Positions 1 to 58,167 of a stretch of 58,167 bases of DNA are shown piece by piece. Position numbers and translations under genes: made by a program. This DNA comes from an uncultured Butyrivibrio sp. Lineage in GTDB: Bacteria > Bacillota > Clostridia > Lachnospirales > Lachnospiraceae. Under the pieces are notes generated by a model. The model saw nothing but the letters and a program-made list of their open reading frames with translations, ran no database searches and was not told the origin of the DNA. The stretch covers positions 1 through 58,167 of the forward strand of contig CAMORK010000007.1 in assembly GCA_946623755.1 (NCBI GenBank), written 5' to 3'. Numbering within the stretch: the stretch's first letter is position 1; every line of letters begins with the position of its first letter.

Positions 1-241
1 TGTCTCTTTCTTCCGGATAAACCGCCAGGTAATCGACAAGATATCTTTTCCCCTGTCTGACCAAAAAAGTGTATCCCAAAAGCCCTGCACCGTCTGATAA
101 GCCGAGGCACTCATAAATTCCATCGTCTAAAGCCTTGAGGATCATTTTGAGGGGTTTTAGTTCGTCTTTTTTGAAATCATGGACCATGTGCTCATTATAG
201 AGAGACGCAATCTGATCTTTATTAAGCTGTATCAGCTCCAT
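1..241 (-). CDS. GNAT-type acetyltransferase, N-terminal part (runs off the window)
   Basis: The first 80 codons of a gene whose 3' end lies outside the window. The start is an ATG preceded by GAGGTGA, which overlaps the stop codon of the patatin gene upstream, so the two are translationally linked. The visible protein has the alpha/beta pattern of the first half of a GNAT fold: an N-terminal helix, then strands ending in VDYLAVYPEERD, which matches the beta-4 strand just before the acetyl-CoA loop. Substrate cannot be guessed. It is the last visible member of the lipocalin-like/patatin operon. Assignment rests on half a domain, so confidence is moderate. Confidence 0.6.
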   Translation of the reverse strand, partial: MELIQLNKDQIASLYNEHMVHDFKKDELKPLKMILKALDDGIYECLGLSDGAGLLGYTFLVRQGKRYLVDYLAVYPEERD

Positions 242-245
242 GCCA

Positions 246-1151
246 TCACCTCAAATACTTGTTCAGCGCAAAAAGACTGCTCTTCGCGTCGTTGTAGCCA
301 AGCCAGTACAGATGCCCCAGTTTGTTCATGTTGCTCTCAACACGCTTGACAGTTACGTGCTCGGAAGGCGCGATAACAAAGATCCTGCCCTCCTGTTCAA
401 GCCTGTCTATCTCATCGCACTCCTTGTTGTAGTCTGTGCCCATGGCCATGAGCTTTTTTGCAAACTCGGGATTGTCCTTGTAGAAGCGCTCAGCGTAGGT
501 CTTCGAGGACTCTTTTTTCCTATAGCCTCTCTCCCTTGTCTTGATCACCACTATATTCTCATACCCCTGCTCAATCGCCCATTTGTAGGGGATATGGCAG
601 CTGCAGCCACCGTCAAGGCATCTCTGACCGTCAACGTCCACCATTGGCGACACGTAAGGCATTGACGCTGAGGCCTTAATTGCACTTAAAATATCTTTGC
701 ACTTACCCTTCTCGAAATACACGGTCTTACCGGTATCACAGTCCGTAGCCACAGCTATAAATCTCCTCTGCGGATCGTAAAACGTGGTTTCATCGAGCTT
801 TCCAAGCTTCTCATTTGGCCTGATGGCAAAATCAATATTCAAAGGGCTGTGGGCATGAAGCATGGCCTGTGCACCTATATAATCCGGGTCGTGCCTGAAC
901 TCAAGGTTACATCTGGCAGATCTCCCAATCTGGCCGGACGCATAATTAAGAGCCGCCATGGCTCCGGCACTGACGCCGATGACGCACTCAAAATTAAGGC
1001 CGTTTTCCATCAGAAAATCCATAACTCCCTGATTGTACATACCTCTGAATGCACCGCCCTCGACAACAAGACAGCCCTTGGTAAGCTGTCCTCTGGCGTG
1101 TCCTGTCGGTATTTTATCCAAATCTTTGTATACGTTTCGTCCGTGACTCAT
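246..1151 (-). CDS. Patatin-like phospholipase (YjjU/RssA type)
   Basis: 301-residue patatin-family lipid acyl hydrolase, probably cytoplasmic because no signal or membrane segment is visible. The oxyanion-hole glycines are in EGGAFRG (residues 31-37), the nucleophile is Ser61 in GVSAG (59-63), and the catalytic Asp is in DGG (180-182), so the Ser-Asp dyad is complete. Length and layout fit the bacterial YjjU group. The start codon lies six bases after the stop of the tocopherol-cyclase-like gene, and its GGAG ribosome site is inside that gene's last codons. Neighbours suggest a role in turnover or remodelling of membrane or storage lipids. The family is clear; the lipid substrate is not known. 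Confidence 0.9.
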   Translation of the reverse strand: MSHGRNVYKDLDKIPTGHARGQLTKGCLVVEGGAFRGMYNQGVMDFLMENGLNFECVIGVSAGAMAALNYASGQIGRSARCNLEFRHDPDYIGAQAMLHAHSPLNIDFAIRPNEKLGKLDETTFYDPQRRFIAVATDCDTGKTVYFEKGKCKDILSAIKASASMPYVSPMVDVDGQRCLDGGCSCHIPYKWAIEQGYENIVVIKTRERGYRKKESSKTYAERFYKDNPEFAKKLMAMGTDYNKECDEIDRLEQEGRIFVIAPSEHVTVKRVESNMNKLGHLYWLGYNDAKSSLFALNKYLR

Positions 1152-1157
1152 ACTGAC

Positions 1158-2303
1158 TTAATCTCCGTATTCTCCGTACTCGCAGCCAATGTGGGTTGCT
1201 TCCACTTCGTCTACAAGTACTGTCTCATCGCCCTTCTTGTCATAGAGCTTTATTGTCCCCCAGCCATTTCCTCCGTTCCAAAGATGGTTGTGGTTCTTTT
1301 GCCCGTCAGGGGACTCGTAGTTTATAAAGAGCATATCCTTCTTAAGGCAGTGGACCTCAGTTTCCATCACTGCCTTGATATTTTCCTGCCTTACATGCCA
1401 GATGACTTCATCCTCTTTTTCCTCGAAGCTAAACTCAGTCTTCACGCGCAGGTGGAGCTTTGAGAAATTGAAGTCATACTCTTTTCCCTCGTAATAGAAC
1501 ACGCCCAGCAGCCTTCTGTCCAGCGGCACAAAATAGATCTTCGGCCTTCCACCTCCGATATCGAATACGCTGTTCTTTAGCTGTTTTCCGGTCTTTTTGC
1601 TGACCAGACAGTTTGAGGAAAGCCATACCCAGGGGCTTGTGAAATCTCTTCCCCAGTTTTTATCGGCATATCCATAGCTCTTTTCCGGTGTAACTATGTA
1701 CTTCCTTCCGTTGAACGTGATCGTTCCGCCATATGCGCTCTTCATGCCCTCTGCGTGCCAGTACATGGCGAAGGCCTCCGCATCCCTCAGTGGCTTACTT
1801 GCGCCGTAGCCTACATTGAAAGCGATCTGTTTGTCTATTACCAGGTCAAAAGAGATCTCGCCTGCATCGCTCATTCTCTCAGGAAAGGCAGCTGCAGCCT
1901 CTTTTGAAATTGAAATATGCCCTTTCAGGGCGGACTCGGACGCCAGGCAGTCGTCTGCTGTTATCTTATACGGCGCACTACCGTGAATCTTGACGTCTTT
2001 CAGGGAAAAAAATCTGTGAAGCTGACAAGCGTCTTCGCCCCAGGTTCCGGCTTTTACCATCAGATACGACGGGCGTTTTCCCTCTTTTTTATTCTTGGGG
2101 AGCTGCCCCAGCACGGGATCATCCTCCGCAAGCGCAGGATTACAGATGAAGAACTCGATGAAGAAAGGCTTATCCTCTCCTGTCAGCGCATCCTGCGCAG
2201 TGAATGAATGCCACCACCAGTCATATCCCTGATGCGCCAGCGGTCCATGAAGCATAAATGCATCTCTTCTCTTGCTGTGTATGTTGAATCTGTCAATTGC
2301 CAT
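1158..2303 (-). CDS. Tocopherol-cyclase-like / AttH-CrtC-like beta-barrel protein
   Basis: About 381 residues with no signal peptide. The segment at about 210-227 (YADKNWGRDF then SPWVWLSS) matches the conserved core of the tocopherol cyclase-like family, where a KNWG motif precedes a Trp-rich strand. Related proteins (AttH, CrtC) form a double lipocalin barrel that binds lipids or isoprenoids. Bacteria like this make no tocopherol, so this is more likely a lipid-binding or lipid-hydrating protein; that is inference. An upstream in-frame GTG exists, but AGGG sits about nine bases before the ATG at 2303, so that start is preferred. It is followed directly by the patatin gene. A terminator-like hairpin separates it from the SCP2 gene. 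Confidence 0.7.
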   Translation of the reverse strand: MAIDRFNIHSKRRDAFMLHGPLAHQGYDWWWHSFTAQDALTGEDKPFFIEFFICNPALAEDDPVLGQLPKNKKEGKRPSYLMVKAGTWGEDACQLHRFFSLKDVKIHGSAPYKITADDCLASESALKGHISISKEAAAAFPERMSDAGEISFDLVIDKQIAFNVGYGASKPLRDAEAFAMYWHAEGMKSAYGGTITFNGRKYIVTPEKSYGYADKNWGRDFTSPWVWLSSNCLVSKKTGKQLKNSVFDIGGGRPKIYFVPLDRRLLGVFYYEGKEYDFNFSKLHLRVKTEFSFEEKEDEVIWHVRQENIKAVMETEVHCLKKDMLFINYESPDGQKNHNHLWNGGNGWGTIKLYDKKGDETVLVDEVEATHIGCEYGEYGD

Positions 2304-2323
2304 AATACGTACCCTCACTTATG

Positions 2324-2364
2324 AAAACACACATTGGAACTATGTCGTTTTTGTCCAATGTGTG
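2324..2364 (-). terminator. Rho-independent terminator after the SCP2 gene
   Basis: Read on the minus strand, an 11-base-pair stem (CACACATTGGA with TCCAATGTGTG, loop about 15 bases) is followed by TTTTCATAA. It sits between the SCP2 stop and the start of the tocopherol-cyclase-like gene. It should end the SCP2 transcript or leave only partial read-through. I see no strong separate promoter for the downstream gene in the short remaining gap. Confidence 0.75.
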
Positions 2365-2380
2365 CAAATATTTCAACTAT

Positions 2381-2701
2381 TTATTTCTTGAGAAGCTTAG
2401 AGAACTCCAAAGCCTTACCAACATCTCCGTCTACCTTCAGCTTACCGATCGTGAATGCTGCGACAGGATCAAGCTTGCCACTAATCAGCTTGTTGAAATC
2501 ATCGGATTTCATGGTAATCGCACAATTTCTGTCGTGATAGTCATAAGGCTCTACGTTTACTTTGTGGTCCTTGACCTCAACATAGAAGACTCCGGGATCA
2601 CAGTCTGTGAGGTTGATCTGAACCGCAAGGAAATCTACACCCGATACATCGGCGGTTTCAGCCATTTTCCTGACTTTGGATAATACAGTTTCGAATTTCA
2701 T
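2381..2701 (-). CDS. SCP2 sterol-binding-domain protein
   Basis: Small (106 residue) single-domain protein with the SCP2 pattern: an alternating strand region with a VNVEPYDYHDRNC segment, then a helix of the SDDFNKLISGKLDP type, and a glycine-containing turn before the KLKVDGD strand. SCP2 domains bind fatty acyl chains, sterol-like lipids or acyl-CoA in a hydrophobic tunnel. AGGAGG nine bases upstream of the ATG at 2701 fixes the start; an upstream in-frame codon would add 14 unlikely residues. It has its own extended -10 promoter and a terminator, so it is probably monocistronic. The repeat array lies immediately upstream of that promoter. Confidence 0.85.
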   Translation of the reverse strand: MKFETVLSKVRKMAETADVSGVDFLAVQINLTDCDPGVFYVEVKDHKVNVEPYDYHDRNCAITMKSDDFNKLISGKLDPVAAFTIGKLKVDGDVGKALEFSKLLKK

Positions 2702-2775
2702 TTGCACAATCCTCCTTTGTCTGCCAGTGTGATGCGCTCCCAACTGCGCTAATGCCCCAACTCATGATTATTTAT

Positions 2776-2784
2776 ATTATAGCA
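2776..2784 (-). promoter_or_regulatory. Extended -10 promoter of the SCP2 gene
   Basis: On the minus strand TGCTATAAT gives a consensus extended -10 element (TGn plus TATAAT). No good -35 hexamer is seen 16-18 bases upstream, which is common for extended -10 promoters. The repeat array begins about 27 bases further upstream. Confidence 0.6.
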
Positions 2785-2810
2785 CTAAAACGTGCGTTGC
2801 TATTAAATCA

Positions 2811-3205
2811 TTCTCCATATACAGGCAAAACTGCCCTCTGGTGGTAGAAAAACTCGGTCCAAAAGCTTTGTTGCTCAAATTTTCTACATATACGCTAAAA
2901 AGTGTCCTGTGGGCGTAGAAAATATCTGGGCCTAAAATCTTTGTTCCTCATATTTTCTACCTATATTCTAAAAAGTGCCCTGTGGGCGTAGAATTTGCTA
3001 AATCTAACTTTTTCATTTTCTCTCTATATCATAAAAAGTGCCCCGTGGGCGTAGAAAATCAGGTAAACAAAAAACTAAGGTCTAAATTCTTTCTACATAT
3101 ATTCGCAAAAGTGCCCTCTGGGCGTAGAAAATCAGGCTGTCAAGATTTCGGACTCCTATATCTTTCTCTATATATGACAAAAAGTAACCTGTGGGCGTAG
3201 AAAAC
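2811..3205. repeat. Array of six ~42-bp degenerate repeats with palindromic ends
   Basis: Six direct repeats start near 2811, 2881, 2954, 3017, 3090 and 3163. The best copies (2, 3, 5) begin TTTCTAC and end GTAGAAA, forming an inverted repeat, and contain a second small palindrome GCCC-TGT-GGGC next to the right arm. The most conserved part is AAAAGTGCCCTGTGGGCGTAG. Start-to-start distances are 70, 73, 63, 73 and 73 bases; most differ by about one helical turn, so the copies would lie on the same face of DNA. Spacers (about 22-37 bases) are dissimilar. No cas genes are near. The array fills the gap between a GNAT gene and the SCP2 promoter. No coding potential is supported here. Function unknown. 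Confidence 0.85.
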
Positions 3206-3240
3206 AATCGAATCAAGCCTTGCGCAGGCTTAGTGCAGCC

Positions 3241-3978
3241 TCAATTAGTGATCTTATCAGTCACAAGCTCAGCCCATGCAGGAATAAAGCCGGCTCCAAG
3301 CGCAACCTTTTGTGAAGCAATGTGCCCCATGGATGTTCCATAGTATGGAAGATGTCCACTTTGAAGAATATCATTCTTAAGAAGCGAAACCAGTATCTTA
3401 CCGATTCCCAGCCTTCTTCCAGCAGGCTCGACATTTATGCCAATCTGCCACATGAGTGGACTGTCAAGACTTGCTCCGGCCATTCCAAGAATGACTCCAT
3501 CCTTGATTGCTGCAACGCCGATAATATCAGGCGCTGTTTCGCAGAAGGTGAAAGCCTCACAGAATCTGTCATCTCCTTTGAACTGCTCTATCTCTTTTCC
3601 TCTATACCACTTAATATCGTAGCCTTTATTATCGACTTCAGAGACAGTCTCAGAAATATAGAATGGATGAGCCATACCAATCTGATATCCGTCCTGTGCA
3701 AAGCGCTCATTAAGCTTACGCATGTTCTTAACTTCTAGAAACCACTCCGAACCCGTATCGGAATAGTTCTCCCTGCACCACTCTACGATGTCTTTTCTCC
3801 CCGTGAAAAGAATCTTTCCATTAACTAAAACAAGCTTAAGATAGCAGTCCTCTTTTTCATGATATCTGCGCCTGCCATCAATAAAACTGTACTCAGTAAA
3901 ATGATTCCGCCCATCACACACTTCTTCCGGGCTACAGCAATAATCTATTGCAAGCTGTCTGCATAATATGTCATTCAT
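3241..3978 (-). CDS. GNAT family N-acetyltransferase with N-terminal extension
   Basis: 245 residues. The C-terminal half is a GNAT domain: the strand WQIGINVEP is followed by the acetyl-CoA pyrophosphate loop RRLGIG (188-193) and a helix, then a final strand after an Asn/Ser-rich turn. The first ~120 residues are less typical and probably hold a substrate-specific subdomain. It follows the PAP2/acyltransferase-fusion gene by about 20 bases and is likely the last gene of that operon. AGG lies about 11 bases before the ATG, a weak but usable ribosome site. Substrate unknown. The repeat array starts just after its stop codon. Confidence 0.75.
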   Translation of the reverse strand: MNDILCRQLAIDYCCSPEEVCDGRNHFTEYSFIDGRRRYHEKEDCYLKLVLVNGKILFTGRKDIVEWCRENYSDTGSEWFLEVKNMRKLNERFAQDGYQIGMAHPFYISETVSEVDNKGYDIKWYRGKEIEQFKGDDRFCEAFTFCETAPDIIGVAAIKDGVILGMAGASLDSPLMWQIGINVEPAGRRLGIGKILVSLLKNDILQSGHLPYYGTSMGHIASQKVALGAGFIPAWAELVTDKITN

Positions 3979-3998
3979 TTCTTAGCCGCCTCATCATT

Positions 3999-5504
3999 TC
4001 ATAACTCTTCCGGAAGAGTCTTCTCCATGAGTCTGGGATTCTCTATGAGCATTTTTACCATCTTCATGGACCTTGCGTAATAAAATCCATCTGATATTCT
4101 CTCGTCTATTGTAAAGGCGAGATCGAGTTCTCTTTTGGTTGTAACGGTTCCGTCCTGATTGAGATATGTTCTGTTCTTCTTGGTTCCGACGATCACAAAT
4201 ATGGAGTTGGTTCCCCAGTTCATAAGATGATGATATCCGATATCCATTCCCAAAGAGCCTAAATTGGTAAGAACCACTGAGCACTGATAAGGGTCTGTGG
4301 CGATGACGGATTGCGGCATCCATCCGTGCTTGTCCAAAAATCTTGCAACAGCCCCAATAAAGTGCTTAAAGGGGAGCTTTTTTATGAAATTCATCGCTTC
4401 GGTAGATTCATCGTTCTGGGTTTTGCAGAAGGCAATCTGCTCTCTGACTTTTCGGCTAATACTCTCAAGGTTGTCCGTATCATCTGCTACAATTCGTGCA
4501 AGAGTCTCATCGCCTTCATCTTTGAATTCTTTTTTTACTGTGAAGGCTGCCGTGATATTATTTCGCTGATACATGGTCTGATTGGCTATGAATCGGTTCA
4601 TCTGCGGTCTCAGCCTTAACATTTTCAATGCAGCTGCGATCACAACGTCAAAAATCGCTATTCTGTTATCCGGATGACTCTTATTGTACTCACGGATGTA
4701 CTCCTCAGTTCCGGAAATATCTACCGCAAGCTTCATATATGCTTCATTATCGCATCTGTTCGGATACATGAGAGGCATTATATAATGCATTGCATCAATA
4801 TCTCTGAGCTGAGCCCCGTCTCGCCTGTCTCCTATTTTCCTATTTCCCAATTTTATATCCTTTCCAAATAATAACAGTTCAAGAAAAAGATACATCACAA
4901 GCGCTGCCCATACATCAGTATAGGAATGCTGCTTAACAAAGCATACGGAAATACAGATCATAAATCCCCAGCAGGTGATCAGTATCTTTTTCCAGATCTT
5001 AACATTACCGGTAGTCAGCCACGCAGATAAGACCGCAAGTGTGTATCCCACATGCAGGGACGGACATACGCCCGTAGGTGTATCTGCGGAATATATGATT
5101 CCCAAAAGCCACGTACAGAAGTTGTCATGTTCAAAGCTTGCCGGTCGAAGAAATTGAACAGATGGCCACGCAATATATGTAATAACGGCAATTATCTGCA
5201 TGCCTATCACTATTTTCTGGGCCCTGACAAAACTCTTTATGTCGTACAATACAAACGCCAGTAGCGACCACACCATGAACAGATACCAGGAAACATAAAA
5301 CAGCACGAAGTACTCATTAAAAGGTATCAGATCGTCTACAACGCTGTGGACGACATGGCACTTGCTCTCCGGAATGAGTCTCTCGGTAACAAAGTACATA
5401 AAAAAATACACGACCCATCCCAAAAGTAACAGCAGGTGTCTGTATTCCTTACTTGTTATATTTGATAATCTCAGCTTTCTATAATCAACAACAGGTTTCT
5501 TCAT
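3999..5504 (-). CDS. PAP2-type membrane phosphatase fused to an E2/CAT-like acyltransferase domain
   Basis: 501 residues in two parts. Residues ~20-215 form about six membrane helices with the PAP2 signature: CPSLH (147-151) and KQHSYTD (191-197) hold the two active-site histidines, as in PAP2/inositolphosphotransferase-like lipid enzymes. Residues ~235-501 resemble the catalytic domain of 2-oxoacid dehydrogenase E2 or chloramphenicol acetyltransferase, ending in DERISDG (467-473). In active E2 and CAT enzymes this motif is HxxxDG; here the His is Glu, so classical acyl transfer is doubtful. The start overlaps the PlsC stop (TAATG), so the two are co-translated. Likely acts on membrane lipids; what the C-terminal domain binds is unknown. 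Confidence 0.75.
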   Translation of the reverse strand: MKKPVVDYRKLRLSNITSKEYRHLLLLLGWVVYFFMYFVTERLIPESKCHVVHSVVDDLIPFNEYFVLFYVSWYLFMVWSLLAFVLYDIKSFVRAQKIVIGMQIIAVITYIAWPSVQFLRPASFEHDNFCTWLLGIIYSADTPTGVCPSLHVGYTLAVLSAWLTTGNVKIWKKILITCWGFMICISVCFVKQHSYTDVWAALVMYLFLELLLFGKDIKLGNRKIGDRRDGAQLRDIDAMHYIMPLMYPNRCDNEAYMKLAVDISGTEEYIREYNKSHPDNRIAIFDVVIAAALKMLRLRPQMNRFIANQTMYQRNNITAAFTVKKEFKDEGDETLARIVADDTDNLESISRKVREQIAFCKTQNDESTEAMNFIKKLPFKHFIGAVARFLDKHGWMPQSVIATDPYQCSVVLTNLGSLGMDIGYHHLMNWGTNSIFVIVGTKKNRTYLNQDGTVTTKRELDLAFTIDERISDGFYYARSMKMVKMLIENPRLMEKTLPEEL

Positions 5505-6238
5505 TACATTCTTTCATTATACGGATAATTCTTTTTTGAAACATTGGGATAAGGTACCACTCGATGTCTCGGCATATCATAAGCAATTTCGGAAATGGAA
5601 TCCTGAAGGTACGTACAAATTCTGTCAGCTTCCTGCCCCATCGGCAGTTCCGGCGAATACATGATGGGTTTTCCGAAAACGAGCTTTCTCAGCTCAGGAC
5701 AGACATACATGGGAACAAACGGGACAATTTTTCCGTTCTTTCTGTAATAATACTTGGCCACGTGTACAAATCCCCTCTGAAACTCATGGACGATATTATT
5801 ATGCTCCGTGTAATCCTCAGGAAAAATAACCACTTTGGCGTTATCCTCAAGTTTGTCACACGAAATCTGAAAGGTCTTCATAACACGCTTGTCGCGATAA
5901 ACCGGTATAGTATAAGCATTGGTAAAGACTATCTCTGCGAGCGGGGGAATAATGTATGAGAACAGTCTGAAAAAAGGTCGTATCAGTGCCGGTTTCCCGG
6001 ACCAAAAATCGCTGTATGCATAGTCAGCAACTTTTTCTTTTTCCATCATTTCCGAAATGCACCAGGTATAATGCTTGCCGGGAAAGTAAAGCTCAGCAGC
6101 CAGAGGCCCAAAGGCCTGAGAATGATTGCCCACTACAACAGCCGGGCCATCAGGCAGATTGTCTATCCCCTCAACATTATATACAGGCATCACCCATGAC
6201 ACCACTTTTCTTATCAGACGATAAATAAACCTTTTCAA
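5504..6238 (-). CDS. PlsC-like 1-acyl-glycerol-3-phosphate acyltransferase family protein
   Basis: 244 residues from a TTG start. The PlsC pattern is present: NHSQ...GP (from residue 38) takes the place of the usual NHxxxxD, and FPED (139-142) matches the FPEG block. The NHxQxxGP variant is, to my knowledge, typical of a Lachnospiraceae branch of the superfamily, so it need not mean loss of activity. Start choice: GGAGG lies six bases before TTG at 6238, and a promoter (TTGGCG-18-TATACT) lies just upstream. An in-frame ATG at 6469 would give 321 residues, but it has no ribosome site and would overlap an opposite-strand coding remnant. Probably the first gene of the operon with the PAP2 fusion. 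Confidence 0.75.
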   Translation of the reverse strand: MKRFIYRLIRKVVSWVMPVYNVEGIDNLPDGPAVVVGNHSQAFGPLAAELYFPGKHYTWCISEMMEKEKVADYAYSDFWSGKPALIRPFFRLFSYIIPPLAEIVFTNAYTIPVYRDKRVMKTFQISCDKLEDNAKVVIFPEDYTEHNNIVHEFQRGFVHVAKYYYRKNGKIVPFVPMYVCPELRKLVFGKPIMYSPELPMGQEADRICTYLQDSISEIAYDMPRHRVVPYPNVSKKNYPYNERM

Positions 6239-6277
6239 CACTTTCCTCCGTGACAGATTTTTTCCATCCAAGGTAAC

Positions 6278-6307
6278 AGTATATATCTTTTTTTCATTTA
6301 TCGCCAA
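6278..6307 (-). promoter_or_regulatory. Promoter of the plsC-like/PAP2-fusion/GNAT operon
   Basis: Minus strand TTGGCG (6302-6307), 18-base spacer, TATACT (6278-6283). The predicted start of transcription falls near 6271, leaving a ~33-base leader that carries the GGAGG used for the TTG start at 6238. This supports the short form of the PlsC protein. Confidence 0.55.
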
Positions 6308-6323
6308 TATAAAAGCTAAATAA

Positions 6324-6647
6324 AATGGATCTCTGCGGTGGCTGAGCATATACTTGCGTGATTTAATCATAAAAGAAAACGAATTGATCGATCCATCGAT
6401 GTATCCGGAAGAGCAGCGCAGTCTGGTTGAGGATTCTAATTCACGCATCAGACGTTTGACCGGCATCATTACCGGAATCGGAAAAGAATATCATACAATC
6501 TGGGTCATCAATTCCAATACCAGGAAGATGTATCTGTACCGCTCCACCGGAGAAAGTACAAATCGTTATGCGGTAGAACTGGGATTTCGTTTAGGCGGTG
6601 TATATGAGAGCAAAAAAGCAAGTGGAAGTGCGTTAAACTTCAGGTAA
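6324..6647 (+). pseudogene. Remnant of a sensory/GGDEF-type protein fragment
   Basis: A plus-strand reading frame open from 6324 (just after an in-frame stop) to 6647. It encodes convincing protein-like sequence, including TIWVINSNTRKMYLYRSTGE, which resembles sensory segments that precede GGDEF domains in Lachnospiraceae signalling proteins. There is no good start or ribosome site: the best candidates are TTG at 6354 or an internal ATG. The frame ends after about 100 residues without any catalytic domain. I read it as the scar of a decayed gene, partly overlapping the opposite-strand plsC promoter region. A short functional protein cannot be excluded. Confidence 0.35.
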
Positions 6648-6648
6648 G

Positions 6649-6681
6649 ACAGGGGTATTTATTACTTTACCCCTGTTCTTT
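6649..6681. terminator. Bidirectional terminator hairpin at the lon 3' end
   Basis: ACAGGGGTA (6649-6657) pairs with TACCCCTGT (6668-6676), loop ten bases. On the plus strand it is followed by TCTTTC. The left arm and loop follow the lon stop codon on the minus strand and the right arm overlaps lon's last codons. The T-tract is poor in both directions, so efficiency is uncertain. Confidence 0.5.
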
Positions 6682-8932
6682 CAAGCACTTCAGCCACGGT
6701 TTTAACCGGAATTATCTCCAGATTCTCTTTTACCTCATCGGCAACGTCTATAAGGTCCTGCTCGTTATCTGCGGGGATAAATGCAGTCTTCACGCCGCTT
6801 CTTAGGGCTGCCATGAGCTTCTCGGGAAGTCCGCCGATAGGCATTACAAGTCCGCGAAGCGAAACCTCTCCCGTCATGGCAATTCTGGGATCAACATCAT
6901 GTCCTGTTACCAGTGACGCAATTGCAGTAGTCATGGTAATTCCGGCAGATGGGCCGTCCTTCGGAACAGCTCCGTCAGGCACATGGATATGAAGGTCATT
7001 CTCAGTAAAGAGATTTGCCTTCTCAGGGAAAAGAGATTTCACAAGGCTTACGGCTATCTGCGCCGATTCTTTCATGACATCGCCAAGTTTACCTGTAATT
7101 ATAATATTCCCCTTTCCTTTGGTGAAAAGAGTCTCGATGTAGAGAATCTCACCACCAACAGATGTCCAGGCCATACCGGTCACAACGCCTGCTTTCTGCT
7201 TATCAGGCACGTTCTCCCTATGTACAGGTCTCATATCAAGGTCAGTCCTTAGCTGATCCCTTGTGATAGAGAGCTTGTCTTTTCCTCCCTTTGAGATCAG
7301 TACTGCGGCACCTCTGCAGAGAGAATCAATCCTCTTCCTGAGGCCTCTGACACCGGCTTCCCTTGTGTATTCCTCAATAATTGTCTCCAGAATTTCATCC
7401 GATACTTCAAGAGCATCCTCTGAAATCCCCATGGAAGACATTGATTTTGGCAAAAGATGCTTTCTCGCGATCTTCAGTTTCTCGTCAGGCGTGTAGCCTG
7501 TGAAGTTTATCACTTCCATTCTGTTAAGAAGAGGCTCAGGTATCGTATCCAGGCTGTTTGCTGTGCAAATGAACATCACGTCCGACAGATCATATGGAAC
7601 GTTCATATAATGGTCTGTAAAGGTGTTGTTCTGCTCAGGATCAAGAACCTCAAGCAATGCACTTGCCGGATCTCCGTTGTAGGACTGTGACAGCTTGTCG
7701 ATCTCATCCAGCACCATTACAGGGTTTGTGACGCCGCTCTTGTTGATGACATCCATGATCCTTCCCGGCATTGCACCGATGTAGGTACGGCGATGTCCTC
7801 TGATATCAGCTTCATCCCTGATTCCGCCAAGACTCACGCGCACATACTCTCTTCCAAGGCTCTTTGCGATACTCTTGCCGATACTGGTCTTACCTGTTCC
7901 GGGAGCGCCTACGAACAGCAATATTGAGCCTGACTGCTCTTTCTTTAGATTCATTACAGCAATCTGCTGGATTATGCGCTTTTTGACCTTATCAAGGCCG
8001 TAGTGGTCCTCATTTAGGATCTTCTCTGCTTCATCGAGGTCAATGTACTCCGCTTCCTGCTTTTTCCAGGAAAGGCCGGTCACAAAATCCAGGTAGTCGT
8101 AGAGCATACCTGTCTCCGGGCTGTTTTTTCCCTCCTGCTTAAGTCTGTCCAGAACCTTTCTGGCCTCTTTTTCAGCATCCTCATTCATACCCGATTCATT
8201 GATCTTTTTCTCAAACTTCTGAATGTCAGTCTGATTCTCAGGATGCATCTCATCAAGCTCTTTTTGCAAATATTCCATCTGCTTCTTGATGGCGGACTCA
8301 CGGTACATGTCCTTGTATTCCTGCTCCTGGGCGCTGGCTGCGTCTGTTGTGACTTTGGCCACTTCAACGAACTCTACTACAGCTTTTTCCATGAGCTCAA
8401 GGCGCTTTGCTGCACTGTCTTCCGCAAGAATCCTGTACTTGTCGTCGTTGCTGTTCTTCATCCAGTAGGATACGGCAGCTGTCAGCTCTCCCACTGTGTT
8501 CATGTTGTCTATCATCATGTTAAAGAAGCCCGCGTACTGGAATCTGTTCGAGAGGTCTTTTACCTCCTCTTTAAGACGCGCAAGGGCTTCTGCCTCCCTG
8601 GCCGGGTCCACAGCCTCACTGTCAGGCCTTCTTGAGATGCTAAGCTCGATATTGTGCCTTGGGTCTATCGAAACCTCATCAATGTTCACGCGGTTATTGA
8701 CCTTTACAACGATATAGCCGTCGGAGCTGATGTTACTGAGAATTCCTGAGACTCCGATCGGATAGAAATTATCCTCGGTCATCTCACTTCTCTTCTGGTA
8801 GGTCTTATTCTGCAAAAGAACTACCTTCTCCCCCTGAACGGCTCTACCGCCCAGATTCTTGAATTCATCTGTCTGGAAATAGAGATTTCCCTCAGAAATA
8901 AGCTGTTTATTATATACCGGAACTACTATCAT
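6662..8932 (-). CDS. lon: ATP-dependent protease La (Lon)
   Basis: 756-residue LonA protease, close to the usual length. The N-terminal LAN domain (about 1-110) is followed by a coiled-coil-rich linker, an AAA+ module with Walker A GAPGTGKT (342-349) and Walker B VMVLDEID (405-412), and the S16 protease domain. There Ser662 in DGPSAG and Lys705 in GLPEK form the catalytic dyad. It degrades damaged and regulatory proteins in the cytoplasm. The ATG is preceded by AGGAGG. The leader carries a perfect CIRCE operator, a promoter and a terminator-like hairpin, implying heat-shock (HrcA) control. It is divergent from a TetR gene and appears to be transcribed alone. Confidence 0.97.
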   Translation of the reverse strand: MIVVPVYNKQLISEGNLYFQTDEFKNLGGRAVQGEKVVLLQNKTYQKRSEMTEDNFYPIGVSGILSNISSDGYIVVKVNNRVNIDEVSIDPRHNIELSISRRPDSEAVDPAREAEALARLKEEVKDLSNRFQYAGFFNMMIDNMNTVGELTAAVSYWMKNSNDDKYRILAEDSAAKRLELMEKAVVEFVEVAKVTTDAASAQEQEYKDMYRESAIKKQMEYLQKELDEMHPENQTDIQKFEKKINESGMNEDAEKEARKVLDRLKQEGKNSPETGMLYDYLDFVTGLSWKKQEAEYIDLDEAEKILNEDHYGLDKVKKRIIQQIAVMNLKKEQSGSILLFVGAPGTGKTSIGKSIAKSLGREYVRVSLGGIRDEADIRGHRRTYIGAMPGRIMDVINKSGVTNPVMVLDEIDKLSQSYNGDPASALLEVLDPEQNNTFTDHYMNVPYDLSDVMFICTANSLDTIPEPLLNRMEVINFTGYTPDEKLKIARKHLLPKSMSSMGISEDALEVSDEILETIIEEYTREAGVRGLRKRIDSLCRGAAVLISKGGKDKLSITRDQLRTDLDMRPVHRENVPDKQKAGVVTGMAWTSVGGEILYIETLFTKGKGNIIITGKLGDVMKESAQIAVSLVKSLFPEKANLFTENDLHIHVPDGAVPKDGPSAGITMTTAIASLVTGHDVDPRIAMTGEVSLRGLVMPIGGLPEKLMAALRSGVKTAFIPADNEQDLIDVADEVKENLEIIPVKTVAEVLERTGVK

Positions 8933-8957
8933 GGTTATCCTCCTTCTATAGCGGTTG

Positions 8958-8984
8958 TTAGCACTCTTCTCTGGCGAGTGCTAA
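8958..8984 (-). promoter_or_regulatory. CIRCE element (HrcA operator) in the lon leader
   Basis: TTAGCACTC (8958-8966), nine-base spacer, GAGTGCTAA (8976-8984): a perfect match to the CIRCE consensus. It lies 26 bases before the lon start codon, between promoter and ribosome site, the standard place for HrcA repression. CIRCE normally controls groESL and dnaK operons, so its use at lon is notable. Confidence 0.95.
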
Positions 8985-8993
8985 TGCCCTGGT

Positions 8994-9027
8994 AAAAAAA
9001 TAAAGCGAATTCGTAGCGAACGCTTTA
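8994..9027 (-). terminator. Terminator-like hairpin inside the lon leader
   Basis: On the minus strand TAAAGCG-TTCG, loop CTA, CGAA-(TT bulge)-CGCTTTA, followed by seven T residues: a full intrinsic-terminator layout. It lies downstream of the only good lon-directed promoter and upstream of CIRCE and lon, while no minus-strand gene ends here. It may act as an attenuator, or give a short leader RNA. Confidence 0.65.
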
Positions 9028-9061
9028 CAAAACCTTTACACTTGTCTAAGATATGTACATG

Positions 9062-9090
9062 ATATTAGCACCAACCTTGACAGGTGTCAA
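9062..9090 (-). promoter_or_regulatory. lon promoter
   Basis: Minus strand TTGACA (9085-9090), 17-base spacer, TAATAT (9062-9067) preceded by TGC (extended -10). The -35 is perfect. It overlaps the 14-base palindrome next to the TetR gene, so TetR binding would block this promoter. Confidence 0.75.
9077..9090. promoter_or_regulatory. Palindrome TTGACAGGTGTCAA, candidate TetR operator
   Basis: Perfect inverted repeat TTGACA-GG-TGTCAA located 24 bases before the TetR start codon and covering the lon -35 hexamer. Position and symmetry suit autoregulation by the adjacent TetR protein and possible joint control of lon. Binding is inferred, not shown. Confidence 0.5.
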
Positions 9091-9114
9091 TGTTTATTTT
9101 CGTGAGGATTGTTT

Positions 9115-9696
9115 ATGTACCAGGGATGCAATAAAACTGCGCTTTGTTCGCAGAAAACCATCGCAGAAGGGTTTTATGAGCTATTAAAAGAAAAAGAATA
9201 TTCCAAGATCACAGCCAGCGAAATATGCAAAAAGTCGGGCGTCTCCCGCCAGACTTTCTATTCGCTGTTCTCTTCAAAAGAAAACATAGTAGCATTTATA
9301 TTATCGAAAGAATACTCTTTTAATCCCAATGAAGAGTGCAGATGCACGGGGCATCCCACGCTTTTGGAGCTAAGTCGCGGTTTCTCTTCATTTATTGTTC
9401 AAAAGGGCGATTTCATCGATCTTCTGGAAAAAAATAACATCATCTATCTTATGCAGGAAACCCTGTACGAGGGCTTTAACTGCTGTTGCGGCGAAAGTGA
9501 CGATGTCAGTCACGCTTATGGCCGCGCCAAGGCCGGCGAATGTGTTCTCTCAGCCGATCTTGCCGTTGATTTCGTAGCTTCCGGCCTTACGACCATCGCC
9601 AAGCACTACGTCAAGAACAGAGCTGAGATAAGCTGCGATGAGCTTGAGAAGATGATATACATGCTCTTTAGCGGGGAGTATTTTGATCATTCGTAA
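9115..9696 (+). CDS. TetR/AcrR family transcriptional regulator
   Basis: 193 residues. The N-terminal helix-turn-helix (about 14-58) contains the TetR-type block SEICKKSGVSRQTFYSLFSS with the typical YxxF/FYSLF ending; the rest is a helical ligand-binding domain without recognisable subfamily. Two cysteine-rich stretches (ECRC, CCCGE) are unusual and could sense metal or oxidants, but this is speculation. GAGG lies seven bases before the ATG at 9115; a TTG two codons earlier is less well placed. It is divergent from lon with a shared regulatory region and a palindromic operator candidate, and is convergent with the DUF2798 gene across a bidirectional terminator. Confidence 0.88.
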   Translation: MYQGCNKTALCSQKTIAEGFYELLKEKEYSKITASEICKKSGVSRQTFYSLFSSKENIVAFILSKEYSFNPNEECRCTGHPTLLELSRGFSSFIVQKGDFIDLLEKNNIIYLMQETLYEGFNCCCGESDDVSHAYGRAKAGECVLSADLAVDFVASGLTTIAKHYVKNRAEISCDELEKMIYMLFSGEYFDHS

Positions 9697-9705
9697 GCAA
9701 AAAGA

Positions 9706-9732
9706 GAAGCAGTCATTACTGCTTCCCTTTTC
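9706..9732. terminator. Bidirectional terminator, TetR gene / DUF2798 gene
   Basis: GAAGCAGT (9706-9713), loop CATT, ACTGCTTC (9718-9725). The plus strand continues CCTTTTCC and the minus strand TCTTTTTGC, so it can serve both converging genes; it overlaps the last codons of the DUF2798 gene. Confidence 0.8.
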
Positions 9733-10195
9733 CTATAGTCTTAACAAAGAATCCGAATACATTTCTCACCAGCGGTCCTGCAAAGAAAATCTGCCAGCAC
9801 AGCGCCATCGGGAAGTTCATGACTGTTGTCTGAAGCCAGACTGCCACAAACTCTACGCCTGCATTCTTAAACAAAATTGTGGCTGCAAGGCTCATCAGTG
9901 GGCACATCAGACAAACTGACATTGCTGAGATTGCAAGTATGATCATAATCATCGGGTCTTTTCCCGGTGTAACAAATCTGAAGGCCAGTTTCTGCGCCAG
10001 CTTTCCAACAAATAAAAGCTCTAAAGCAACAGCTATAGGCCACATGATTATGATCTCTTTAAATGCTGCGAGGAACACAAAATTCTGCATTCCTCCTACG
10101 TTTAGGGAAATGTTGTAGCAGATCATTGCATAGACCATGACAAATGCCATGAAAATAGTGAAAATAACATCCTGAAACTTATTCTGTGGTAACAT
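9716..10195 (-). CDS. DUF2798-family small integral membrane protein
   Basis: 159 residues with four membrane helices arranged as two similar halves, each with a helix starting near a conserved Asn/Pro (MVYAMICYN and VMNFPMALCW), as expected for two DUF2798 units. No catalytic motif is visible. Function unknown; the family is often found near regulators and small transporters. AGGAG lies about ten bases before the ATG, and there is a good extended -10 promoter and a ~115-base leader. It converges on the TetR gene and shares its terminator. Confidence 0.75.
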   Translation of the reverse strand: MLPQNKFQDVIFTIFMAFVMVYAMICYNISLNVGGMQNFVFLAAFKEIIIMWPIAVALELLFVGKLAQKLAFRFVTPGKDPMIMIILAISAMSVCLMCPLMSLAATILFKNAGVEFVAVWLQTTVMNFPMALCWQIFFAGPLVRNVFGFFVKTIGKGKQ

Positions 10196-10322
10196 ACCTG
10201 GGGTTCTCCTTTCATTGTCCAGGGGAAGACCGAAGGCGTGTTGTTCGTTATCACCACAGGGTGTGCGTTTCCAATGTTTATTACCGGCCAGACATCTTCT
10301 TGATTTTTAGCATCGAGTAGAG

Positions 10323-10352
10323 ATTATAGCAGAAACTTGTGATTTGTGTAAT
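10323..10352 (-). promoter_or_regulatory. Promoter and leader of the DUF2798 gene
   Basis: Minus strand ATTACA (10347-10352), 18-base spacer, TGC + TATAAT (10323-10328). Transcription would begin near 10316, giving a ~120-base leader. In the leader CCTGG and CCAGG flank the AGGAG ribosome site and could pair to hide it. No known riboswitch class is recognised. Confidence 0.6.
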
Positions 10353-10360
10353 AGGAAAAT

Positions 10361-10558
10361 TTAATTTAGTTTTTCCAATATCTCCTCAGCCTTCTCGCTG
10401 CCGTGTTTTGCCGCATAAGAAGCCCTCTTCCTGGCTTTTTCCAGGTTTTTTTTTCCGTCAAAAGAGCCTTTGAAGTACCCTTCAGCTATAGCCTCGGCTG
10501 CTTCTATGCTGCCCTTTCCGGCTTTATCTATTAAGTCTAATAAATCTTGTTTGCTCAT
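10361..10558 (-). CDS. Small Sel1-like repeat protein
   Basis: 65 residues, about one and a half Sel1/TPR-like helical hairpins: the pattern GSIEAAEAIAEGYFKG followed by KNLEKARKRASYAAKHG matches the Sel1 consensus (small-Ala helix, Gly-rich turn). Sel1 repeats mediate protein contacts. Its ATG overlaps the stop of the SNF2 helicase gene (ATGA), so it is translated from the same message by coupling and may be a helicase partner. Too short for a free-standing Sel1 superhelix; no signal peptide. Confidence 0.7.
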   Translation of the reverse strand: MSKQDLLDLIDKAGKGSIEAAEAIAEGYFKGSFDGKKNLEKARKRASYAAKHGSEKAEEILEKLN

Positions 10559-12699
10559 TGTTCCTTACATCCCTGATTTGCCTGTTTCCTGCTCTCTTCT
10601 TCTATCACTCTCTGAATCCACTCTTTATCCATCAGGTTATCGAAAGCACCGGCAACTACGGACTCATTGGCGAAGTTATCAAATTCAATCTGCTTCTCCT
10701 CAAGAATATCCATCATGGCCTCATCGATGGAATACGGGCACAAAAGATGATATACGGTGACATTCCGCACCTGGCCCATCCTGTAAACCCTTGAAAGCGC
10801 CTGACTTGTAAGGGAAGGCTTTACCTGCGGCTCACAGAAAATGACCATACTGGCTGCCTGGATATTAAGACCAACGCCTCCGGCAATGATCTGACACAGA
10901 AGTATACTGCCACCCTCAGAGTTTCCGAACCTGTCGACTATATCCTGCCTCGATTCCACGCGTGTATCACCGCTGATCACGCCTACGCACTTATCGCCGA
11001 GAAATCTTTCCACTTTAGATATTGTCTCTCGGAAATACGAGTAGATTACAACCTTTCTTCCTTCAGCCCGCGCTTCTTCACACAGTTCCAAAAGACGCTG
11101 AGCCTTGGCGGATTTCCTCAGATCATCCAGCTGAAATCCCACACGGCGCATATCCTGAAAGCTTCTGTTTATCACGCTTTCGGAATAAAACGCTCTGTCC
11201 TCGTCTGTCATTTCGCACCACTCATATTCCTCATCTATAGGAGGCAGCTCTTTTAACACCTGCTCTCTGGTCCTTCTGAGATATACAGGCGCCAGAGTTT
11301 CCCTGAATTCAGGAACATGGCTAAGCAGTGCCATTTCACGCACCTTGCCGGTCATATCGGGTCTGACAAAATCAATGAGATTGCACATCTCATCAACCTT
11401 GTTTTCAAGGGGTGTTCCGGTCATCAAAACAATTCGCTCAGACTCATTATCAAGCCTTCTGATGTACATTGTTCGCTTTGCATCGGGATTCTTGATATAA
11501 TGGGCCTCATCAATTACAAGCATCTGAAGCAGCATGCGGTTGTCTATCCTGTCCACGATTTTACCCATGGATTCATAATTGGTTATGGCTACGCCGCCGT
11601 ATTCAATCCACCTGCTGAAAACCTCGTCTATATCAGCTCCATGAAGAATGTAGGTGCTGATATTGCTGAATTTCCTGACTTCTCTGGACCAGTTTATAAG
11701 CACGCTGGCAGGACATACCACCAGAATGTGGCAGAAACCGGCATTTTCCGCATGGATGTGTGTCATAGCAGCTATTGCCTGTATGGTCTTGCCAAGTCCC
11801 ATTTCATCGCCAAGAAGTACTTTTCTCTGATTCAGGATGTACTTTGCACCGAATTCCTGATACGCACGAAGATTTCCTCGAAAACCATCAAGATTTAATC
11901 TGAGATCACTTATCTCTTCCGCAAGCTCCTGAGGAATACTCTCGTAGACGAAAGGCCTGTTTCCCCTGGTTGTTCCCAGCTTCTCAAGAACAGCGTAGAG
12001 TTCTGCTCCGTTTATGGAAAAAGAATTCATCGCTTCCTGCTCAGATACCGTTATTGCCAGGTGATACGCATCCACAATGTTAAGAAGCCTGTTAAACAGC
12101 GCTCCGTTGCAGAAATCATACATCTCCCCGGCCATCTCAATTGTTTTTTCTTTTCTCTTTTTTCCGGAAAAGAACCACCGGATGCTGTTTGTTATGATTC
12201 CTGCAGACGCTACTTCTTTGGCATATTCTTTCAGGCTCTCAGATGATCCCCTCGTATCAGTTCTGACTCTTTCACATCTGATATACCTGTAAATATCGGT
12301 TATAAGCTCAGGGCAGTTCTCATCCAGCACAATTGTCACGCCACAAGAGAGACTGTTCGCGAACTCCGTGACTATTCGCCTTATGGCCTCAACCTGTTTC
12401 TCACCGATGCCATTGATATTCCGGATGTCACCTTCAGGCGCTCTCGCAATCTGACCAAGGGTTGTAAATCCGGCTTCCCTAAGCGCAGAAACGCGAATCC
12501 CGGCCTTCGAGTTCTTGAGCTCTTCAACTGAAATCTCGTCGAGAGCATCCTTGGCTTTTTCTGCAGCCAGTTTACTGCATGCAGCTTTTATCTTACGCTG
12601 CTGCTCCTCTCCCTCGGCAAAGATATCATCGAATGTTTTGTCTAAATAGACTATTGTTCCTATTAGTGTTTTTATACTTTCAAAATCAGGTTTTTCCAT
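10555..12699 (-). CDS. SNF2-family helicase with N-terminal HhH motif
   Basis: 714-residue Swi2/Snf2 ATPase. Residues ~76-110 hold a helix-hairpin-helix (NINGIGEKQ) for DNA contact. The ATPase core has Walker A with the Snf2 LGDEMGLGKT block (296-305), DEAH (397-400), motif III TGTPLEN, and the C-terminal motif VI block SRVYRMGQ. It should translocate on double-stranded DNA, displacing bound proteins or aiding repair. No typical ribosome site is seen: a TATAAT sits only seven bases before the ATG, so the message may be leaderless. It overlaps the Sel1-like gene downstream. It is separated from the sugar operon by a strong terminator. Confidence 0.93.
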   Translation of the reverse strand: MEKPDFESIKTLIGTIVYLDKTFDDIFAEGEEQQRKIKAACSKLAAEKAKDALDEISVEELKNSKAGIRVSALREAGFTTLGQIARAPEGDIRNINGIGEKQVEAIRRIVTEFANSLSCGVTIVLDENCPELITDIYRYIRCERVRTDTRGSSESLKEYAKEVASAGIITNSIRWFFSGKKRKEKTIEMAGEMYDFCNGALFNRLLNIVDAYHLAITVSEQEAMNSFSINGAELYAVLEKLGTTRGNRPFVYESIPQELAEEISDLRLNLDGFRGNLRAYQEFGAKYILNQRKVLLGDEMGLGKTIQAIAAMTHIHAENAGFCHILVVCPASVLINWSREVRKFSNISTYILHGADIDEVFSRWIEYGGVAITNYESMGKIVDRIDNRMLLQMLVIDEAHYIKNPDAKRTMYIRRLDNESERIVLMTGTPLENKVDEMCNLIDFVRPDMTGKVREMALLSHVPEFRETLAPVYLRRTREQVLKELPPIDEEYEWCEMTDEDRAFYSESVINRSFQDMRRVGFQLDDLRKSAKAQRLLELCEEARAEGRKVVIYSYFRETISKVERFLGDKCVGVISGDTRVESRQDIVDRFGNSEGGSILLCQIIAGGVGLNIQAASMVIFCEPQVKPSLTSQALSRVYRMGQVRNVTVYHLLCPYSIDEAMMDILEEKQIEFDNFANESVVAGAFDNLMDKEWIQRVIEEESRKQANQGCKEQ

Positions 12700-12706
12700 G
12701 CTTACA

Positions 12707-12712
12707 ATTATA
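12707..12712 (-). promoter_or_regulatory. -10 element placed for a leaderless SNF2 transcript
   Basis: Minus strand TATAAT ends seven bases before the ATG of the helicase gene, the normal distance from -10 to the transcription start. No Shine-Dalgarno sequence lies between. The upstream hairpin of the sugar-operon terminator occupies the spacer and -35 area. Confidence 0.45.
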
Positions 12713-12718
12713 ATAAAT

Positions 12719-12755
12719 AAAACACTTCCATGCTATATATGCACAGAAGTGTTTT
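12719..12755 (-). terminator. Terminator of the ABC/GH3/GH78/GH43 operon
   Basis: AAAACACTTC pairs with GAAGTGTTTT (ten base pairs), with an inner TGC/GCA pairing, and the minus strand continues TTTTATTTATTA. It follows the beta-phosphoglucomutase-like gene by about ten bases and closes the ~11.8 kb operon. Confidence 0.85.
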
Positions 12756-12764
12756 CCCTTAACA

Positions 12765-13403
12765 TCAGACATATTTCAGAATATCTTTAAAGCTCTCCAG
12801 GCGATAGGTTGCCTTTGAATAATCAGCTGCGCTTCCGATACCCGCGCCATCAAAGCCGCCGGCAACAGCTGCATCAATTCCGGCCTCTGCATCCTCGATA
12901 ACAAGACAGTCAGCAGGCTCTTCCCTTACAAACTCCGCAGCCTTCAGGAATACCTCCGGGTCGGGCTTTGATCTTGTGATATTGGTGCCATCACTTATTG
13001 CATCAAAGAAATCCTCCAGGCCTATCTGTTTTAGAATAAACTTGGTATTCTTGCTGGAAGATCCGATAGCAAGCTTGAGTCCCTTGTCTCGTAATGCATT
13101 CAGTGTCTCTTTTACCTCGTCTGATAAATCTGCCGGAGACATGTTCTCAAGGCTCTTTCTGTAAATATCGTTCTTCTCGGTAGCCAGCTTCTCTTTTTCC
13201 TCAGCAGAAAGCTCAGGCCCTGTATACTTCTCCAGGATTATCTCAAGAGAATCCATTCTGCTGACACCCCTGAGTCTTTCATTTATCGTTCTGTCAAAGG
13301 GTATGCTGAGTTTATCAGCAAGCTGCTTCCAGGCAAGATAATGATATTCATCCGTAAAGCAGATAACCCCGTCCAAATCAAAAATTACAGCCTTATATTT
13401 CAT
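12765..13403 (-). CDS. HAD-superfamily beta-phosphoglucomutase-like enzyme
   Basis: 212 residues, normal for the PgmB/sugar-phosphatase branch of the HAD family. Motif I is DLDGVICFTD, with the second Asp two residues after the nucleophile. A helical cap (about 15-90) carries the beta-PGM-type LRGVSR segment. Motif II is GSSS, motif III KPDPEVF, and motif IV EDAEAG. LRGVSR plus GSSS favours beta-phosphoglucomutase over phosphatase. AGGAG before the ATG at 13403 fixes the start, five codons inside an earlier ATG that overlaps the GH43 stop. As the last gene of the operon it may isomerise a sugar phosphate released from the imported glycoside. No sugar phosphorylase is seen here, so the substrate source is unclear. 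Confidence 0.85.
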   Translation of the reverse strand: MKYKAVIFDLDGVICFTDEYHYLAWKQLADKLSIPFDRTINERLRGVSRMDSLEIILEKYTGPELSAEEKEKLATEKNDIYRKSLENMSPADLSDEVKETLNALRDKGLKLAIGSSSKNTKFILKQIGLEDFFDAISDGTNITRSKPDPEVFLKAAEFVREEPADCLVIEDAEAGIDAAVAGGFDGAGIGSAADYSKATYRLESFKDILKYV

Positions 13404-13414
13404 AACGGCTCCTT

Positions 13415-14917
13415 TCATACCTCAAATGTAAAACTCTTAAAATCTATTTTTCCCTCGCCGGAAAAGCCAAAGAACAGGCAATGGATTCCATCAGGGATAT
13501 TTACCTCTGTTTCATACATGGCAAATCCATCATCTGCTCCCGCAAAAGAGATCTCGCCTACCGGTTCTGCGTTCTCAGAATCCGTTGTTATAGAAAGCTT
13601 GCCGTTTCCATAGCTCCTGGCCTCTACTGAAATCTTTTTTACGTCCTTGCAGTCAAAGTACTTAAAGCCTGCCACAACGCCATCAAAGACATTGGCGATA
13701 CAGTGCTCTGAATCTTCTTCCCTGTCGGCAGACAGCTGGAAGATATATGGCTGAGAATCCTTAAGTGACTGTCCATATATGATCTTCCTGTCATTTTCAC
13801 CACACATAAGATTACATGCGATGGCAGCCGAATATTTTCCTTTGCCTGCCAAAGGCCCCCCATTTAAACCGCAACTTGTCATCTCAACCTGCGCAATACT
13901 GCCATCGCCTGCTATAGTAATCTCCTCAGCACAGCCCTGTCTCGAGCTCTCAGTCCCGTGGGTCTGTCTGTGATAGAATATATACCACTTGTTATTTAAT
14001 TCGATTATGCTGCCGTGATTGTTGCCCATCATGGCTCTGGGCCTTGTGTTGCCCTTGTATCCTATATCTCCGTTAGATACGATCACTCCGCCATACTTAA
14101 AGTCTCTGTCAGGATGATCGGAAGTCGCATAACACAGTTCATGGCTTACTGAACTGGAATATATAAAGTAATACTTTCCATTTACCTTACGCATTGAAGA
14201 AGCCTCAAAAAAGGCATGTCCCTCATATCCGGAGCCCTCTGAGATCTTCTCTCCCGGCACCATCAGTTGCGGCTCTCCTTTAACTGTGAGCATATCCTGC
14301 TCAAGCTCTACAACATAAGCGCCGTCAGAAAACTTAGTGTCAGCAATAGCCTGAAGCTGTGCCTCAGCATCCTCACGACTCATGCCCATTTCAAGAAAGG
14401 CTTCGATTGGAGGTGCAGGAAGCGGCTTAGCAGGGCTGAATCCGTAGTACAGGAAAACTCTTCCGTCATCATCTACGAGCACCCCGGGATCAAACGGGAA
14501 GTTCTCCTGAAGCTCTTTTCCTCCCAAAACATTCTCCGGATACTTAACATGACCATAGAAGGAAAAAGGTCCTGCAGGTGAATCACTCACCGCCACGCCA
14601 AACTCCGGATTAAACGAATAGCAGTAAAACATATAGTACCTGCCATCTGCGCCTTTAACCACGTCCGGTGCCCAAAGATCCATCCGGTCGTCTGAATTTG
14701 AAGGATCCTGTGTTCTTTTATAAATAACACCCTCATATCTCCAGTCTGTAAGATCCTCTACGGGTGCAGACCAGGTCACATAGTCTCCCATGCAGTACTT
14801 CTGACCGCCGGCAAGATCATGCGATCCGTAGATATAGACTCTTCCGTCAAATACTCTGGGTTCTCCGTCGGGAATATATTCATATAAAGGCAAATAAGGG
14901 TTAAAAACCTGTTTCAT
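13415..14917 (-). CDS. Glycoside hydrolase family 43 protein (arabinosidase/xylosidase type)
   Basis: 500 residues, no signal peptide, so probably intracellular. The five-bladed propeller domain begins with NPYLP...DGEPRVFDG and continues with GSHD, the WAPD motif (Asp85, transition-state Asp), and HAFFEASS containing the likely catalytic Glu. The last ~130 residues form a beta-rich accessory domain resembling a carbohydrate-binding module. GH43 enzymes release alpha-L-arabinose or beta-D-xylose from plant oligosaccharides. The start overlaps the GH78 stop (TAATG) and AGGAG lies eight bases upstream, indicating tight coupling. Exact activity cannot be read from sequence. Confidence 0.9.
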   Translation of the reverse strand: MKQVFNPYLPLYEYIPDGEPRVFDGRVYIYGSHDLAGGQKYCMGDYVTWSAPVEDLTDWRYEGVIYKRTQDPSNSDDRMDLWAPDVVKGADGRYYMFYCYSFNPEFGVAVSDSPAGPFSFYGHVKYPENVLGGKELQENFPFDPGVLVDDDGRVFLYYGFSPAKPLPAPPIEAFLEMGMSREDAEAQLQAIADTKFSDGAYVVELEQDMLTVKGEPQLMVPGEKISEGSGYEGHAFFEASSMRKVNGKYYFIYSSSVSHELCYATSDHPDRDFKYGGVIVSNGDIGYKGNTRPRAMMGNNHGSIIELNNKWYIFYHRQTHGTESSRQGCAEEITIAGDGSIAQVEMTSCGLNGGPLAGKGKYSAAIACNLMCGENDRKIIYGQSLKDSQPYIFQLSADREEDSEHCIANVFDGVVAGFKYFDCKDVKKISVEARSYGNGKLSITTDSENAEPVGEISFAGADDGFAMYETEVNIPDGIHCLFFGFSGEGKIDFKSFTFEV

Positions 14918-17682
14918 TATTTCCACTCCTTTTTAAGTGCCAAAAGCTTCTCTGCGGCAGCCATTACCATAGGCGGATTAAAGCCCATAAAGAACATTGT
15001 CTGCATCTCATTCAGCGTAAGACCAAGGCTCTCAACATCCTTGCTTTCCATAAGCTTATACGCAATTGGCAGATCCTTTTTTATGATATCTACTGCTCTT
15101 TCGTCCTCGGCAAACTCTTCAAGCCTTGTGTCCATGGTATACATAAGCCTGTAGTCCCTCTTAGGCTTATAGGTCTTTTCAAAGACTCCTGCCTGAAGCT
15201 GCACCTCTTCTCCGCCTGTTCCAGGCAATATGTAAACTGCGGAACATCCGAAGGGAACACCTACTCTGACAGTGATTGTTCCGTCATCGTTGATCTTCCA
15301 GAAAGATGTGTATTTACCGCTCACTGAGTTGTATTCAAAGTCCACATACTGAAGCTTGGAGCTTAGCTGCGGCGCGATATATGCACTCTTAAATCCTGCG
15401 GAATTAGGCTGTATTCCTGCAATAAAACGGTATACATATTCCATTACAGAGCCATAAGAATAGTGATTGAGCGAATTCATATTGGTTCCGCTGATGGTTC
15501 CGTCATCGAGGATTGAGTTCCATCTCTCCCAGATTGTTGTCGCTCCGAGGTTGATGCAGTGCATCCATCCGGGGAAGCCTTCCTGGAACAGGATGTAATA
15601 AGCAATATCCTCCATATCGTTTTCTGCCAGTACCTGACACATCATAGTAGCACCGACAAAGCCGCCCTTGATCTTATAGCAGTCCTTTTTAAGCCTGAGC
15701 TTAAGGCCTTCGATTATCCTGTCCTTGTTGATAAATATCTTGTATTTGAGGCAGATAAGATAAGCAGTCTGAGTATCAACAGCAAGTCTTCCGCTTGGCG
15801 TGAAATACTCATTTAGTATTGCAGTATTCACTTTCTCGGCACGTTTTGCATACCTTATACTGTCATCAACATATCCCAGGATTCTTGCTGCGCTTCCGGC
15901 TTTTATCAGTGATTCGTAGTAATACACTGAAGCCACAAAATAGTCATCCGTACCGCCCTTCATGCTCTGAGGGCTGATTCCGTCCTGTGCCAGCCAGTCC
16001 CCGAAGTGGAATCCAAAATTCCAAAGGCCGGTATCACCGTGTTCTTCATCCTCGCGGATGATATGATCAACCCAGTCCTTCATCAGCGGATAGTTAGCTC
16101 TAAGGTCATCCTCATCTCCGTAATACTCGTACAGCGCCATAGGGAGGAATGTTGCCACATCGCCCCATACGCTGCTTCCACCGGGGGCCTTGCTGATATT
16201 GGGAATAAAGTTTGCAACCACTCCGTCATGGTCCAGCTGATCAAGATGCAGGTCATATAAAAACTTTCTGTAGAAAGCTCTTGTATCCATGTTAAAGCAG
16301 GCAGTAGGTGCAAAAACCTGTGCATCGCCTGTCCATCCGAGGCGTTCGTCTCTCTGAGGGCAGTCAGTCGGCATATCCAGGAAATTGGACTTCTGTCCCC
16401 AGATACAGTTGCTTGCAAGCCTGTTCAGCTTGGTATCGGATGTTTTTATAGATACCGTAGTTTCAAGGTCGGAATATACCACGTTTCCGGTGAAATCTTC
16501 TGCGCTTAGCTCACCTTCCCAGCCTGTTACTCTCACATATCTGAATCCAAAATACGTAAAGTGTGGGCGCACATTCTCTTCTCTTCCATCTGAAACATAG
16601 GTAAACTGCGCTTTGGCAGATCTGTAATTGGCGTTGTAGAAATTACCCTCCTGCAGAACCTCACCAAAATCCAGGGTAACCTTTGTACCACTTGGCAGCT
16701 TGGACTTAAATGAAACATATCCCGTAAAGTTCTGCCCAAAATCAAGGACTTTCTCACCGGTCGGTGTATCAATGATCTCTTTAACAGGAAGAGTCTCTTT
16801 TACAACAACAGGCAGACTGTACCTCTCCACCAGTTTTGATCTGACTTTGCTGCTGTCATCCCAGATTTTTACCGGCTTTAATTCGTTCTTTTTATCTTTC
16901 CATAACAGATGGTTGTATTCCTCGCCATCATATATGTCGCTTGAAGCAATATCACTTCCGCAGTAGCTAAAGCTCTCATCTGTCATGACAACGAGCTTTC
17001 CGTTGACGTATACTTCCGCGATCACGCCGAATTTATTGCCGTAGTACGCCACATCTCCGTCATAGCCAAGACGACCCTTGTACCAGCCGTTTCCGCAGAT
17101 AATAGAGAGTTTGTTATCTTCAGCCAAAAGCTCTGTAATATCATAGGTCTGGTACTGTACTGCCTTGTTATAGTCGTTGCAGAAAGGCGCAAGATAATCA
17201 TCACCGATCTTAACGCCATTTAAGTAAGCCTCGTAGAGGCCAAGGCCTGTCACATAAATACGACCGTTCTCAATGTCCCTGATCTTGCCCAGAGAGAAGT
17301 CTTTTACAAAGCATGGGTGGAAAGACGGCTCCTCATCTGTACCGATAAACTTAGCCTTCCACTTCTCGGTCATCTTGCCGGTCTCAAAGAAGCAGATGTC
17401 GCTCTTGGCTGTATTATCCTCATCATCAGTTACTTCAACGTAGAAATAATACCTTGTTCTGGGCTCGGGACTAATTTCTATAGTCTCTCCGATCCAGTCC
17501 AGATCATGATCTTCCTTGCTCCAGAGGATTTCCGAAAAGTCCTGCTTTGTGCTTACAACGATCTTGGAGCGCACCTGATAAGAGCCTTTTGCCTCAACTA
17601 CTTTCCAGCTGCACTTTATTTTGGGATACGAAAAGCCTATGGGATTTTCAATTCCGTTTATCTTTACATCAACAATTTTCAT
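14917..17682 (-). CDS. Alpha-L-rhamnosidase, glycoside hydrolase family 78
   Basis: 921-residue intracellular GH78 enzyme. N-terminal beta-sandwich domains precede the (alpha/alpha)6 catalytic barrel, where the conserved block 440-453 (DCPQRDER then GWTGD) supplies the catalytic acid and substrate contacts; a C-terminal beta-sandwich (to ~840) follows. Residues ~845-921 are an extra helical tail, ending TLNEM and a Pro-containing helix, like the one on the GH2 at 28701. It removes terminal alpha-L-rhamnose from rhamnogalacturonan-type oligosaccharides or plant glycosides. AAGGA precedes the ATG. Position between the HPr-like gene and GH43 in the importer operon makes rhamnose a likely part of the substrate. 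Confidence 0.93.
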   Translation of the reverse strand: MKIVDVKINGIENPIGFSYPKIKCSWKVVEAKGSYQVRSKIVVSTKQDFSEILWSKEDHDLDWIGETIEISPEPRTRYYFYVEVTDDEDNTAKSDICFFETGKMTEKWKAKFIGTDEEPSFHPCFVKDFSLGKIRDIENGRIYVTGLGLYEAYLNGVKIGDDYLAPFCNDYNKAVQYQTYDITELLAEDNKLSIICGNGWYKGRLGYDGDVAYYGNKFGVIAEVYVNGKLVVMTDESFSYCGSDIASSDIYDGEEYNHLLWKDKKNELKPVKIWDDSSKVRSKLVERYSLPVVVKETLPVKEIIDTPTGEKVLDFGQNFTGYVSFKSKLPSGTKVTLDFGEVLQEGNFYNANYRSAKAQFTYVSDGREENVRPHFTYFGFRYVRVTGWEGELSAEDFTGNVVYSDLETTVSIKTSDTKLNRLASNCIWGQKSNFLDMPTDCPQRDERLGWTGDAQVFAPTACFNMDTRAFYRKFLYDLHLDQLDHDGVVANFIPNISKAPGGSSVWGDVATFLPMALYEYYGDEDDLRANYPLMKDWVDHIIREDEEHGDTGLWNFGFHFGDWLAQDGISPQSMKGGTDDYFVASVYYYESLIKAGSAARILGYVDDSIRYAKRAEKVNTAILNEYFTPSGRLAVDTQTAYLICLKYKIFINKDRIIEGLKLRLKKDCYKIKGGFVGATMMCQVLAENDMEDIAYYILFQEGFPGWMHCINLGATTIWERWNSILDDGTISGTNMNSLNHYSYGSVMEYVYRFIAGIQPNSAGFKSAYIAPQLSSKLQYVDFEYNSVSGKYTSFWKINDDGTITVRVGVPFGCSAVYILPGTGGEEVQLQAGVFEKTYKPKRDYRLMYTMDTRLEEFAEDERAVDIIKKDLPIAYKLMESKDVESLGLTLNEMQTMFFMGFNPPMVMAAAEKLLALKKEWK

Positions 17683-17748
17683 ACTTTCTGTCCTTAATCA
17701 AATATGAGAATTAGCCCGGACATGAATTTCTCATATCCAGGCTGTACA

Positions 17749-17982
17749 TTACTTAAATAAAAACTTGGCGATCCTCTCCATGTCCTCAGGCTGATGCGCA
17801 AAAACTTCAACGTTGGGGATCTCGGCAATCTGAGGGAACACGCTGGATAACGCTATGATCTGGCAAAGCTTGGACTTTAGATTTAATCTGTCGCCCTCAG
17901 GTGTAACAAGCTCAACATCTCCTTTGCACTGTTCTACAACCTCTAAAAAGCCTTCAAAATCCGATAATTTATCAATTACCAT
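17749..17982 (-). CDS. HPr-like small protein without the phosphorylatable His
   Basis: 77 residues. The fold pattern fits the HPr superfamily: a first helix, then GDVELVTPEGDRLNLKSKL, where the KS before a hydrophobic helix corresponds to the HPr Ser46 region, then a final strand and helix. The conserved active-site His (HARP motif of true HPr) is missing; the equivalent segment reads DFEGFLEVVEQC. Such degenerate HPr-like proteins are common in Lachnospiraceae but of unknown role. GGAGG and a good spacing define the ATG. It lies between GH3 and GH78 in the sugar operon, so a regulatory or allosteric role in sugar use is possible. Assignment is based on pattern only. Confidence 0.5.
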   Translation of the reverse strand: MVIDKLSDFEGFLEVVEQCKGDVELVTPEGDRLNLKSKLCQIIALSSVFPQIAEIPNVEVFAHQPEDMERIAKFLFK

Positions 17983-18000
17983 ATTTTTCTACCTCCAAAG

Positions 18001-19698
18001 TTAATATGCCAGGTACTCTTTTCCGCAGAACGGATCCACGGGGCTTACACCCTTAAATTCGCTTCTGCCGAGGATCTTTTCTACAACTGACTCGATCACG
18101 TAATCATGATTCGAATATGCGTTGATATATGTTTTAATCATAGGCACATCCAGAAGATGATACGGAATCTGCAGTGAAATAAACATTGTTGGAACAACTT
18201 CCACAAACCACGGAATATTGTTGCCTGCTCCGAAAATTGTGTGCCAGTTGAGTCTTGCTGTGGTTTTGTTTGATGCATTCTCCACGTTTCCGAGATAGAT
18301 GACAAGATCGTATTTGTTCCTGAACTCGGTAACAGACTCAAACTTGATAGGCTTATTGAAATCAAACTCTTCCTTCACGTAAGGGATCATTTCAAAACCT
18401 TCAGCCTCCATAAGCTTAACAAAGGTCTCTTCGACTCTCTTTTCGGAAGCACATCCGCCCATGATCTCATACAAGACCCTCTTATGCTTTTTAGGTGATA
18501 TCGGTAAAAGAGCTTGTGTATCCTTTACAAGTGTCACCGACTTGTCAGCGCACTCTTTTGCCCAGGCTACGTGCTCATCACTTCCGATAACAGGAAGGTT
18601 TTTCTTATCAGGAACCAAAGTTCCGTTAGCTTTTTTCTCATGGAGTCTCAGAGCTGCCTTCATGGCAAGAATACGTGTAATAGCTTCATCAAGACGCTTC
18701 TCGGAGAGAATACCCTCCTCATAGCCTTTCTTCATGAACTGAATATCTTCGTCATAATCCTTGTTGAACAGGATCATGTCACAACCGGCCTCAATGCAGT
18801 ATGGTACTGACTTTTCTCTGTCCATTGCGCAAAGGAAGCCAACCATAGGGGTTGCATCCGTGATGATCATTCCGTTAAATCCAAGCTGATCTCTGAGGAG
18901 ATTCTGTAGGAGCTCGGGTGAAAGAGAAGCAGGCATCAGCTTCTTTGGAAGGTTAGGATTGAACTTCTTCTGGTAAGAAGGAAGCGCAATATGTCCAACC
19001 ATTACTGAAAGCGCACCTTCGTCGATAAGGGTTTTGTATACATCACCATAGGTTCTATCCCACTCCTCACAGCTAAGGCTGTTTACGCTGGTTAAAATGT
19101 GCTGGTCGACTTCATCTACTCCGTCTCCCGGGAAGTGCTTGATTGCTACTGCAGAGCCGCACTCTTTTGCACCTCTCATATATTCAAGGCCGAATTTCTT
19201 GACCTTTTCAGGGTCGGAGCCATAGGTTCTTACATTTGTTATTGGACTGTGATAATTAAAATCAATGTCCACAACAGGGGCAAACGCGTAATTACATCCT
19301 ACAGCCTGACCTTCACTGCAGCTGACCTTCGCAAGTCTGTAAGCCTGCTCCGGATCATCTGTTGCAGCCACTTGCATCTGCTTTCCAAAAGCAGTTCCCT
19401 CAAGCACGATCCCGTCGCCACCTGCCTCAAGATTTGCTGCCAGAAGCATTGGAACTTTGCTGTTGGTCTGAAGGTATGAATACGCATTGAACAATTCTTC
19501 AGTTTTTCCGGTCCTGAACATAAGTCCGCCGGGATTCTTGGAAAGAATCTCATACTGCAGATACTGCTCGTTCGGTGAATATCCTATCGGGAAAAAGAGC
19601 TGTCCAAGCTTCTCGTCTAATGTAAGAGAAGCTTTGGTCTCTTCAACCCACTTAATGTCTTCATCTGATAAATAAAATGGTTTAGCTTTTAAATCCAT
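18001..19698 (-). CDS. Glycoside hydrolase family 3 protein (NagZ-like layout)
   Basis: 565 residues, no signal peptide. The N-terminal TIM barrel has the GH3 substrate block KHFPGDG (187-193) followed by the DQH dyad (198-200), which in NagZ-type enzymes acts as acid/base, and the nucleophile Asp281 in IITDA. A second alpha/beta domain (about 370-545) is present. The layout is that of the short beta-N-acetylhexosaminidase/glycosidase branch rather than the three-domain beta-glucosidases. Given the neighbours it may cleave a beta-linked sugar from the imported oligosaccharide; amino-sugar specificity cannot be excluded. AGAGG precedes the ATG. It follows the permease gene by 13 bases. Confidence 0.88.
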   Translation of the reverse strand: MDLKAKPFYLSDEDIKWVEETKASLTLDEKLGQLFFPIGYSPNEQYLQYEILSKNPGGLMFRTGKTEELFNAYSYLQTNSKVPMLLAANLEAGGDGIVLEGTAFGKQMQVAATDDPEQAYRLAKVSCSEGQAVGCNYAFAPVVDIDFNYHSPITNVRTYGSDPEKVKKFGLEYMRGAKECGSAVAIKHFPGDGVDEVDQHILTSVNSLSCEEWDRTYGDVYKTLIDEGALSVMVGHIALPSYQKKFNPNLPKKLMPASLSPELLQNLLRDQLGFNGMIITDATPMVGFLCAMDREKSVPYCIEAGCDMILFNKDYDEDIQFMKKGYEEGILSEKRLDEAITRILAMKAALRLHEKKANGTLVPDKKNLPVIGSDEHVAWAKECADKSVTLVKDTQALLPISPKKHKRVLYEIMGGCASEKRVEETFVKLMEAEGFEMIPYVKEEFDFNKPIKFESVTEFRNKYDLVIYLGNVENASNKTTARLNWHTIFGAGNNIPWFVEVVPTMFISLQIPYHLLDVPMIKTYINAYSNHDYVIESVVEKILGRSEFKGVSPVDPFCGKEYLAY

Positions 19699-19711
19699 TG
19701 AAAAAACCTCT

Positions 19712-20725
19712 TTATACTTTTGCCTTTCCGGCTTTCATTCTGGCAAATAGTGCCTGTATCTTATCTGTCTGAGCTGAGAATGAGTAGAATCCAAGTACGA
19801 AGATTCCGAGGATGATCTGTTGCCATCCGCCTGCTCCAAGGTTCAGACAGTTGAGTCCGTAGTTCATGATTTCCATACCGATTGCAGCGATTGCGATACC
19901 TACTACATCACAGCTTGCAAGTCCAATGAAGGTTCCCATAAATACAGGAACTATGTAAGAGAACATGATTCCTGATGTTGCAAGTCCTGACTGAGGACCA
20001 ACTTCGTGCTGCGATACATAAATGATTGCTGCAAATCCAAGAATGATTCCTGAGAAAATATATGTGATAAACACATTCTTTTTCTCATTGATACCGATGT
20101 TTACACCGGCTCTCTGATTGTTTGATAAGATCTTTCCTTTTCTTCCTGCTGCTGTGAAGTATGTGAACACCACAAATGCCAAAATTGCAAGTCCGGCGGG
20201 AAGAAAGATACCGGGAAGTCTTCCGAATACTGATGTTTCAACTGATGAGTAAAAAACTCTGATACCCTGTCCACCAAATACAAGGTATGTAAGTGACTCA
20301 TAGAAAAGAGTCATACCGATCGTGCAAATAATGATCGGAATGCGGCCTAAGATGTACACTGTTGCTGTAAACATGCTTAAAACAACTGCCAGCACCACTG
20401 CGATGATCAGTGCCAGCCATGGATTCTTGGTATCATAACCAATATGTCCTGCAACAATGGCTGTAAGAATCATGGTCGCTCCACCGGAGAAGTCAAATCG
20501 TCCATTTTTGAGCTGGATCCATATTGCCAGAGCCACACAGATTGTCATGGATGCATTAAGAAATACCTGCTGCAGCATATCTCCCGAGAGGAAGATCAGC
20601 TTTCCATTGACATAACATTTTTCATTAGTACCGGTAATGATCAGCATCACCACAAACATCAATAATGGAAAAATGACAGATAACCCTATTTTTTTGAATA
20701 TCTCTAAGCCTTTATTTGTATTCAT
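19712..20725 (-). CDS. Ribose/xylose-type ABC transporter permease (second subunit)
   Basis: 337 residues with about nine or ten membrane helices and the RbsC-family pattern: a GRFDFSGGATMILTA helix near residue 75, corresponding to the G-I-DLS segment of RbsC, and a cytoplasmic loop RAGVNIGINEKKN that contacts the ATPase. It pairs with the permease at 22046 as a heterodimer, an arrangement seen in several sugar importers. GAGG lies before the ATG. A strong hairpin separates it from the binding-protein gene, so it is probably made in smaller amounts than that protein. Confidence 0.9.
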   Translation of the reverse strand: MNTNKGLEIFKKIGLSVIFPLLMFVVMLIITGTNEKCYVNGKLIFLSGDMLQQVFLNASMTICVALAIWIQLKNGRFDFSGGATMILTAIVAGHIGYDTKNPWLALIIAVVLAVVLSMFTATVYILGRIPIIICTIGMTLFYESLTYLVFGGQGIRVFYSSVETSVFGRLPGIFLPAGLAILAFVVFTYFTAAGRKGKILSNNQRAGVNIGINEKKNVFITYIFSGIILGFAAIIYVSQHEVGPQSGLATSGIMFSYIVPVFMGTFIGLASCDVVGIAIAAIGMEIMNYGLNCLNLGAGGWQQIILGIFVLGFYSFSAQTDKIQALFARMKAGKAKV

Positions 20726-20747
20726 ATCGTTTCCTCATTACCAGGAT

Positions 20748-20780
20748 GATGCCTGGGGGATAATAAATATCCCCCACATC
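20748..20780 (-). other. Intercistronic hairpin between binding-protein and permease genes
   Basis: GGGGGATA (20755-20762), loop ATAAA, TATCCCCC (20768-20775), extended by GATG/CATC pairing. No T-tract follows on the minus strand. Such hairpins usually protect the 3' end of the abundant binding-protein message and lower downstream expression. Confidence 0.7.
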
Positions 20781-20808
20781 ATTACCATTTCATAAATTTT
20801 TCTTTAAA

Positions 20809-22026
20809 TTACTTAAGTGAATCTATTGTGATTGTTGAACATGCCTTTTTAAGCTGCTCGTATGTAGCGTCAGGATTAGCATATGCTGTCATGTTGAGAA
20901 CATCTTCAGGAGTAAAGAGTGCATCTGAAGCATTTGCTGTGAAGTAAATGTTCTTTTCAAATGCTGTCATATCTTCGTCACTGTTCATGATGAACTGATC
21001 GCAGCTCACTCTCTCAGCATCCTCCGGCTGATCCTTAAACTCTACGCCATTGATCTTGTTTAAAAGAAGTACAAGTGGATATGTGATACTCTCAACAGCT
21101 GTTACGCAGTTCTGCTGATATGTTCCTGTTCCTGCTGATCCGAAGTTCTTCTCTTCTCCGCCATCAAAACCTGTTGTGAAGAGCTTGATGTTCTTGTCAT
21201 TACCTGTCTGAACCATAACGGGATATACGAAGCCTGTTCCTGCGGCGAAGCTCATGATTGCCTGGATGCCCTCATGCTTAGCAAAGTATGTGCTGTCCAT
21301 AGGAGCGAATGCCAGAACGTCTGTCTCCTCGTTTAAAGGATCACATGTTATCTTAACATCAGCTGTCTTGTTGTACTCGTCAACCTCTGCAATGAACTGC
21401 TGAGCTGCAAGTGTCTGTGCAGGGAATGCCCATACAGGGAAGATGGCCAGTGAAACATGTGTTATAGGAGCATCAGCATTTCTCTCGTTGTACTCAAGAA
21501 GACTTTCAAACATCTGCTTTCCTACTATTACGTTGTCAGGAGCATAGCCGTCTATTGCTGTTCCTACGAAATGATCGTTCTTGAATACAGCATCATAAGC
21601 CTGTGTGTAAGAGATATCGTAGTCGCAAAGATATCCGCCGATGTATACGTCCGCTGCCTCGCACTCCTGTACGATAGCTGCTGTTCCTGAATCCATTGTG
21701 CAGATGATTCCGTCAACACCTGAAGCAATGAGCTCCTGGATCTTTGTAAGGTTTACACCTTCGTCAGTCTGAGATAAAACTGTGTACTTAAATTTGCAGT
21801 TCAAAGTATCTGACATATTGTCCAGATATGCCTTTGCTGCTGTTGTTGCAAGACCACTGTCCTGATAGAAAGCTACACCGATGGTGCAGTTCTTGCCTGC
21901 CTTTTCACTTGATGCAGCACCCTCTGAGCTTGCTGCTCCGCTTCCGCTTGATCCGCAAGCCATAAGTGAAAATGACATTACGCCTGCAAGCATCATAGCT
22001 ACAAATTTCTTTACTGCGTTTTTCAT
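20809..22026 (-). CDS. Sugar ABC transporter substrate-binding lipoprotein
   Basis: 405 residues. The signal peptide ends in a lipobox, SLMAC, so the mature protein is a lipid-anchored surface protein, followed by a Ser/Gly/Ala-rich linker. The mature part is a periplasmic-binding-protein type 1 fold (RbsB/XylF family): GVAFYQDSG strand, the LIASGVDGIICT block, and a C-terminal FTTGFDGGEE loop near the sugar site. It should capture a mono- or oligosaccharide for the two permeases. AAGGAGGG fixes the ATG at 22026; an earlier in-frame start would spoil the signal peptide. Specificity is unknown, but operon enzymes point to a rhamnose/pentose-containing glycoside. Confidence 0.92.
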   Translation of the reverse strand: MKNAVKKFVAMMLAGVMSFSLMACGSSGSGAASSEGAASSEKAGKNCTIGVAFYQDSGLATTAAKAYLDNMSDTLNCKFKYTVLSQTDEGVNLTKIQELIASGVDGIICTMDSGTAAIVQECEAADVYIGGYLCDYDISYTQAYDAVFKNDHFVGTAIDGYAPDNVIVGKQMFESLLEYNERNADAPITHVSLAIFPVWAFPAQTLAAQQFIAEVDEYNKTADVKITCDPLNEETDVLAFAPMDSTYFAKHEGIQAIMSFAAGTGFVYPVMVQTGNDKNIKLFTTGFDGGEEKNFGSAGTGTYQQNCVTAVESITYPLVLLLNKINGVEFKDQPEDAERVSCDQFIMNSDEDMTAFEKNIYFTANASDALFTPEDVLNMTAYANPDATYEQLKKACSTITIDSLK

Positions 22027-22045
22027 AAAACCCTCCTTAAATAAG

Positions 22046-23011
22046 TTATCTTGGTAAAACCCCATTATTCTTACGACAAGTAATGAGAATAATGATTATA
22101 AAAATGATTGCCTTGACGAAATTGATGTAATTAAGTTCTACACCCATTGTCGTCAGATCATTTGTCAGCAACACATAAGTAAATGTACCGATCAGAGCAC
22201 TTCTTACCTTTGAGACCATTCCTCCTGAAAGAGGCATTCCTCCGAGGATCAGGCAGATCATTACATCCATTGCATATCCACCGCCTGTTCCCTTTCCGGC
22301 TGTTCCGGTTCTCATCAGCATGATGAAGGATGCTATAGCCACGCACACACCAAATGTCATATAAGCGATTACCTTCCATCTGGTTGTGTTGATGCCGCTC
22401 TGTGCGGCAACTACTTCATTAGCTCCGATTGCCTTTGTATATTTACCCAGCTTGGTGTAGTTGAAAAGGAATGTTACAACCAATGCAACTATCACTATTG
22501 CTGCCAAAATGATCCAGTTATATGCTGTTCTGCTTGAGGGCTTAATGCTTGCCTCAATGGAAATTGTGTTGTTTCCGGTGCTCTCCATGAGAAGGAGCTG
22601 TGCTCCGGTAAAGAAGAACATAAGGAAAAGCGAAGTTACAATTGACGGAAGCTTGAGCCATACAGCAACTGCTCCGTTGAAAGCTCCGCACACCAGGGCG
22701 ATGGCCAGGATAACAACAAAACTAAGTATCACTCCTGCGATAGTTCCGCCCATTTTGTTGGAGATCAATATCATCAGGATTGAGTAAACACCAATCTGCT
22801 GTCCTATTGATACATCCATGAATCCCATGGAATAAACAAACACCGCTCCGAGGGATAGGATCGCATACGCTGATGCCGCCTGCAGTACTGTTCCTACGTT
22901 ATAGGAGAGGTTTTCTCCACTGAATATGAGAAACAGGATAAAAGTCGCTGTCAGACCGGCATACGCCGCGATATCATATACATGCTTTTTAAAAAACGCT
23001 TTTGAAAACAT
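22046..23011 (-). CDS. Ribose/xylose-type ABC transporter permease (first subunit)
   Basis: 321 residues, about nine membrane helices, RbsC/XylH family. The helix FMDVSIGQQIGVYSI (about 64-78) matches the conserved G-D-S-G segment, and the cytoplasmic coupling loop contains KAIGANEVVAAQSGIN, a classic match to the RbsC GGN..AA..SGI motif. Follows the ATPase gene by 15 bases and precedes the binding-protein gene by 19. Forms a heterodimer with the permease at 19712. Confidence 0.93.
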   Translation of the reverse strand: MFSKAFFKKHVYDIAAYAGLTATFILFLIFSGENLSYNVGTVLQAASAYAILSLGAVFVYSMGFMDVSIGQQIGVYSILMILISNKMGGTIAGVILSFVVILAIALVCGAFNGAVAVWLKLPSIVTSLFLMFFFTGAQLLLMESTGNNTISIEASIKPSSRTAYNWIILAAIVIVALVVTFLFNYTKLGKYTKAIGANEVVAAQSGINTTRWKVIAYMTFGVCVAIASFIMLMRTGTAGKGTGGGYAMDVMICLILGGMPLSGGMVSKVRSALIGTFTYVLLTNDLTTMGVELNYINFVKAIIFIIIILITCRKNNGVLPR

Positions 23012-23026
23012 CTCTTTCCTCCTAGA

Positions 23027-24532
23027 TCAGATCATGTATTCGATAATATCTGTCTCTGACAGATCCTTACTTCTTGTGAACTCCTTGCTGATGGCAAAAT
23101 CCTTCATTACCACGATCTTGTCTGCCATACCGATGAGTTCTGCCATTTCCTCACTTATGAGGATTATTGCCTTGCCCTGTTTCTTCATCTCTGCAATCAG
23201 AGCATACATAAACTGTTTAACGCCGATATCAACGCCTCGTGTAGGGCAGTCCATGATGATTACATCCGAGCCCTTGGCAGTCCATTTCGCAAAGGATACT
23301 TTTTGTTTATTACCGCCGCTTAAGGTGTTGACCCACTGATTACCGTCATTGCACTTGATCCTGAAGGATTCAATCTCTTTATCCGATAAGCTCTTTTCAT
23401 CGGAAGGTTTAATGAACAGGTTCTTCGCAAGGTCTTTTTCCGAAGGAAGTGTGATATTATCCTGAATCGATCCCTCAAGGATAAGTGCCTCTGTATCTCT
23501 GTTCTTGGATATATATCCGATTCCCGCTGAAATCGCTTCGTTGCAGTTGTGGATCTTCTTGCCGTTGCGGATCACTTCTCCGGATTCAGGCTTTTCAAGT
23601 CCGAATGCAAGTCTTCCGATCTCATGCATTCCGCAGCCGCTCAGACCACCGAATCCAATGATCTCTCCTTCATGTACCTGCAGTGAAAAGTCCTTGATCT
23701 CACCGAGTGTCACATTTTTGAGTTCCAGCGCAACCTTGTCGCCGTGGGATGTGTCATAATCTTCTCTGTAATATGCATCTCCGATCTCACGGCCAACCAT
23801 CATGTACCTGATGACCTGTTCGGCGTTTGGCATATCCATCTCTTCCCTGTTAAGATGACCAATGATTTCTCCATCTCTAAGTACTGTAAGATCTGTACAC
23901 TGCTCCAGGATTTCTTCCATATCATGTGAAATAAAGATTACAGACTTTCCATTATCTTTAAGCTTATGTATAAGGTCATAAATAAGTTTTCTGCCTTCGT
24001 GAGAGAGCGCTGTGGTTGTCTCATCGACAACAAACACCTCTGTATCCTCGGAAACACATCTCACGATCTCAATCAGCTTCCTGTCCTCGAAGCCGTACTT
24101 ATTTATGCTGTCTGTGGCCTTGATATGAGTGATCTCGAATTTATCGAGGATTTCCTGAGCTGCAGCGTTGAGCTTCTTCATATTTACAATTCCAAATTTG
24201 GAAAACTCATCAAAGCGTCCTGCAAAGATGTTTTCAGCAACCGTACAGTTAGGAATTGTATTTGCCTCCTGAAGTACCATACTGATGCCGGCCTTCTGAG
24301 CTTCTACCATGCTGTCGGGATCCCAGGGCTGTCCTTTATAAAATGCTTCGCCGCTGGTTGCTTTCTGCATACCTGCAAGGATTGATGTTATGGTTGATTT
24401 ACCGCTGCCGTTCTCGCCGATAAGACCACGGATCTGACCACGGTAAAACTTTACATCCACTCCCCTGAGCGCTTTAGTGATCCCAAAGTTCTTGGTCATG
24501 TTTTTTACTTCAATTATCAATTCCTGTTCCAT
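23027..24532 (-). CDS. Sugar ABC transporter ATPase (RbsA/MglA type, two nucleotide-binding domains)
   Basis: 501 residues with two fused ATPase domains. The first has Walker A GENGSGKS (39-46) and an IRGLIGENG strand, but its signature reads YGFEDRK instead of LSGGQ, and its Walker B ends VDETTTAL. The second has a degenerate Walker A (GGLSGCG) and a good signature LSGGNKQK. Complementary degeneration of the two sites is usual in RbsA-type proteins. GGAGG lies five bases before the ATG at 24532; an ATG four codons earlier overlaps that ribosome site and is rejected. First gene of the operon, divergent from the AraC-GH39 regulator. Confidence 0.93.
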   Translation of the reverse strand: MEQELIIEVKNMTKNFGITKALRGVDVKFYRGQIRGLIGENGSGKSTITSILAGMQKATSGEAFYKGQPWDPDSMVEAQKAGISMVLQEANTIPNCTVAENIFAGRFDEFSKFGIVNMKKLNAAAQEILDKFEITHIKATDSINKYGFEDRKLIEIVRCVSEDTEVFVVDETTTALSHEGRKLIYDLIHKLKDNGKSVIFISHDMEEILEQCTDLTVLRDGEIIGHLNREEMDMPNAEQVIRYMMVGREIGDAYYREDYDTSHGDKVALELKNVTLGEIKDFSLQVHEGEIIGFGGLSGCGMHEIGRLAFGLEKPESGEVIRNGKKIHNCNEAISAGIGYISKNRDTEALILEGSIQDNITLPSEKDLAKNLFIKPSDEKSLSDKEIESFRIKCNDGNQWVNTLSGGNKQKVSFAKWTAKGSDVIIMDCPTRGVDIGVKQFMYALIAEMKKQGKAIILISEEMAELIGMADKIVVMKDFAISKEFTRSKDLSETDIIEYMI

Positions 24533-24579
24533 AGGTTCCTCCATGTCATGGAATAATCACTTGTTCTCTTGATGAAACA

Positions 24580-24585
24580 ATTATA
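24580..24585 (-). promoter_or_regulatory. -10 element of the sugar operon promoter
   Basis: Minus strand TATAAT about 47 bases before the ATPase start, with no recognisable -35 at 16-18 bases, as expected for an activator-dependent promoter under the divergent AraC protein. The rest of 24545-24792 holds no gene; on the plus strand TTTACC-17-TATCCT may serve the regulator. Confidence 0.5.
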
Positions 24586-24792
24586 CAAATGAATGCATAC
24601 CCATCCCTAGGTCACCCTTTTCTAAAAACATGTACAATTTTTAAGAAAAAAGCTAATTATAAATTTCAGGGTCTCTTTTACTGTTTATTCACATTAATTT
24701 TTGTACCTTTTTACCTTTACCGGCAAAAATAAATGATATATCCTTGAATTAGATGCAAAAAACGTACATTTTTTCTTTTACGAGGTTTTATC

Positions 24793-27291
24793 ATGTATCT
24801 TGAAGAACGTCACGAGATAATCGAGTTCCCACCTAATATTCCCCTGAAAATCTTCATGCATAAGCTGGGATCTGTAGATAATCACTGGCATAGAAGCATT
24901 GAGCTTTTAATGGTTTTAGACGGAACCATATCTATTTCCATCGATAATACAGAGTACTCACTGACCAGCGAAGATATCATTCTTATAAACAGCAACACAA
25001 TCCACTCTCTGCGTTCTGAGAGCGCCGTTATGATCGCCATACAGATAGATTTGTCCAGAATGAACCAGTTTGATGCAAATCTTGACGAGATGGTCTTTGA
25101 TTGTAATACAACTACAACGGATGATCCGTCCAAGTTTGACGGCATAAAGTTCGCTATTGCCACCATGCTCAACGAGAACGCCCACAATTCATACGAATCA
25201 CAGTACAGAAACTATTCTCTGGCTTATTATCTTGTTTCAGAGCTTCTGGCGAATTTCAGTGTTCCAATCACAAACGCAATAAAAACCCAGCAAAAATACG
25301 CTGCAAGACTCACAAGGCTGCTTAAATACATCGAAGACCATTACGCCGAGAACTTTTCCCTCAGTGATCTGGCTGCAGAGGAAGATCTGTCAGTTCCCTA
25401 TTTATCTAATTTTTTCGACAAGAACATGGGCGTTAAGTTTTCGCAGTATTACACAACAGTCAAGCTGAACCATGCCCTTTCCGACCTGCTCTCAACCAAT
25501 GATTCCATTGAAACTATTGCTGTCAGGAACGGTTTTACCGAGTCTCATTCCTTTGTGCGCAGCTTTAAAAAACAATACGGAACACTGCCAAGTACATACA
25601 GAAAGCAAAGGGGCCAGACTCCTGCGACCGCTGAAGCAAGCTCAACACTGAACTATCTGCAAATGGAGCCCAGCAACTATCTGCATCTTTTGACAAAGTA
25701 TCTTGGAGACATCAAAGATCAGCCCCACACCATCAACACCAGGAACATCGTAAAGTCCGAGGAAGTGGTTGCTTCAGTCAGCAGCGGTGTAAGGACCTTA
25801 AAACATAACTTTAAGAAATTTATTACTGTGGGCAGGGCAAAAGAGCTCTTAAACAGAGACATTCAGAACATGCTCATAGATCTTCAAAATAACATTGGTT
25901 ATGAATACATCAAGTTCCATGGCTTGCTTTCCGATGACATGATGGTTGTTTCAAGGATCAACGGAAAGCTTACTTTCCACTACACTCTTGTGGATATGGC
26001 GCTGGATTTCCTTATTTCCATCGGTCTAAAGCCGCTGATACAGCTCTCTTTTATGCCACGGGATCTGGCTGCCGACCCTAATAAGACCATCTTCTATTCA
26101 CCGATGATCACAAGTCCCCCCAAGCACATGTCGGAATGGGAACAGCTTATAGATAACTTCACCAGACACCTTATTGAACGCTACGGCACAAATACTGTCA
26201 GATCATGGCTCTTCTGTGCATGGAATGAACCGGTAACGCCTAAATCCATGTTCGGTTTTGGCGACGATCCTCTGTTTTTTAAGTTTTATGAAACTTCTTA
26301 CCGAGCCGTAAAAAGAGTTGATGACAAGCTTGTATTCGGCTCTCCATCGATCCTGTATATGGAGAATCTCGGAACAGACAAATGGATCAAGGATTTCCTT
26401 ACATATGCCAAAAAGAATAACTGCGAGCCGGAATTCCTCAACGTACATTATTATTCTGACATTATTCCAATGACAGCCAAGCAAAACATAACTATAGGAA
26501 GCGTGTCTTTTTCATTCCCACGCAGAACCGACGATTTTTCGCTGTGGATCGGAAGTATCAAAAAGATCTTTTCATCAGCCGGATTCGGTTCACTTCCTAT
26601 ATACATGACTGAGTGGAACTTCACTCTCTCCCACAGGAATCTTGCCAGCGACACATGTTTTAAATCCTGCTATATACTAAAGAACCTGCTCAGAAACTAC
26701 GACAGACTGGACAGCTTCGGGTACTGGTCTCTTACGGATCTTCTTGAAGAAAACGCTCTGCCGGACACTCTTTTCCACGGAGGTCTTGGTATTTACACAA
26801 CAAACGGTATCCGAAAGAGTGTTTATTACAGCTTCTATTTTGCAAGTCTGTTGGGGGATGAGCTCATAGCCTCAGGTGAAGGTTACTTCATTACGAAGAG
26901 TATTGATGCATATCAGATCATCACCTACAACTATGTACACTACGGTAATCTGTTTGCTTCAGGTGAGCTCTTTGATATGACAGAAACCAACAGATACACT
27001 CCGTTTGACATGACAAACCGCCTCCAGTTCCAGATCAAGCTCACAGATCTGGATAACGGCAACTACTGCATTAAGGAGCTGTTTGTTAACAGGGAATATG
27101 GCAGTGCCTACGATATCTGGCTCAAGATGGGCGCTGTGCCCCTTGATCCAAGCGATGTTGAGATCATAAAGGGCTACTGCGTTCCCGGAATGCACAAGGA
27201 ATACAGACTGATTGAAAGCGGAGTATATGAATATTCTCCGGTTCTGGATCCTCTAGAAATCCGATTTGCTGAAATTAAAAGAATTAAGTAA
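24793..27291 (+). CDS. AraC-type regulator fused to a GH39 glycosidase domain
   Basis: 832 residues in three parts. Residues ~15-90 form a cupin sensor with the HWHRSIEL metal/sugar-pocket block. Residues ~170-272 are an AraC HTH pair, with SLSDLAAEEDLSVPYLSNFF and the second helix-turn-helix ending ESHSFVRSFKK. Residues ~290-832 are a GH39 (beta-xylosidase-like) barrel with acid/base Glu479 in WNEP and nucleophile Glu607 in MTEWN, both present, so the enzyme domain may be active or may serve as a second sugar sensor. GAGG lies seven bases before the ATG. Divergent from the ABC operon, which it probably activates. A strong bidirectional terminator follows. Confidence 0.9.
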   Translation: MYLEERHEIIEFPPNIPLKIFMHKLGSVDNHWHRSIELLMVLDGTISISIDNTEYSLTSEDIILINSNTIHSLRSESAVMIAIQIDLSRMNQFDANLDEMVFDCNTTTTDDPSKFDGIKFAIATMLNENAHNSYESQYRNYSLAYYLVSELLANFSVPITNAIKTQQKYAARLTRLLKYIEDHYAENFSLSDLAAEEDLSVPYLSNFFDKNMGVKFSQYYTTVKLNHALSDLLSTNDSIETIAVRNGFTESHSFVRSFKKQYGTLPSTYRKQRGQTPATAEASSTLNYLQMEPSNYLHLLTKYLGDIKDQPHTINTRNIVKSEEVVASVSSGVRTLKHNFKKFITVGRAKELLNRDIQNMLIDLQNNIGYEYIKFHGLLSDDMMVVSRINGKLTFHYTLVDMALDFLISIGLKPLIQLSFMPRDLAADPNKTIFYSPMITSPPKHMSEWEQLIDNFTRHLIERYGTNTVRSWLFCAWNEPVTPKSMFGFGDDPLFFKFYETSYRAVKRVDDKLVFGSPSILYMENLGTDKWIKDFLTYAKKNNCEPEFLNVHYYSDIIPMTAKQNITIGSVSFSFPRRTDDFSLWIGSIKKIFSSAGFGSLPIYMTEWNFTLSHRNLASDTCFKSCYILKNLLRNYDRLDSFGYWSLTDLLEENALPDTLFHGGLGIYTTNGIRKSVYYSFYFASLLGDELIASGEGYFITKSIDAYQIITYNYVHYGNLFASGELFDMTETNRYTPFDMTNRLQFQIKLTDLDNGNYCIKELFVNREYGSAYDIWLKMGAVPLDPSDVEIIKGYCVPGMHKEYRLIESGVYEYSPVLDPLEIRFAEIKRIK

Positions 27292-27294
27292 AAT

Positions 27295-27330
27295 AATCCC
27301 CTGTTCACAGCTGAACAGGGGATTTTAATT
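27295..27330. terminator. Bidirectional terminator between GH39-regulator and GH1 genes
   Basis: Perfect 13-base-pair stem AATCCCCTGTTCA / TGAACAGGGGATT with loop CAGC (27295-27324). T-tracts follow on both strands (TTTAATTTATTT on plus, ATTTTACTT on minus), serving both converging genes. Confidence 0.92.
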
Positions 27331-28688
27331 TATTTGTGGAGGCTTGCGCCATTTGAAGCGATCACTTCTTTATACCAATATGCAGAATCCTTAAGAGTTC
27401 TCTCAAGAGTCTCATAATCTACATAAATGAGGCCAAATCTCATTTTATAACCGTGACACCACTCAAAGTTATCCATGATCGACCAGTGCTGGTATCCGAT
27501 AACTTCAATTCCGTCATTGATGGCTCTTTCAAGTTCCAAAAGATACCTGTTGGTGAAATCGATTCTCTGATAGTCATGCACCTTGCCGTCAAGCGCCTTC
27601 CAGTCCATTCCTGCCATACCATTTTCTGTGATCATGATCGGCTTGTGGTATCTCTCGTAGAAAAACTTAGGTGCATAATACAGTACTCTTGGTGTTACAC
27701 TCCAGCCCATCATGGTGTGAGCGCTTCCCTGATATTCGTATGGGCCGTATTTAGCCGGATCCTGCGGGTAATTCACTGTTCCCTCATATACGTTAAAGCC
27801 ATAGAAATCCAGTGGTTGAGCTATCTCATCCCACTCTTTATGTGAGAGCTTTGGAAGCATATCTCCGAATGCTTCCTCAGAGCCCTCTGCGTAATGTCCG
27901 AGGAAGATCGGATCTGCCCACCACGCATTTCCCATGAGGAAACCATACGGATCTATGGCAAAAGACATTTTTCTGCACTTTTCCACTTCCTCGGGAGTAT
28001 CATCCTTTGGAACCCACACATTTCCTGTGGGAGCCATGCCAATCTTTGCCTCAAGCCTGCTGTGTTTCCTGATGGCTGAAACTGCCTTTCCATGAGACTT
28101 AAATACATTTACGGAAATGTTCAGCATAGTCTGAATATCATTTGTCTCAAAAGGCGCCATTACTCCGATCTGATGACCAAGTCCGACAAACATCTGATAC
28201 TCATTGAAAGTCATCCAGTATTTAACCCTGTCTCCAAGGCGTTTAACCACTACTTCTACATACTCTCCAAACCATTCAGCTATTTCAGGGTTCTTCCAAC
28301 CGCCCTTCTCATAAATAGCCATGGGAAGATTCCAATGGAAAAGAGTTACCATCGGCTCGATTCCGGAACTGATGAGCTCGTCTACCAGATCCGAATAGAA
28401 TTGCATTCCCTTTTCGTTCACCTTTCCGGTTCCCTCAGGCATAACCCTTGGCCAGCTGATTGAGAATCTGTAGCTCTTTAAGCCTATCTGCTTCATAAGA
28501 GCAACGTCTTCTTTCATGTGATGATAGTGATCGCAGGAAATATCAGCATTCTCGCCAAGCTCAATTCGTCCCTCTTCATGGCCGAAATGATCCCAGATCC
28601 CGAGACCCTTTCCGTCATCCAGATATGCTCCTTCAATCTGGTGTGCTGCAGACGCAGCTCCCCATAAGAAATCTTTTGAAAAACTCAT
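27330..28688 (-). CDS. Beta-glucosidase/6-phospho-beta-glucosidase family, GH1
   Basis: 452 residues, the standard GH1 length, cytoplasmic. The N-terminal signature FLWGAASAAHQIEGA, the acid/base Glu163 in TFNEY (usually TFNEP; Pro is replaced by Tyr), and the nucleophile Glu355 in ITENG are present. The absence of the phospho-sugar loop motif favours a plain beta-glucosidase/beta-galactosidase. AGAGGTGA precedes the ATG. It follows the GH2 gene by 12 bases as the second cistron of a two-gene operon, so the two probably finish oligosaccharide breakdown together. Confidence 0.95.
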   Translation of the reverse strand: MSFSKDFLWGAASAAHQIEGAYLDDGKGLGIWDHFGHEEGRIELGENADISCDHYHHMKEDVALMKQIGLKSYRFSISWPRVMPEGTGKVNEKGMQFYSDLVDELISSGIEPMVTLFHWNLPMAIYEKGGWKNPEIAEWFGEYVEVVVKRLGDRVKYWMTFNEYQMFVGLGHQIGVMAPFETNDIQTMLNISVNVFKSHGKAVSAIRKHSRLEAKIGMAPTGNVWVPKDDTPEEVEKCRKMSFAIDPYGFLMGNAWWADPIFLGHYAEGSEEAFGDMLPKLSHKEWDEIAQPLDFYGFNVYEGTVNYPQDPAKYGPYEYQGSAHTMMGWSVTPRVLYYAPKFFYERYHKPIMITENGMAGMDWKALDGKVHDYQRIDFTNRYLLELERAINDGIEVIGYQHWSIMDNFEWCHGYKMRFGLIYVDYETLERTLKDSAYWYKEVIASNGASLHK

Positions 28689-28700
28689 TCTTTCACCTCT

Positions 28701-30947
28701 TCATTTCTTAACTTTATTAAGCTCCCGCTCACAAGCAGCAAGGAGCGCCTCCGGTATATTCAAAGCTTTCACAAACCCGAGCAGTGTATTTACTGTTATG
28801 GGAGACCCCTCATCAAATCTGGAGCCCTCTGTAACAGGTCGTAAGTACTTGATGAACACAGCCTTGGCTTCGCTGTTTGCAAAAATATCGCAGATCGTAT
28901 CATCAAAGGTAAATCCATCCGGATCAGACTCTGTTTCTGCCGCCTTTTCCATGGTCTCCGGGTCCAGGCTCTCAAACCAGTTGATTGCAATATCTGACTG
29001 CGTCTTCTTCTCACAAATATAGGAAGGATCAGGCTCTTTTACCGAATTGATAAGTATCCGGTCACTGAGCTCATCGCTATAGGCAATTATCTCGTTCTCT
29101 CCGGGCTTAATTGTCACATTTTCAAACACTGTCATAGCAGATGTCACAGGCTTGTTTTCCATAACCTCGCCATTTACCTTAAGCGTAAGCTCTTTTACGT
29201 TGGAAATTACCGTTATGTCCGTCCTGTCGCCGGGCCTGTTAACATATCTTCTGCCGGCTATATAGATGAACCCCTCCTGAGACCAGTGGGCCTTATACAG
29301 ATAATAGGCGTCCTTCTTAATCTGCCTGTCTATAGTCACAAGACCTTTCTGGTTCTTGCCCTTTTCGCCTCCCTCGTCTCTTCCTGCACTGCCAAAGTCA
29401 AACATATTCCACACGTATGCACCGGCCATAAAATCACGGCTCTCAACAGCATTTATGGCATTCTCAGAAAATAACAGCTGATATTCTTCGCTGTAATCGC
29501 TGGCCTTCGGCTCATTACTGTGGAATCTCGGATTTGTATCAACGCCATATTCCGTCAGGATCAGCGGTTTATCCGGATTTGCCTTATGTACGCTGTCGAG
29601 CCTTGGCTGTAGGTCCTCAATTTTGCCGTAGTACCAGCCATAATAGAGGTTATACCCCAGAATATCCGTGAATTTATGGATTGGAGAATCATCCTCAGTG
29701 GTATATTCATTGGCCTGAGCTACAAGCCGTGTATTGTCCAGTTCTGCAGCCTTTTTGCTCAGCCTGCCCACCAGGTCAAAGGTATACTCGTTCTTGGAAA
29801 CCATGCAGACTTCGTTCTGTACGCCATAGCAGTATACAGAAGGATGGTTTCGCACCTGATCAACAAGAAGCTCCATGTGCTTCATTGCGTTTTCATCAGC
29901 CTCTGCCTTCTGCGGAACAGAGCTTATAACCGGTATCTCCGCCCAGACAAGAAGTCCCGCTTCATCACACAGCTCATACCATCTGTCACAGTGCTGATAA
30001 TGAGAGCACCTCACGGAGTTGGCTCCCATTTCCAGAATGAGTTTAAGGTCAGTCTGAAGCTCTTTTTCCGTAATAGCATTCCCCAGGCCGCCGAAATCCT
30101 GATGTTTGGCTACCCCGTGGAGTTTGTAGGATCTGCCGTTTAGCAAAAGACCTTTTTCCGGGGAATATTCTATTGTTCTAAAGCCCGTGGCAATTGTTCG
30201 TGAATCGCATAAATTGCCGCTATTGTCATAGAGCTTAAAAACCACATCGTACAAAAATGGTCCCTTGACTCCATCCCACAGGGTTACTTTAGAAATCCTG
30301 GTTGCAAGTTTTGCATAACTGTCTGCAGTCACTGCAGCAGCTGATGCCACCACCTCACGGTTTGTTCTGTCTATAACTTCCAGCTCGCAGGTTACATCCC
30401 CTGCATATCCGTTTTCTCTTTTAACAAAAACATCTGCAGAAAGCTCACCATCTACCCCTGCAACTCTGGGATAGACATATATTCCGTCGAGGCCCTTGTC
30501 TACTTCTTCAAAGTGCAGGCAATCATCGATTATCACATTGACATCCCTGTAAATTCCGCCGTAGAAAGAAAAATCGGCCATCGCGGGATAAATCGTGTTG
30601 TCAACTGCATTACTGACCTCAATTCGTATTGTATTGCTTCCCGGCGTCAGGAACTTGGTGATATCCACTCTGAAAAGTGAAAATCCGCATCTGAGCTCAT
30701 GGCAGAACCTGTCATTGATAAAGACTTTGCTGCTTAATGACGCTGCTCCCACCTCAAGAAAAACCGTGCGTTTTAAGTCTTCACTCTTTATCTCAATATT
30801 TCTTTCGTAGGTCACCGATCCGCGGTATATCTTGGAACCGTCCTGGCCGTCAACGGCATTATAACAGTGTGGAATAGTCACCTTTTCAGGTGCCTTTCCA
30901 TCCCTACGAAATATCCAATTATCATTAATTTTATATATATCCCTCAC
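28701..30947 (-). CDS. Glycoside hydrolase family 2 protein (beta-galactosidase/glucuronidase type) with C-terminal helical module
   Basis: 748 residues, no signal peptide. A sugar-binding jelly roll (about 1-145) and an immunoglobulin-like domain precede a TIM barrel with the GH2 signature block NSVRCSHYQH, acid/base Glu379 in GVQNE and nucleophile Glu466 in ILTEYG. A beta-rich domain follows. The last ~90 residues (after about 655) form a helical module like the GH78 tail, with TVNTLLGFVKALNIPEAL. The start is GTG at 30947, five bases after GGAGG. First gene of an operon with GH1; divergent from the second GH2. Substrate is most likely a beta-galactoside or beta-glucuronide. Confidence 0.9.
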   Translation of the reverse strand: MRDIYKINDNWIFRRDGKAPEKVTIPHCYNAVDGQDGSKIYRGSVTYERNIEIKSEDLKRTVFLEVGAASLSSKVFINDRFCHELRCGFSLFRVDITKFLTPGSNTIRIEVSNAVDNTIYPAMADFSFYGGIYRDVNVIIDDCLHFEEVDKGLDGIYVYPRVAGVDGELSADVFVKRENGYAGDVTCELEVIDRTNREVVASAAAVTADSYAKLATRISKVTLWDGVKGPFLYDVVFKLYDNSGNLCDSRTIATGFRTIEYSPEKGLLLNGRSYKLHGVAKHQDFGGLGNAITEKELQTDLKLILEMGANSVRCSHYQHCDRWYELCDEAGLLVWAEIPVISSVPQKAEADENAMKHMELLVDQVRNHPSVYCYGVQNEVCMVSKNEYTFDLVGRLSKKAAELDNTRLVAQANEYTTEDDSPIHKFTDILGYNLYYGWYYGKIEDLQPRLDSVHKANPDKPLILTEYGVDTNPRFHSNEPKASDYSEEYQLLFSENAINAVESRDFMAGAYVWNMFDFGSAGRDEGGEKGKNQKGLVTIDRQIKKDAYYLYKAHWSQEGFIYIAGRRYVNRPGDRTDITVISNVKELTLKVNGEVMENKPVTSAMTVFENVTIKPGENEIIAYSDELSDRILINSVKEPDPSYICEKKTQSDIAINWFESLDPETMEKAAETESDPDGFTFDDTICDIFANSEAKAVFIKYLRPVTEGSRFDEGSPITVNTLLGFVKALNIPEALLAACERELNKVKK

Positions 30948-31132
30948 AGAATCCTCCGATCAAAATATAATCTCTTCATGGTAATTTTATCCCAGAGGGA
31001 ATTCTCATGCCTATGCCAAATCTTTTTATCCCATCGAACAATTTTTAAGATAACAAAGCCTTTTTAGGCAGATCATTTTTGTCTCGCATTGTTTTGTGCG
31101 GTAAAACGCGCTTTTATCGTAAATATTAAACC

Positions 31133-31161
31133 TTGTCTTTTAATGTTCTGAAATATATGAT
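31133..31161 (+). promoter_or_regulatory. Promoter of the plus-strand GH2 gene
   Basis: TTGTCT (31133-31138), 17-base spacer, TATGAT (31156-31161), about 28 bases before the start codon with AAGGAG between. The rest of the divergent region 30948-31132 holds no gene; a TATATT on the minus strand about 15 bases before GH2 (28701) is a weak -10 candidate. Confidence 0.55.
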
Positions 31162-31188
31162 TTAAAAAAAACAAGGAGACTTTCACCT

Positions 31189-33711
31189 ATGCGCAATCAG
31201 AATATTGATAAGGGATGGCAGTTTAATTACGGAATCATCGATGGTTTCCCTGATCCATCCAAAGAGAATACCCTTCGTGAAGTAGATCTCCCTCACGACT
31301 ACATGATTTTTAGCCCGGTTCAAGAGACAGCTCCGGCGAGAGCTTCCAGCGGCTTTTATACGGAAGGTGTGGCTTACTATACCAAAAAGATCATGATCCC
31401 TGCCGAGTGGGAAAACGACGATGTCTGTCTGAAATTTGACGGCGTAATGATGAATGCCACCATTGCTGTAAATGGTTGCAAAGTGGCGCTTCAACACAAC
31501 GGCTATATTCCCTTTGCCGTAGATATCACGCGTTATATTTATTTTGGCCGTGACAACAGTGTTACAGTAACGGTCAATCCCAGTATGCAGCCGAACTCCC
31601 GCTGGTACACCGGCGCCGGAATCTTCAGAAGCGTGGAACTAGTTCACTATCCGAAGCTCCACATCGCTGAAGACGGAATATTCGGATACACCAAAGATAT
31701 CGAGTTCGACTCTGAAGGAAAGGCCCTCAGAGCTTATATTCGTGCAAAAGTCCAGGTGCAGAACAACACCCTGGACAATAAGATGGCCGGCGTCAGCGCA
31801 TTTCTTACAAAAGACGGCAGCAATGAGGTGATAATCTCACGCTCACAGAAGATCCAGGTTAACCCTGCGTCGACAGAGACAGCTATCATAGACATTACCC
31901 TTGATAAGCCTGAGCTTTGGGATGCAGAAACTCCAAACCTTTACAGGCTCCATAGCTCTGTGACAGACCTTGGCACCTTCAGAACCCACTTTATTCCCAC
32001 GGATAATGAGACCTGTGACGAAATTTCCGTTTTATTCGGCGTCAAGACCGTAACTGCCGACGTAGTTAACGGCCTTAGGATCAATGGCAAAACCGTCAAA
32101 TTAAAGGGCGGATGCCTTCATCATGATAACGGAATGCTTGGAGCAGTCTCTTTATACGACTCAGAGCTGCGCAAGCTCTCCATAATGAAAGAGATTGGCT
32201 TTAACGCCATCAGAACCACTCACAATCCTCCTTCCTCTGTGCTCATGGAGGCCTGCGACCGCATTGGTATGTATGTCTTTGATGAAGCCTTTGATGCCTG
32301 GGGAATCATGAAGCAGCCCGGGGACTACAACCAGTACTTTGATACGGATTGGGAAAAAGACCTTACAGCCTTCATGAAACGTGACAGAAACCACCCATCA
32401 GTGATCATCTGGTCAACAGGTAATGAAATTCCTGAGCGAGGCGGTCTTGGAAACGGCTATACTCTTGCAACGCGTCTTGCAAAAAAGGCTCACAGCCTCG
32501 ATCCAAGCCGTCCCATCTCAAATGCCATCTGTTCATATTGGAGTGGCCTTGACGATGATCTGACTGCAGAAAACATGAAAAAAATCATGGGAAACAATGC
32601 ATCTGACAATGCTCCACTTCAGAATGCAGATGGAGGTAAAAACGACACAAGTTGGGAAGAATACTCTGAAGCATTCACCAACGGCCTTGACATCGTTGGC
32701 TATAACTACATGGAAGACAAGTATCAGCTTGACCATGAGATGTTCCCGGAGCGCGTAATACTCGGTTCTGAGAATTATCCCAAGGAAATCGGTATTCGCT
32801 GGCCAATGGTAGAATCAACCCCTTACGTCCTTGGCGATTTCACCTGGACAGCCTTTGACTATATCGGTGAGGCAGGTATCGGAAAGTCAGTATTCTTGGC
32901 ACCGGATGATCCGATGCACAAAATAGGCGGATTTGCCCTTATGTCCCACGGTTCACCCTATCCGTGGCGTCTTGCCAACGACGCCGATGTTGATATAAAC
33001 GGACATATCCTTCCTCAAGGCGAATACCGCTCGATAATCTGGGGAAGTGATAAAACCTGCCTGTACTCCTATGATCCTGCTGTTTACGGTAAAAAAGAGC
33101 TTATCAGCAATTGGGGATTTACTGATGTCAGGAAAAGCTGGAATTGGAAAGGATCTGAAAACAAGCCTGTTAAAGTTGCTGTCTTCTCAAATGCAGATAC
33201 TGTCGAACTGTTCATGAACGGTAAATCGATGGGTATTTGTAAAGAAGGTGAAAGACTTGTCAGCGATCTGCCAAAGACCTTCCTCTTTGATATCACTTAT
33301 GCTCCGGGAACGCTGGATGCAGTGAGCTACAAAGATGGTGTGCCCATTTCAAAGGACACTTTGACCACCACAGGCCCGGTTCACTCGATACGACTGACTG
33401 CAGAAAATACTAAAATGGCCGCAGACGGCCACAGCGTGATTTATGTTCAGGCAGAGCTTTTGGATGTTAACGGAAACCTCGTTCCGGATGCTGACAACAG
33501 ACTAAGTGCCACTGTGGAAGGTACCGGATTCCTTGCAGCTTTTGGTTCCGCAAATCCTATTACAGAAGAGAACTACACGAAGGGATCTTTTTCAGCATAC
33601 AGAGGTCGCGCCACGGCTATCATCAGAAGCGGGTACACGAGCGGATCATGCACATTGAACGTATCCTGCGAAGGACTTGAAGCAGTAAGCGTAACTATAG
33701 AGATAATATAA
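31189..33711 (+). CDS. Glycoside hydrolase family 2 beta-galactosidase-like protein with DUF4982-type C terminus
   Basis: 840 residues, intracellular. GH2 N-terminal domain with the LPHDYMI segment and the NSRWYTGAGIFRSVEL block, immunoglobulin-like domain, TIM barrel with IRTTHNPPS, acid/base Glu413 in STGNE and nucleophile Glu528 in GSENYP. After the barrel come DUF4982-like (about 640-710) and invasin/Ig-like (about 715-840) beta domains, a layout common for Bacteroides- and Clostridia-type beta-galactosidases. AAGGAG about ten bases before the ATG. Divergent from the GH2-GH1 operon, which suggests shared control. A long-stem terminator follows. Confidence 0.92.
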   Translation: MRNQNIDKGWQFNYGIIDGFPDPSKENTLREVDLPHDYMIFSPVQETAPARASSGFYTEGVAYYTKKIMIPAEWENDDVCLKFDGVMMNATIAVNGCKVALQHNGYIPFAVDITRYIYFGRDNSVTVTVNPSMQPNSRWYTGAGIFRSVELVHYPKLHIAEDGIFGYTKDIEFDSEGKALRAYIRAKVQVQNNTLDNKMAGVSAFLTKDGSNEVIISRSQKIQVNPASTETAIIDITLDKPELWDAETPNLYRLHSSVTDLGTFRTHFIPTDNETCDEISVLFGVKTVTADVVNGLRINGKTVKLKGGCLHHDNGMLGAVSLYDSELRKLSIMKEIGFNAIRTTHNPPSSVLMEACDRIGMYVFDEAFDAWGIMKQPGDYNQYFDTDWEKDLTAFMKRDRNHPSVIIWSTGNEIPERGGLGNGYTLATRLAKKAHSLDPSRPISNAICSYWSGLDDDLTAENMKKIMGNNASDNAPLQNADGGKNDTSWEEYSEAFTNGLDIVGYNYMEDKYQLDHEMFPERVILGSENYPKEIGIRWPMVESTPYVLGDFTWTAFDYIGEAGIGKSVFLAPDDPMHKIGGFALMSHGSPYPWRLANDADVDINGHILPQGEYRSIIWGSDKTCLYSYDPAVYGKKELISNWGFTDVRKSWNWKGSENKPVKVAVFSNADTVELFMNGKSMGICKEGERLVSDLPKTFLFDITYAPGTLDAVSYKDGVPISKDTLTTTGPVHSIRLTAENTKMAADGHSVIYVQAELLDVNGNLVPDADNRLSATVEGTGFLAAFGSANPITEENYTKGSFSAYRGRATAIIRSGYTSGSCTLNVSCEGLEAVSVTIEII

Positions 33712-33770
33712 ACAGCAAAACGCCCGGGAAGTTTCACCACCAAGACTTCCCGGGCATGTTTTTGCTGTTT
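33712..33770. terminator. Terminator between GH2 and secreted-protein genes
   Basis: GCCCGGGAAGT (33722-33732) pairs with ACTTCCCGGGC (33745-33755), extended by an outer ACAGCAAAA/TTTTTGCTGT stem. Both sides carry A/T tracts, so it should stop transcription from both converging genes. Confidence 0.88.
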
Positions 33771-33800
33771 TGTATTATATCAATCGTTATTTATCGTCTT

Positions 33801-34232
33801 TCAATCCATTCCAATTAGCTGTGCAACTGTGTTTTCATCAAGGTATTCACATGCATAAACTGTGCCATCCTCAGCAATGAGCCCCGGAATACCATTCGAC
33901 TCAAAATATGTTAATACAACACTCTTTCCCACAGTAATATTCTGTACCTGTCCAATTCCTTTTACTGTAGCATACTTGATAGTAAAGTCAGTAAATACAT
34001 GCTCCATTCCATCATTTAAATAGGCAATGTCTTTTCCGTCTTTCTCATAGAGCGCCAGCACGATCTCGGCTTCGTTATCAGTCTGACCGTGAACTGCACT
34101 GATAAACGTAGCATTCTTTAAATATCTGGAAGAATCATCAGCGGCATAAGCCTTAGATGAAGCAAAGCCTCCAGTAATAAACATTACGGCTGCAAGAATT
34201 ACACCTGTTATTATTGTCATAACTTTTCTCAT
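33801..34232 (-). CDS. Secreted protein of unknown function
   Basis: 143 residues. The N terminus is a clear Sec signal peptide: MRK, a hydrophobic core (TIITGVILAAVMFI), and a signal-peptidase site after AYA (residues ~27-30). The mature ~113 residues are predicted mostly beta with no recognised domain or catalytic motif; it contains HGQTDNEAEIVLALYEK and a C-terminal YACEYLDENTVAQL. Follows the zinc-ribbon membrane protein by 24 bases, probably in one operon. Function not recognised. Confidence 0.7.
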   Translation of the reverse strand: MRKVMTIITGVILAAVMFITGGFASSKAYAADDSSRYLKNATFISAVHGQTDNEAEIVLALYEKDGKDIAYLNDGMEHVFTDFTIKYATVKGIGQVQNITVGKSVVLTYFESNGIPGLIAEDGTVYACEYLDENTVAQLIGMD

Positions 34233-34256
34233 ATCAAATTACCATCCTTTTTTTAT

Positions 34257-34643
34257 TTAAGTAAACTGCATAGCAATAAACGCAACCACAGCAAATACCA
34301 TCATAGCATCAAACATGATACCAAATATCTTAAGAAATCCCATGGTCATCATCTTGTCTTTTTCAGCGGCAATTCGTCTTGATTCTCTTCTGGCTTCTCT
34401 GCCGGCGTTCATCTGATCTCCGACAAAATCCAGAACAGTCTTGACTGACCCGGACATATCAATATTAACATTGTCTGCATGCTCGATCGTTGCATGCTCA
34501 ACGTTATAATTGTTAATCGCCCTGTCTACGATAAATGAAGTCCCGCAAAATGGACACACAGCCTTATCTGACTGCGCATCAACTTCAACGGTTCCTCCGC
34601 ATTGTGTACAGGAAGCCGGTACCATTTTAATGTTTTCTGCCAT
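34257..34643 (-). CDS. Zinc-ribbon membrane protein
   Basis: 128 residues. An N-terminal zinc ribbon (CTQCGG and CPFCGT, residues ~12-35) precedes a short beta-like stretch, a basic amphipathic segment (GREARRESRR), and one C-terminal membrane helix (about 105-126). This is the layout of tail-anchored zinc-ribbon proteins of unknown role. GGAGGTGA just before the ATG at 34643 fixes the start; 15 upstream in-frame residues are rejected. Its upstream region contains the palindrome GTGATATATCAC, partly shared with the other zinc-ribbon gene at 54731. Confidence 0.75.
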   Translation of the reverse strand: MAENIKMVPASCTQCGGTVEVDAQSDKAVCPFCGTSFIVDRAINNYNVEHATIEHADNVNIDMSGSVKTVLDFVGDQMNAGREARRESRRIAAEKDKMMTMGFLKIFGIMFDAMMVFAVVAFIAMQFT

Positions 34644-34740
34644 TTTGTCACCTCCAGGCAATTGCTGATTGTATAACAATAATAACACGGTGATATATCA
34701 CAAAACTGTCACAGATTCTAATATCTTTATTAATTATTAA

Positions 34741-34771
34741 AACTTCCCACCCCAAAATGGGGTGGGAAGTT
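34741..34771 (-). terminator. Terminator of the DUF4867 gene
   Basis: 14-base-pair stem AACTTCCCACCCCA / TGGGGTGGGAAGTT with a three-base loop; the minus strand continues TTTAATAATTAA. Very stable. No other feature is seen in 34644-34740 beyond the zinc-ribbon gene's promoter region. Confidence 0.9.
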
Positions 34772-34823
34772 CTGTTAACCTCACTTACGATTTATATTTC
34801 TCTATTATCAGGGAAAAGAGCTA

Positions 34824-35465
34824 TCAGATATCTGCAGCGATATCGATGTTCTCACCTGTTATTCCAACCCATGCACCGTCTTTGGCCTCAGAAGACTCAG
34901 CGTGTGCAAGAAGCCACTTATTGGTTGCTGTCATGAGCTTATCTTCCTGGTTAGCAGGTGTGAAATCAGGTTTTCCAACGTTTGTGCCCTTTGGAAGTCC
35001 AACGAGTACCTGGAAGCCTGAATCCTTGCTGGCCTGACATGGAGCATAGTGAAGAGCTGTTGCATAAACCTCTACCATAACTCCCTTAGGTACAAGGAAT
35101 GCCTTAACCTTGCTTGAATCAATCTTGTAATCAACGATCTCTTCTCTCTTTGCAAGAAGAAGGATAAAGTCTGTAGCGCCGAGATTGATCTCGCTTGAAC
35201 GATGATACTCAAGGCAGTTGAGCTTAGTGTTGTGTCCGTTGCACCATCCGAACTGCATTGGTGATCCGCCAAAGAGAGAGTTTGTAATCTTGTCTGCTGC
35301 AGGAAGCTCCTGAAGAGCCTTCTCCTCAGCTACGTAGTCTGTTCCCTCGGGAACAGGAGTCTTGTCGCGAAGCGCATCTTCAATCTGATTCTTCTCCTCT
35401 TCATACCCCTCAATGATTCTTCCGTAATTGACAAATTCCGGGTCTGTAACCTTATAAATTTTCAT
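34824..35465 (-). CDS. DUF4867 family protein
   Basis: 213 residues matching the DUF4867 family as I recall it: the N terminus KIYKVTDPEFVNYGRIIEGY, a central WCNGHNTKLNCLEYHRSSEIN with conserved His and Glu that look like a cupin-type metal site, and KAFLVPKGVMVEVYATALHYAP near the end. The pattern resembles ureidoglycolate-lyase-like or sugar-isomerase cupins, so a role in carbohydrate or acid metabolism is possible. AGGAGG before the ATG; monocistronic, with its own strong terminator. Exact reaction unknown. Confidence 0.8.
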   Translation of the reverse strand: MKIYKVTDPEFVNYGRIIEGYEEEKNQIEDALRDKTPVPEGTDYVAEEKALQELPAADKITNSLFGGSPMQFGWCNGHNTKLNCLEYHRSSEINLGATDFILLLAKREEIVDYKIDSSKVKAFLVPKGVMVEVYATALHYAPCQASKDSGFQVLVGLPKGTNVGKPDFTPANQEDKLMTATNKWLLAHAESSEAKDGAWVGITGENIDIAADI

Positions 35466-35641
35466 ATCGTCCTCCTATAAAATCAAAATACTTCCTCAAT
35501 AAACAATGATACTACAAGCCTTAATATTTTTCTTATCAATCTGTATCAAAAATACTTCAAAAATTGCTGAGAGTTGTGATATTATTGTTAGCGTATCTGA
35601 CAACCCTTGATTCTATTCGCAATACATCCGGAGGTTTCTAC

Positions 35642-37063
35642 ATGGGAGGATTTTTTGGTGTAGCGTCTCGTGAAAGTGCAGTATTCGATCTCTTTTACGG
35701 TACCGACTACCATTCACATCTTGGCACTCGTCGTGCCGGACTCGCAGTTTATGATAAAAAGAAAGGCTTCGATCGCTCTATTCATAATATAGAAAGATCC
35801 TACTTCAGACCCAAGTTTGAAGATGATATGCTCAAAATGGAGGGTAATCTCGGCATCGGCTGTATCTCCGACTTCGAGCCCCAGCCTCTTATCGTAAGAT
35901 CGCACCATGGCACCTACGCAATCACCACCGTTGGTAAGATCAACAATATCGATGAAATAACCAATAAGCTCTTTGCAGATAACCGTTCTCACTTCCTTGA
36001 GATGAGCGGCGGAGAAATCAATCCCACAGAGCTTGTAGCTTCTATAATCAATCAGAAAGTAACTATCGTAGAGGGAATACGTTATGCCCAGGAGATCATA
36101 AAGGGCTCAATGTCCCTTCTTCTTATGACTCCCGAAGGAATCTATGCAGCACGTGACCGTTACGGCCGTACCCCCGTTCAGATCGGCCACAAGGATGAAG
36201 GATATTGTGTCTGCTTCGAAAGCTTTTCCTACCTTAATCTCGGATATGATCCATATAAAGAACTTGGCCCCGGCGAAATAGCTTATATAACACCGGAAAG
36301 CGTTGAAATCGTAGCTCCCGCATTTGATGAGATGCGAATCTGCACATTCCTGTGGATTTATTATGGTTTCCCTGCATCTACATATGAGGGACTTAACGTA
36401 GAAAACATCAGATACGGCTGCGGTGGCAAACTTGCGCAGCGTGATATGCAAAGAGGTCTTCACCCCGACCTTGTCGCAGGCGTTCCGGACTCAGGTGTTG
36501 CACATGCCATCGGATATTCAAACACCTCGGGAATTCCTTATTCAAGACCGTTTGTAAAATATACACCCACATGGCCCAGATCATTTATGCCCACCGTTCA
36601 ATCAAGGCGTGATCTTATTGCCAAGATGAAGCTTCTTCCTATCCATCAGCTCATCAACAATAAGAGCCTTCTGCTTATAGACGATTCAATTGTAAGAGGA
36701 ACACAGCTCAGAGAAACAACAGAGTTTTTATACAGAAGCGGTGCAAAAGAGGTTCATATAAGACCTGCATGTCCGCCACTTATCTACGGATGCAAATACC
36801 TGAACTTCTCTCGTTCAAACACTGAAATGGAACTTATCACAAGACGTGTAATCGAGAAGCTTGAAGGATATCCAAGTCCCAACGAAGAGACAGTAAGAAA
36901 GTACACCGATCCCGATTCTCCTCAGTACGAGGCTATGCTTGAGGAGATCAGAAAAGAGCTCAACTTTACATCTCTTCACTATCATCGTCTCGACGACATG
37001 GTAGAGGCCATTCCGATCGAACCCTGCAAGCTCTGCACATACTGCTGGAGCGGCAAAGAATAA
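35642..37063 (+). CDS. PurF-like amidophosphoribosyltransferase paralogue lacking the N-terminal Cys
   Basis: 473 residues with the two-domain PurF layout. The N-terminal glutaminase-like domain begins MGGFFGV where active PurF has MCGIFGV, so the catalytic Cys is Gly and glutamine hydrolysis should be lost. LGTRRAGLAVYD and GNLGIGC echo the PurF glutamine-site blocks. The PRPP-binding loop LLIDDSIVRGTQ (about 343-354) is intact, and the C terminus has Cys-rich PCKLCTYCW. It may use free ammonia, or be a regulatory or PRPP-sensing protein. GGAGG seven bases before the ATG fixes the start; 26 upstream residues have no ribosome site. A strong terminator follows. Confidence 0.85.
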   Translation: MGGFFGVASRESAVFDLFYGTDYHSHLGTRRAGLAVYDKKKGFDRSIHNIERSYFRPKFEDDMLKMEGNLGIGCISDFEPQPLIVRSHHGTYAITTVGKINNIDEITNKLFADNRSHFLEMSGGEINPTELVASIINQKVTIVEGIRYAQEIIKGSMSLLLMTPEGIYAARDRYGRTPVQIGHKDEGYCVCFESFSYLNLGYDPYKELGPGEIAYITPESVEIVAPAFDEMRICTFLWIYYGFPASTYEGLNVENIRYGCGGKLAQRDMQRGLHPDLVAGVPDSGVAHAIGYSNTSGIPYSRPFVKYTPTWPRSFMPTVQSRRDLIAKMKLLPIHQLINNKSLLLIDDSIVRGTQLRETTEFLYRSGAKEVHIRPACPPLIYGCKYLNFSRSNTEMELITRRVIEKLEGYPSPNEETVRKYTDPDSPQYEAMLEEIRKELNFTSLHYHRLDDMVEAIPIEPCKLCTYCWSGKE

Positions 37064-37074
37064 TAAGCAAAATA

Positions 37075-37115
37075 AAATCCATCCCCGTTATATGAACGAG
37101 GATGGATTTGTCGAT
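37075..37115 (+). terminator. Terminator of the PurF-like gene
   Basis: AAATCCATCC (37075-37084) pairs with GGATGGATTT (37100-37109), with inner CGTT/AACG pairing, followed by GTCGATTTAT. Clear hairpin directly after the stop codon. Confidence 0.85.
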
Positions 37116-37124
37116 TTATAAAAT

Positions 37125-37442
37125 TCAGCGAGAAAACCCCTTCCGATGAAGTCGGTTGTGGGATGAATCGCCTTTACACGAACAGCTGTTCGTGATAGAA
37201 TAACTTAATCGGAACCTTGAAAACTGTATATATGGGGTTGCACCACGAATCTAACAAGCCAAGAACCTGTGGTGTGTAAAATGTACAAGGTGTTAGTTCC
37301 CACGCGCCACAAGCGCATCAAATAACATTTTCAAGTATGCCGAAGGGTTTTGCCCAACGGAGTAGTGGCACTGTGAACGTGCCTTACTATACCGCAAGGT
37401 ATTGTTGAAACCATTTCCGATGTCATCGGTGGTGGTAGTTCA
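37125..37442 (+). ncRNA. Structured element: candidate orphan OMEGA/HEARO-type RNA or IS200/IS605-derived non-autonomous element
   Basis: About 315 bases without a reading frame but dense in pairing. In order: CCGA/TCGG hairpin in a CCCC/GTGGG frame (37137-37162), CACGAACAGCTGTTCGTG palindrome (37177-37194), interleaved CACCAC/GTGGTG and CTAACA/TGTTAG pairs forming a pseudoknot (37241-37296), GCGC/GCGC, CCGaaGGG/CCCaaCGG, GGCAC/GTGCC, the GNRA hairpin ATACC-GCAA-GGTAT (37389-37402), and a final CCGAT/ATCGG hairpin (37417-37429). The first and last hairpins share about 20 of 30 bases, like paired end palindromes. No tnpA, tnpB or iscB is nearby. The family name is my inference; strand is inferred from GNRA and pseudoknot layout. 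Confidence 0.6.
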
Positions 37443-38078
37443 TACAGCCGCAAGCTCTTTTACCTGCTCGCGCTTCTCGTAGAGGACGCATCCGCCCTTG
37501 TGGTCATCCATAAGAACGCCCTGAGACTGAAGATCAAGGAAAAGCTTGGATTTCATAGCTTCCCTGAGGGACGTCTCTTTTACATTGATATCAGAATATG
37601 GTGAGAACGGACATGGCTCTGCTCCGCCCTGGGAGTTGATGTGGAAGAAACCTCTGCCGGCAGCGATACATCCGCCTGAGTTCTTCTCATCTCCGGGGAA
37701 TGATACAAATACCATCTCCGGATGCTCCTTGCGAAGTCTCATGATCTCTGCCTTTAAATACTCTCTGTCCTCATCTCCGGGTGCCAGATGCTCCGAATCC
37801 TCATCTACAGGGACAAATTCAACGAAGATAACTGCTTTGCAGCCTTTCTCCGACATCATGCTGATAAAGCTCTCAGAGGAAACCTCTTTGAGATTATCGG
37901 TTGTCACAGTAACTGAAGTTCCGAAAATAAGGCCTCTTTTCTTAAGCTCATCCATGTTTGAGATAAGCTTCTCATATGCGCTCTCCTTGGGGTTTCTGAG
38001 TGTGGCTCTTAATGCATCTGCAACAACACGCTCAACGCCCCTGGTCATGTACTCCTGAATATCAAACTCTTTAGACAT
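37440..38078 (-). CDS. Radical SAM protein derivative lacking the cluster-binding domain
   Basis: 212 residues. The first ~33 (EYMTRGVERVVADALRATLR) and the C-terminal ~175 match a Clostridia radical SAM/SPASM-type family as I remember it, but the ~170-residue middle holding the CxxxCxxC motif is absent: NPKESA runs straight into YEKLISNMDELKKRG. The reading frame is intact, so it is an in-frame internal deletion. The remaining GGCIAAGRGFFHINSQG and PCPFSPYSD blocks belong to the C-terminal domain. It cannot bind the SAM-cleaving cluster. It has a good promoter and a normal ribosome site (AGAGG), so it may still be expressed. Its stop touches the structured element. Confidence 0.7.
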   Translation of the reverse strand: MSKEFDIQEYMTRGVERVVADALRATLRNPKESAYEKLISNMDELKKRGLIFGTSVTVTTDNLKEVSSESFISMMSEKGCKAVIFVEFVPVDEDSEHLAPGDEDREYLKAEIMRLRKEHPEMVFVSFPGDEKNSGGCIAAGRGFFHINSQGGAEPCPFSPYSDINVKETSLREAMKSKLFLDLQSQGVLMDDHKGGCVLYEKREQVKELAAV

Positions 38079-38116
38079 CGCAAAAACCTCTTATAAGCAT
38101 TAATTGTTATAAGATG

Positions 38117-38144
38117 ATTATATCACATTTTTAATTTTTTGCAA
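38117..38144 (-). promoter_or_regulatory. Promoter of the truncated radical SAM gene
   Basis: Minus strand TTGCAA (38139-38144), 16-base spacer, TGA + TATAAT (38117-38122), an extended -10 promoter about 38 bases before the start codon. Confidence 0.65.
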
Positions 38145-38163
38145 TTATATTGTGTACTACTTT

Positions 38164-39582
38164 TTAATCATTTCTTATGGCCGGATCCAGACCGATCTCT
38201 TTGGCTCGATCGTTTAGTATCTTCTTGATTTCTTTATCGGTATAGGTCTTAAATCCTGCTTCTTCAAGGGTATTCTTGAAAATATTGTCATTTTCGTAGT
38301 ACTTTTTATCTCCGATGTAAAAGTACTGATAATAAGTGTTTTCTATATCCTTACGGTCCTCAGAGAGGTAATAGACCATGAGCTGAGTATCTTTCCACAC
38401 TTCTTCATCAATCTCCACATCATCTCCAAAGTCAAAATTATCGATTGACAGGTAGTAAAAACACTTATAGAAAAAGTGATATCTGGCATCAGCGTCAAGG
38501 AAGCCGTAATTATAGATAGCAAGACTAGCTGCGTCTTTTCCGAATTCATAGACAAAGCCCAGAGGACTGATACTTCCCTCAGATTTTTCAGCACTGACTA
38601 TTGTTATATATCTTATATATAACTTACCGCCATCTTCCTTGATCACGAAGCTGTAACTGACATGGTCCAGCTCATTTGCATTAACTATCGCCTGCAGTTC
38701 ATATATTCCGTCATTTCCGCAGTCAATATAGCTGTAATCATGAATGGTATATCCGCTTTCCGTCGCTCCATCCGTAAAGTCATCAAATTCGCAATCCTGT
38801 ACAGCTTCTGCCTCACCATTAAGATAAGCAGTGTACAGACCGGTTGTATCTCTTTCATCACGGAAATATTTCTTTTCATAGGAGGTGGTCAGATTCTCCA
38901 TAGACAGGTCTTTAAACCAGGAAAATCTTTCCTTCTCATTACCAAAATACCAGGACTGCTCGCCATCCTTGATCTCTTCAAGCGTGATCTTATTGTCTTC
39001 TATAAACATCCTGTAGAAGGTATTCATGCCCCAGTAGGAATCAGCAGATTCTTTCTCGGTCGCATAAACCATATATTTCGCATCTTCGATCACATACACG
39101 CCATCAAGCTCACTGATGCACGGCTCTATATCCAGCTTTCTGAAGGCATCCATGTCCCATTCAGTGAGTGTCCTGTCATCTGTCGTCTCATAAACGGATG
39201 TCCGATAAAGCTTTGTTTCGCCGCCCCAAAAGGTCTTTATCACTTCAAGATATCCGTCCCTGTCCAGATCATCTATAGCATAGCCGTAATCTATAAGCGG
39301 GGAAAAGACCTCCTGATCTTCTTCAGTGAGTTTCCAAAGATCACAGTTATCGTTAATAACCTCAAGCTGGTCCTCATAAGCATATGCAAGTTCATATGTA
39401 ATTACAGGCTCTTCTTCCGGCTTTTCTTCAGGTTCAGCTTCCGGCTCACTGTCGACTTCTGTTGCAGATTCCTCACTTTTTGCAGTATCTGCCTCACTTA
39501 CCACGTCATTTGCACCTAAGCTGCTACAACCTGTTGTCAAAAGAACTGTTGTCAAAATGATCAGTAATTGTCTTCTCTTCAT
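38164..39582 (-). CDS. Lipoprotein of unknown function (paralogue of the one at 52621)
   Basis: 472 residues. Signal peptide with lipobox LTTGC (Cys19), then an acidic Glu/Pro-rich linker to about residue 60, so it is an extracytoplasmic lipid-anchored protein. The body contains an EF-hand-like DDLDRDGYLEV and, in the second half, IDCGNDGIYEL, GFLDADARYHFFYKC and a C-terminal block ending IKKILNDRAKEIG. These three blocks recur in order in the protein at 52621, showing common ancestry. The acidic Asp-rich turns suggest calcium binding. It follows the ABC-F gene by 18 bases, so it may be the last gene of the radical SAM operon. Function unknown. Confidence 0.75.
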   Translation of the reverse strand: MKRRQLLIILTTVLLTTGCSSLGANDVVSEADTAKSEESATEVDSEPEAEPEEKPEEEPVITYELAYAYEDQLEVINDNCDLWKLTEEDQEVFSPLIDYGYAIDDLDRDGYLEVIKTFWGGETKLYRTSVYETTDDRTLTEWDMDAFRKLDIEPCISELDGVYVIEDAKYMVYATEKESADSYWGMNTFYRMFIEDNKITLEEIKDGEQSWYFGNEKERFSWFKDLSMENLTTSYEKKYFRDERDTTGLYTAYLNGEAEAVQDCEFDDFTDGATESGYTIHDYSYIDCGNDGIYELQAIVNANELDHVSYSFVIKEDGGKLYIRYITIVSAEKSEGSISPLGFVYEFGKDAASLAIYNYGFLDADARYHFFYKCFYYLSIDNFDFGDDVEIDEEVWKDTQLMVYYLSEDRKDIENTYYQYFYIGDKKYYENDNIFKNTLEEAGFKTYTDKEIKKILNDRAKEIGLDPAIRND

Positions 39583-39600
39583 GCGCTCAATACCTTTTTA

Positions 39601-41163
39601 TCAGATCAGTTTTGTTGTCCATTTCGTGCAGTCAAGCACGTCCGTTGCCAGATCCTGATAGAACTCCGGCTCGTGGCACACCATTACTACTGTTCCCTTG
39701 TACTCCTTGAGAGCTCTGTGCAATTCTTCCTTGGCATCCACATCCAGATGGTTCGTAGGCTCGTCCAGCACCAGGATATTGGATTCTCTGTTCATAAGCT
39801 TGCAGAGTCTGACCTTGGCCTGTTCGCCTCCGGAGAGGACCTTGCACTTACTCTCAATATGCTTGGTGGTAAGTCCGCACTTAGCAAGGGCTGATCTGAC
39901 TTCATACTGCGAAAATCCGGGGAATTCGTTCCAGATCTCCTCCAGACATGTAGTTTCAATATCAGGAGACATCTCCTGCTGGAAATATCCGATCTCCACG
40001 TTCTCGCCCCTATGAACCTTACCAGAGATCGGTGGTATAAGGCCAAGAATGCTCTTTAAAAGAGTAGTCTTGCCGATTCCGTTTGCTCCTGTAAGCACTG
40101 TAAAGGTATTTCTCTCAATCGCCAGGTTGAGCGGCTTTGAAAGCGGCTCATCATAGCCTATCACAAGGTCTTTGGCCTCAAAAAGGAACTTGCCCGGCGT
40201 TCTGGCTGTCTTGAAGTAAAATTCAGGCTTTGGCTTCTCCTGGATCTTCTCGATAAGGTCCATGTTATCTAACTTTTTCTGCCTTGCCATGGCCATATTT
40301 CTTGTGGCAACTCTTGCCTTATTCCTTGCAACAAAGTCCTTGAGCTCGGCAATTTCCTGTTGCTGCCTGTTGTAAGCAGCCTCCCTCTGCGCCTTCTGAG
40401 CCTCATAGACTTCCGTAAACTTGTCGTAATCACCTACATATCTCTCAAGACTGTGGGTATATCCGTCCATGTGGTAGATAATGTTTACCACGCTGTTAAG
40501 AAATGAAATGTCATGTGAGATCAGGATAAATGCATTTTCATACTCCTGAAGATACCTGGTGAGCCACACAATATGCTCTGCATCCAGATAGTTTGTAGGC
40601 TCATCAAGGAGCAGGATATCAGCTTTTTGCAAAAGAAGCTTAGCCAGCAGGATCTTTGTCCTCTGTCCGCCGGAAAGCTCCGTAACATCGCGGTCAAGAC
40701 CAAGTTCCAAAAATCCAAGAGCTCTCGAAACCTCCTCAATCTTTGAATCTATCAGATAAAAGTCGTGATTGGTCAAAAGATCCTGAATAGTGCCAAGCTC
40801 TTCCATATAATCCTCAAGCTCTTTTTCATCCGCTTCACCCATGGCATCGCAGATTTCGTTCATTCTACGCTCCATGTCAAAGAGCTCATCGTATGCAGAT
40901 GCGAGAACATCTCTGATTGTCATGCCTTCCTTCAGGACCGCATGCTGATCAAGGTATCCAACCTTCACATTCTTGGCCCACTCAATCTTACCTGCATCAG
41001 GCATCAGCTGCCCGGTGATAATATTCATAAAAGTTGATTTTCCTTCGCCGTTGGCTCCCACAAGGCCGATGTGCTCGCCCTTTAAAAGCCTGAAAGAAAC
41101 ATCATCAAATATAGCTCTGTCCCCAAAACCATGGGTAAGATGCTCAACATTCAAAATACTCAT
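39601..41163 (-). CDS. ABC-F family ATPase (ribosome-associated type)
   Basis: 520 residues, two ABC domains and no membrane part. Walker A motifs GANGEGKS and GANGIGKT, signatures ELSGGQRTK and VLSGGEQAK, and Walker B strands LLLDEPTNYLD and LVLDEPTNHLD are intact. An arginine- and alanine-rich linker between the domains (about 245-310, with NKARVATRNMAMARQKK) is the ABC-F P-site tRNA-interaction motif. Such proteins act on stalled ribosomes or give resistance to ribosome-targeting drugs. The layout is that of the YbiT/YkpA branch. Its ATG overlaps the stop of the GNAT-like gene (ATGA), so it is co-translated with the radical SAM operon, an unusual setting. Confidence 0.92.
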   Translation of the reverse strand: MSILNVEHLTHGFGDRAIFDDVSFRLLKGEHIGLVGANGEGKSTFMNIITGQLMPDAGKIEWAKNVKVGYLDQHAVLKEGMTIRDVLASAYDELFDMERRMNEICDAMGEADEKELEDYMEELGTIQDLLTNHDFYLIDSKIEEVSRALGFLELGLDRDVTELSGGQRTKILLAKLLLQKADILLLDEPTNYLDAEHIVWLTRYLQEYENAFILISHDISFLNSVVNIIYHMDGYTHSLERYVGDYDKFTEVYEAQKAQREAAYNRQQQEIAELKDFVARNKARVATRNMAMARQKKLDNMDLIEKIQEKPKPEFYFKTARTPGKFLFEAKDLVIGYDEPLSKPLNLAIERNTFTVLTGANGIGKTTLLKSILGLIPPISGKVHRGENVEIGYFQQEMSPDIETTCLEEIWNEFPGFSQYEVRSALAKCGLTTKHIESKCKVLSGGEQAKVRLCKLMNRESNILVLDEPTNHLDVDAKEELHRALKEYKGTVVMVCHEPEFYQDLATDVLDCTKWTTKLI

Positions 41164-42230
41164 AGTAATGCACACTCCACTTCCAGATTTGTGTAATCGA
41201 ATTTGACTCTCTCTGCGCCTCTGAAATTACTCATGACAACCTCGCATAGCTGGGTATCAAACTTAAGTGCCCGGATCTCATCCAGTACAGCTCTCTTTTC
41301 GTTGTGATCACTTGTCCCCAGAACAAGCATGTCGTGGTTTTTTCTGACTTCGCTTCTTATGTGATGCAAAAAAGTCCTGTAATAATCGCGGTTATACCCC
41401 TCCGCAAGAAACATAGACAGAAAAGTAAACTTTATTTCTGTCCCCTCAGGCGGAATCGTCACATAGCCAAGCTTCGAGATGATGGGGTTAAACGCACGCA
41501 GGAAAGCTATTTTCCCGGAGTACTCCTCAACCACATACTGCTTACAGTCCGTTCTGTCCCAAAGAGCGCCAAGAGCTTTTATCTTACCATCCCTGTGAAG
41601 AATATAAAAGTCCGTAATTTTCGGCGCACTCTCCTCGTCAAGTTTTGTTATAACAGGGAAAAGACTCTTTTTCCCGCCCCAGATGCCAAGAAACGAAAGA
41701 ACTTCCGCCTCATCATCTTTCGTTGCCCTCCTGAGCCGCAGCTCTTTACAGGGATTTTTGACAGGAGCTGTCGGACTGATGATATAAGTCCTGTAGCCAT
41801 CCATATCAACCGCGAAGGGAAGCCTTGGCCTCTCTTTTCTGAGCATCTTAAGGACATCTGTATTCTCTTTTACCACGCTACAGAAATAAACGGAGGAATC
41901 AAGCGGATCGTACATCTTATTGAAAGCTTCGATCCAGTTGATACGACTATCCAGGTCATGAAGGCGTTTCATATTTGTTACATAACACACGTTATGTTTG
42001 GCGCCTTCAACGTAAGATTCTCTGGGGATTCCGGCGATCGTGCCTACGATTTTTTCATCGCACTTGAATACCCCTACAACGCTTTTTTCGCTCTCTTTTA
42101 TGAAAGAGTCGTAGGGATTTGGTCTTCTTGTATACAGGAGCCTGATCTCGCCTTTTGCGACGTCGCTTTCCATGATATTCAGGATCCCGGCTCCATCTTC
42201 ATGCGCAGCAAAGGAAAAGACATTGCTCAT
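41160..42230 (-). CDS. GNAT-like acyltransferase, two-domain
   Basis: 356 residues, no signal peptide. Two tandem GNAT-like halves are suggested: an N-terminal ~145 residues with VVGVFKCDEKIVGTIAGIPRE, and a second beginning RLRRATKDDEAEVLSFL near residue 165. Acetyl-CoA loop motifs are weak in both. It overlaps the radical SAM gene upstream and the ABC-F gene downstream by four bases each, so it is a fixed member of this operon. It could acylate the product of the radical SAM enzymes, or serve as a self-protection enzyme together with ABC-F. Both ideas are inference. Confidence 0.65.
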   Translation of the reverse strand: MSNVFSFAAHEDGAGILNIMESDVAKGEIRLLYTRRPNPYDSFIKESEKSVVGVFKCDEKIVGTIAGIPRESYVEGAKHNVCYVTNMKRLHDLDSRINWIEAFNKMYDPLDSSVYFCSVVKENTDVLKMLRKERPRLPFAVDMDGYRTYIISPTAPVKNPCKELRLRRATKDDEAEVLSFLGIWGGKKSLFPVITKLDEESAPKITDFYILHRDGKIKALGALWDRTDCKQYVVEEYSGKIAFLRAFNPIISKLGYVTIPPEGTEIKFTFLSMFLAEGYNRDYYRTFLHHIRSEVRKNHDMLVLGTSDHNEKRAVLDEIRALKFDTQLCEVVMSNFRGAERVKFDYTNLEVECALL

Positions 42231-43567
42231 TTCTTCGCCTCCTCCAGGTTTTCACCCACAGGAATACCGATCCTCTGATCCACCTCAAAGTGGAAGAGAA
42301 TGTTGATATACCAGTATGCGAAGTTGATAACGAGCTTCTTGGTGCGCTTAAAGCAGGTAATTCCTCTTTTTACTATGGATCCGAACTCAAAGAATCTGGT
42401 CTTATACTTCCTGCAAAGGGCTCTGAGCTCCTCGGCAGTTACATTTTTAGGGACAAAAGAGATCGTTCCGAAGGTATAACCCTCCTGAAGCCACCACTTA
42501 TCGCAGATGAGCCTTCCTTCTTCCTGGAAAGTCTTGTAAGTGGGCGTATTGGGAAAGGTCAAAAGGTGATTAAATGCTATTACAAAGAACTGGTGCTTCA
42601 TGGCAAACTTCAGGGTCTGAATGAAGCTCTCCTCGGTGTCCTCATCGAAACCAAACACAAATGAAGCATAGATACTGATGCCCACCTCATGGATCTTGTC
42701 GATGAGCTCATCTCTCTCTCCGAGTCTGGCTGTCCACTCTTTATTCATCTGCTTCAGATTTCCGCTGCTTATCGACTCAAAGCCGATGAGGACCATCTCA
42801 CAGCCGCTGTCCTTCATGAGTCTCAGCGTTTCGTCATCTTTTGCGATATCAAGTGTTATTTGTGTGGTCCAGGTTACATGCAGCTTTTTGATCTCAGTAA
42901 ACAGCTCTCTGGCAAATTCCTTATACGAGAATATGCTGTCATCCACCAGGAAATAGAGCTTGTGTTTACAGGATTTCATCTCTGCAATGATATCTGCCAC
43001 ATCCCTGTGAATGTACCTGGAGTCATAATATTTCGCGATGGAGCAGAATTCACAATTGTGGAAGCAACCCCTGCCGGTCTCAACCAGGGAAACAGGCAGA
43101 TATTTCTTTTGCTGCTTCTTATATATGCTCCTGTCTGCCATCTTATAATCTATGCAGGGTTTACCCACATACTTATCCTTGAGAGTTCCGTTTTTCAGAT
43201 CCTCCAGGAGCATGTTGATATTTTCGCCACAGTTATTGATCATGATGGCATCACAGTGCTGAGCTGCTTCATCCGGGACCAAAGTCACATGATAGCCGCC
43301 CATTACCACTTTTTTGCCACGTTTTCTGAACTGCTCCGAGATGTAATATGCCCTTTTTGCCGTGTAAGTCTCGACGGTGATAAGCACAACTTCTGTTTCT
43401 GTTTCATAGTCGATATTCTCAATTCTGTCGTCAAAGAACTCCCTCTCGCATTCGGGTGGGAGGAGCGAACTGAGCACAGCTATAGTAAGGGGCTCCATAA
43501 GCCAGGATTTTAAGTACTTCTCATTGGTTTTCTTGCCGATGGCCGGCAAGATCAGCGTTACCTTCAA
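42227..43567 (-). CDS. Cobalamin-binding-domain radical SAM enzyme (paralogue 1)
   Basis: 446 residues from a TTG start with AGGAG seven bases upstream, overlapping the end of paralogue 2 by 47 bases. Residues 1-125 are a B12-binding Rossmann domain (VMGGYHVTLVPDEA, without the DxHxxG base-off motif). The radical SAM barrel begins with Cys168, Cys172, Cys175 (CFHNCEFC), and FLVDDSIF and VLIGFESI are the usual later blocks. A C-terminal ~90 residues carry a hydrophobic stretch (KLVINFAYWYINILF) that may touch the membrane. Class B radical SAM enzymes methylate or join unactivated carbons. Substrate unknown. Confidence 0.88.
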   Translation of the reverse strand: MKVTLILPAIGKKTNEKYLKSWLMEPLTIAVLSSLLPPECEREFFDDRIENIDYETETEVVLITVETYTAKRAYYISEQFRKRGKKVVMGGYHVTLVPDEAAQHCDAIMINNCGENINMLLEDLKNGTLKDKYVGKPCIDYKMADRSIYKKQQKKYLPVSLVETGRGCFHNCEFCSIAKYYDSRYIHRDVADIIAEMKSCKHKLYFLVDDSIFSYKEFARELFTEIKKLHVTWTTQITLDIAKDDETLRLMKDSGCEMVLIGFESISSGNLKQMNKEWTARLGERDELIDKIHEVGISIYASFVFGFDEDTEESFIQTLKFAMKHQFFVIAFNHLLTFPNTPTYKTFQEEGRLICDKWWLQEGYTFGTISFVPKNVTAEELRALCRKYKTRFFEFGSIVKRGITCFKRTKKLVINFAYWYINILFHFEVDQRIGIPVGENLEEAKK

Positions 43568-44924
43568 GCTTTCTCTCCTCTTCGTCCTTCTCAAGGCATC
43601 CAAAGGTCATGCCCTGCTTCTCAAATACCTCTTTTCTGAAAACCGGATTGTAGATTATGTAAGTAAAGAACCTCACGGGGTTCCTTAAGTTGGTCCTGAG
43701 CTCAAAGAGCCTGTACAGGACAGATCCCAGACTGTTGAATTTACGTCTGCAGTTAAATCCTGCCTCCGTGAGTTCGTCCGGAGTCATGTTCTTGGGGATA
43801 AATGCCGTGTAGTTGAACTTGTACTGTGGATGCAGCCACCATTTGCCGTCATACAGAAGCCTTCCCTGACTCTTCAGCTCGTCATAGAGCGGCGTTCCGG
43901 GGTATGGCATCAGTATGTTATATGCTGCAAATGTAAATTTATTGCGCCTCGCAAACTCGTATGTGGCTCTGATGGATTCCAGAGTGTCCGTGTCATGTCC
44001 TATGGTAAAGGCCGCCCAGGTCTGGAGTCCGTAGTGTCTCAGCTTTTCTATGGCTTCTTTGTAATTATCCGCCACAAACTTCCTATTAACGCCCTTTCTC
44101 ATGTTCTCTATGCTCTCAGGGCGGATGGATTCAAAGCCTATAACAAGCCCCAGACATCCACTCTTTACCATGAGCTTCATGAGCTCCTCATCATCCAGCA
44201 TATCTATGCTTCCCTGGCTCACCCACCATATCTTCAGTGGTATGAGCGCCCGGAAAAGTTCTTTTGCCTTGGCCTTATTGGCCACAATATTGTCGTCAAC
44301 GAAAAAGAGAAGCTTCCTCTTCTGGGATTTGATCTCAGCGACCACCTCATCAACATCTCTTGTGTAGTGATGCTGCTCAAAATACACGCTGCTGGCACAG
44401 TACTTGCAGTTAAAGCCGCATCCCCGTGAGAACTGCAAAAGAGATATCGGCATATACTTCTTGCCCTCATAAATGCTGCGCCTTGTCATGATTCCCTTTT
44501 GTGGCACCTTTGGCGCAGTGCAGATGTATTCTGCTTTCAGCTCGCCTCTTCGCAGGTCTTCTATCATGTGACCCCATTCGCTCTCTGCATCGCCTATCAT
44601 GATAGAATCCGCATGTTCTCTGGCTTCCTCGGGCAGGAGCTTGATATGGATGCCTCCCATGATGACCTTAACGCCCCGTCGCCTGTATTCATCTGCTATC
44701 TCATAGGATCTGCGCGCGGTAAAGGTCTCAACGGTAATGGCCACCAGATCGGTCTTTTCCTCATAAGGAATGGGCTCAAGCCTGTCGTCGTACATGACGA
44801 CCTCTATGTCCTCCGGTGTAAGAGCTGCCAGAATGCCCAGCTGAAGCGGTTCCATGCTGGCATTATCGACGTAAAGGCTGTGCTCTCTACGCCCTATATT
44901 TGGTTTTATCAAAGTGATCTTCAT
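43521..44924 (-). CDS. Cobalamin-binding-domain radical SAM enzyme (paralogue 2)
   Basis: 467 residues, same architecture. The B12-binding half (1-125) has MEPLQLGILAALTP and VIMGGIHIKLLPEE. The cluster cysteines are Cys169, Cys173 and Cys176 (CGFNCKYC), followed by LLFFVDDNIV, LVIGFESI and a MPYPGTPLY block. The C-terminal ~110 residues contain FFTYIIYNPVF, an amphipathic or membrane-surface segment. The ATG overlaps the stop of paralogue 3 (ATGA). Clear homology with the three neighbours shows tandem duplication followed by divergence, implying successive or alternative steps on related substrates. Confidence 0.9.
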   Translation of the reverse strand: MKITLIKPNIGRREHSLYVDNASMEPLQLGILAALTPEDIEVVMYDDRLEPIPYEEKTDLVAITVETFTARRSYEIADEYRRRGVKVIMGGIHIKLLPEEAREHADSIMIGDAESEWGHMIEDLRRGELKAEYICTAPKVPQKGIMTRRSIYEGKKYMPISLLQFSRGCGFNCKYCASSVYFEQHHYTRDVDEVVAEIKSQKRKLLFFVDDNIVANKAKAKELFRALIPLKIWWVSQGSIDMLDDEELMKLMVKSGCLGLVIGFESIRPESIENMRKGVNRKFVADNYKEAIEKLRHYGLQTWAAFTIGHDTDTLESIRATYEFARRNKFTFAAYNILMPYPGTPLYDELKSQGRLLYDGKWWLHPQYKFNYTAFIPKNMTPDELTEAGFNCRRKFNSLGSVLYRLFELRTNLRNPVRFFTYIIYNPVFRKEVFEKQGMTFGCLEKDEEERKLEGNADLAGHRQENQ

Positions 44925-46258
44925 AAACTTTCGCCTTGTTTTCTGTGTATTTCGCTGCGGGAGATGAGGTTGATGGCCAGAAACACGACGATGTTAAGGA
45001 GCGATCTGTGGTTTACTTTAGCCCCCATCATTCTCTTAAATATGTTCCTGTAGGTGTTGAAGTTAAAACGCGCAGCTTTGCAGCCATCCTTTAACTCTTC
45101 GGGAGTCATTGATTTTGGAAAATACATGGCATCTCCGTATCTGTACTGCGGATCCAGCCACCACTTTTTAAACCTGAGGCGGCCTTCACCTTCCATCCTT
45201 TCAAACAGAGGCGTTCCGGGCAGTATCATCAGCGGATTAAAATTAGATATGGCCAGATTATTCCTTATAGCAAACTCATAGGTGTCCCTAATGGAATCCG
45301 CCGTGTCATAATCATAGCCCAGCACAAACATGCCGTAGATCATAATGTTATGCCTGTATATATTCCTTATGGCTTCCTCAAGATGTGCGACATTTCCCGT
45401 CTTTTCCTCACCCCTCAGGATCCCGAGATTGGCACTCTTTTTCATGATCTCAAGATTATTCTCGTTCAGGGATTCAAAGCCGATAAGCACCATAAAACAT
45501 CCCGACTCATACATCTCTTTTAACAATTCATCCCTGAAGGCAATCTCCAGGCTTATCTGACAGGCCCATTTCTTCTTAAGGGGCTTTATGGCCCTGAAGA
45601 GTTCTATTGCGCTCTCCTCATTTAAAAAGAGGTTGTCATCGATAAAGAACAGGAGCTTTTCCTTGCACTCACTGATCTCTTTTACCACATTTTCAATATC
45701 TTTTTGCCTTACTCCGCCGGGGTAAGGGCTCTTTATAGAGCAAAAATCGCAATTGAACTTACAGCCTCTTGATGCTTGGACCATGGCCAGAGGCAGATAT
45801 TTTTTACCCTCGTAACAGGCAGAGTTGGGGTTAACATAGGACATTACGCACTTATTCTCTGCCTGATAGATGCGCCTTACGGGCTTTAGGCCGTTTTTTT
45901 CAATGTCTTTGATAAACTCTCCCCAGGTTTCCTCGGCATCTCCCTTCAGAACGACGTCTGCGTGCTCAAGCGCTTCATCACAGAGGGCCGTGGGGTGGAA
46001 TCCTCCCATGACAATAAGATTGTCGTCTCTTTTATACCTGTCTGCCAGCTCATAGGCGTGCTTGGCGGCAAAGGTCTCAACCGAAAATGCGATAATATCG
46101 GCATCCAAAGACTCCGGAACATTCTCAATCCTCTCATCGTAAAACACAAGCTCGTGCTCTTTTGGCGTAAGCTTCTGGATCACGGCAAAAACAAGGGGTT
46201 TGAGGGCGTCCTTCCCTTTGCTGTACATCATATTTACTTTGATGAATGCAATCTTCAT
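44921..46258 (-). CDS. Cobalamin-binding-domain radical SAM enzyme (paralogue 3)
   Basis: 445 residues from the ATG at 46258 (KIAFIKVN is the natural first strand; a longer frame of 20 more residues belongs to the decayed gene upstream). B12 domain with VMGGFHPTALCDEA, cluster cysteines 166, 170 and 173 (CKFNCDFC), then LLFFIDDNLF, VLIGFESL and LILPGTPLF blocks. The C terminus has LLNIVVFLAINLIS, again a hydrophobic segment. The ribosome site is weak (AGGG too close to the ATG), so translation may depend on read-through coupling. Overlaps paralogue 2 by four bases. Confidence 0.9.
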   Translation of the reverse strand: MKIAFIKVNMMYSKGKDALKPLVFAVIQKLTPKEHELVFYDERIENVPESLDADIIAFSVETFAAKHAYELADRYKRDDNLIVMGGFHPTALCDEALEHADVVLKGDAEETWGEFIKDIEKNGLKPVRRIYQAENKCVMSYVNPNSACYEGKKYLPLAMVQASRGCKFNCDFCSIKSPYPGGVRQKDIENVVKEISECKEKLLFFIDDNLFLNEESAIELFRAIKPLKKKWACQISLEIAFRDELLKEMYESGCFMVLIGFESLNENNLEIMKKSANLGILRGEEKTGNVAHLEEAIRNIYRHNIMIYGMFVLGYDYDTADSIRDTYEFAIRNNLAISNFNPLMILPGTPLFERMEGEGRLRFKKWWLDPQYRYGDAMYFPKSMTPEELKDGCKAARFNFNTYRNIFKRMMGAKVNHRSLLNIVVFLAINLISRSEIHRKQGESL

Positions 46259-46268
46259 CCCTGTCTGT

Positions 46269-46557
46269 CTATCCTTCCATGCCAAGGAACTTAAATCCCA
46301 GATTTGCGCCAAAGGCAATTATTCTGGCGGATATTCCCTTTGCAGTCACTCTTCTGCGCAAGAGTAAGCAGTTCTTCGTCAAAGCCCACATCTATTGTGG
46401 CGCTGCCAACCCACCTTATCTTAAGTTTAGTCAGCTCATTCATAAGCCTGATGGAGTAATCTCTGTTGCCAAAGAAATTCGGGTCAAAGAACACGATTAT
46501 CCTGCTCCTGTAGCTCATGTCGGTACTGTGCCAGGGTAATATCAGTAGTACTTTCAT
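46269..46557 (-). pseudogene. Decayed fifth radical SAM paralogue
   Basis: A short frame begins MKVLLILPWHSTD, the start of a B12-binding domain. It jumps after a few residues to the mid-barrel segment RIIVFFDPNFFGNRDY...LKIRWVGSATID, which aligns with LLFFVDDNIVANKAKA...LKIWWVSQGSID of paralogue 2. After DCKG a frame change leads to ISARIIAFGANLGFKFLGMEG and a stop at 46269, resembling the tail of such a protein. The CxxxCxxC region is gone. At least two internal deletions are implied. It has lost function but shows that the family was larger here. Confidence 0.75.
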
Positions 46558-46579
46558 TCAAAATCCTTTATTAATACTC

Positions 46580-47914
46580 TTATTTCACATCGGGAATGTC
46601 GGAATTATCTATCATTACCGCTTCGTCATAATCCCCGAATTTCTTCGCATACTTGCGATATCCGATATTGGCGATCATGTATATGAACAGCCAGCGATGC
46701 ACTCTTTTAAGATCAAAGCGCTTAAAAATAGCCTTCCAGGAATAACAGGTCTTCCAGGCCCGCTCAATTCCCTCAACCAGCTCCTCTTTGGTCATCTGCG
46801 CCGGCTTGTACACAACATGCTCAACGTCGTAAAGGGCCCAGTTTCGCTCGGTTATCCTGCCCTGCGCCTCCAGTTCATTGTAAAAGCTCGTTCCCGGAAA
46901 CGGCGTAATGATGGAAAATCTGGGCAGATCGATTTTAGCGTCAAGGCAGAGCTGAGCAATTCTGTCAAAAACGTCTTTTCCGTCCTCATCGCTTCCGAAG
47001 GCAAAGCAGCCCATGACCAGGATATTGTGCTTATGGAGCTTGTCCATGAGCCATTTGTAGTCATCAACCCGGTTAACATTCTTGTTGATCTCGCTCTGCG
47101 TCTCCTGATTAACCGACTCAAAGCCCAGAAGAAGGCCCTTGCAGCCACTCTTTTCAAATATCTCTATAAGATCGTCGCACCGGCCGATAGCCGTCGTTGT
47201 CAAACCAAACCACCATTTCTTAAGCGGTATCATGGCTGTGAAAAGCTCTTTTGCATAATTGACATCCGCAATAAGGTTAACGTCCGGAAATATCACGAAT
47301 TTGCCCTTAAAGGTCTTTATCTCATCGATAACATCCTGTACCGGGCGCGTCAGCACACGCTGGCCGAAGGCCGCCGGATAGGCGCAGAATGAGCAGGAAT
47401 GGTTACATCCCCTGACACACTCAACGGTATTTAAGGTTATGTATCTGTCTTTTTTCAAAAGATCTTTTCGCGGGATCGGACGGCCGGCGATGGTCGGGCA
47501 CCCTCCCTCATCCCGGTAAAAAGGCTTAAGACAGCCGTTTGCCAGATCCTCAATGGCCTTCTTGAAGGTTCTGTCACCCAGGCCCACCAGGACAGAGTCC
47601 GCATGTTCCTTGGCCTCATCGGGCATAAGTGTCGGATGAACGCCTCCCATCAGCACAGGAATACCACGGCTCCTGAAGTAATCCGCATACCTATAACTGC
47701 GGGCCGCAGTGCCTGTAATACTGGTTATGGCCACTACATCCGCCTGTAGATCAAGGGGAATTGGCTCCGCAGTCTCATCGTATATGACAACGTCATCATC
47801 CGGAAGATACGCAGCCAGAAGCGCCAGGGTTATGGGCGCGTAGTGAAGATTCTTATGAAACATTCCGTTATATCTGTGCATTGCACCTGCAGGTGCCAGT
47901 AAAGCTACTCTCAT
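46580..47914 (-). CDS. Cobalamin-binding-domain radical SAM enzyme (paralogue 4)
   Basis: 444 residues. B12 domain with VLMGGVHPTLMPDEA, cluster cysteines 170, 174 and 177 (CNHSCSFC), then VIFPDVNLI (the DDN of its relatives is DVN), LLLGFESV and ITPFPGTSFY. The C terminus includes LFIYMIANIGYRKYAKKFG. This copy differs most from the others, with a distinct linker (CPTIAGRPIPRKDLL) before the barrel. AGGAG before the ATG. It follows the permease gene by 11 bases and is the first radical SAM gene of the operon. Confidence 0.9.
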   Translation of the reverse strand: MRVALLAPAGAMHRYNGMFHKNLHYAPITLALLAAYLPDDDVVIYDETAEPIPLDLQADVVAITSITGTAARSYRYADYFRSRGIPVLMGGVHPTLMPDEAKEHADSVLVGLGDRTFKKAIEDLANGCLKPFYRDEGGCPTIAGRPIPRKDLLKKDRYITLNTVECVRGCNHSCSFCAYPAAFGQRVLTRPVQDVIDEIKTFKGKFVIFPDVNLIADVNYAKELFTAMIPLKKWWFGLTTTAIGRCDDLIEIFEKSGCKGLLLGFESVNQETQSEINKNVNRVDDYKWLMDKLHKHNILVMGCFAFGSDEDGKDVFDRIAQLCLDAKIDLPRFSIITPFPGTSFYNELEAQGRITERNWALYDVEHVVYKPAQMTKEELVEGIERAWKTCYSWKAIFKRFDLKRVHRWLFIYMIANIGYRKYAKKFGDYDEAVMIDNSDIPDVK

Positions 47915-47925
47915 TTTTTCTCCTG

Positions 47926-49080
47926 TCAGACAGAGATCAGTGATCCCACGGCCATGACTATATACATGATAAATACTATGGCTACCGACGCTTTTGAGGC
48001 CTCTGCGGGCGTCATGATGGATGTCTTTTGCCCCTTCGTGGCGATCAGATAGGTCGGGATCACCATCAGGGATATTATCACTGCCACGGCACCTCCTGCA
48101 AGTTTCATATATTCCATAAATCCGTTAGATAACAGAAATGTCAGCAAAAGCGCAGGAACTGTGGCCAGGACGAAGCTCAGGACGAAGGCCTTTTGGGTCT
48201 GGTTCGATATGATCTCGGTTGTGGCAAATCCGATGGACCAGTAGGAAGTGAACATGGCCAGAATGATGAACAGCGATCCCAGGATGCGGATAACTCCGCC
48301 TACTGCATCTGCCCAGCCGACTATGGCCACTTTGGTAACTTCCTTGGAGGTGATGATCGTGCATACAGTTATGACAACCGAAATCACCAGGTTCATTAAG
48401 AGCCCCAGGAATATGGACTTCCTGACCCTGGCTTCGTCATGATCCAGACACTCTATGACCTGCGGAACCGCAAATATCGCGGAAAAAGAGAACATGATCA
48501 TGCTGTAAGTGGCCGCAAAGCGCAAAAGACCTGTTGCATCAAGACCGGCATTCTCTATGGATATCGCAGGATTGATGTTCCTGAATGAAAAGAACAGCGC
48601 CACAAGGAGTATCGTGGCCATTATGCTAACGGTGACATTCTCACCGATGCAGATGGCCCTTAGTCCCAGAAGAACTACCGCTGCAGCAAAAACAAAGAAC
48701 ACGGTGCCAAGGAGTTTCTCCGAAATGCCTGGGAAAAACTCGGCCATAATGGCGGATGCACCGGTAATATAGGCAGCCAGGTTCGTCTCCAGCACTATCA
48801 CCATGATGATAAAAAACGATATCTTCAGGATATTTTTCAGCTTGCCCCTGAACAGGTAGACGTTAAAAGCCCCGAGGATATCCGAGGTCTCTCCCATTGT
48901 CAGCATGATCTGGGCAATCATCAGGTGCAAAAGGACGCTGATCAAATATGCTGTTAAAAAAGCTATTGCACCGCCCACAGCTCCGGTCTTGGAAACAAAA
49001 TACGGAATAGCCATAACCCCGCTTCCGATCCCGTTTCCGGCCACTATTGCAGCGGCTGTAAAAACTGTCTTTTTCTTCAT
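47926..49080 (-). CDS. Aromatic amino acid permease-like transporter (HAAAP/TyrP-Mtr family)
   Basis: 384 residues with about eleven membrane helices. The first helix carries AAIVAGNGIGSGVMAIPYF, matching the conserved GxxIGxGxxxxP motif of the HAAAP family, and a later helix has MFSFSAIFAVPQVIECL. These are proton-driven permeases for tryptophan, tyrosine or hydroxy amino acids. GAGGAG lies ten bases before the ATG at 49080; six earlier residues are rejected. As first gene of the radical SAM operon it may import a precursor or export a product; either is inference. Divergent from the acyltransferase gene. Confidence 0.85.
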   Translation of the reverse strand: MKKKTVFTAAAIVAGNGIGSGVMAIPYFVSKTGAVGGAIAFLTAYLISVLLHLMIAQIMLTMGETSDILGAFNVYLFRGKLKNILKISFFIIMVIVLETNLAAYITGASAIMAEFFPGISEKLLGTVFFVFAAAVVLLGLRAICIGENVTVSIMATILLVALFFSFRNINPAISIENAGLDATGLLRFAATYSMIMFSFSAIFAVPQVIECLDHDEARVRKSIFLGLLMNLVISVVITVCTIITSKEVTKVAIVGWADAVGGVIRILGSLFIILAMFTSYWSIGFATTEIISNQTQKAFVLSFVLATVPALLLTFLLSNGFMEYMKLAGGAVAVIISLMVIPTYLIATKGQKTSIMTPAEASKASVAIVFIMYIVMAVGSLISV

Positions 49081-49125
49081 ACAATAAATTCTCCTCATTA
49101 TATTCTATCATTCCTTCCTGAAATA

Positions 49126-49154
49126 TTGTTAATTCCATATCCAGGGTTTAATAT
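49126..49154 (+). promoter_or_regulatory. Promoter placed for a leaderless acyltransferase transcript
   Basis: TTGTTA (49126-49131), 17-base spacer, TAATAT (49149-49154), only six bases before the ATG at 49161. No Shine-Dalgarno sequence is visible between. The transcription start would fall at or next to the start codon. Confidence 0.45.
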
Positions 49155-49160
49155 AAGTGT

Positions 49161-51047
49161 ATGCAAAATACACTATTGATTCTATTTCCCATACTATTAC
49201 TTGTTTTAACCTTTTATTGTGCGACACTTTCGCAAAAAGGTCTTATTTCTGATACCTTTTTAAATCTTGATCAAAGTAAAAATATCCAGGCTTCGGTATG
49301 CCTCGCAATAATACTGCATCATCTGACCCAGCAGGTCACTGTATACGGAATGCGTCCAAAGGGCCCAATAACACTGTTCAGTCACATTGGATACCTCTTT
49401 ACCGCCTTGTTTTTCTTCTTTTCCGGATACGGACTTATGACAAGCCTTAAGTCCAAGCCGGACTATCTGGACACCTTCCTAAAGCGCAGACTTCCTGCTG
49501 TGATCATCCCTTTCTGGATAATAAATATCCTTGGCGTGATCTTAACATACGTACTTCCCGGGCCAAAGCCCGGCATCTTGGAAGTTGCAAGCTATATCAC
49601 AGGTCTATCACTTATAAACGGTAACGGCTGGTTCATTATAGAAATAGTCATCCTTTATCTTGCGTTTTACCTGCTTTTCAAGCTGATAAAGAACCGCAAT
49701 ATCGCCACAGCTCTGCTGTGCCTTTTCACTGTCCTGATCATTATCTACAGCTTTTTTCAGGGCCATGATGCGCAAGGCGCCAAAGCTCACTGGTTTAGAG
49801 GTGAATGGTGGTATGACTCCACGATCACCTTCGCTTTTGGAATACTTTTTGCAGGATTTAAAGACAGATTCGCCGGTTTCTGCGTAAAGCACTATAGCTT
49901 GATGATTGCTCTTTTTGCCGTTCTGAATGTAATAGCCATTCGGACAAGCATATATGCGCTGACTCATCTCGGATATTATCACGAGCCTGTGCACCACGGG
50001 ATGCGGGATGCAATGATAACATTAGTTATTCAAAGCTTCTCCTGCCTAGTATTTACGACCTTTATCCTGATACTGAACATGAGGCTTTCCATAGGTAACA
50101 AGGGGCTTTCTTTCATACGCAAAATGAGCCTTGAGCTGTTCCTGATACACGGCTTTGTCCAGGAGCAGATCTTCGGCCGAAGGGAAATGAGCGATCTTCT
50201 ACGCTTTGCTGCCGTGATCTCCTGCAGTATCCTATGCAGTGCCCTTATTTCTCCTGTCGTAAAATTAGTTGTAAATAAGCTGACGGCTCTGCTGTGCACC
50301 AGGAGGGTCAAAAACAGCACGCTGGAACAAGCCATTAAGGAAAAGCAGCGCACAAGACGCCTCAGGATACTGACTCTTGCTGCCGGCATCATGGTCATAG
50401 CCGGGCTCTTGTATTTCGCTGTGATCAGGCCTCAGGCTGCCAAAAATCAGTATGTAAAAGAATGTAGCGAGCTTGAGTCCGCTTCCCTAGGGGACATTGT
50501 CAAATGGGGTCAGTACGAGATCAATCCGTCCATTCCCGGCAAAGAGCCAATTACCTGGATTGTTCTGGAAAAAGACGACAAAAGCGCCCTTCTCGTTTCA
50601 GAGATGGGACTTGGCGGAAGCTATTACAACCAGCATCACACCGAAGTGTCTTGGGAAGACAGCGATCTAAGGCAGCTGATAAACTCAGGCGAATGTACAG
50701 GGTCTTTTAACAAATATGAACTTGGAAATATGCTCACGATCGATGGGGATCTGATATCCCTGCTTAGTGTTGATGAGGCGGAAAGGCTTTTTTCCTCCGA
50801 CGTTGAAAGAGAACTGCTCATAACACCTGCAGCCAAAGTCCGTGGAACGAATATCAACGACATGAGTAAGCACCACGAATGGGATATGGTTGAGATAAAA
50901 ACCTCCTGGTGGTGGCTTAGAGGAGACAAGGGTGTTTCCTCCATCACTGCGCCTATTGTCACTGTGGACGGAGTTATATCTGTCGATGAAAAATATGTAA
51001 ATAAGCCCGGTGGCGCCATCAGACCGGTAATAAGGGTTCAATTTTAA
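49161..51047 (+). CDS. Acyltransferase-3 membrane protein with C-terminal DUF6273 domain
   Basis: 628 residues. Residues ~1-375 form about ten membrane helices of the acyltransferase-3 (OafA/NodX) family; the conserved His pair is in LHHLT near residue 52, and SGYGLM and the basic loop FLKRRLP follow as usual. An extra membrane helix (about 398-418) leads to a C-terminal domain (about 430-628) with GDIVKWGQYEI, TWIVLEKD, SWEDSDLRQLIN and WWWLRG, the hallmark blocks of DUF6273. That domain is probably outside the cell. Likely transfers acyl groups to a surface polysaccharide or lipid. No ribosome site is seen; the message may be leaderless. Confidence 0.85.
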   Translation: MQNTLLILFPILLLVLTFYCATLSQKGLISDTFLNLDQSKNIQASVCLAIILHHLTQQVTVYGMRPKGPITLFSHIGYLFTALFFFFSGYGLMTSLKSKPDYLDTFLKRRLPAVIIPFWIINILGVILTYVLPGPKPGILEVASYITGLSLINGNGWFIIEIVILYLAFYLLFKLIKNRNIATALLCLFTVLIIIYSFFQGHDAQGAKAHWFRGEWWYDSTITFAFGILFAGFKDRFAGFCVKHYSLMIALFAVLNVIAIRTSIYALTHLGYYHEPVHHGMRDAMITLVIQSFSCLVFTTFILILNMRLSIGNKGLSFIRKMSLELFLIHGFVQEQIFGRREMSDLLRFAAVISCSILCSALISPVVKLVVNKLTALLCTRRVKNSTLEQAIKEKQRTRRLRILTLAAGIMVIAGLLYFAVIRPQAAKNQYVKECSELESASLGDIVKWGQYEINPSIPGKEPITWIVLEKDDKSALLVSEMGLGGSYYNQHHTEVSWEDSDLRQLINSGECTGSFNKYELGNMLTIDGDLISLLSVDEAERLFSSDVERELLITPAAKVRGTNINDMSKHHEWDMVEIKTSWWWLRGDKGVSSITAPIVTVDGVISVDEKYVNKPGGAIRPVIRVQF

Positions 51048-51108
51048 ACGGAGGAGAAGGCATTCTGACTAATTTTTCATATTCTTATTTCTGGTGCATT
51101 AATTGTGC

Positions 51109-51114
51109 TATAAT
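51109..51114 (+). promoter_or_regulatory. Extended -10 placed for a leaderless transcript
   Basis: TGC + TATAAT (51109-51114) followed by six T residues and the ATG at 51121. There is no room for a ribosome site, so the transcript probably starts at the initiation codon. Confidence 0.5.
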
Positions 51115-51120
51115 TTTTTT

Positions 51121-51552
51121 ATGAAACTATTTTTTAATGCAGAGAAATACATAACCAGGGTAGAAAGCCCAAGAGTAAACAGTGCCAGAACCCGCAAGTC
51201 CCAGGTCCTTTTATACATCGATAAGTATTTTGACATGTACAACCACGAATACATCGGCAGTGTCTATACAGCTTGCAAGGAATACATAGAGGAAATGATG
51301 GAGGAGGAAGAAAACTCTGAGTCCGGCATCAGCACAGAGGTACAGGCTTGCACTACGATAATCAAAGGTCTTCAGGATTTCATCGGTCAGGGCAAACATG
51401 AAGAACTGCGCTATATGAAGCTCCTGGCAGCCAAGGAGGCATTCAAATTCTACTGTGCCATGATATCCAAGGTGATGGAACTGGAAATTATCGACAGGAA
51501 GCAAGCTAAGAGGAGAATCACTAAATTCTATAATGAATGTGGTCTTGAGTGA
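51121..51552 (+). CDS. Small helical protein of unknown function
   Basis: 143 residues from the ATG at 51121 (six more residues in frame have no support). Predicted almost fully helical: a basic N terminus with RVNSARTRKSQ, a long acidic stretch EYIEEMMEEEENSE near residue 60, and a basic end KQAKRRITKF. No signal peptide or membrane helix, no recognised domain. The extended -10 abuts the start codon. A bidirectional terminator separates it from the CPBP gene. Function not recognised. Confidence 0.65.
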   Translation: MKLFFNAEKYITRVESPRVNSARTRKSQVLLYIDKYFDMYNHEYIGSVYTACKEYIEEMMEEEENSESGISTEVQACTTIIKGLQDFIGQGKHEELRYMKLLAAKEAFKFYCAMISKVMELEIIDRKQAKRRITKFYNECGLE

Positions 51553-51555
51553 CTA

Positions 51556-51590
51556 AAAAGGGAAGGTATCCAACCTTCCCTTTTATAATA
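51556..51590. terminator. Bidirectional terminator, unknown gene / CPBP gene
   Basis: 12-base-pair stem AAAAGGGAAGGT (51556-51567) / ACCTTCCCTTTT (51573-51584), five-base loop, with T-tracts on both strands. It slightly overlaps the CPBP stop region. Confidence 0.9.
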
Positions 51591-52527
51591 CCTTATCGGA
51601 TTTCCATACATTTAAAGATCTGGCACCTCTCTTTTCCCCGAGCACAATAACCACAACTGTAGCTACTATTGTTACAATCAGCAAAAACGCTGAGCCCTCA
51701 ACTCCAAATACCGGATCATAGATGAATGTAATCCGGCCGGTTGCTGCCTCCAATTTAGCAATGGAGAAAGAGCTGACGATTCCACTGTTGGGAAGGCCAA
51801 ATATAATGTTCTGAGTGAAATTCCATGCTGTGTGCGCCATCATTGGAAGCCATATGCTGTCAAAGTAATATACAAAGCATGAGTAAAATACAGCTATTAC
51901 TACCAGATGAATGATAGGGACAATCGATACTCCGGGATTAAACAAATGCAGCGCCATAAATATAAGCGCGTTGCCAATAATTGCTACCCATGGAGATCTG
52001 TACCCTTTTCTCAGTCGTTGATATAAAAATGCCCTGCACAGAAATTCTTCTGAGGATGACTGAATGAAAACAGCCAAAAACATGGCAATGAGCTTGATAA
52101 CCTGAAAACTGTCATATACAAGGTGAATGTCACCAACAAGAGCAGCCATCAAAACACCAAGCGCATTCTCTCCAAATCCTACCAGAAAGCCAATAAGAAG
52201 CATCTTAAGCGTGTTTCCCTTAGCCTGTGGCGTGATTGCCTTCATGATAGGTCTGTTATACTTTATAACGCTGCAATACAGCGCAAATACCAGCCAGGAA
52301 AATATTGTAGATGCATACATCAGAAACAGTGACCAGAATCCATCCGTCTGAACCTTGGGTATGCTGAGTTCAACCAATACCAATACTGTTGAAGATACAG
52401 CTGAAGTAACAAACATCAAAAACAAAAATATAATAGTGATCACAAAAATACTGTCATGCCAGGTAAATCCATCATTGTGTATCTTCTTGAAAATAGTTGG
52501 CTTTTGTGTTGAGTTATCGTTAGTCAT
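51583..52527 (-). CDS. CPBP family intramembrane metalloprotease (CAAX-prenyl-protease-like)
   Basis: 314 residues with about eight membrane helices. The CPBP/Abi active-site motifs are present: EExxxR at Glu160, Glu161, Arg165 (SSSEEFLCR), His194 in FMALHLF, and a later HTAWNF with His and Asn. These metal-binding glutamates and histidines lie in the membrane. In Gram-positive bacteria such proteases often process or give immunity to bacteriocins, or modify surface proteins. Start overlaps a possible 29-codon reading frame upstream. AGGAGG is ten bases before the ATG. Confidence 0.9.
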   Translation of the reverse strand: MTNDNSTQKPTIFKKIHNDGFTWHDSIFVITIIFLFLMFVTSAVSSTVLVLVELSIPKVQTDGFWSLFLMYASTIFSWLVFALYCSVIKYNRPIMKAITPQAKGNTLKMLLIGFLVGFGENALGVLMAALVGDIHLVYDSFQVIKLIAMFLAVFIQSSSEEFLCRAFLYQRLRKGYRSPWVAIIGNALIFMALHLFNPGVSIVPIIHLVVIAVFYSCFVYYFDSIWLPMMAHTAWNFTQNIIFGLPNSGIVSSFSIAKLEAATGRITFIYDPVFGVEGSAFLLIVTIVATVVVIVLGEKRGARSLNVWKSDKVL

Positions 52528-52609
52528 TCATATCCTCCTTTTTCATAAGCTCCTCTACTGCCGAAACAGCTTTTTCATACCTCTCCTGATATGATCCGCT
52601 AATTGTCAC
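52520..52609 (-). CDS. Possible 29-residue leader peptide before the CPBP gene
   Basis: A GTG-start frame with AAGGA eight bases upstream encodes 29 residues (SYQERYEKAVSAVEELMKKE), a charged amphipathic helix. It ends inside the first codons of the CPBP gene, sharing eight bases, so it could couple translation. It begins 12 bases after the lipoprotein stop. Evidence is spacing and overlap only; the frame could be chance. Confidence 0.35.
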   Translation of the reverse strand: MTISGSYQERYEKAVSAVEELMKKEDMND

Positions 52610-52620
52610 AAACTGTTTCC

Positions 52621-53619
52621 TTACTTTTTGTATCCTATCTCTGCAGCTCTGGAATCTAACATCTCTTTAATCTGTGCTGCTGAATATGTTTCAACACCAT
52701 ACTCTTTAAATCTTGCCTTCACCGGATTTGAATCATCATAATCCGCATCGGTAGTTACATCATTGTAGTTGTCGTCCAACATGAAATACTCATAGTAATG
52801 AGTTCTGTCTTCATAGTTTGGCTCAAAATAATAATCTCTGATTCCGATATGGTCTACATCCAGGCCATCCACAGACATTTCTTTATAATCAGCCTTGTCA
52901 TACAGATAATAACTGTCATATAGCGTTAATGTTTCCTCACATCCGTAATAAAAATGATACTCTCCGTCTGCATCAACAAAGGCCTGATCCCAGACATGAA
53001 CATTTGCTCCGCCTGAACCACTTGACATAACAGTTCCGTCAGTCTCAACCTGCACATCACTTCTGGACCATGCGTCCTGATCAAAGCAGATAGTAAGCTC
53101 TCCGTTGATATCCTTGATTATCATGTAAAGAGTAAATTCAGGGTCAAATGATGTCTGTACAAGAAGCTCCTGAACTCCGTCGCTTCCGCAATCGATCATT
53201 GTATAAGTGGGCTCTGAAGACTTTTTATAATCAGTTGCACCTTCAAGAGCACTTATGATCTCGTCCATCGTGTATGACTTGCCTTTTTCAAGGCAAAGAG
53301 ATGTTTCCAGATATGCTGTCCTGTCACCTGCACCGGTGTATTTAGCCTTGGCGGTTCCGGCCTTGAATCCATCATAGCCTGATGATGCTGTATCATCCTG
53401 AGGCTTTTGCTCTTCATTTTTACTGTTATCCTGATTTTCTGAAGACTGCTCAGAAGTTGTTTCCTGCTCTGAAGTCGCTTCCTGCTCTGAAGCACTTCCG
53501 GAAACCTGCTCAAACATAGATTCCTCACTATTCGACTCGGATGCAGTTCCCGCGCATCCTGCAAGAAGAGCTGTCATCAGCACCGAGCCGACAGCAGCTA
53601 CTGCAAACCTTTTTTTCAT
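52621..53619 (-). CDS. Lipoprotein of unknown function (paralogue of the one at 38164)
   Basis: 332 residues. Signal peptide with lipobox LLAGC (Cys22), then a long Ser/Glu/Gln-rich linker with repeated SEQE(A/T)TS units to about residue 80. The folded part has IDCGSDGVQEL, AFVDADGEYHFYYGC and a C terminus AAQIKEMLDSRAAEIG, three blocks that occur in the same order in the lipoprotein at 38164. Surface-anchored, function unknown. GAGGAG before the ATG; promoter TTGCAA-17-TATCAT. Divergent from the gene at 53758, with which it shares the promoter region. Confidence 0.75.
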   Translation of the reverse strand: MKKRFAVAAVGSVLMTALLAGCAGTASESNSEESMFEQVSGSASEQEATSEQETTSEQSSENQDNSKNEEQKPQDDTASSGYDGFKAGTAKAKYTGAGDRTAYLETSLCLEKGKSYTMDEIISALEGATDYKKSSEPTYTMIDCGSDGVQELLVQTSFDPEFTLYMIIKDINGELTICFDQDAWSRSDVQVETDGTVMSSGSGGANVHVWDQAFVDADGEYHFYYGCEETLTLYDSYYLYDKADYKEMSVDGLDVDHIGIRDYYFEPNYEDRTHYYEYFMLDDNYNDVTTDADYDDSNPVKARFKEYGVETYSAAQIKEMLDSRAAEIGYKK

Positions 53620-53718
53620 AACACTTTTCTCCTCTTCATTCTGACTTTATTTTCAAACTATAACCATGATAAAAAAATAAAGTGCAATTTGCAACTTTTG
53701 CGAATTCGGGTTTGTGTA

Positions 53719-53724
53719 TATAAT
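53719..53724 (+). promoter_or_regulatory. -10 element of the PH-like gene
   Basis: TATAAT (53719-53724), 34 bases before the start codon; TTGCGA lies 15 bases upstream, a short spacer. The opposite-strand lipoprotein promoter (TTGCAA, then TATCAT) lies within 50 bases, so the two promoters are back to back. Confidence 0.5.
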
Positions 53725-53757
53725 ATCAACGACATATTTTCAAAAGGAGCAACAGAA

Positions 53758-54195
53758 ATGAATATTACAAATGACAACGATAAAATGGAAATGCTGAACT
53801 CAATCCTGGATGAAGGCGAAAGCTATCAGGGAACAGCTATTGGCACAATACTTCCTTCAGCCAAGACTTTACTTTTGTTTTCAGCAATTGGCGGAGGCGC
53901 TGCCGGTGCACTCGCTAATACTTACTGCTATATGGGCATCACGGAAAAGAGCCTGAACATGGCCCTGATCAACAGCATAAATGTCAGCAAAATGGAAGGC
54001 GCAATCAAAATCCCGCTGGATAAGATCGAAAAAGCCAAGGTAAATGCCGGAGGCATCAGACCTTCTGCAACGCTTACATGCAGCGGCGAGAAAATCAAGA
54101 TAGCCATGACCAAGATCATGCTCGGCTCTAAGGTCACCGGTCAAAAAGAAGGAATTCAGACAATCTGTGGCAGACTCTCACTGATCGGCGGCTGA
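53758..54195 (+). CDS. Small PH-domain-like protein of unknown function
   Basis: 145 residues from the ATG at 53758 with AGGAG nine bases upstream. After an acidic N terminus comes one hydrophobic stretch (TLLLFSAIGGGAAGALA, about 35-52), then strands YCYMGITEKSLNMALIN and AIKIPLDKIEKAKVN. This is the rhythm of bacterial PH-like domains, where a strand reports the value and the next compares it to Ile-Pro-Leu-Asp. It could be membrane-associated. No catalytic motif. Domain name is tentative. Confidence 0.6.
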   Translation: MNITNDNDKMEMLNSILDEGESYQGTAIGTILPSAKTLLLFSAIGGGAAGALANTYCYMGITEKSLNMALINSINVSKMEGAIKIPLDKIEKAKVNAGGIRPSATLTCSGEKIKIAMTKIMLGSKVTGQKEGIQTICGRLSLIGG

Positions 54196-54228
54196 TTGTA
54201 AGCCCGGAACATTTGAATAGGATCAACA

Positions 54229-54265
54229 ATAAAACCTCCCACCGACCAGCAGTGAGAGGTTTTAT
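54229..54265. terminator. Bidirectional terminator, PH-like gene / dtd
   Basis: ATAAAACCTC (54229-54238) pairs with GAGGTTTTAT (54256-54265), with inner CAC/GTG pairing. A/T-rich arms give short U-tracts on both strands. Confidence 0.75.
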
Positions 54266-54272
54266 ATTCTCG

Positions 54273-54707
54273 TCAAATATCAAGTACTATAGTTACAGGT
54301 CCATCGTTTATCGATTCCACCTTCATATCTGCTCCGAATTCACCGGTTTGTACATTAAATCCGCGGCTTCTGCATTCAGAAACCACCATTTCATATAGCG
54401 GTTCTGAAATATCAGGTCTTGCTGCATCTGTAAATCCGGGTCTTCTGGAACTGCAATCTGCATAAAGTGTAAACTGACTGACTATGAGCAGTTCTGCACC
54501 GGCATCTTTCGGAGAAATGTTCATCTTCCCATTTTCATCCTCAAATATCCTGAGTCCACAGATCTTGTCTGCAATCTTCTTAGCCTGTTCCGGTGTATCA
54601 GTTGTTTTGACCCCCAAAAGAACCAGAAACCCTTTATCGATCTCAGATTTCTTTTGCCCATCAATTGTTACTGATGCAGACAGAACTCTTGTGATTACTG
54701 CTCTCAT
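54273..54707 (-). CDS. dtd: D-aminoacyl-tRNA deacylase
   Basis: 144 residues, the standard Dtd length. It hydrolyses D-aminoacyl-tRNA (and Gly-tRNA(Ala)) so that D-amino acids stay out of proteins. Signature motifs are intact: SQFTLYA in the middle, with the Ser and Gln at the active site, and the cross-subunit GPVTI loop (Gly-cisPro) near the C terminus. The N terminus MRAVITRVLSASV is typical. GGGGGAG precedes the ATG. The zinc-ribbon gene lies 23 bases upstream, possibly co-transcribed. Confidence 0.97.
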   Translation of the reverse strand: MRAVITRVLSASVTIDGQKKSEIDKGFLVLLGVKTTDTPEQAKKIADKICGLRIFEDENGKMNISPKDAGAELLIVSQFTLYADCSSRRPGFTDAARPDISEPLYEMVVSECRSRGFNVQTGEFGADMKVESINDGPVTIVLDI

Positions 54708-54730
54708 ATTCTCCCCCTGACTAAAATTTT

Positions 54731-54967
54731 TCAGCCCGAGAAATGATTGACCTCACCACAATGTGAACAAGTTGCTTCAGGCTGACTAATATCTACTGTA
54801 ATTACTTCTCCACACTCATGGCAAGCTATATTCATCATCTGAGGGTTTGCAGCGCCTGTAGCTGGTGCAGCTGCAAAGATGTGAATAAATGCAAAGTGGA
54901 AAACAAGGAATATTACTAACATTATTCCAAAAAATGCTGATGCTGTGCCAATAAAACTCTTTCTCAT
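54731..54967 (-). CDS. Small membrane-anchored zinc-ribbon protein
   Basis: 78 residues: one N-terminal membrane helix (about 8-33), an Ala/Pro-rich linker, then a zinc ribbon CHEC...CSHC (about 49-71). The reverse order of the protein at 34257, where the ribbon comes first. Similar proteins may guide or sense membrane complexes; function unknown. AAGGAGAG precedes the ATG. The upstream region has TAATAT with TGC and two GTGATA half-sites related to the palindrome upstream of the 34257 gene. Confidence 0.7.
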   Translation of the reverse strand: MRKSFIGTASAFFGIMLVIFLVFHFAFIHIFAAAPATGAANPQMMNIACHECGEVITVDISQPEATCSHCGEVNHFSG

Positions 54968-55079
54968 AACTACTCTCCTTAATATCCTGACGTGATTTAT
55001 TATGAGAAAATATTAGCATCCGATTTATCACAGAAATATCACACAAACTAAAAGAATCATGAACGATTCCTATGACAGC

Positions 55080-55259
55080 TCATGAAAATGCATTTTCTGC
55101 CTCTCTGATCAAGTTACTGAGCTCCTGATCTGTCAGATCTATGACCCATGCCAACATGGTTATATTATGTGCATGCTCTTCCACAGAAAATTTGGGGCAT
55201 GTAAGATATGTGTCTATCTCATCCAACAGTTTTTTTCTTATATCTTCTTCTGAACGCAT
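55080..55259 (-). CDS. Small protein of unknown function
   Basis: 59 residues from an ATG with GAGAGGTG just upstream, giving a convincing translation start. Acidic and helical: MRSEEDIRKKLLDEIDTYLT, then TMLAWVIDLTDQEL and a C terminus REAENAFS. No signal peptide. The Trp-containing central helix and the EIDTYL pattern look like small conserved helical-bundle proteins of Firmicutes, but I do not recognise the family. It lies downstream of the YdcF gene on the same strand with a ~67-base gap. Confidence 0.6.
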   Translation of the reverse strand: MRSEEDIRKKLLDEIDTYLTCPKFSVEEHAHNITMLAWVIDLTDQELSNLIREAENAFS

Positions 55260-55326
55260 GAGGCACCTCTCGGGATTGTGTGAGAATATTATCTTTATCC
55301 TGATTATACCTCAAATTGCCCCATGC

Positions 55327-56106
55327 TCACAATTCCAACAGCCCATTTTTCAGATCTCTTAGTATTCCAAAACACTCTCTTACCACATTATTAGGCATAT
55401 ACTGCGGTTCCATATATGCTGCAATACCGTAAACTTCAGCAGTTGTCAGCTTCTGTGCAATATGAACTCCTCTGAAAACATGAAATCCGTTTGTTACGAT
55501 TCCAATGCGCATACTATCTGTCGAGCCTTCACGTTCTTCTATTATGGCAAGAGCATTGGTTATATTGTCATCCGTATCAAGCGACTGTTCTTCTGCAATT
55601 ATCCTGTCAGCCTTGATCCCCTTGACTATAAGATAATCTCTTCCTCCTGCACCTTCACTTATTGTTTCATTGGATCCCTGCGCTCCAGTTGTGATACATA
55701 CAGTGTCTTCATTCTCTATCAGATAACTTACGGCCTTCTCAAGCCTGTATCTGTACACAACACTGGGCCCACTCTGCCTCATCTGGGCACCCAGAACAAT
55801 TATATAATCCAGTCCCGCCTCTCCTTCATCAAAGAAATGCGAAAAAATGGCTATAAAGCACACCAAAAACACGGTAACAACCACTGTAATCACAGTTGCT
55901 GCGCCGCATTTTAGACCTTTGGGAACTCTTTTCCATCTTCCCTTGCCCGCCAGGTAAAAGCATAGTGCAAAAAATGCACTTCCTGCAAGCCATATGGTAA
56001 AAGAGAATGTTCCGCTCCCAACCATATATACCATGGCTGAGTACAGTAAACATATTATTGTCAGCCCCAGCCATAGTATTCTTATCCTTGGTTTAAAAAA
56101 TCTCAT
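55327..56106 (-). CDS. YdcF/SanA-family membrane protein (DUF218)
   Basis: 259 residues. Three N-terminal membrane helices (about 8-30, 33-53, 68-92) precede the DUF218 domain: YIIVLGAQMRQSGPSVVYRYRLEKA, CITTGAQGSNETISEG, the conserved acidic SLDTDDNITNA, and GIVTNGFHVFRG. These blocks form the family's ligand site. YdcF binds SAM and SanA affects envelope permeability; the reaction here is unknown. Its ATG follows the MetY stop with no gap (TAAATG) and lacks a clear ribosome site, so it is translated by coupling. Confidence 0.9.
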   Translation of the reverse strand: MRFFKPRIRILWLGLTIICLLYSAMVYMVGSGTFSFTIWLAGSAFFALCFYLAGKGRWKRVPKGLKCGAATVITVVVTVFLVCFIAIFSHFFDEGEAGLDYIIVLGAQMRQSGPSVVYRYRLEKAVSYLIENEDTVCITTGAQGSNETISEGAGGRDYLIVKGIKADRIIAEEQSLDTDDNITNALAIIEEREGSTDSMRIGIVTNGFHVFRGVHIAQKLTTAEVYGIAAYMEPQYMPNNVVRECFGILRDLKNGLLEL

Positions 56107-57390
56107 TTATTTTGCTGCTGCAAAGCCTTTCTCAAGATCTGCAATGATATCATCTATATGCTCAGTACCGATTGAGAGTCTGATTGTGCTCTGTGTAATG
56201 CCCTGATCTGCAAGTTCCTCATCGTTGAGCTGTGAGTGAGTAGTTGTTGCAGGATGGATAACAAGGCTCTTAACATCGGCAACGTTAGCCAAAAGTGAGA
56301 ATATCTCAAGGTTATCAATAAACTTCCAGGCTGCTTCCTTGCCACCCTTAATCTCAAATGTAAAGATTGATGCTCCTCCGTTAGGGAAGTACTTCTCATA
56401 CAGTGCGTGATCCGGATGATCAGAAAGTGAAGGATGGTTAACCTTCTCTACCTGCGGATGATTTGCAAGGAACTCAACCACTTTCCTGGTGTTCTCTGCA
56501 TGTCTGTCGAGACGAAGTGATAATGTCTCAACACCCTGAAGGAGCAGGAATGCATTGAATGGTGAGATTGTTGCACCTGTATCTCTGAGAAGGATAGCTC
56601 TGATATATGTAACAAAAGCTGCCGGTCCTACTGCATCATAGAAAGATACACCGTGATAACTTGGGTTTGGTGATGCAATCTGAGGATAGTTGCCGCTCTC
56701 CTTCCAATTGAATTTGCCTGACTCAACGATAATACCGCCAAGAGTAGTTCCGTGTCCACCTATGAATTTGGTAGCTGAATGAACTACTATATCAGCGCCG
56801 TGCTCAATAGGTCTGATAAGATATGGTGTTCCGAAGGTATTATCTATAACCAGCGGAAGTCCGTGCTTATGTGCGATTTCAGCGATTGCATCAATATCAG
56901 GAATATCACTGTTAGGATTTCCCAAAGTTTCAAGATAGATAGCTCTTGTATTGTCCTTGATAGCCCCCTCAACCTCTGCAAGATTGTGGGCATCAACGAA
57001 AGTTGTTGTCACTCCGTACTGTGGAAGAGTATGTGCAAGAAGGTTGTAACTTCCGCCATAAATGGTCTTCTGTGCAACAATATGTCCACCGTTTGCTGCC
57101 AGAGCTTGAATTGTGTAAGTGATAGCTGCCGCACCCGAAGCTACTGCAAGTGCTGCACTTCCGCCCTCAAGGGCTGCTATTCTCTTCTCCAGAACATCCT
57201 GAGTGCTGTTTGTCAGTCGCCCGTATATGTTTCCGGCATCAGCAAGTCCAAATCTGTCTGCTGCGTGCTGAGAATTTCTGAAAACATATGAAGTCGTCTG
57301 ATAAATCGGAACCGCTCTTGCATCAGTTGCGGGATCCGGCTGTTCCTGTCCTACGTGTAACTGCAGTGTCTCAAATTTGTAATTGCTCAT
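56107..57390 (-). CDS. metY: O-acetylhomoserine sulfhydrylase (MetY type), PLP-dependent
   Basis: 427 residues, the length of O-acetylhomoserine aminocarboxypropyltransferases rather than the ~390 of MetB/MetC. It makes homocysteine from O-acetylhomoserine and sulfide (or methionine with methanethiol). The PLP lysine is Lys208 in HSATKFIGGHG; ASGAAAI, VIDNTFGTPY and the C-terminal TTHSQLNDEEL with the carboxylate-binding SIGTEH are conserved. GGAGG upstream of the ATG. Own promoter; a perfect palindrome lies just upstream of the -35. Co-transcribed with ydcF. Confidence 0.95.
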   Translation of the reverse strand: MSNYKFETLQLHVGQEQPDPATDARAVPIYQTTSYVFRNSQHAADRFGLADAGNIYGRLTNSTQDVLEKRIAALEGGSAALAVASGAAAITYTIQALAANGGHIVAQKTIYGGSYNLLAHTLPQYGVTTTFVDAHNLAEVEGAIKDNTRAIYLETLGNPNSDIPDIDAIAEIAHKHGLPLVIDNTFGTPYLIRPIEHGADIVVHSATKFIGGHGTTLGGIIVESGKFNWKESGNYPQIASPNPSYHGVSFYDAVGPAAFVTYIRAILLRDTGATISPFNAFLLLQGVETLSLRLDRHAENTRKVVEFLANHPQVEKVNHPSLSDHPDHALYEKYFPNGGASIFTFEIKGGKEAAWKFIDNLEIFSLLANVADVKSLVIHPATTTHSQLNDEELADQGITQSTIRLSIGTEHIDDIIADLEKGFAAAK

Positions 57391-57425
57391 ACCATTAAGT
57401 CCTCCGTTCGTGTTTTCTTGAACTG

Positions 57426-57455
57426 ATGATAGAGCCTGATGGCATGAACCGTCAA
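57426..57455 (-). promoter_or_regulatory. metY promoter
   Basis: Minus strand TTGACG (57450-57455), 18-base spacer, TATCAT (57426-57431), about 36 bases before the start codon. Confidence 0.65.
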
Positions 57456-57468
57456 TTAACTAAAACTT

Positions 57469-57482
57469 TTATCTTGCGATAA
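57469..57482. promoter_or_regulatory. Palindrome upstream of metY promoter
   Basis: TTATC-TTGC-GATAA, a perfect inverted repeat about 14 bases upstream of the metY -35, where an activator of sulfur metabolism would bind. Regulator not identified. The palindrome followed by AAAAG can also form a small hairpin. Confidence 0.4.
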
Positions 57483-57519
57483 GCAGGCCGTAAATCCCTC
57501 CGATTACAATGCAAAGATA

Positions 57520-58014
57520 TCAGAATTCCTTATCAAGAGCCCTGTCCGCATCTTCGCCATGAATCTCAAGAATATCCTTTATATCTATAGTCATGTTCAT
57601 CTGTGCCACACCTGTCTTGCGTTCCAAAACAAGCTGCTGTCTTACATTGTCTATCCTTTTAATAACTTCTGTTATTGTTTGGTAGCTGCCTCCGTTCTTT
57701 AGCAGGTCCGGCACAAAGTAGGTGATAGACACCTCCGGTGCTCTGCCATCAGCTATCACATCTGCTATTATTCCAAGCTTCCGATTTAAGATTTCAAGCT
57801 CGGAGCTGTCCAGCTCTATCCTGTTATCAACCAGTCTGGCCTCTTCCTCCACCATGTCATCATAGCCCGTAAGCGCTGCAAAAGGTGCAAATTGCGCTGC
57901 CCTGTCATATAAACTCATGTGGGGACGTGTTGGTGACTGCCAATGCGGTTTGTCGATTATATCCGCATATATTGCTCTTGGATCGGGCTCATGGCCTGTT
58001 ATACCTTTTGTCAT
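57520..58014 (-). CDS. YolD-like protein, partner of Y-family DNA polymerase
   Basis: 164 residues from the ATG at 58014 (AGAGG six bases upstream; a longer frame into the polymerase gene is rejected). RPHMSLYDRAAQFAPFAALTGY followed by an acidic helix is the hallmark of the YolD-like family in Lachnospiraceae. These genes almost always sit next to uvrX/dinB-type polymerases and are thought to help or regulate translesion synthesis. Here the polymerase gene ends ten bases upstream. Confidence 0.85.
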   Translation of the reverse strand: MTKGITGHEPDPRAIYADIIDKPHWQSPTRPHMSLYDRAAQFAPFAALTGYDDMVEEEARLVDNRIELDSSELEILNRKLGIIADVIADGRAPEVSITYFVPDLLKNGGSYQTITEVIKRIDNVRQQLVLERKTGVAQMNMTIDIKDILEIHGEDADRALDKEF

Positions 58015-58024
58015 AAAAAACCTC

Positions 58025-58167
58025 TTATTCGGCCTTGTGGCCGCCAATTTGACCGTTTCTCTGTATGGTAGTGGCACCCTCGTTCAGATTCATTCCCTTA
58101 AGCACAGCATTCTTGCCAAATTTCTCCTGAAGCAAAAGAGTTGCCTTCTGCATTCTCTTTTCCTTCT
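58025..58167 (-). CDS. Y-family DNA polymerase (UvrX/DinB type), C-terminal end
   Basis: Last 47 codons of a gene running in from beyond the window. The segment KATLLLQEKFGKNAVLKGMN and the following NEGATTIQRNGQIGGHKAE match the extreme C terminus of UvrX-like Y-family polymerases of Firmicutes. Co-transcribed with the YolD-like gene. Only the tail is visible, so nothing can be said of catalytic residues. Confidence 0.8.
   Translation of the reverse strand, partial: KEKRMQKATLLLQEKFGKNAVLKGMNLNEGATTIQRNGQIGGHKAE

Follow-up and report, generated by a model that had tools for sequence, protein, structure and literature searches.

The repeat array described here is a solo, dispersed member of a family of helically phased arrays, and the same family flanks the gene of a predicted nuclease elsewhere in the genome. 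The array lies in the window, the whole 58,167-nucleotide stretch analysed from an uncultured Butyrivibrio sp. We consider it probable, from comparison of sequences, that the predicted nuclease and its cognate phased arrays form an undescribed system that works like REP-RAYT systems with an unrelated enzyme. The preliminary description of this DNA had placed the array beside a lipid-binding protein gene; the array itself is real, but it belongs to a dispersed family.

Results

The array in the window

The array consists of six 43-bp copies in register, with its first base at 2809 and its last base at 3204 and start-to-start distances of 71, 73, 63, 73, and 73 bp. The six-copy repeat noted earlier is thus upheld, with the first spacing, given before as 70 bp, set at 71 bp by register alignment. 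A 21-base core has five matches with at most three mismatches in the 58-kb window and none in 100 shuffles, and scanning the entire window with a PWM returned the six array copies alone. All copies are on the plus strand. Copy 1 (2809..2851), at the left end, is degenerate, with a PWM score of 44 compared with 58-64 for the other copies. Copy 2 (2880..2922) carries the arms TTTTCTAC and GTAGAAAA, confirming the inverted arms reported for this array. The end of copy 3 (2953..2995), GTAGAATT, is like that of several second copies of four-copy arrays, and copy 4 (3016..3058) follows at 63 bp. By eye, copy 5 (3089..3131) has a counterpart in the orthologous array of genome G003 (locus L071) and none in that of G067 (L113), while copy 6 (3162..3204) has a counterpart in G067 and none in G003; the differences between the window array and these orthologues are, again by eye, of whole units. 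The inner GCCC/GGGC palindrome that had also been proposed found no support as a structure, as its pairs hold in just 69.1% of cells over 85 copies; its left arm drifts across copies and TGGGCGTAGAAAA is well conserved.

On the left, the array is upstream of a putative SCP2-like gene (2381..2701, minus strand; named in the preliminary description), whose ATG at 2701 lies within a longer TTG-started ORF, 2381-2743. On the right, an acetyltransferase-like gene (3241..3978, minus strand; named by eye) has its stop 36 bp from the array and a homologue in G031 that is 93% identical. Gene order differs in G031, so this genome could not be used for an empty-site comparison with the window array. A sub-threshold tRNA match is present at 2677-2758 on the minus strand (Rfam E 0.35, scoring under the gathering cutoff), and ARAGORN found no tRNA over the window. 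G003 has a tRNA-Ala(ggc) at the orthologous position (L071:6562-6636), and the window therefore seems to carry a tRNA remnant beside SCP2.

Dispersal of the array family

The source genome, an assembly that is 60% complete in 106 contigs, gave 29 core copies on 11 contigs in a pattern search, many of them 73 or 63 bp apart. Besides the window array, nine loci with at least two copies and three single copies were present, about a dozen in all. A sequence-only model built from 85 copies was run on 79 genus genomes and detected 46 copies in the source genome; 70, 42, 12, and 9 copies in four of the 78 others; and one weak match each in three further genomes (8/79 in total). With a second model, the five multi-copy genomes were recovered again, and five others gave one weak match each (10/79). 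Among 397 genomes of the family Lachnospiraceae, just three besides the source genome had a match, each single and marginal.

At the window array and 18 other loci, the arrays lie between larger ORFs, and the ORFs that they overlap are of at most 170 codons. The neighbor genes at these 19 loci are unrelated, and the settings include sense, antisense, convergent, and divergent. A special tie to the SCP2 (lipid-binding) gene or promoter, suggested previously, was not borne out: because arrays of the same family adjoin unrelated genes in these various settings, the lipid-binding gene is incidental to the array.

Several arrays are preceded by two common modules, seen in the upstream flanks of L061, L062, L063, and L066 and also at L073, L110, and L124-L127. 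The first module ends GTTAGGCATCAA and the second has an ATCACAA...TTGTGAT-type hairpin; several G003 contigs start or stop near such modules. A separate dispersed repeat (TGAGTCA..ACGTCCCC..), with dozens of matches in G003 and G067, is found in the downstream flanks of L062, L063, L073, L074, L110, L124, and L127.

Spacing and conservation within the family

Adjacent copies were measured in 176 copies on 42 locus strands, counting distances of up to 130 bp and leaving out the contig-end loci L125 and L126. The 132 distances were 53 (10), 56 (1), 58 (5), 59 (1), 63 (22), 71 (1), 72 (8), 73 (81), and 74 bp (3), such that 125 of them equal 53, 63, or 71-74 bp. Spacing in homologous loci is therefore quantised, and random spacing is absent. 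The usual arrays are 4-mers spaced 73-63-73 or 73-53-73; in some, a distance of ~58 bp, which is off phase by half a turn, links a second 4-mer. At L074-L077 and L120, second sets of copies carry a diverged motif (..GGGTATGGAAAA) and are joined at 58-59 bp, again off phase by half a helical turn. The 10-bp steps between spacings are not codon steps. Over seven pairwise comparisons of orthologous arrays, three of which are of the same locus, the motif is 93.3% identical (1402/1503) and the spacer 84.1% (604/718).

A predicted nuclease beside the arrays

In four genomes, the window's array family flanks a gene for a 263-aa protein. The gene in the source genome is on contig 12 (26834-27622), where it sits between an array of the family and a lone degenerate copy. 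Structure prediction divides the protein into a coiled-coil/beta N-terminal domain, modeled as a coiled coil and a three-stranded sheet, and a putative Vsr/I-Bth0305I-like nuclease domain of the PD-(D/E)XK type, for which the closest fold is that of a homing endonuclease, I-Bth0305I. Fold matches of the N-terminal half to Rad50, prefoldin, and V-ATPase were read as common coiled coils. Residues E161, D191, E206, and H207 are invariant in 71/71 aligned homologues and constitute a candidate active-site set.

No credible match for the nuclease was obtained in Pfam (two seeds, with the 71 members also scanned), NCBIfam, or PHROGs; the family matches of the 71 members include no transposase family, and a PDB sequence search with the nuclease gave no match. 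We found no published work on the nuclease family in the open-licence PMC literature. The earlier statement that no described family matches thus agrees with both the family libraries and this literature. The C-terminal domain does match the end of the PADLOC PDC-S68 profiles (best 1.1e-22), which are ~1,200 residues long and are matched only at positions near their C-terminal end, and C-terminal matches also occur in proteins annotated as AAA family ATPases. Among 120 listed homologues, P0011 and P0108 have a precomputed PF20586 label, which was set aside because our own scan of the two proteins gave no PF20586 up to E 10; a third, P0048, has a precomputed label set that we take to be acetyltransferase families.

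Homologues are present in 68/79 genus genomes, often several in one genome, and in 100/299 genomes sampling 298 genera of the family, about one third. Carriage by phages or plasmids was considered and rejected, as no match covered 80% of the protein and the three phage and three plasmid records matched just the C-terminal part. Nine viral contigs also match, one from residue 103 and the others from residues 139-144.

Association of nuclease genes with arrays

The flanks of nuclease homologues were compared in two sets of loci. Set 1 comprised 60 homologue loci and four seeds. Set 2 comprised 88 loci from other genera, for which the thresholds of set 1 were kept, with 71 queries in place of a single one to locate the genes. 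Sixty loci in each set, the seeds aside, were hand-picked down the match tables before their flanks were seen; some rows were skipped, often so as to stay clear of contig ends or of further loci from one genome. The remaining 28 loci of set 2 came from the 30 returned by a family-genome search, minus those of the source genome and G030, both already in set 1. The flanks of 24 loci were seen before the tandem-repeat and lag tests were fixed.

Tandem repeats with a lag of up to 250 bp within 700 bp of the gene were present at 36/64 set 1 loci (32/60 without the seeds), compared with 6/195 control genes and 4/30 controls with at least 400 bp of intergenic DNA, where genes near arrays or homologues had been left out of the controls. 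A stricter lag test retained an array at 30/64 loci of set 1. Set 2 had arrays at 57/88 loci, on 64/170 inner sides compared with 19/160 sides further out. Arrays were alike in 14/42 locus pairs with nuclease identity of at least 60%, in 1/114 pairs at 50-60% (this one at 57%), and in 0/3540 pairs below 50%. The array was upstream of the nuclease gene in 68/99 array sides, with a median gene-array distance of 133 bp, a position that would allow autoregulation. A second paralogue in G003 and G067 is accompanied by another array family, of 73-74 bp, which is dispersed as well, and the 53-bp family of G030 has three more matches apart from the gene locus. Arrays are inverted around the nuclease gene in G067 and G082.

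Phasing and inverted arms in unrelated arrays

Helical phasing, part of the original description of the window array, holds throughout the window's family and in many arrays of unrelated sequence. Within lags of 45-95 bp, the 22 families of set 1 have base periods of 51-54, 62-66, 72-75, and 84-85 bp, with R=0.82 at 10.5 bp, a best period of 10.6, and a scan-corrected p at the simulation limit, 2e-4. The 54 families of set 2 gave R=0.67 over the same lags with a best period of 10.3. When the sets were pooled, 53/76 families were within 1.5 bp of whole turns compared with 22 expected; outlying periods include 45, 49, 56, 59, 66, and 80. Because the range of 45-95 had been chosen after lags of 30-130 were seen (14/62 picked sides had a top lag below 45 and four above 95), both sets were rerun with lags of 30-130. 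Set 1 then gave R=0.49 and p 8e-4 over 30 families, weakened by repeats of 33-44 bp, and set 2 gave R=0.72 and p 1.8e-13 over 56 families; these p-values assume independent families, an assumption that does not hold completely, since the nucleases share ancestry. The 33-44-bp repeats occur instead of or besides phased arrays at some set 1 homologues (e.g. L226, L259, L263, L270, and L285).

Inverted arms of at least 8 are found in the consensus units of 7/35 and 22/64 arrays, compared with 0.6% and 0.2% of shuffled consensuses. These arms are 19-49 bp apart (one 65) and differ among families; GTAG is present in the arm of the window's family.

Presence and absence at matching sites

Array presence varies between close genomes. 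At L062 in the source genome, a solo array and an adjoining GTCCCC-type REP occupy ~320 bp between two genes. The same gene pair has 22, 0, and 9 unaligned bases between the aligned genes in G067, G003, and G071, and 56-85 bases, too short for an array, in G076, G009, and G021. By parsimony, the solo array at L062 would be an insertion of ~300 bp as a unit, with ends that are approximate.

Near metK, a segment of 2,034 bp in G003 containing the nuclease gene and its arrays is absent from G031, where the flanks are contiguous. On the left, homology to this empty site breaks off at one common base in G003, G082, G067, and G000 (the source genome), and not in G009. As all five of these genomes carry the gene at metK, G031 may have lost it. 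At the metK locus and L062, neither a target-site duplication nor a terminal inverted repeat was recognised by eye. In G021 and G005, homologues with inverted repeats of 160-178 bp are located on the other side of metK (L223, L224, L301, and L302), and so the nuclease family may have settled twice beside this gene. A SAM riboswitch-like sequence was seen by eye upstream of metK in L060, L116, L122, L123, and L295-L305.

Discussion

The mechanism that we propose begins with the N-terminal coiled coil and three-stranded sheet, which would bind the inverted arms of each copy. Since the copies are 5, 6, 7, or 8 whole helical turns apart, protomers would be aligned on one face of the DNA, and the assembled complex would position the C-terminal Vsr/EDxHD-like nuclease for a nick or cut. 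Repair or copying of the break could then spread array units, and rarely the gene plus arrays, into intergenic DNA. The arrays upstream of the gene might also regulate it. A broader generalization is offered more tentatively: Lachnospiraceae may harbor an undescribed class of selfish or domesticated systems in which a two-domain nuclease forms a one-sided filament on helically phased arrays with inverted arms and copies these arrays into intergenic DNA, with a motif particular to each nuclease lineage and a spacing rule, from 5 to 8 turns, imposed by the assembly and not by the sequence.

REP-RAYT provides the closest parallel for this proposal. One study relates RAYT proteins to IS200/IS605 transposases, characterizes REPs as GC-rich palindromes headed by GT(A/G)G, and states that two inverted REPs always flank the RAYT genes (PMC2817692). 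In both systems, a chromosomal gene encodes a DNA-cleaving enzyme, here a predicted one, and has palindromic repeats of its own on its flanks, frequently in inverted orientation; in both, repeats are also dispersed between genes and there are several gene-repeat pairs of differing sequence. The enzyme here is instead predicted to be PD-(D/E)XK/Vsr-like, without an IS200/IS605-like (Transposase_17) match, and in place of a compact, GC-rich, GT(A/G)G-headed palindrome there are tandem repeats at whole helical turns whose inverted arms lie far apart. Because enzyme and repeat architecture both differ, we do not regard the system as a member of REP-RAYT.

Other known elements share single features. 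EDxHD enzymes are a class of homing endonucleases, and I-Bth0305I and its EDxHD relatives may share the predicted fold of the C-terminal domain, but the N-terminal domain here is another one and there are tandem arrays and dispersed copies. Compared with the Vsr mismatch endonuclease, the present protein has an additional N-terminal domain and is linked to arrays. BOX, BIME, and other intergenic repeats are modular with variable unit numbers, as are these arrays; here, however, spacing shifts by roughly one helical turn at a time, and the family adjoins a nuclease gene. The PDC-S68 candidate defence proteins of PADLOC share the C-terminal nuclease segment but are large proteins. Presence or absence at otherwise matching sites is also a property of classical transposons and MITEs.

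The arrays might alternatively belong to a domesticated architectural or regulatory system in which the protein is mainly a DNA-binding organiser or autoregulator, the phased arrays are nucleoid or promoter sites, and nuclease activity is incidental. Phasing, the higher identity of motif than of spacer between orthologues, the mostly upstream position of the arrays close to the gene, and the keeping of the metK-locus gene in several species would all suit such a system, which we nonetheless consider unlikely given the invariance of the four candidate catalytic residues, the solo arrays adjoining unrelated genes in several orientations, and their presence or absence between close genomes. That the nuclease attacks incoming DNA, with the arrays as decoys or self-marks restraining it, is suggested by the match to candidate-defence profiles; as this match is confined to the C-terminal end of much longer profiles and the arrays are many and dispersed, a defence role appears quite improbable. 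A free-standing homing endonuclease, whose gene spreads by cutting empty sites and leaves arrays as by-products of repair, would account for the closest predicted fold and for the gene-plus-arrays segment cleanly missing from G031. The gene-less arrays at many unrelated sites and a quantisation left unexplained by one homing site make homing very doubtful.

Slippage of tandem repeats near mobile genes, a neutral process in which the arrays would bind nothing, is in keeping with orthologues that differ by whole 73-bp units and with the unphased 33-44-bp repeats beside some homologues. Slippage alone does not predict 10.5-bp quantisation across unrelated sequences, inverted arms, or a motif conserved more than its spacer, and we give it little credence. 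A CRISPR array or structured RNA is barely conceivable. The arms are stem-like, and the folding z is -2.65 and -2.78 on the two strands. However, the whole 12-pair structure is 82.5% paired over 85 copies compared with a shuffled mean of 81.9%, its covariation score is matched by 46/500 shuffles, and an Rfam search gave no match for the array. We rejected the RNA reading because the pairs do not clearly covary above shuffles and both strands fold alike. A CRISPR array was rejected because the copies vary and the spacers are common to orthologous arrays, unlike near-identical CRISPR repeats with their unique spacers. The preference for a protein-binding array over CRISPR or RNA expressed in the preliminary description is in line with these results and with the phasing kept across the family, and we infer such a role here.

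We know of no role for this nuclease family, which is found in about a third of the sampled Lachnospiraceae genomes and for which the adjoining arrays offer a candidate DNA target. The quantised spacing suggests that the geometry of a DNA-protein assembly may be revealed by comparative genomics alone. If the nuclease does not spread the arrays, they would be candidate nucleoid or regulatory sites. If, as we favor, it does spread them, the REP-RAYT problem would have been solved by a second kind of enzyme, and the system would supply intergenic repeats to bacteria that are major members of the gut and rumen.
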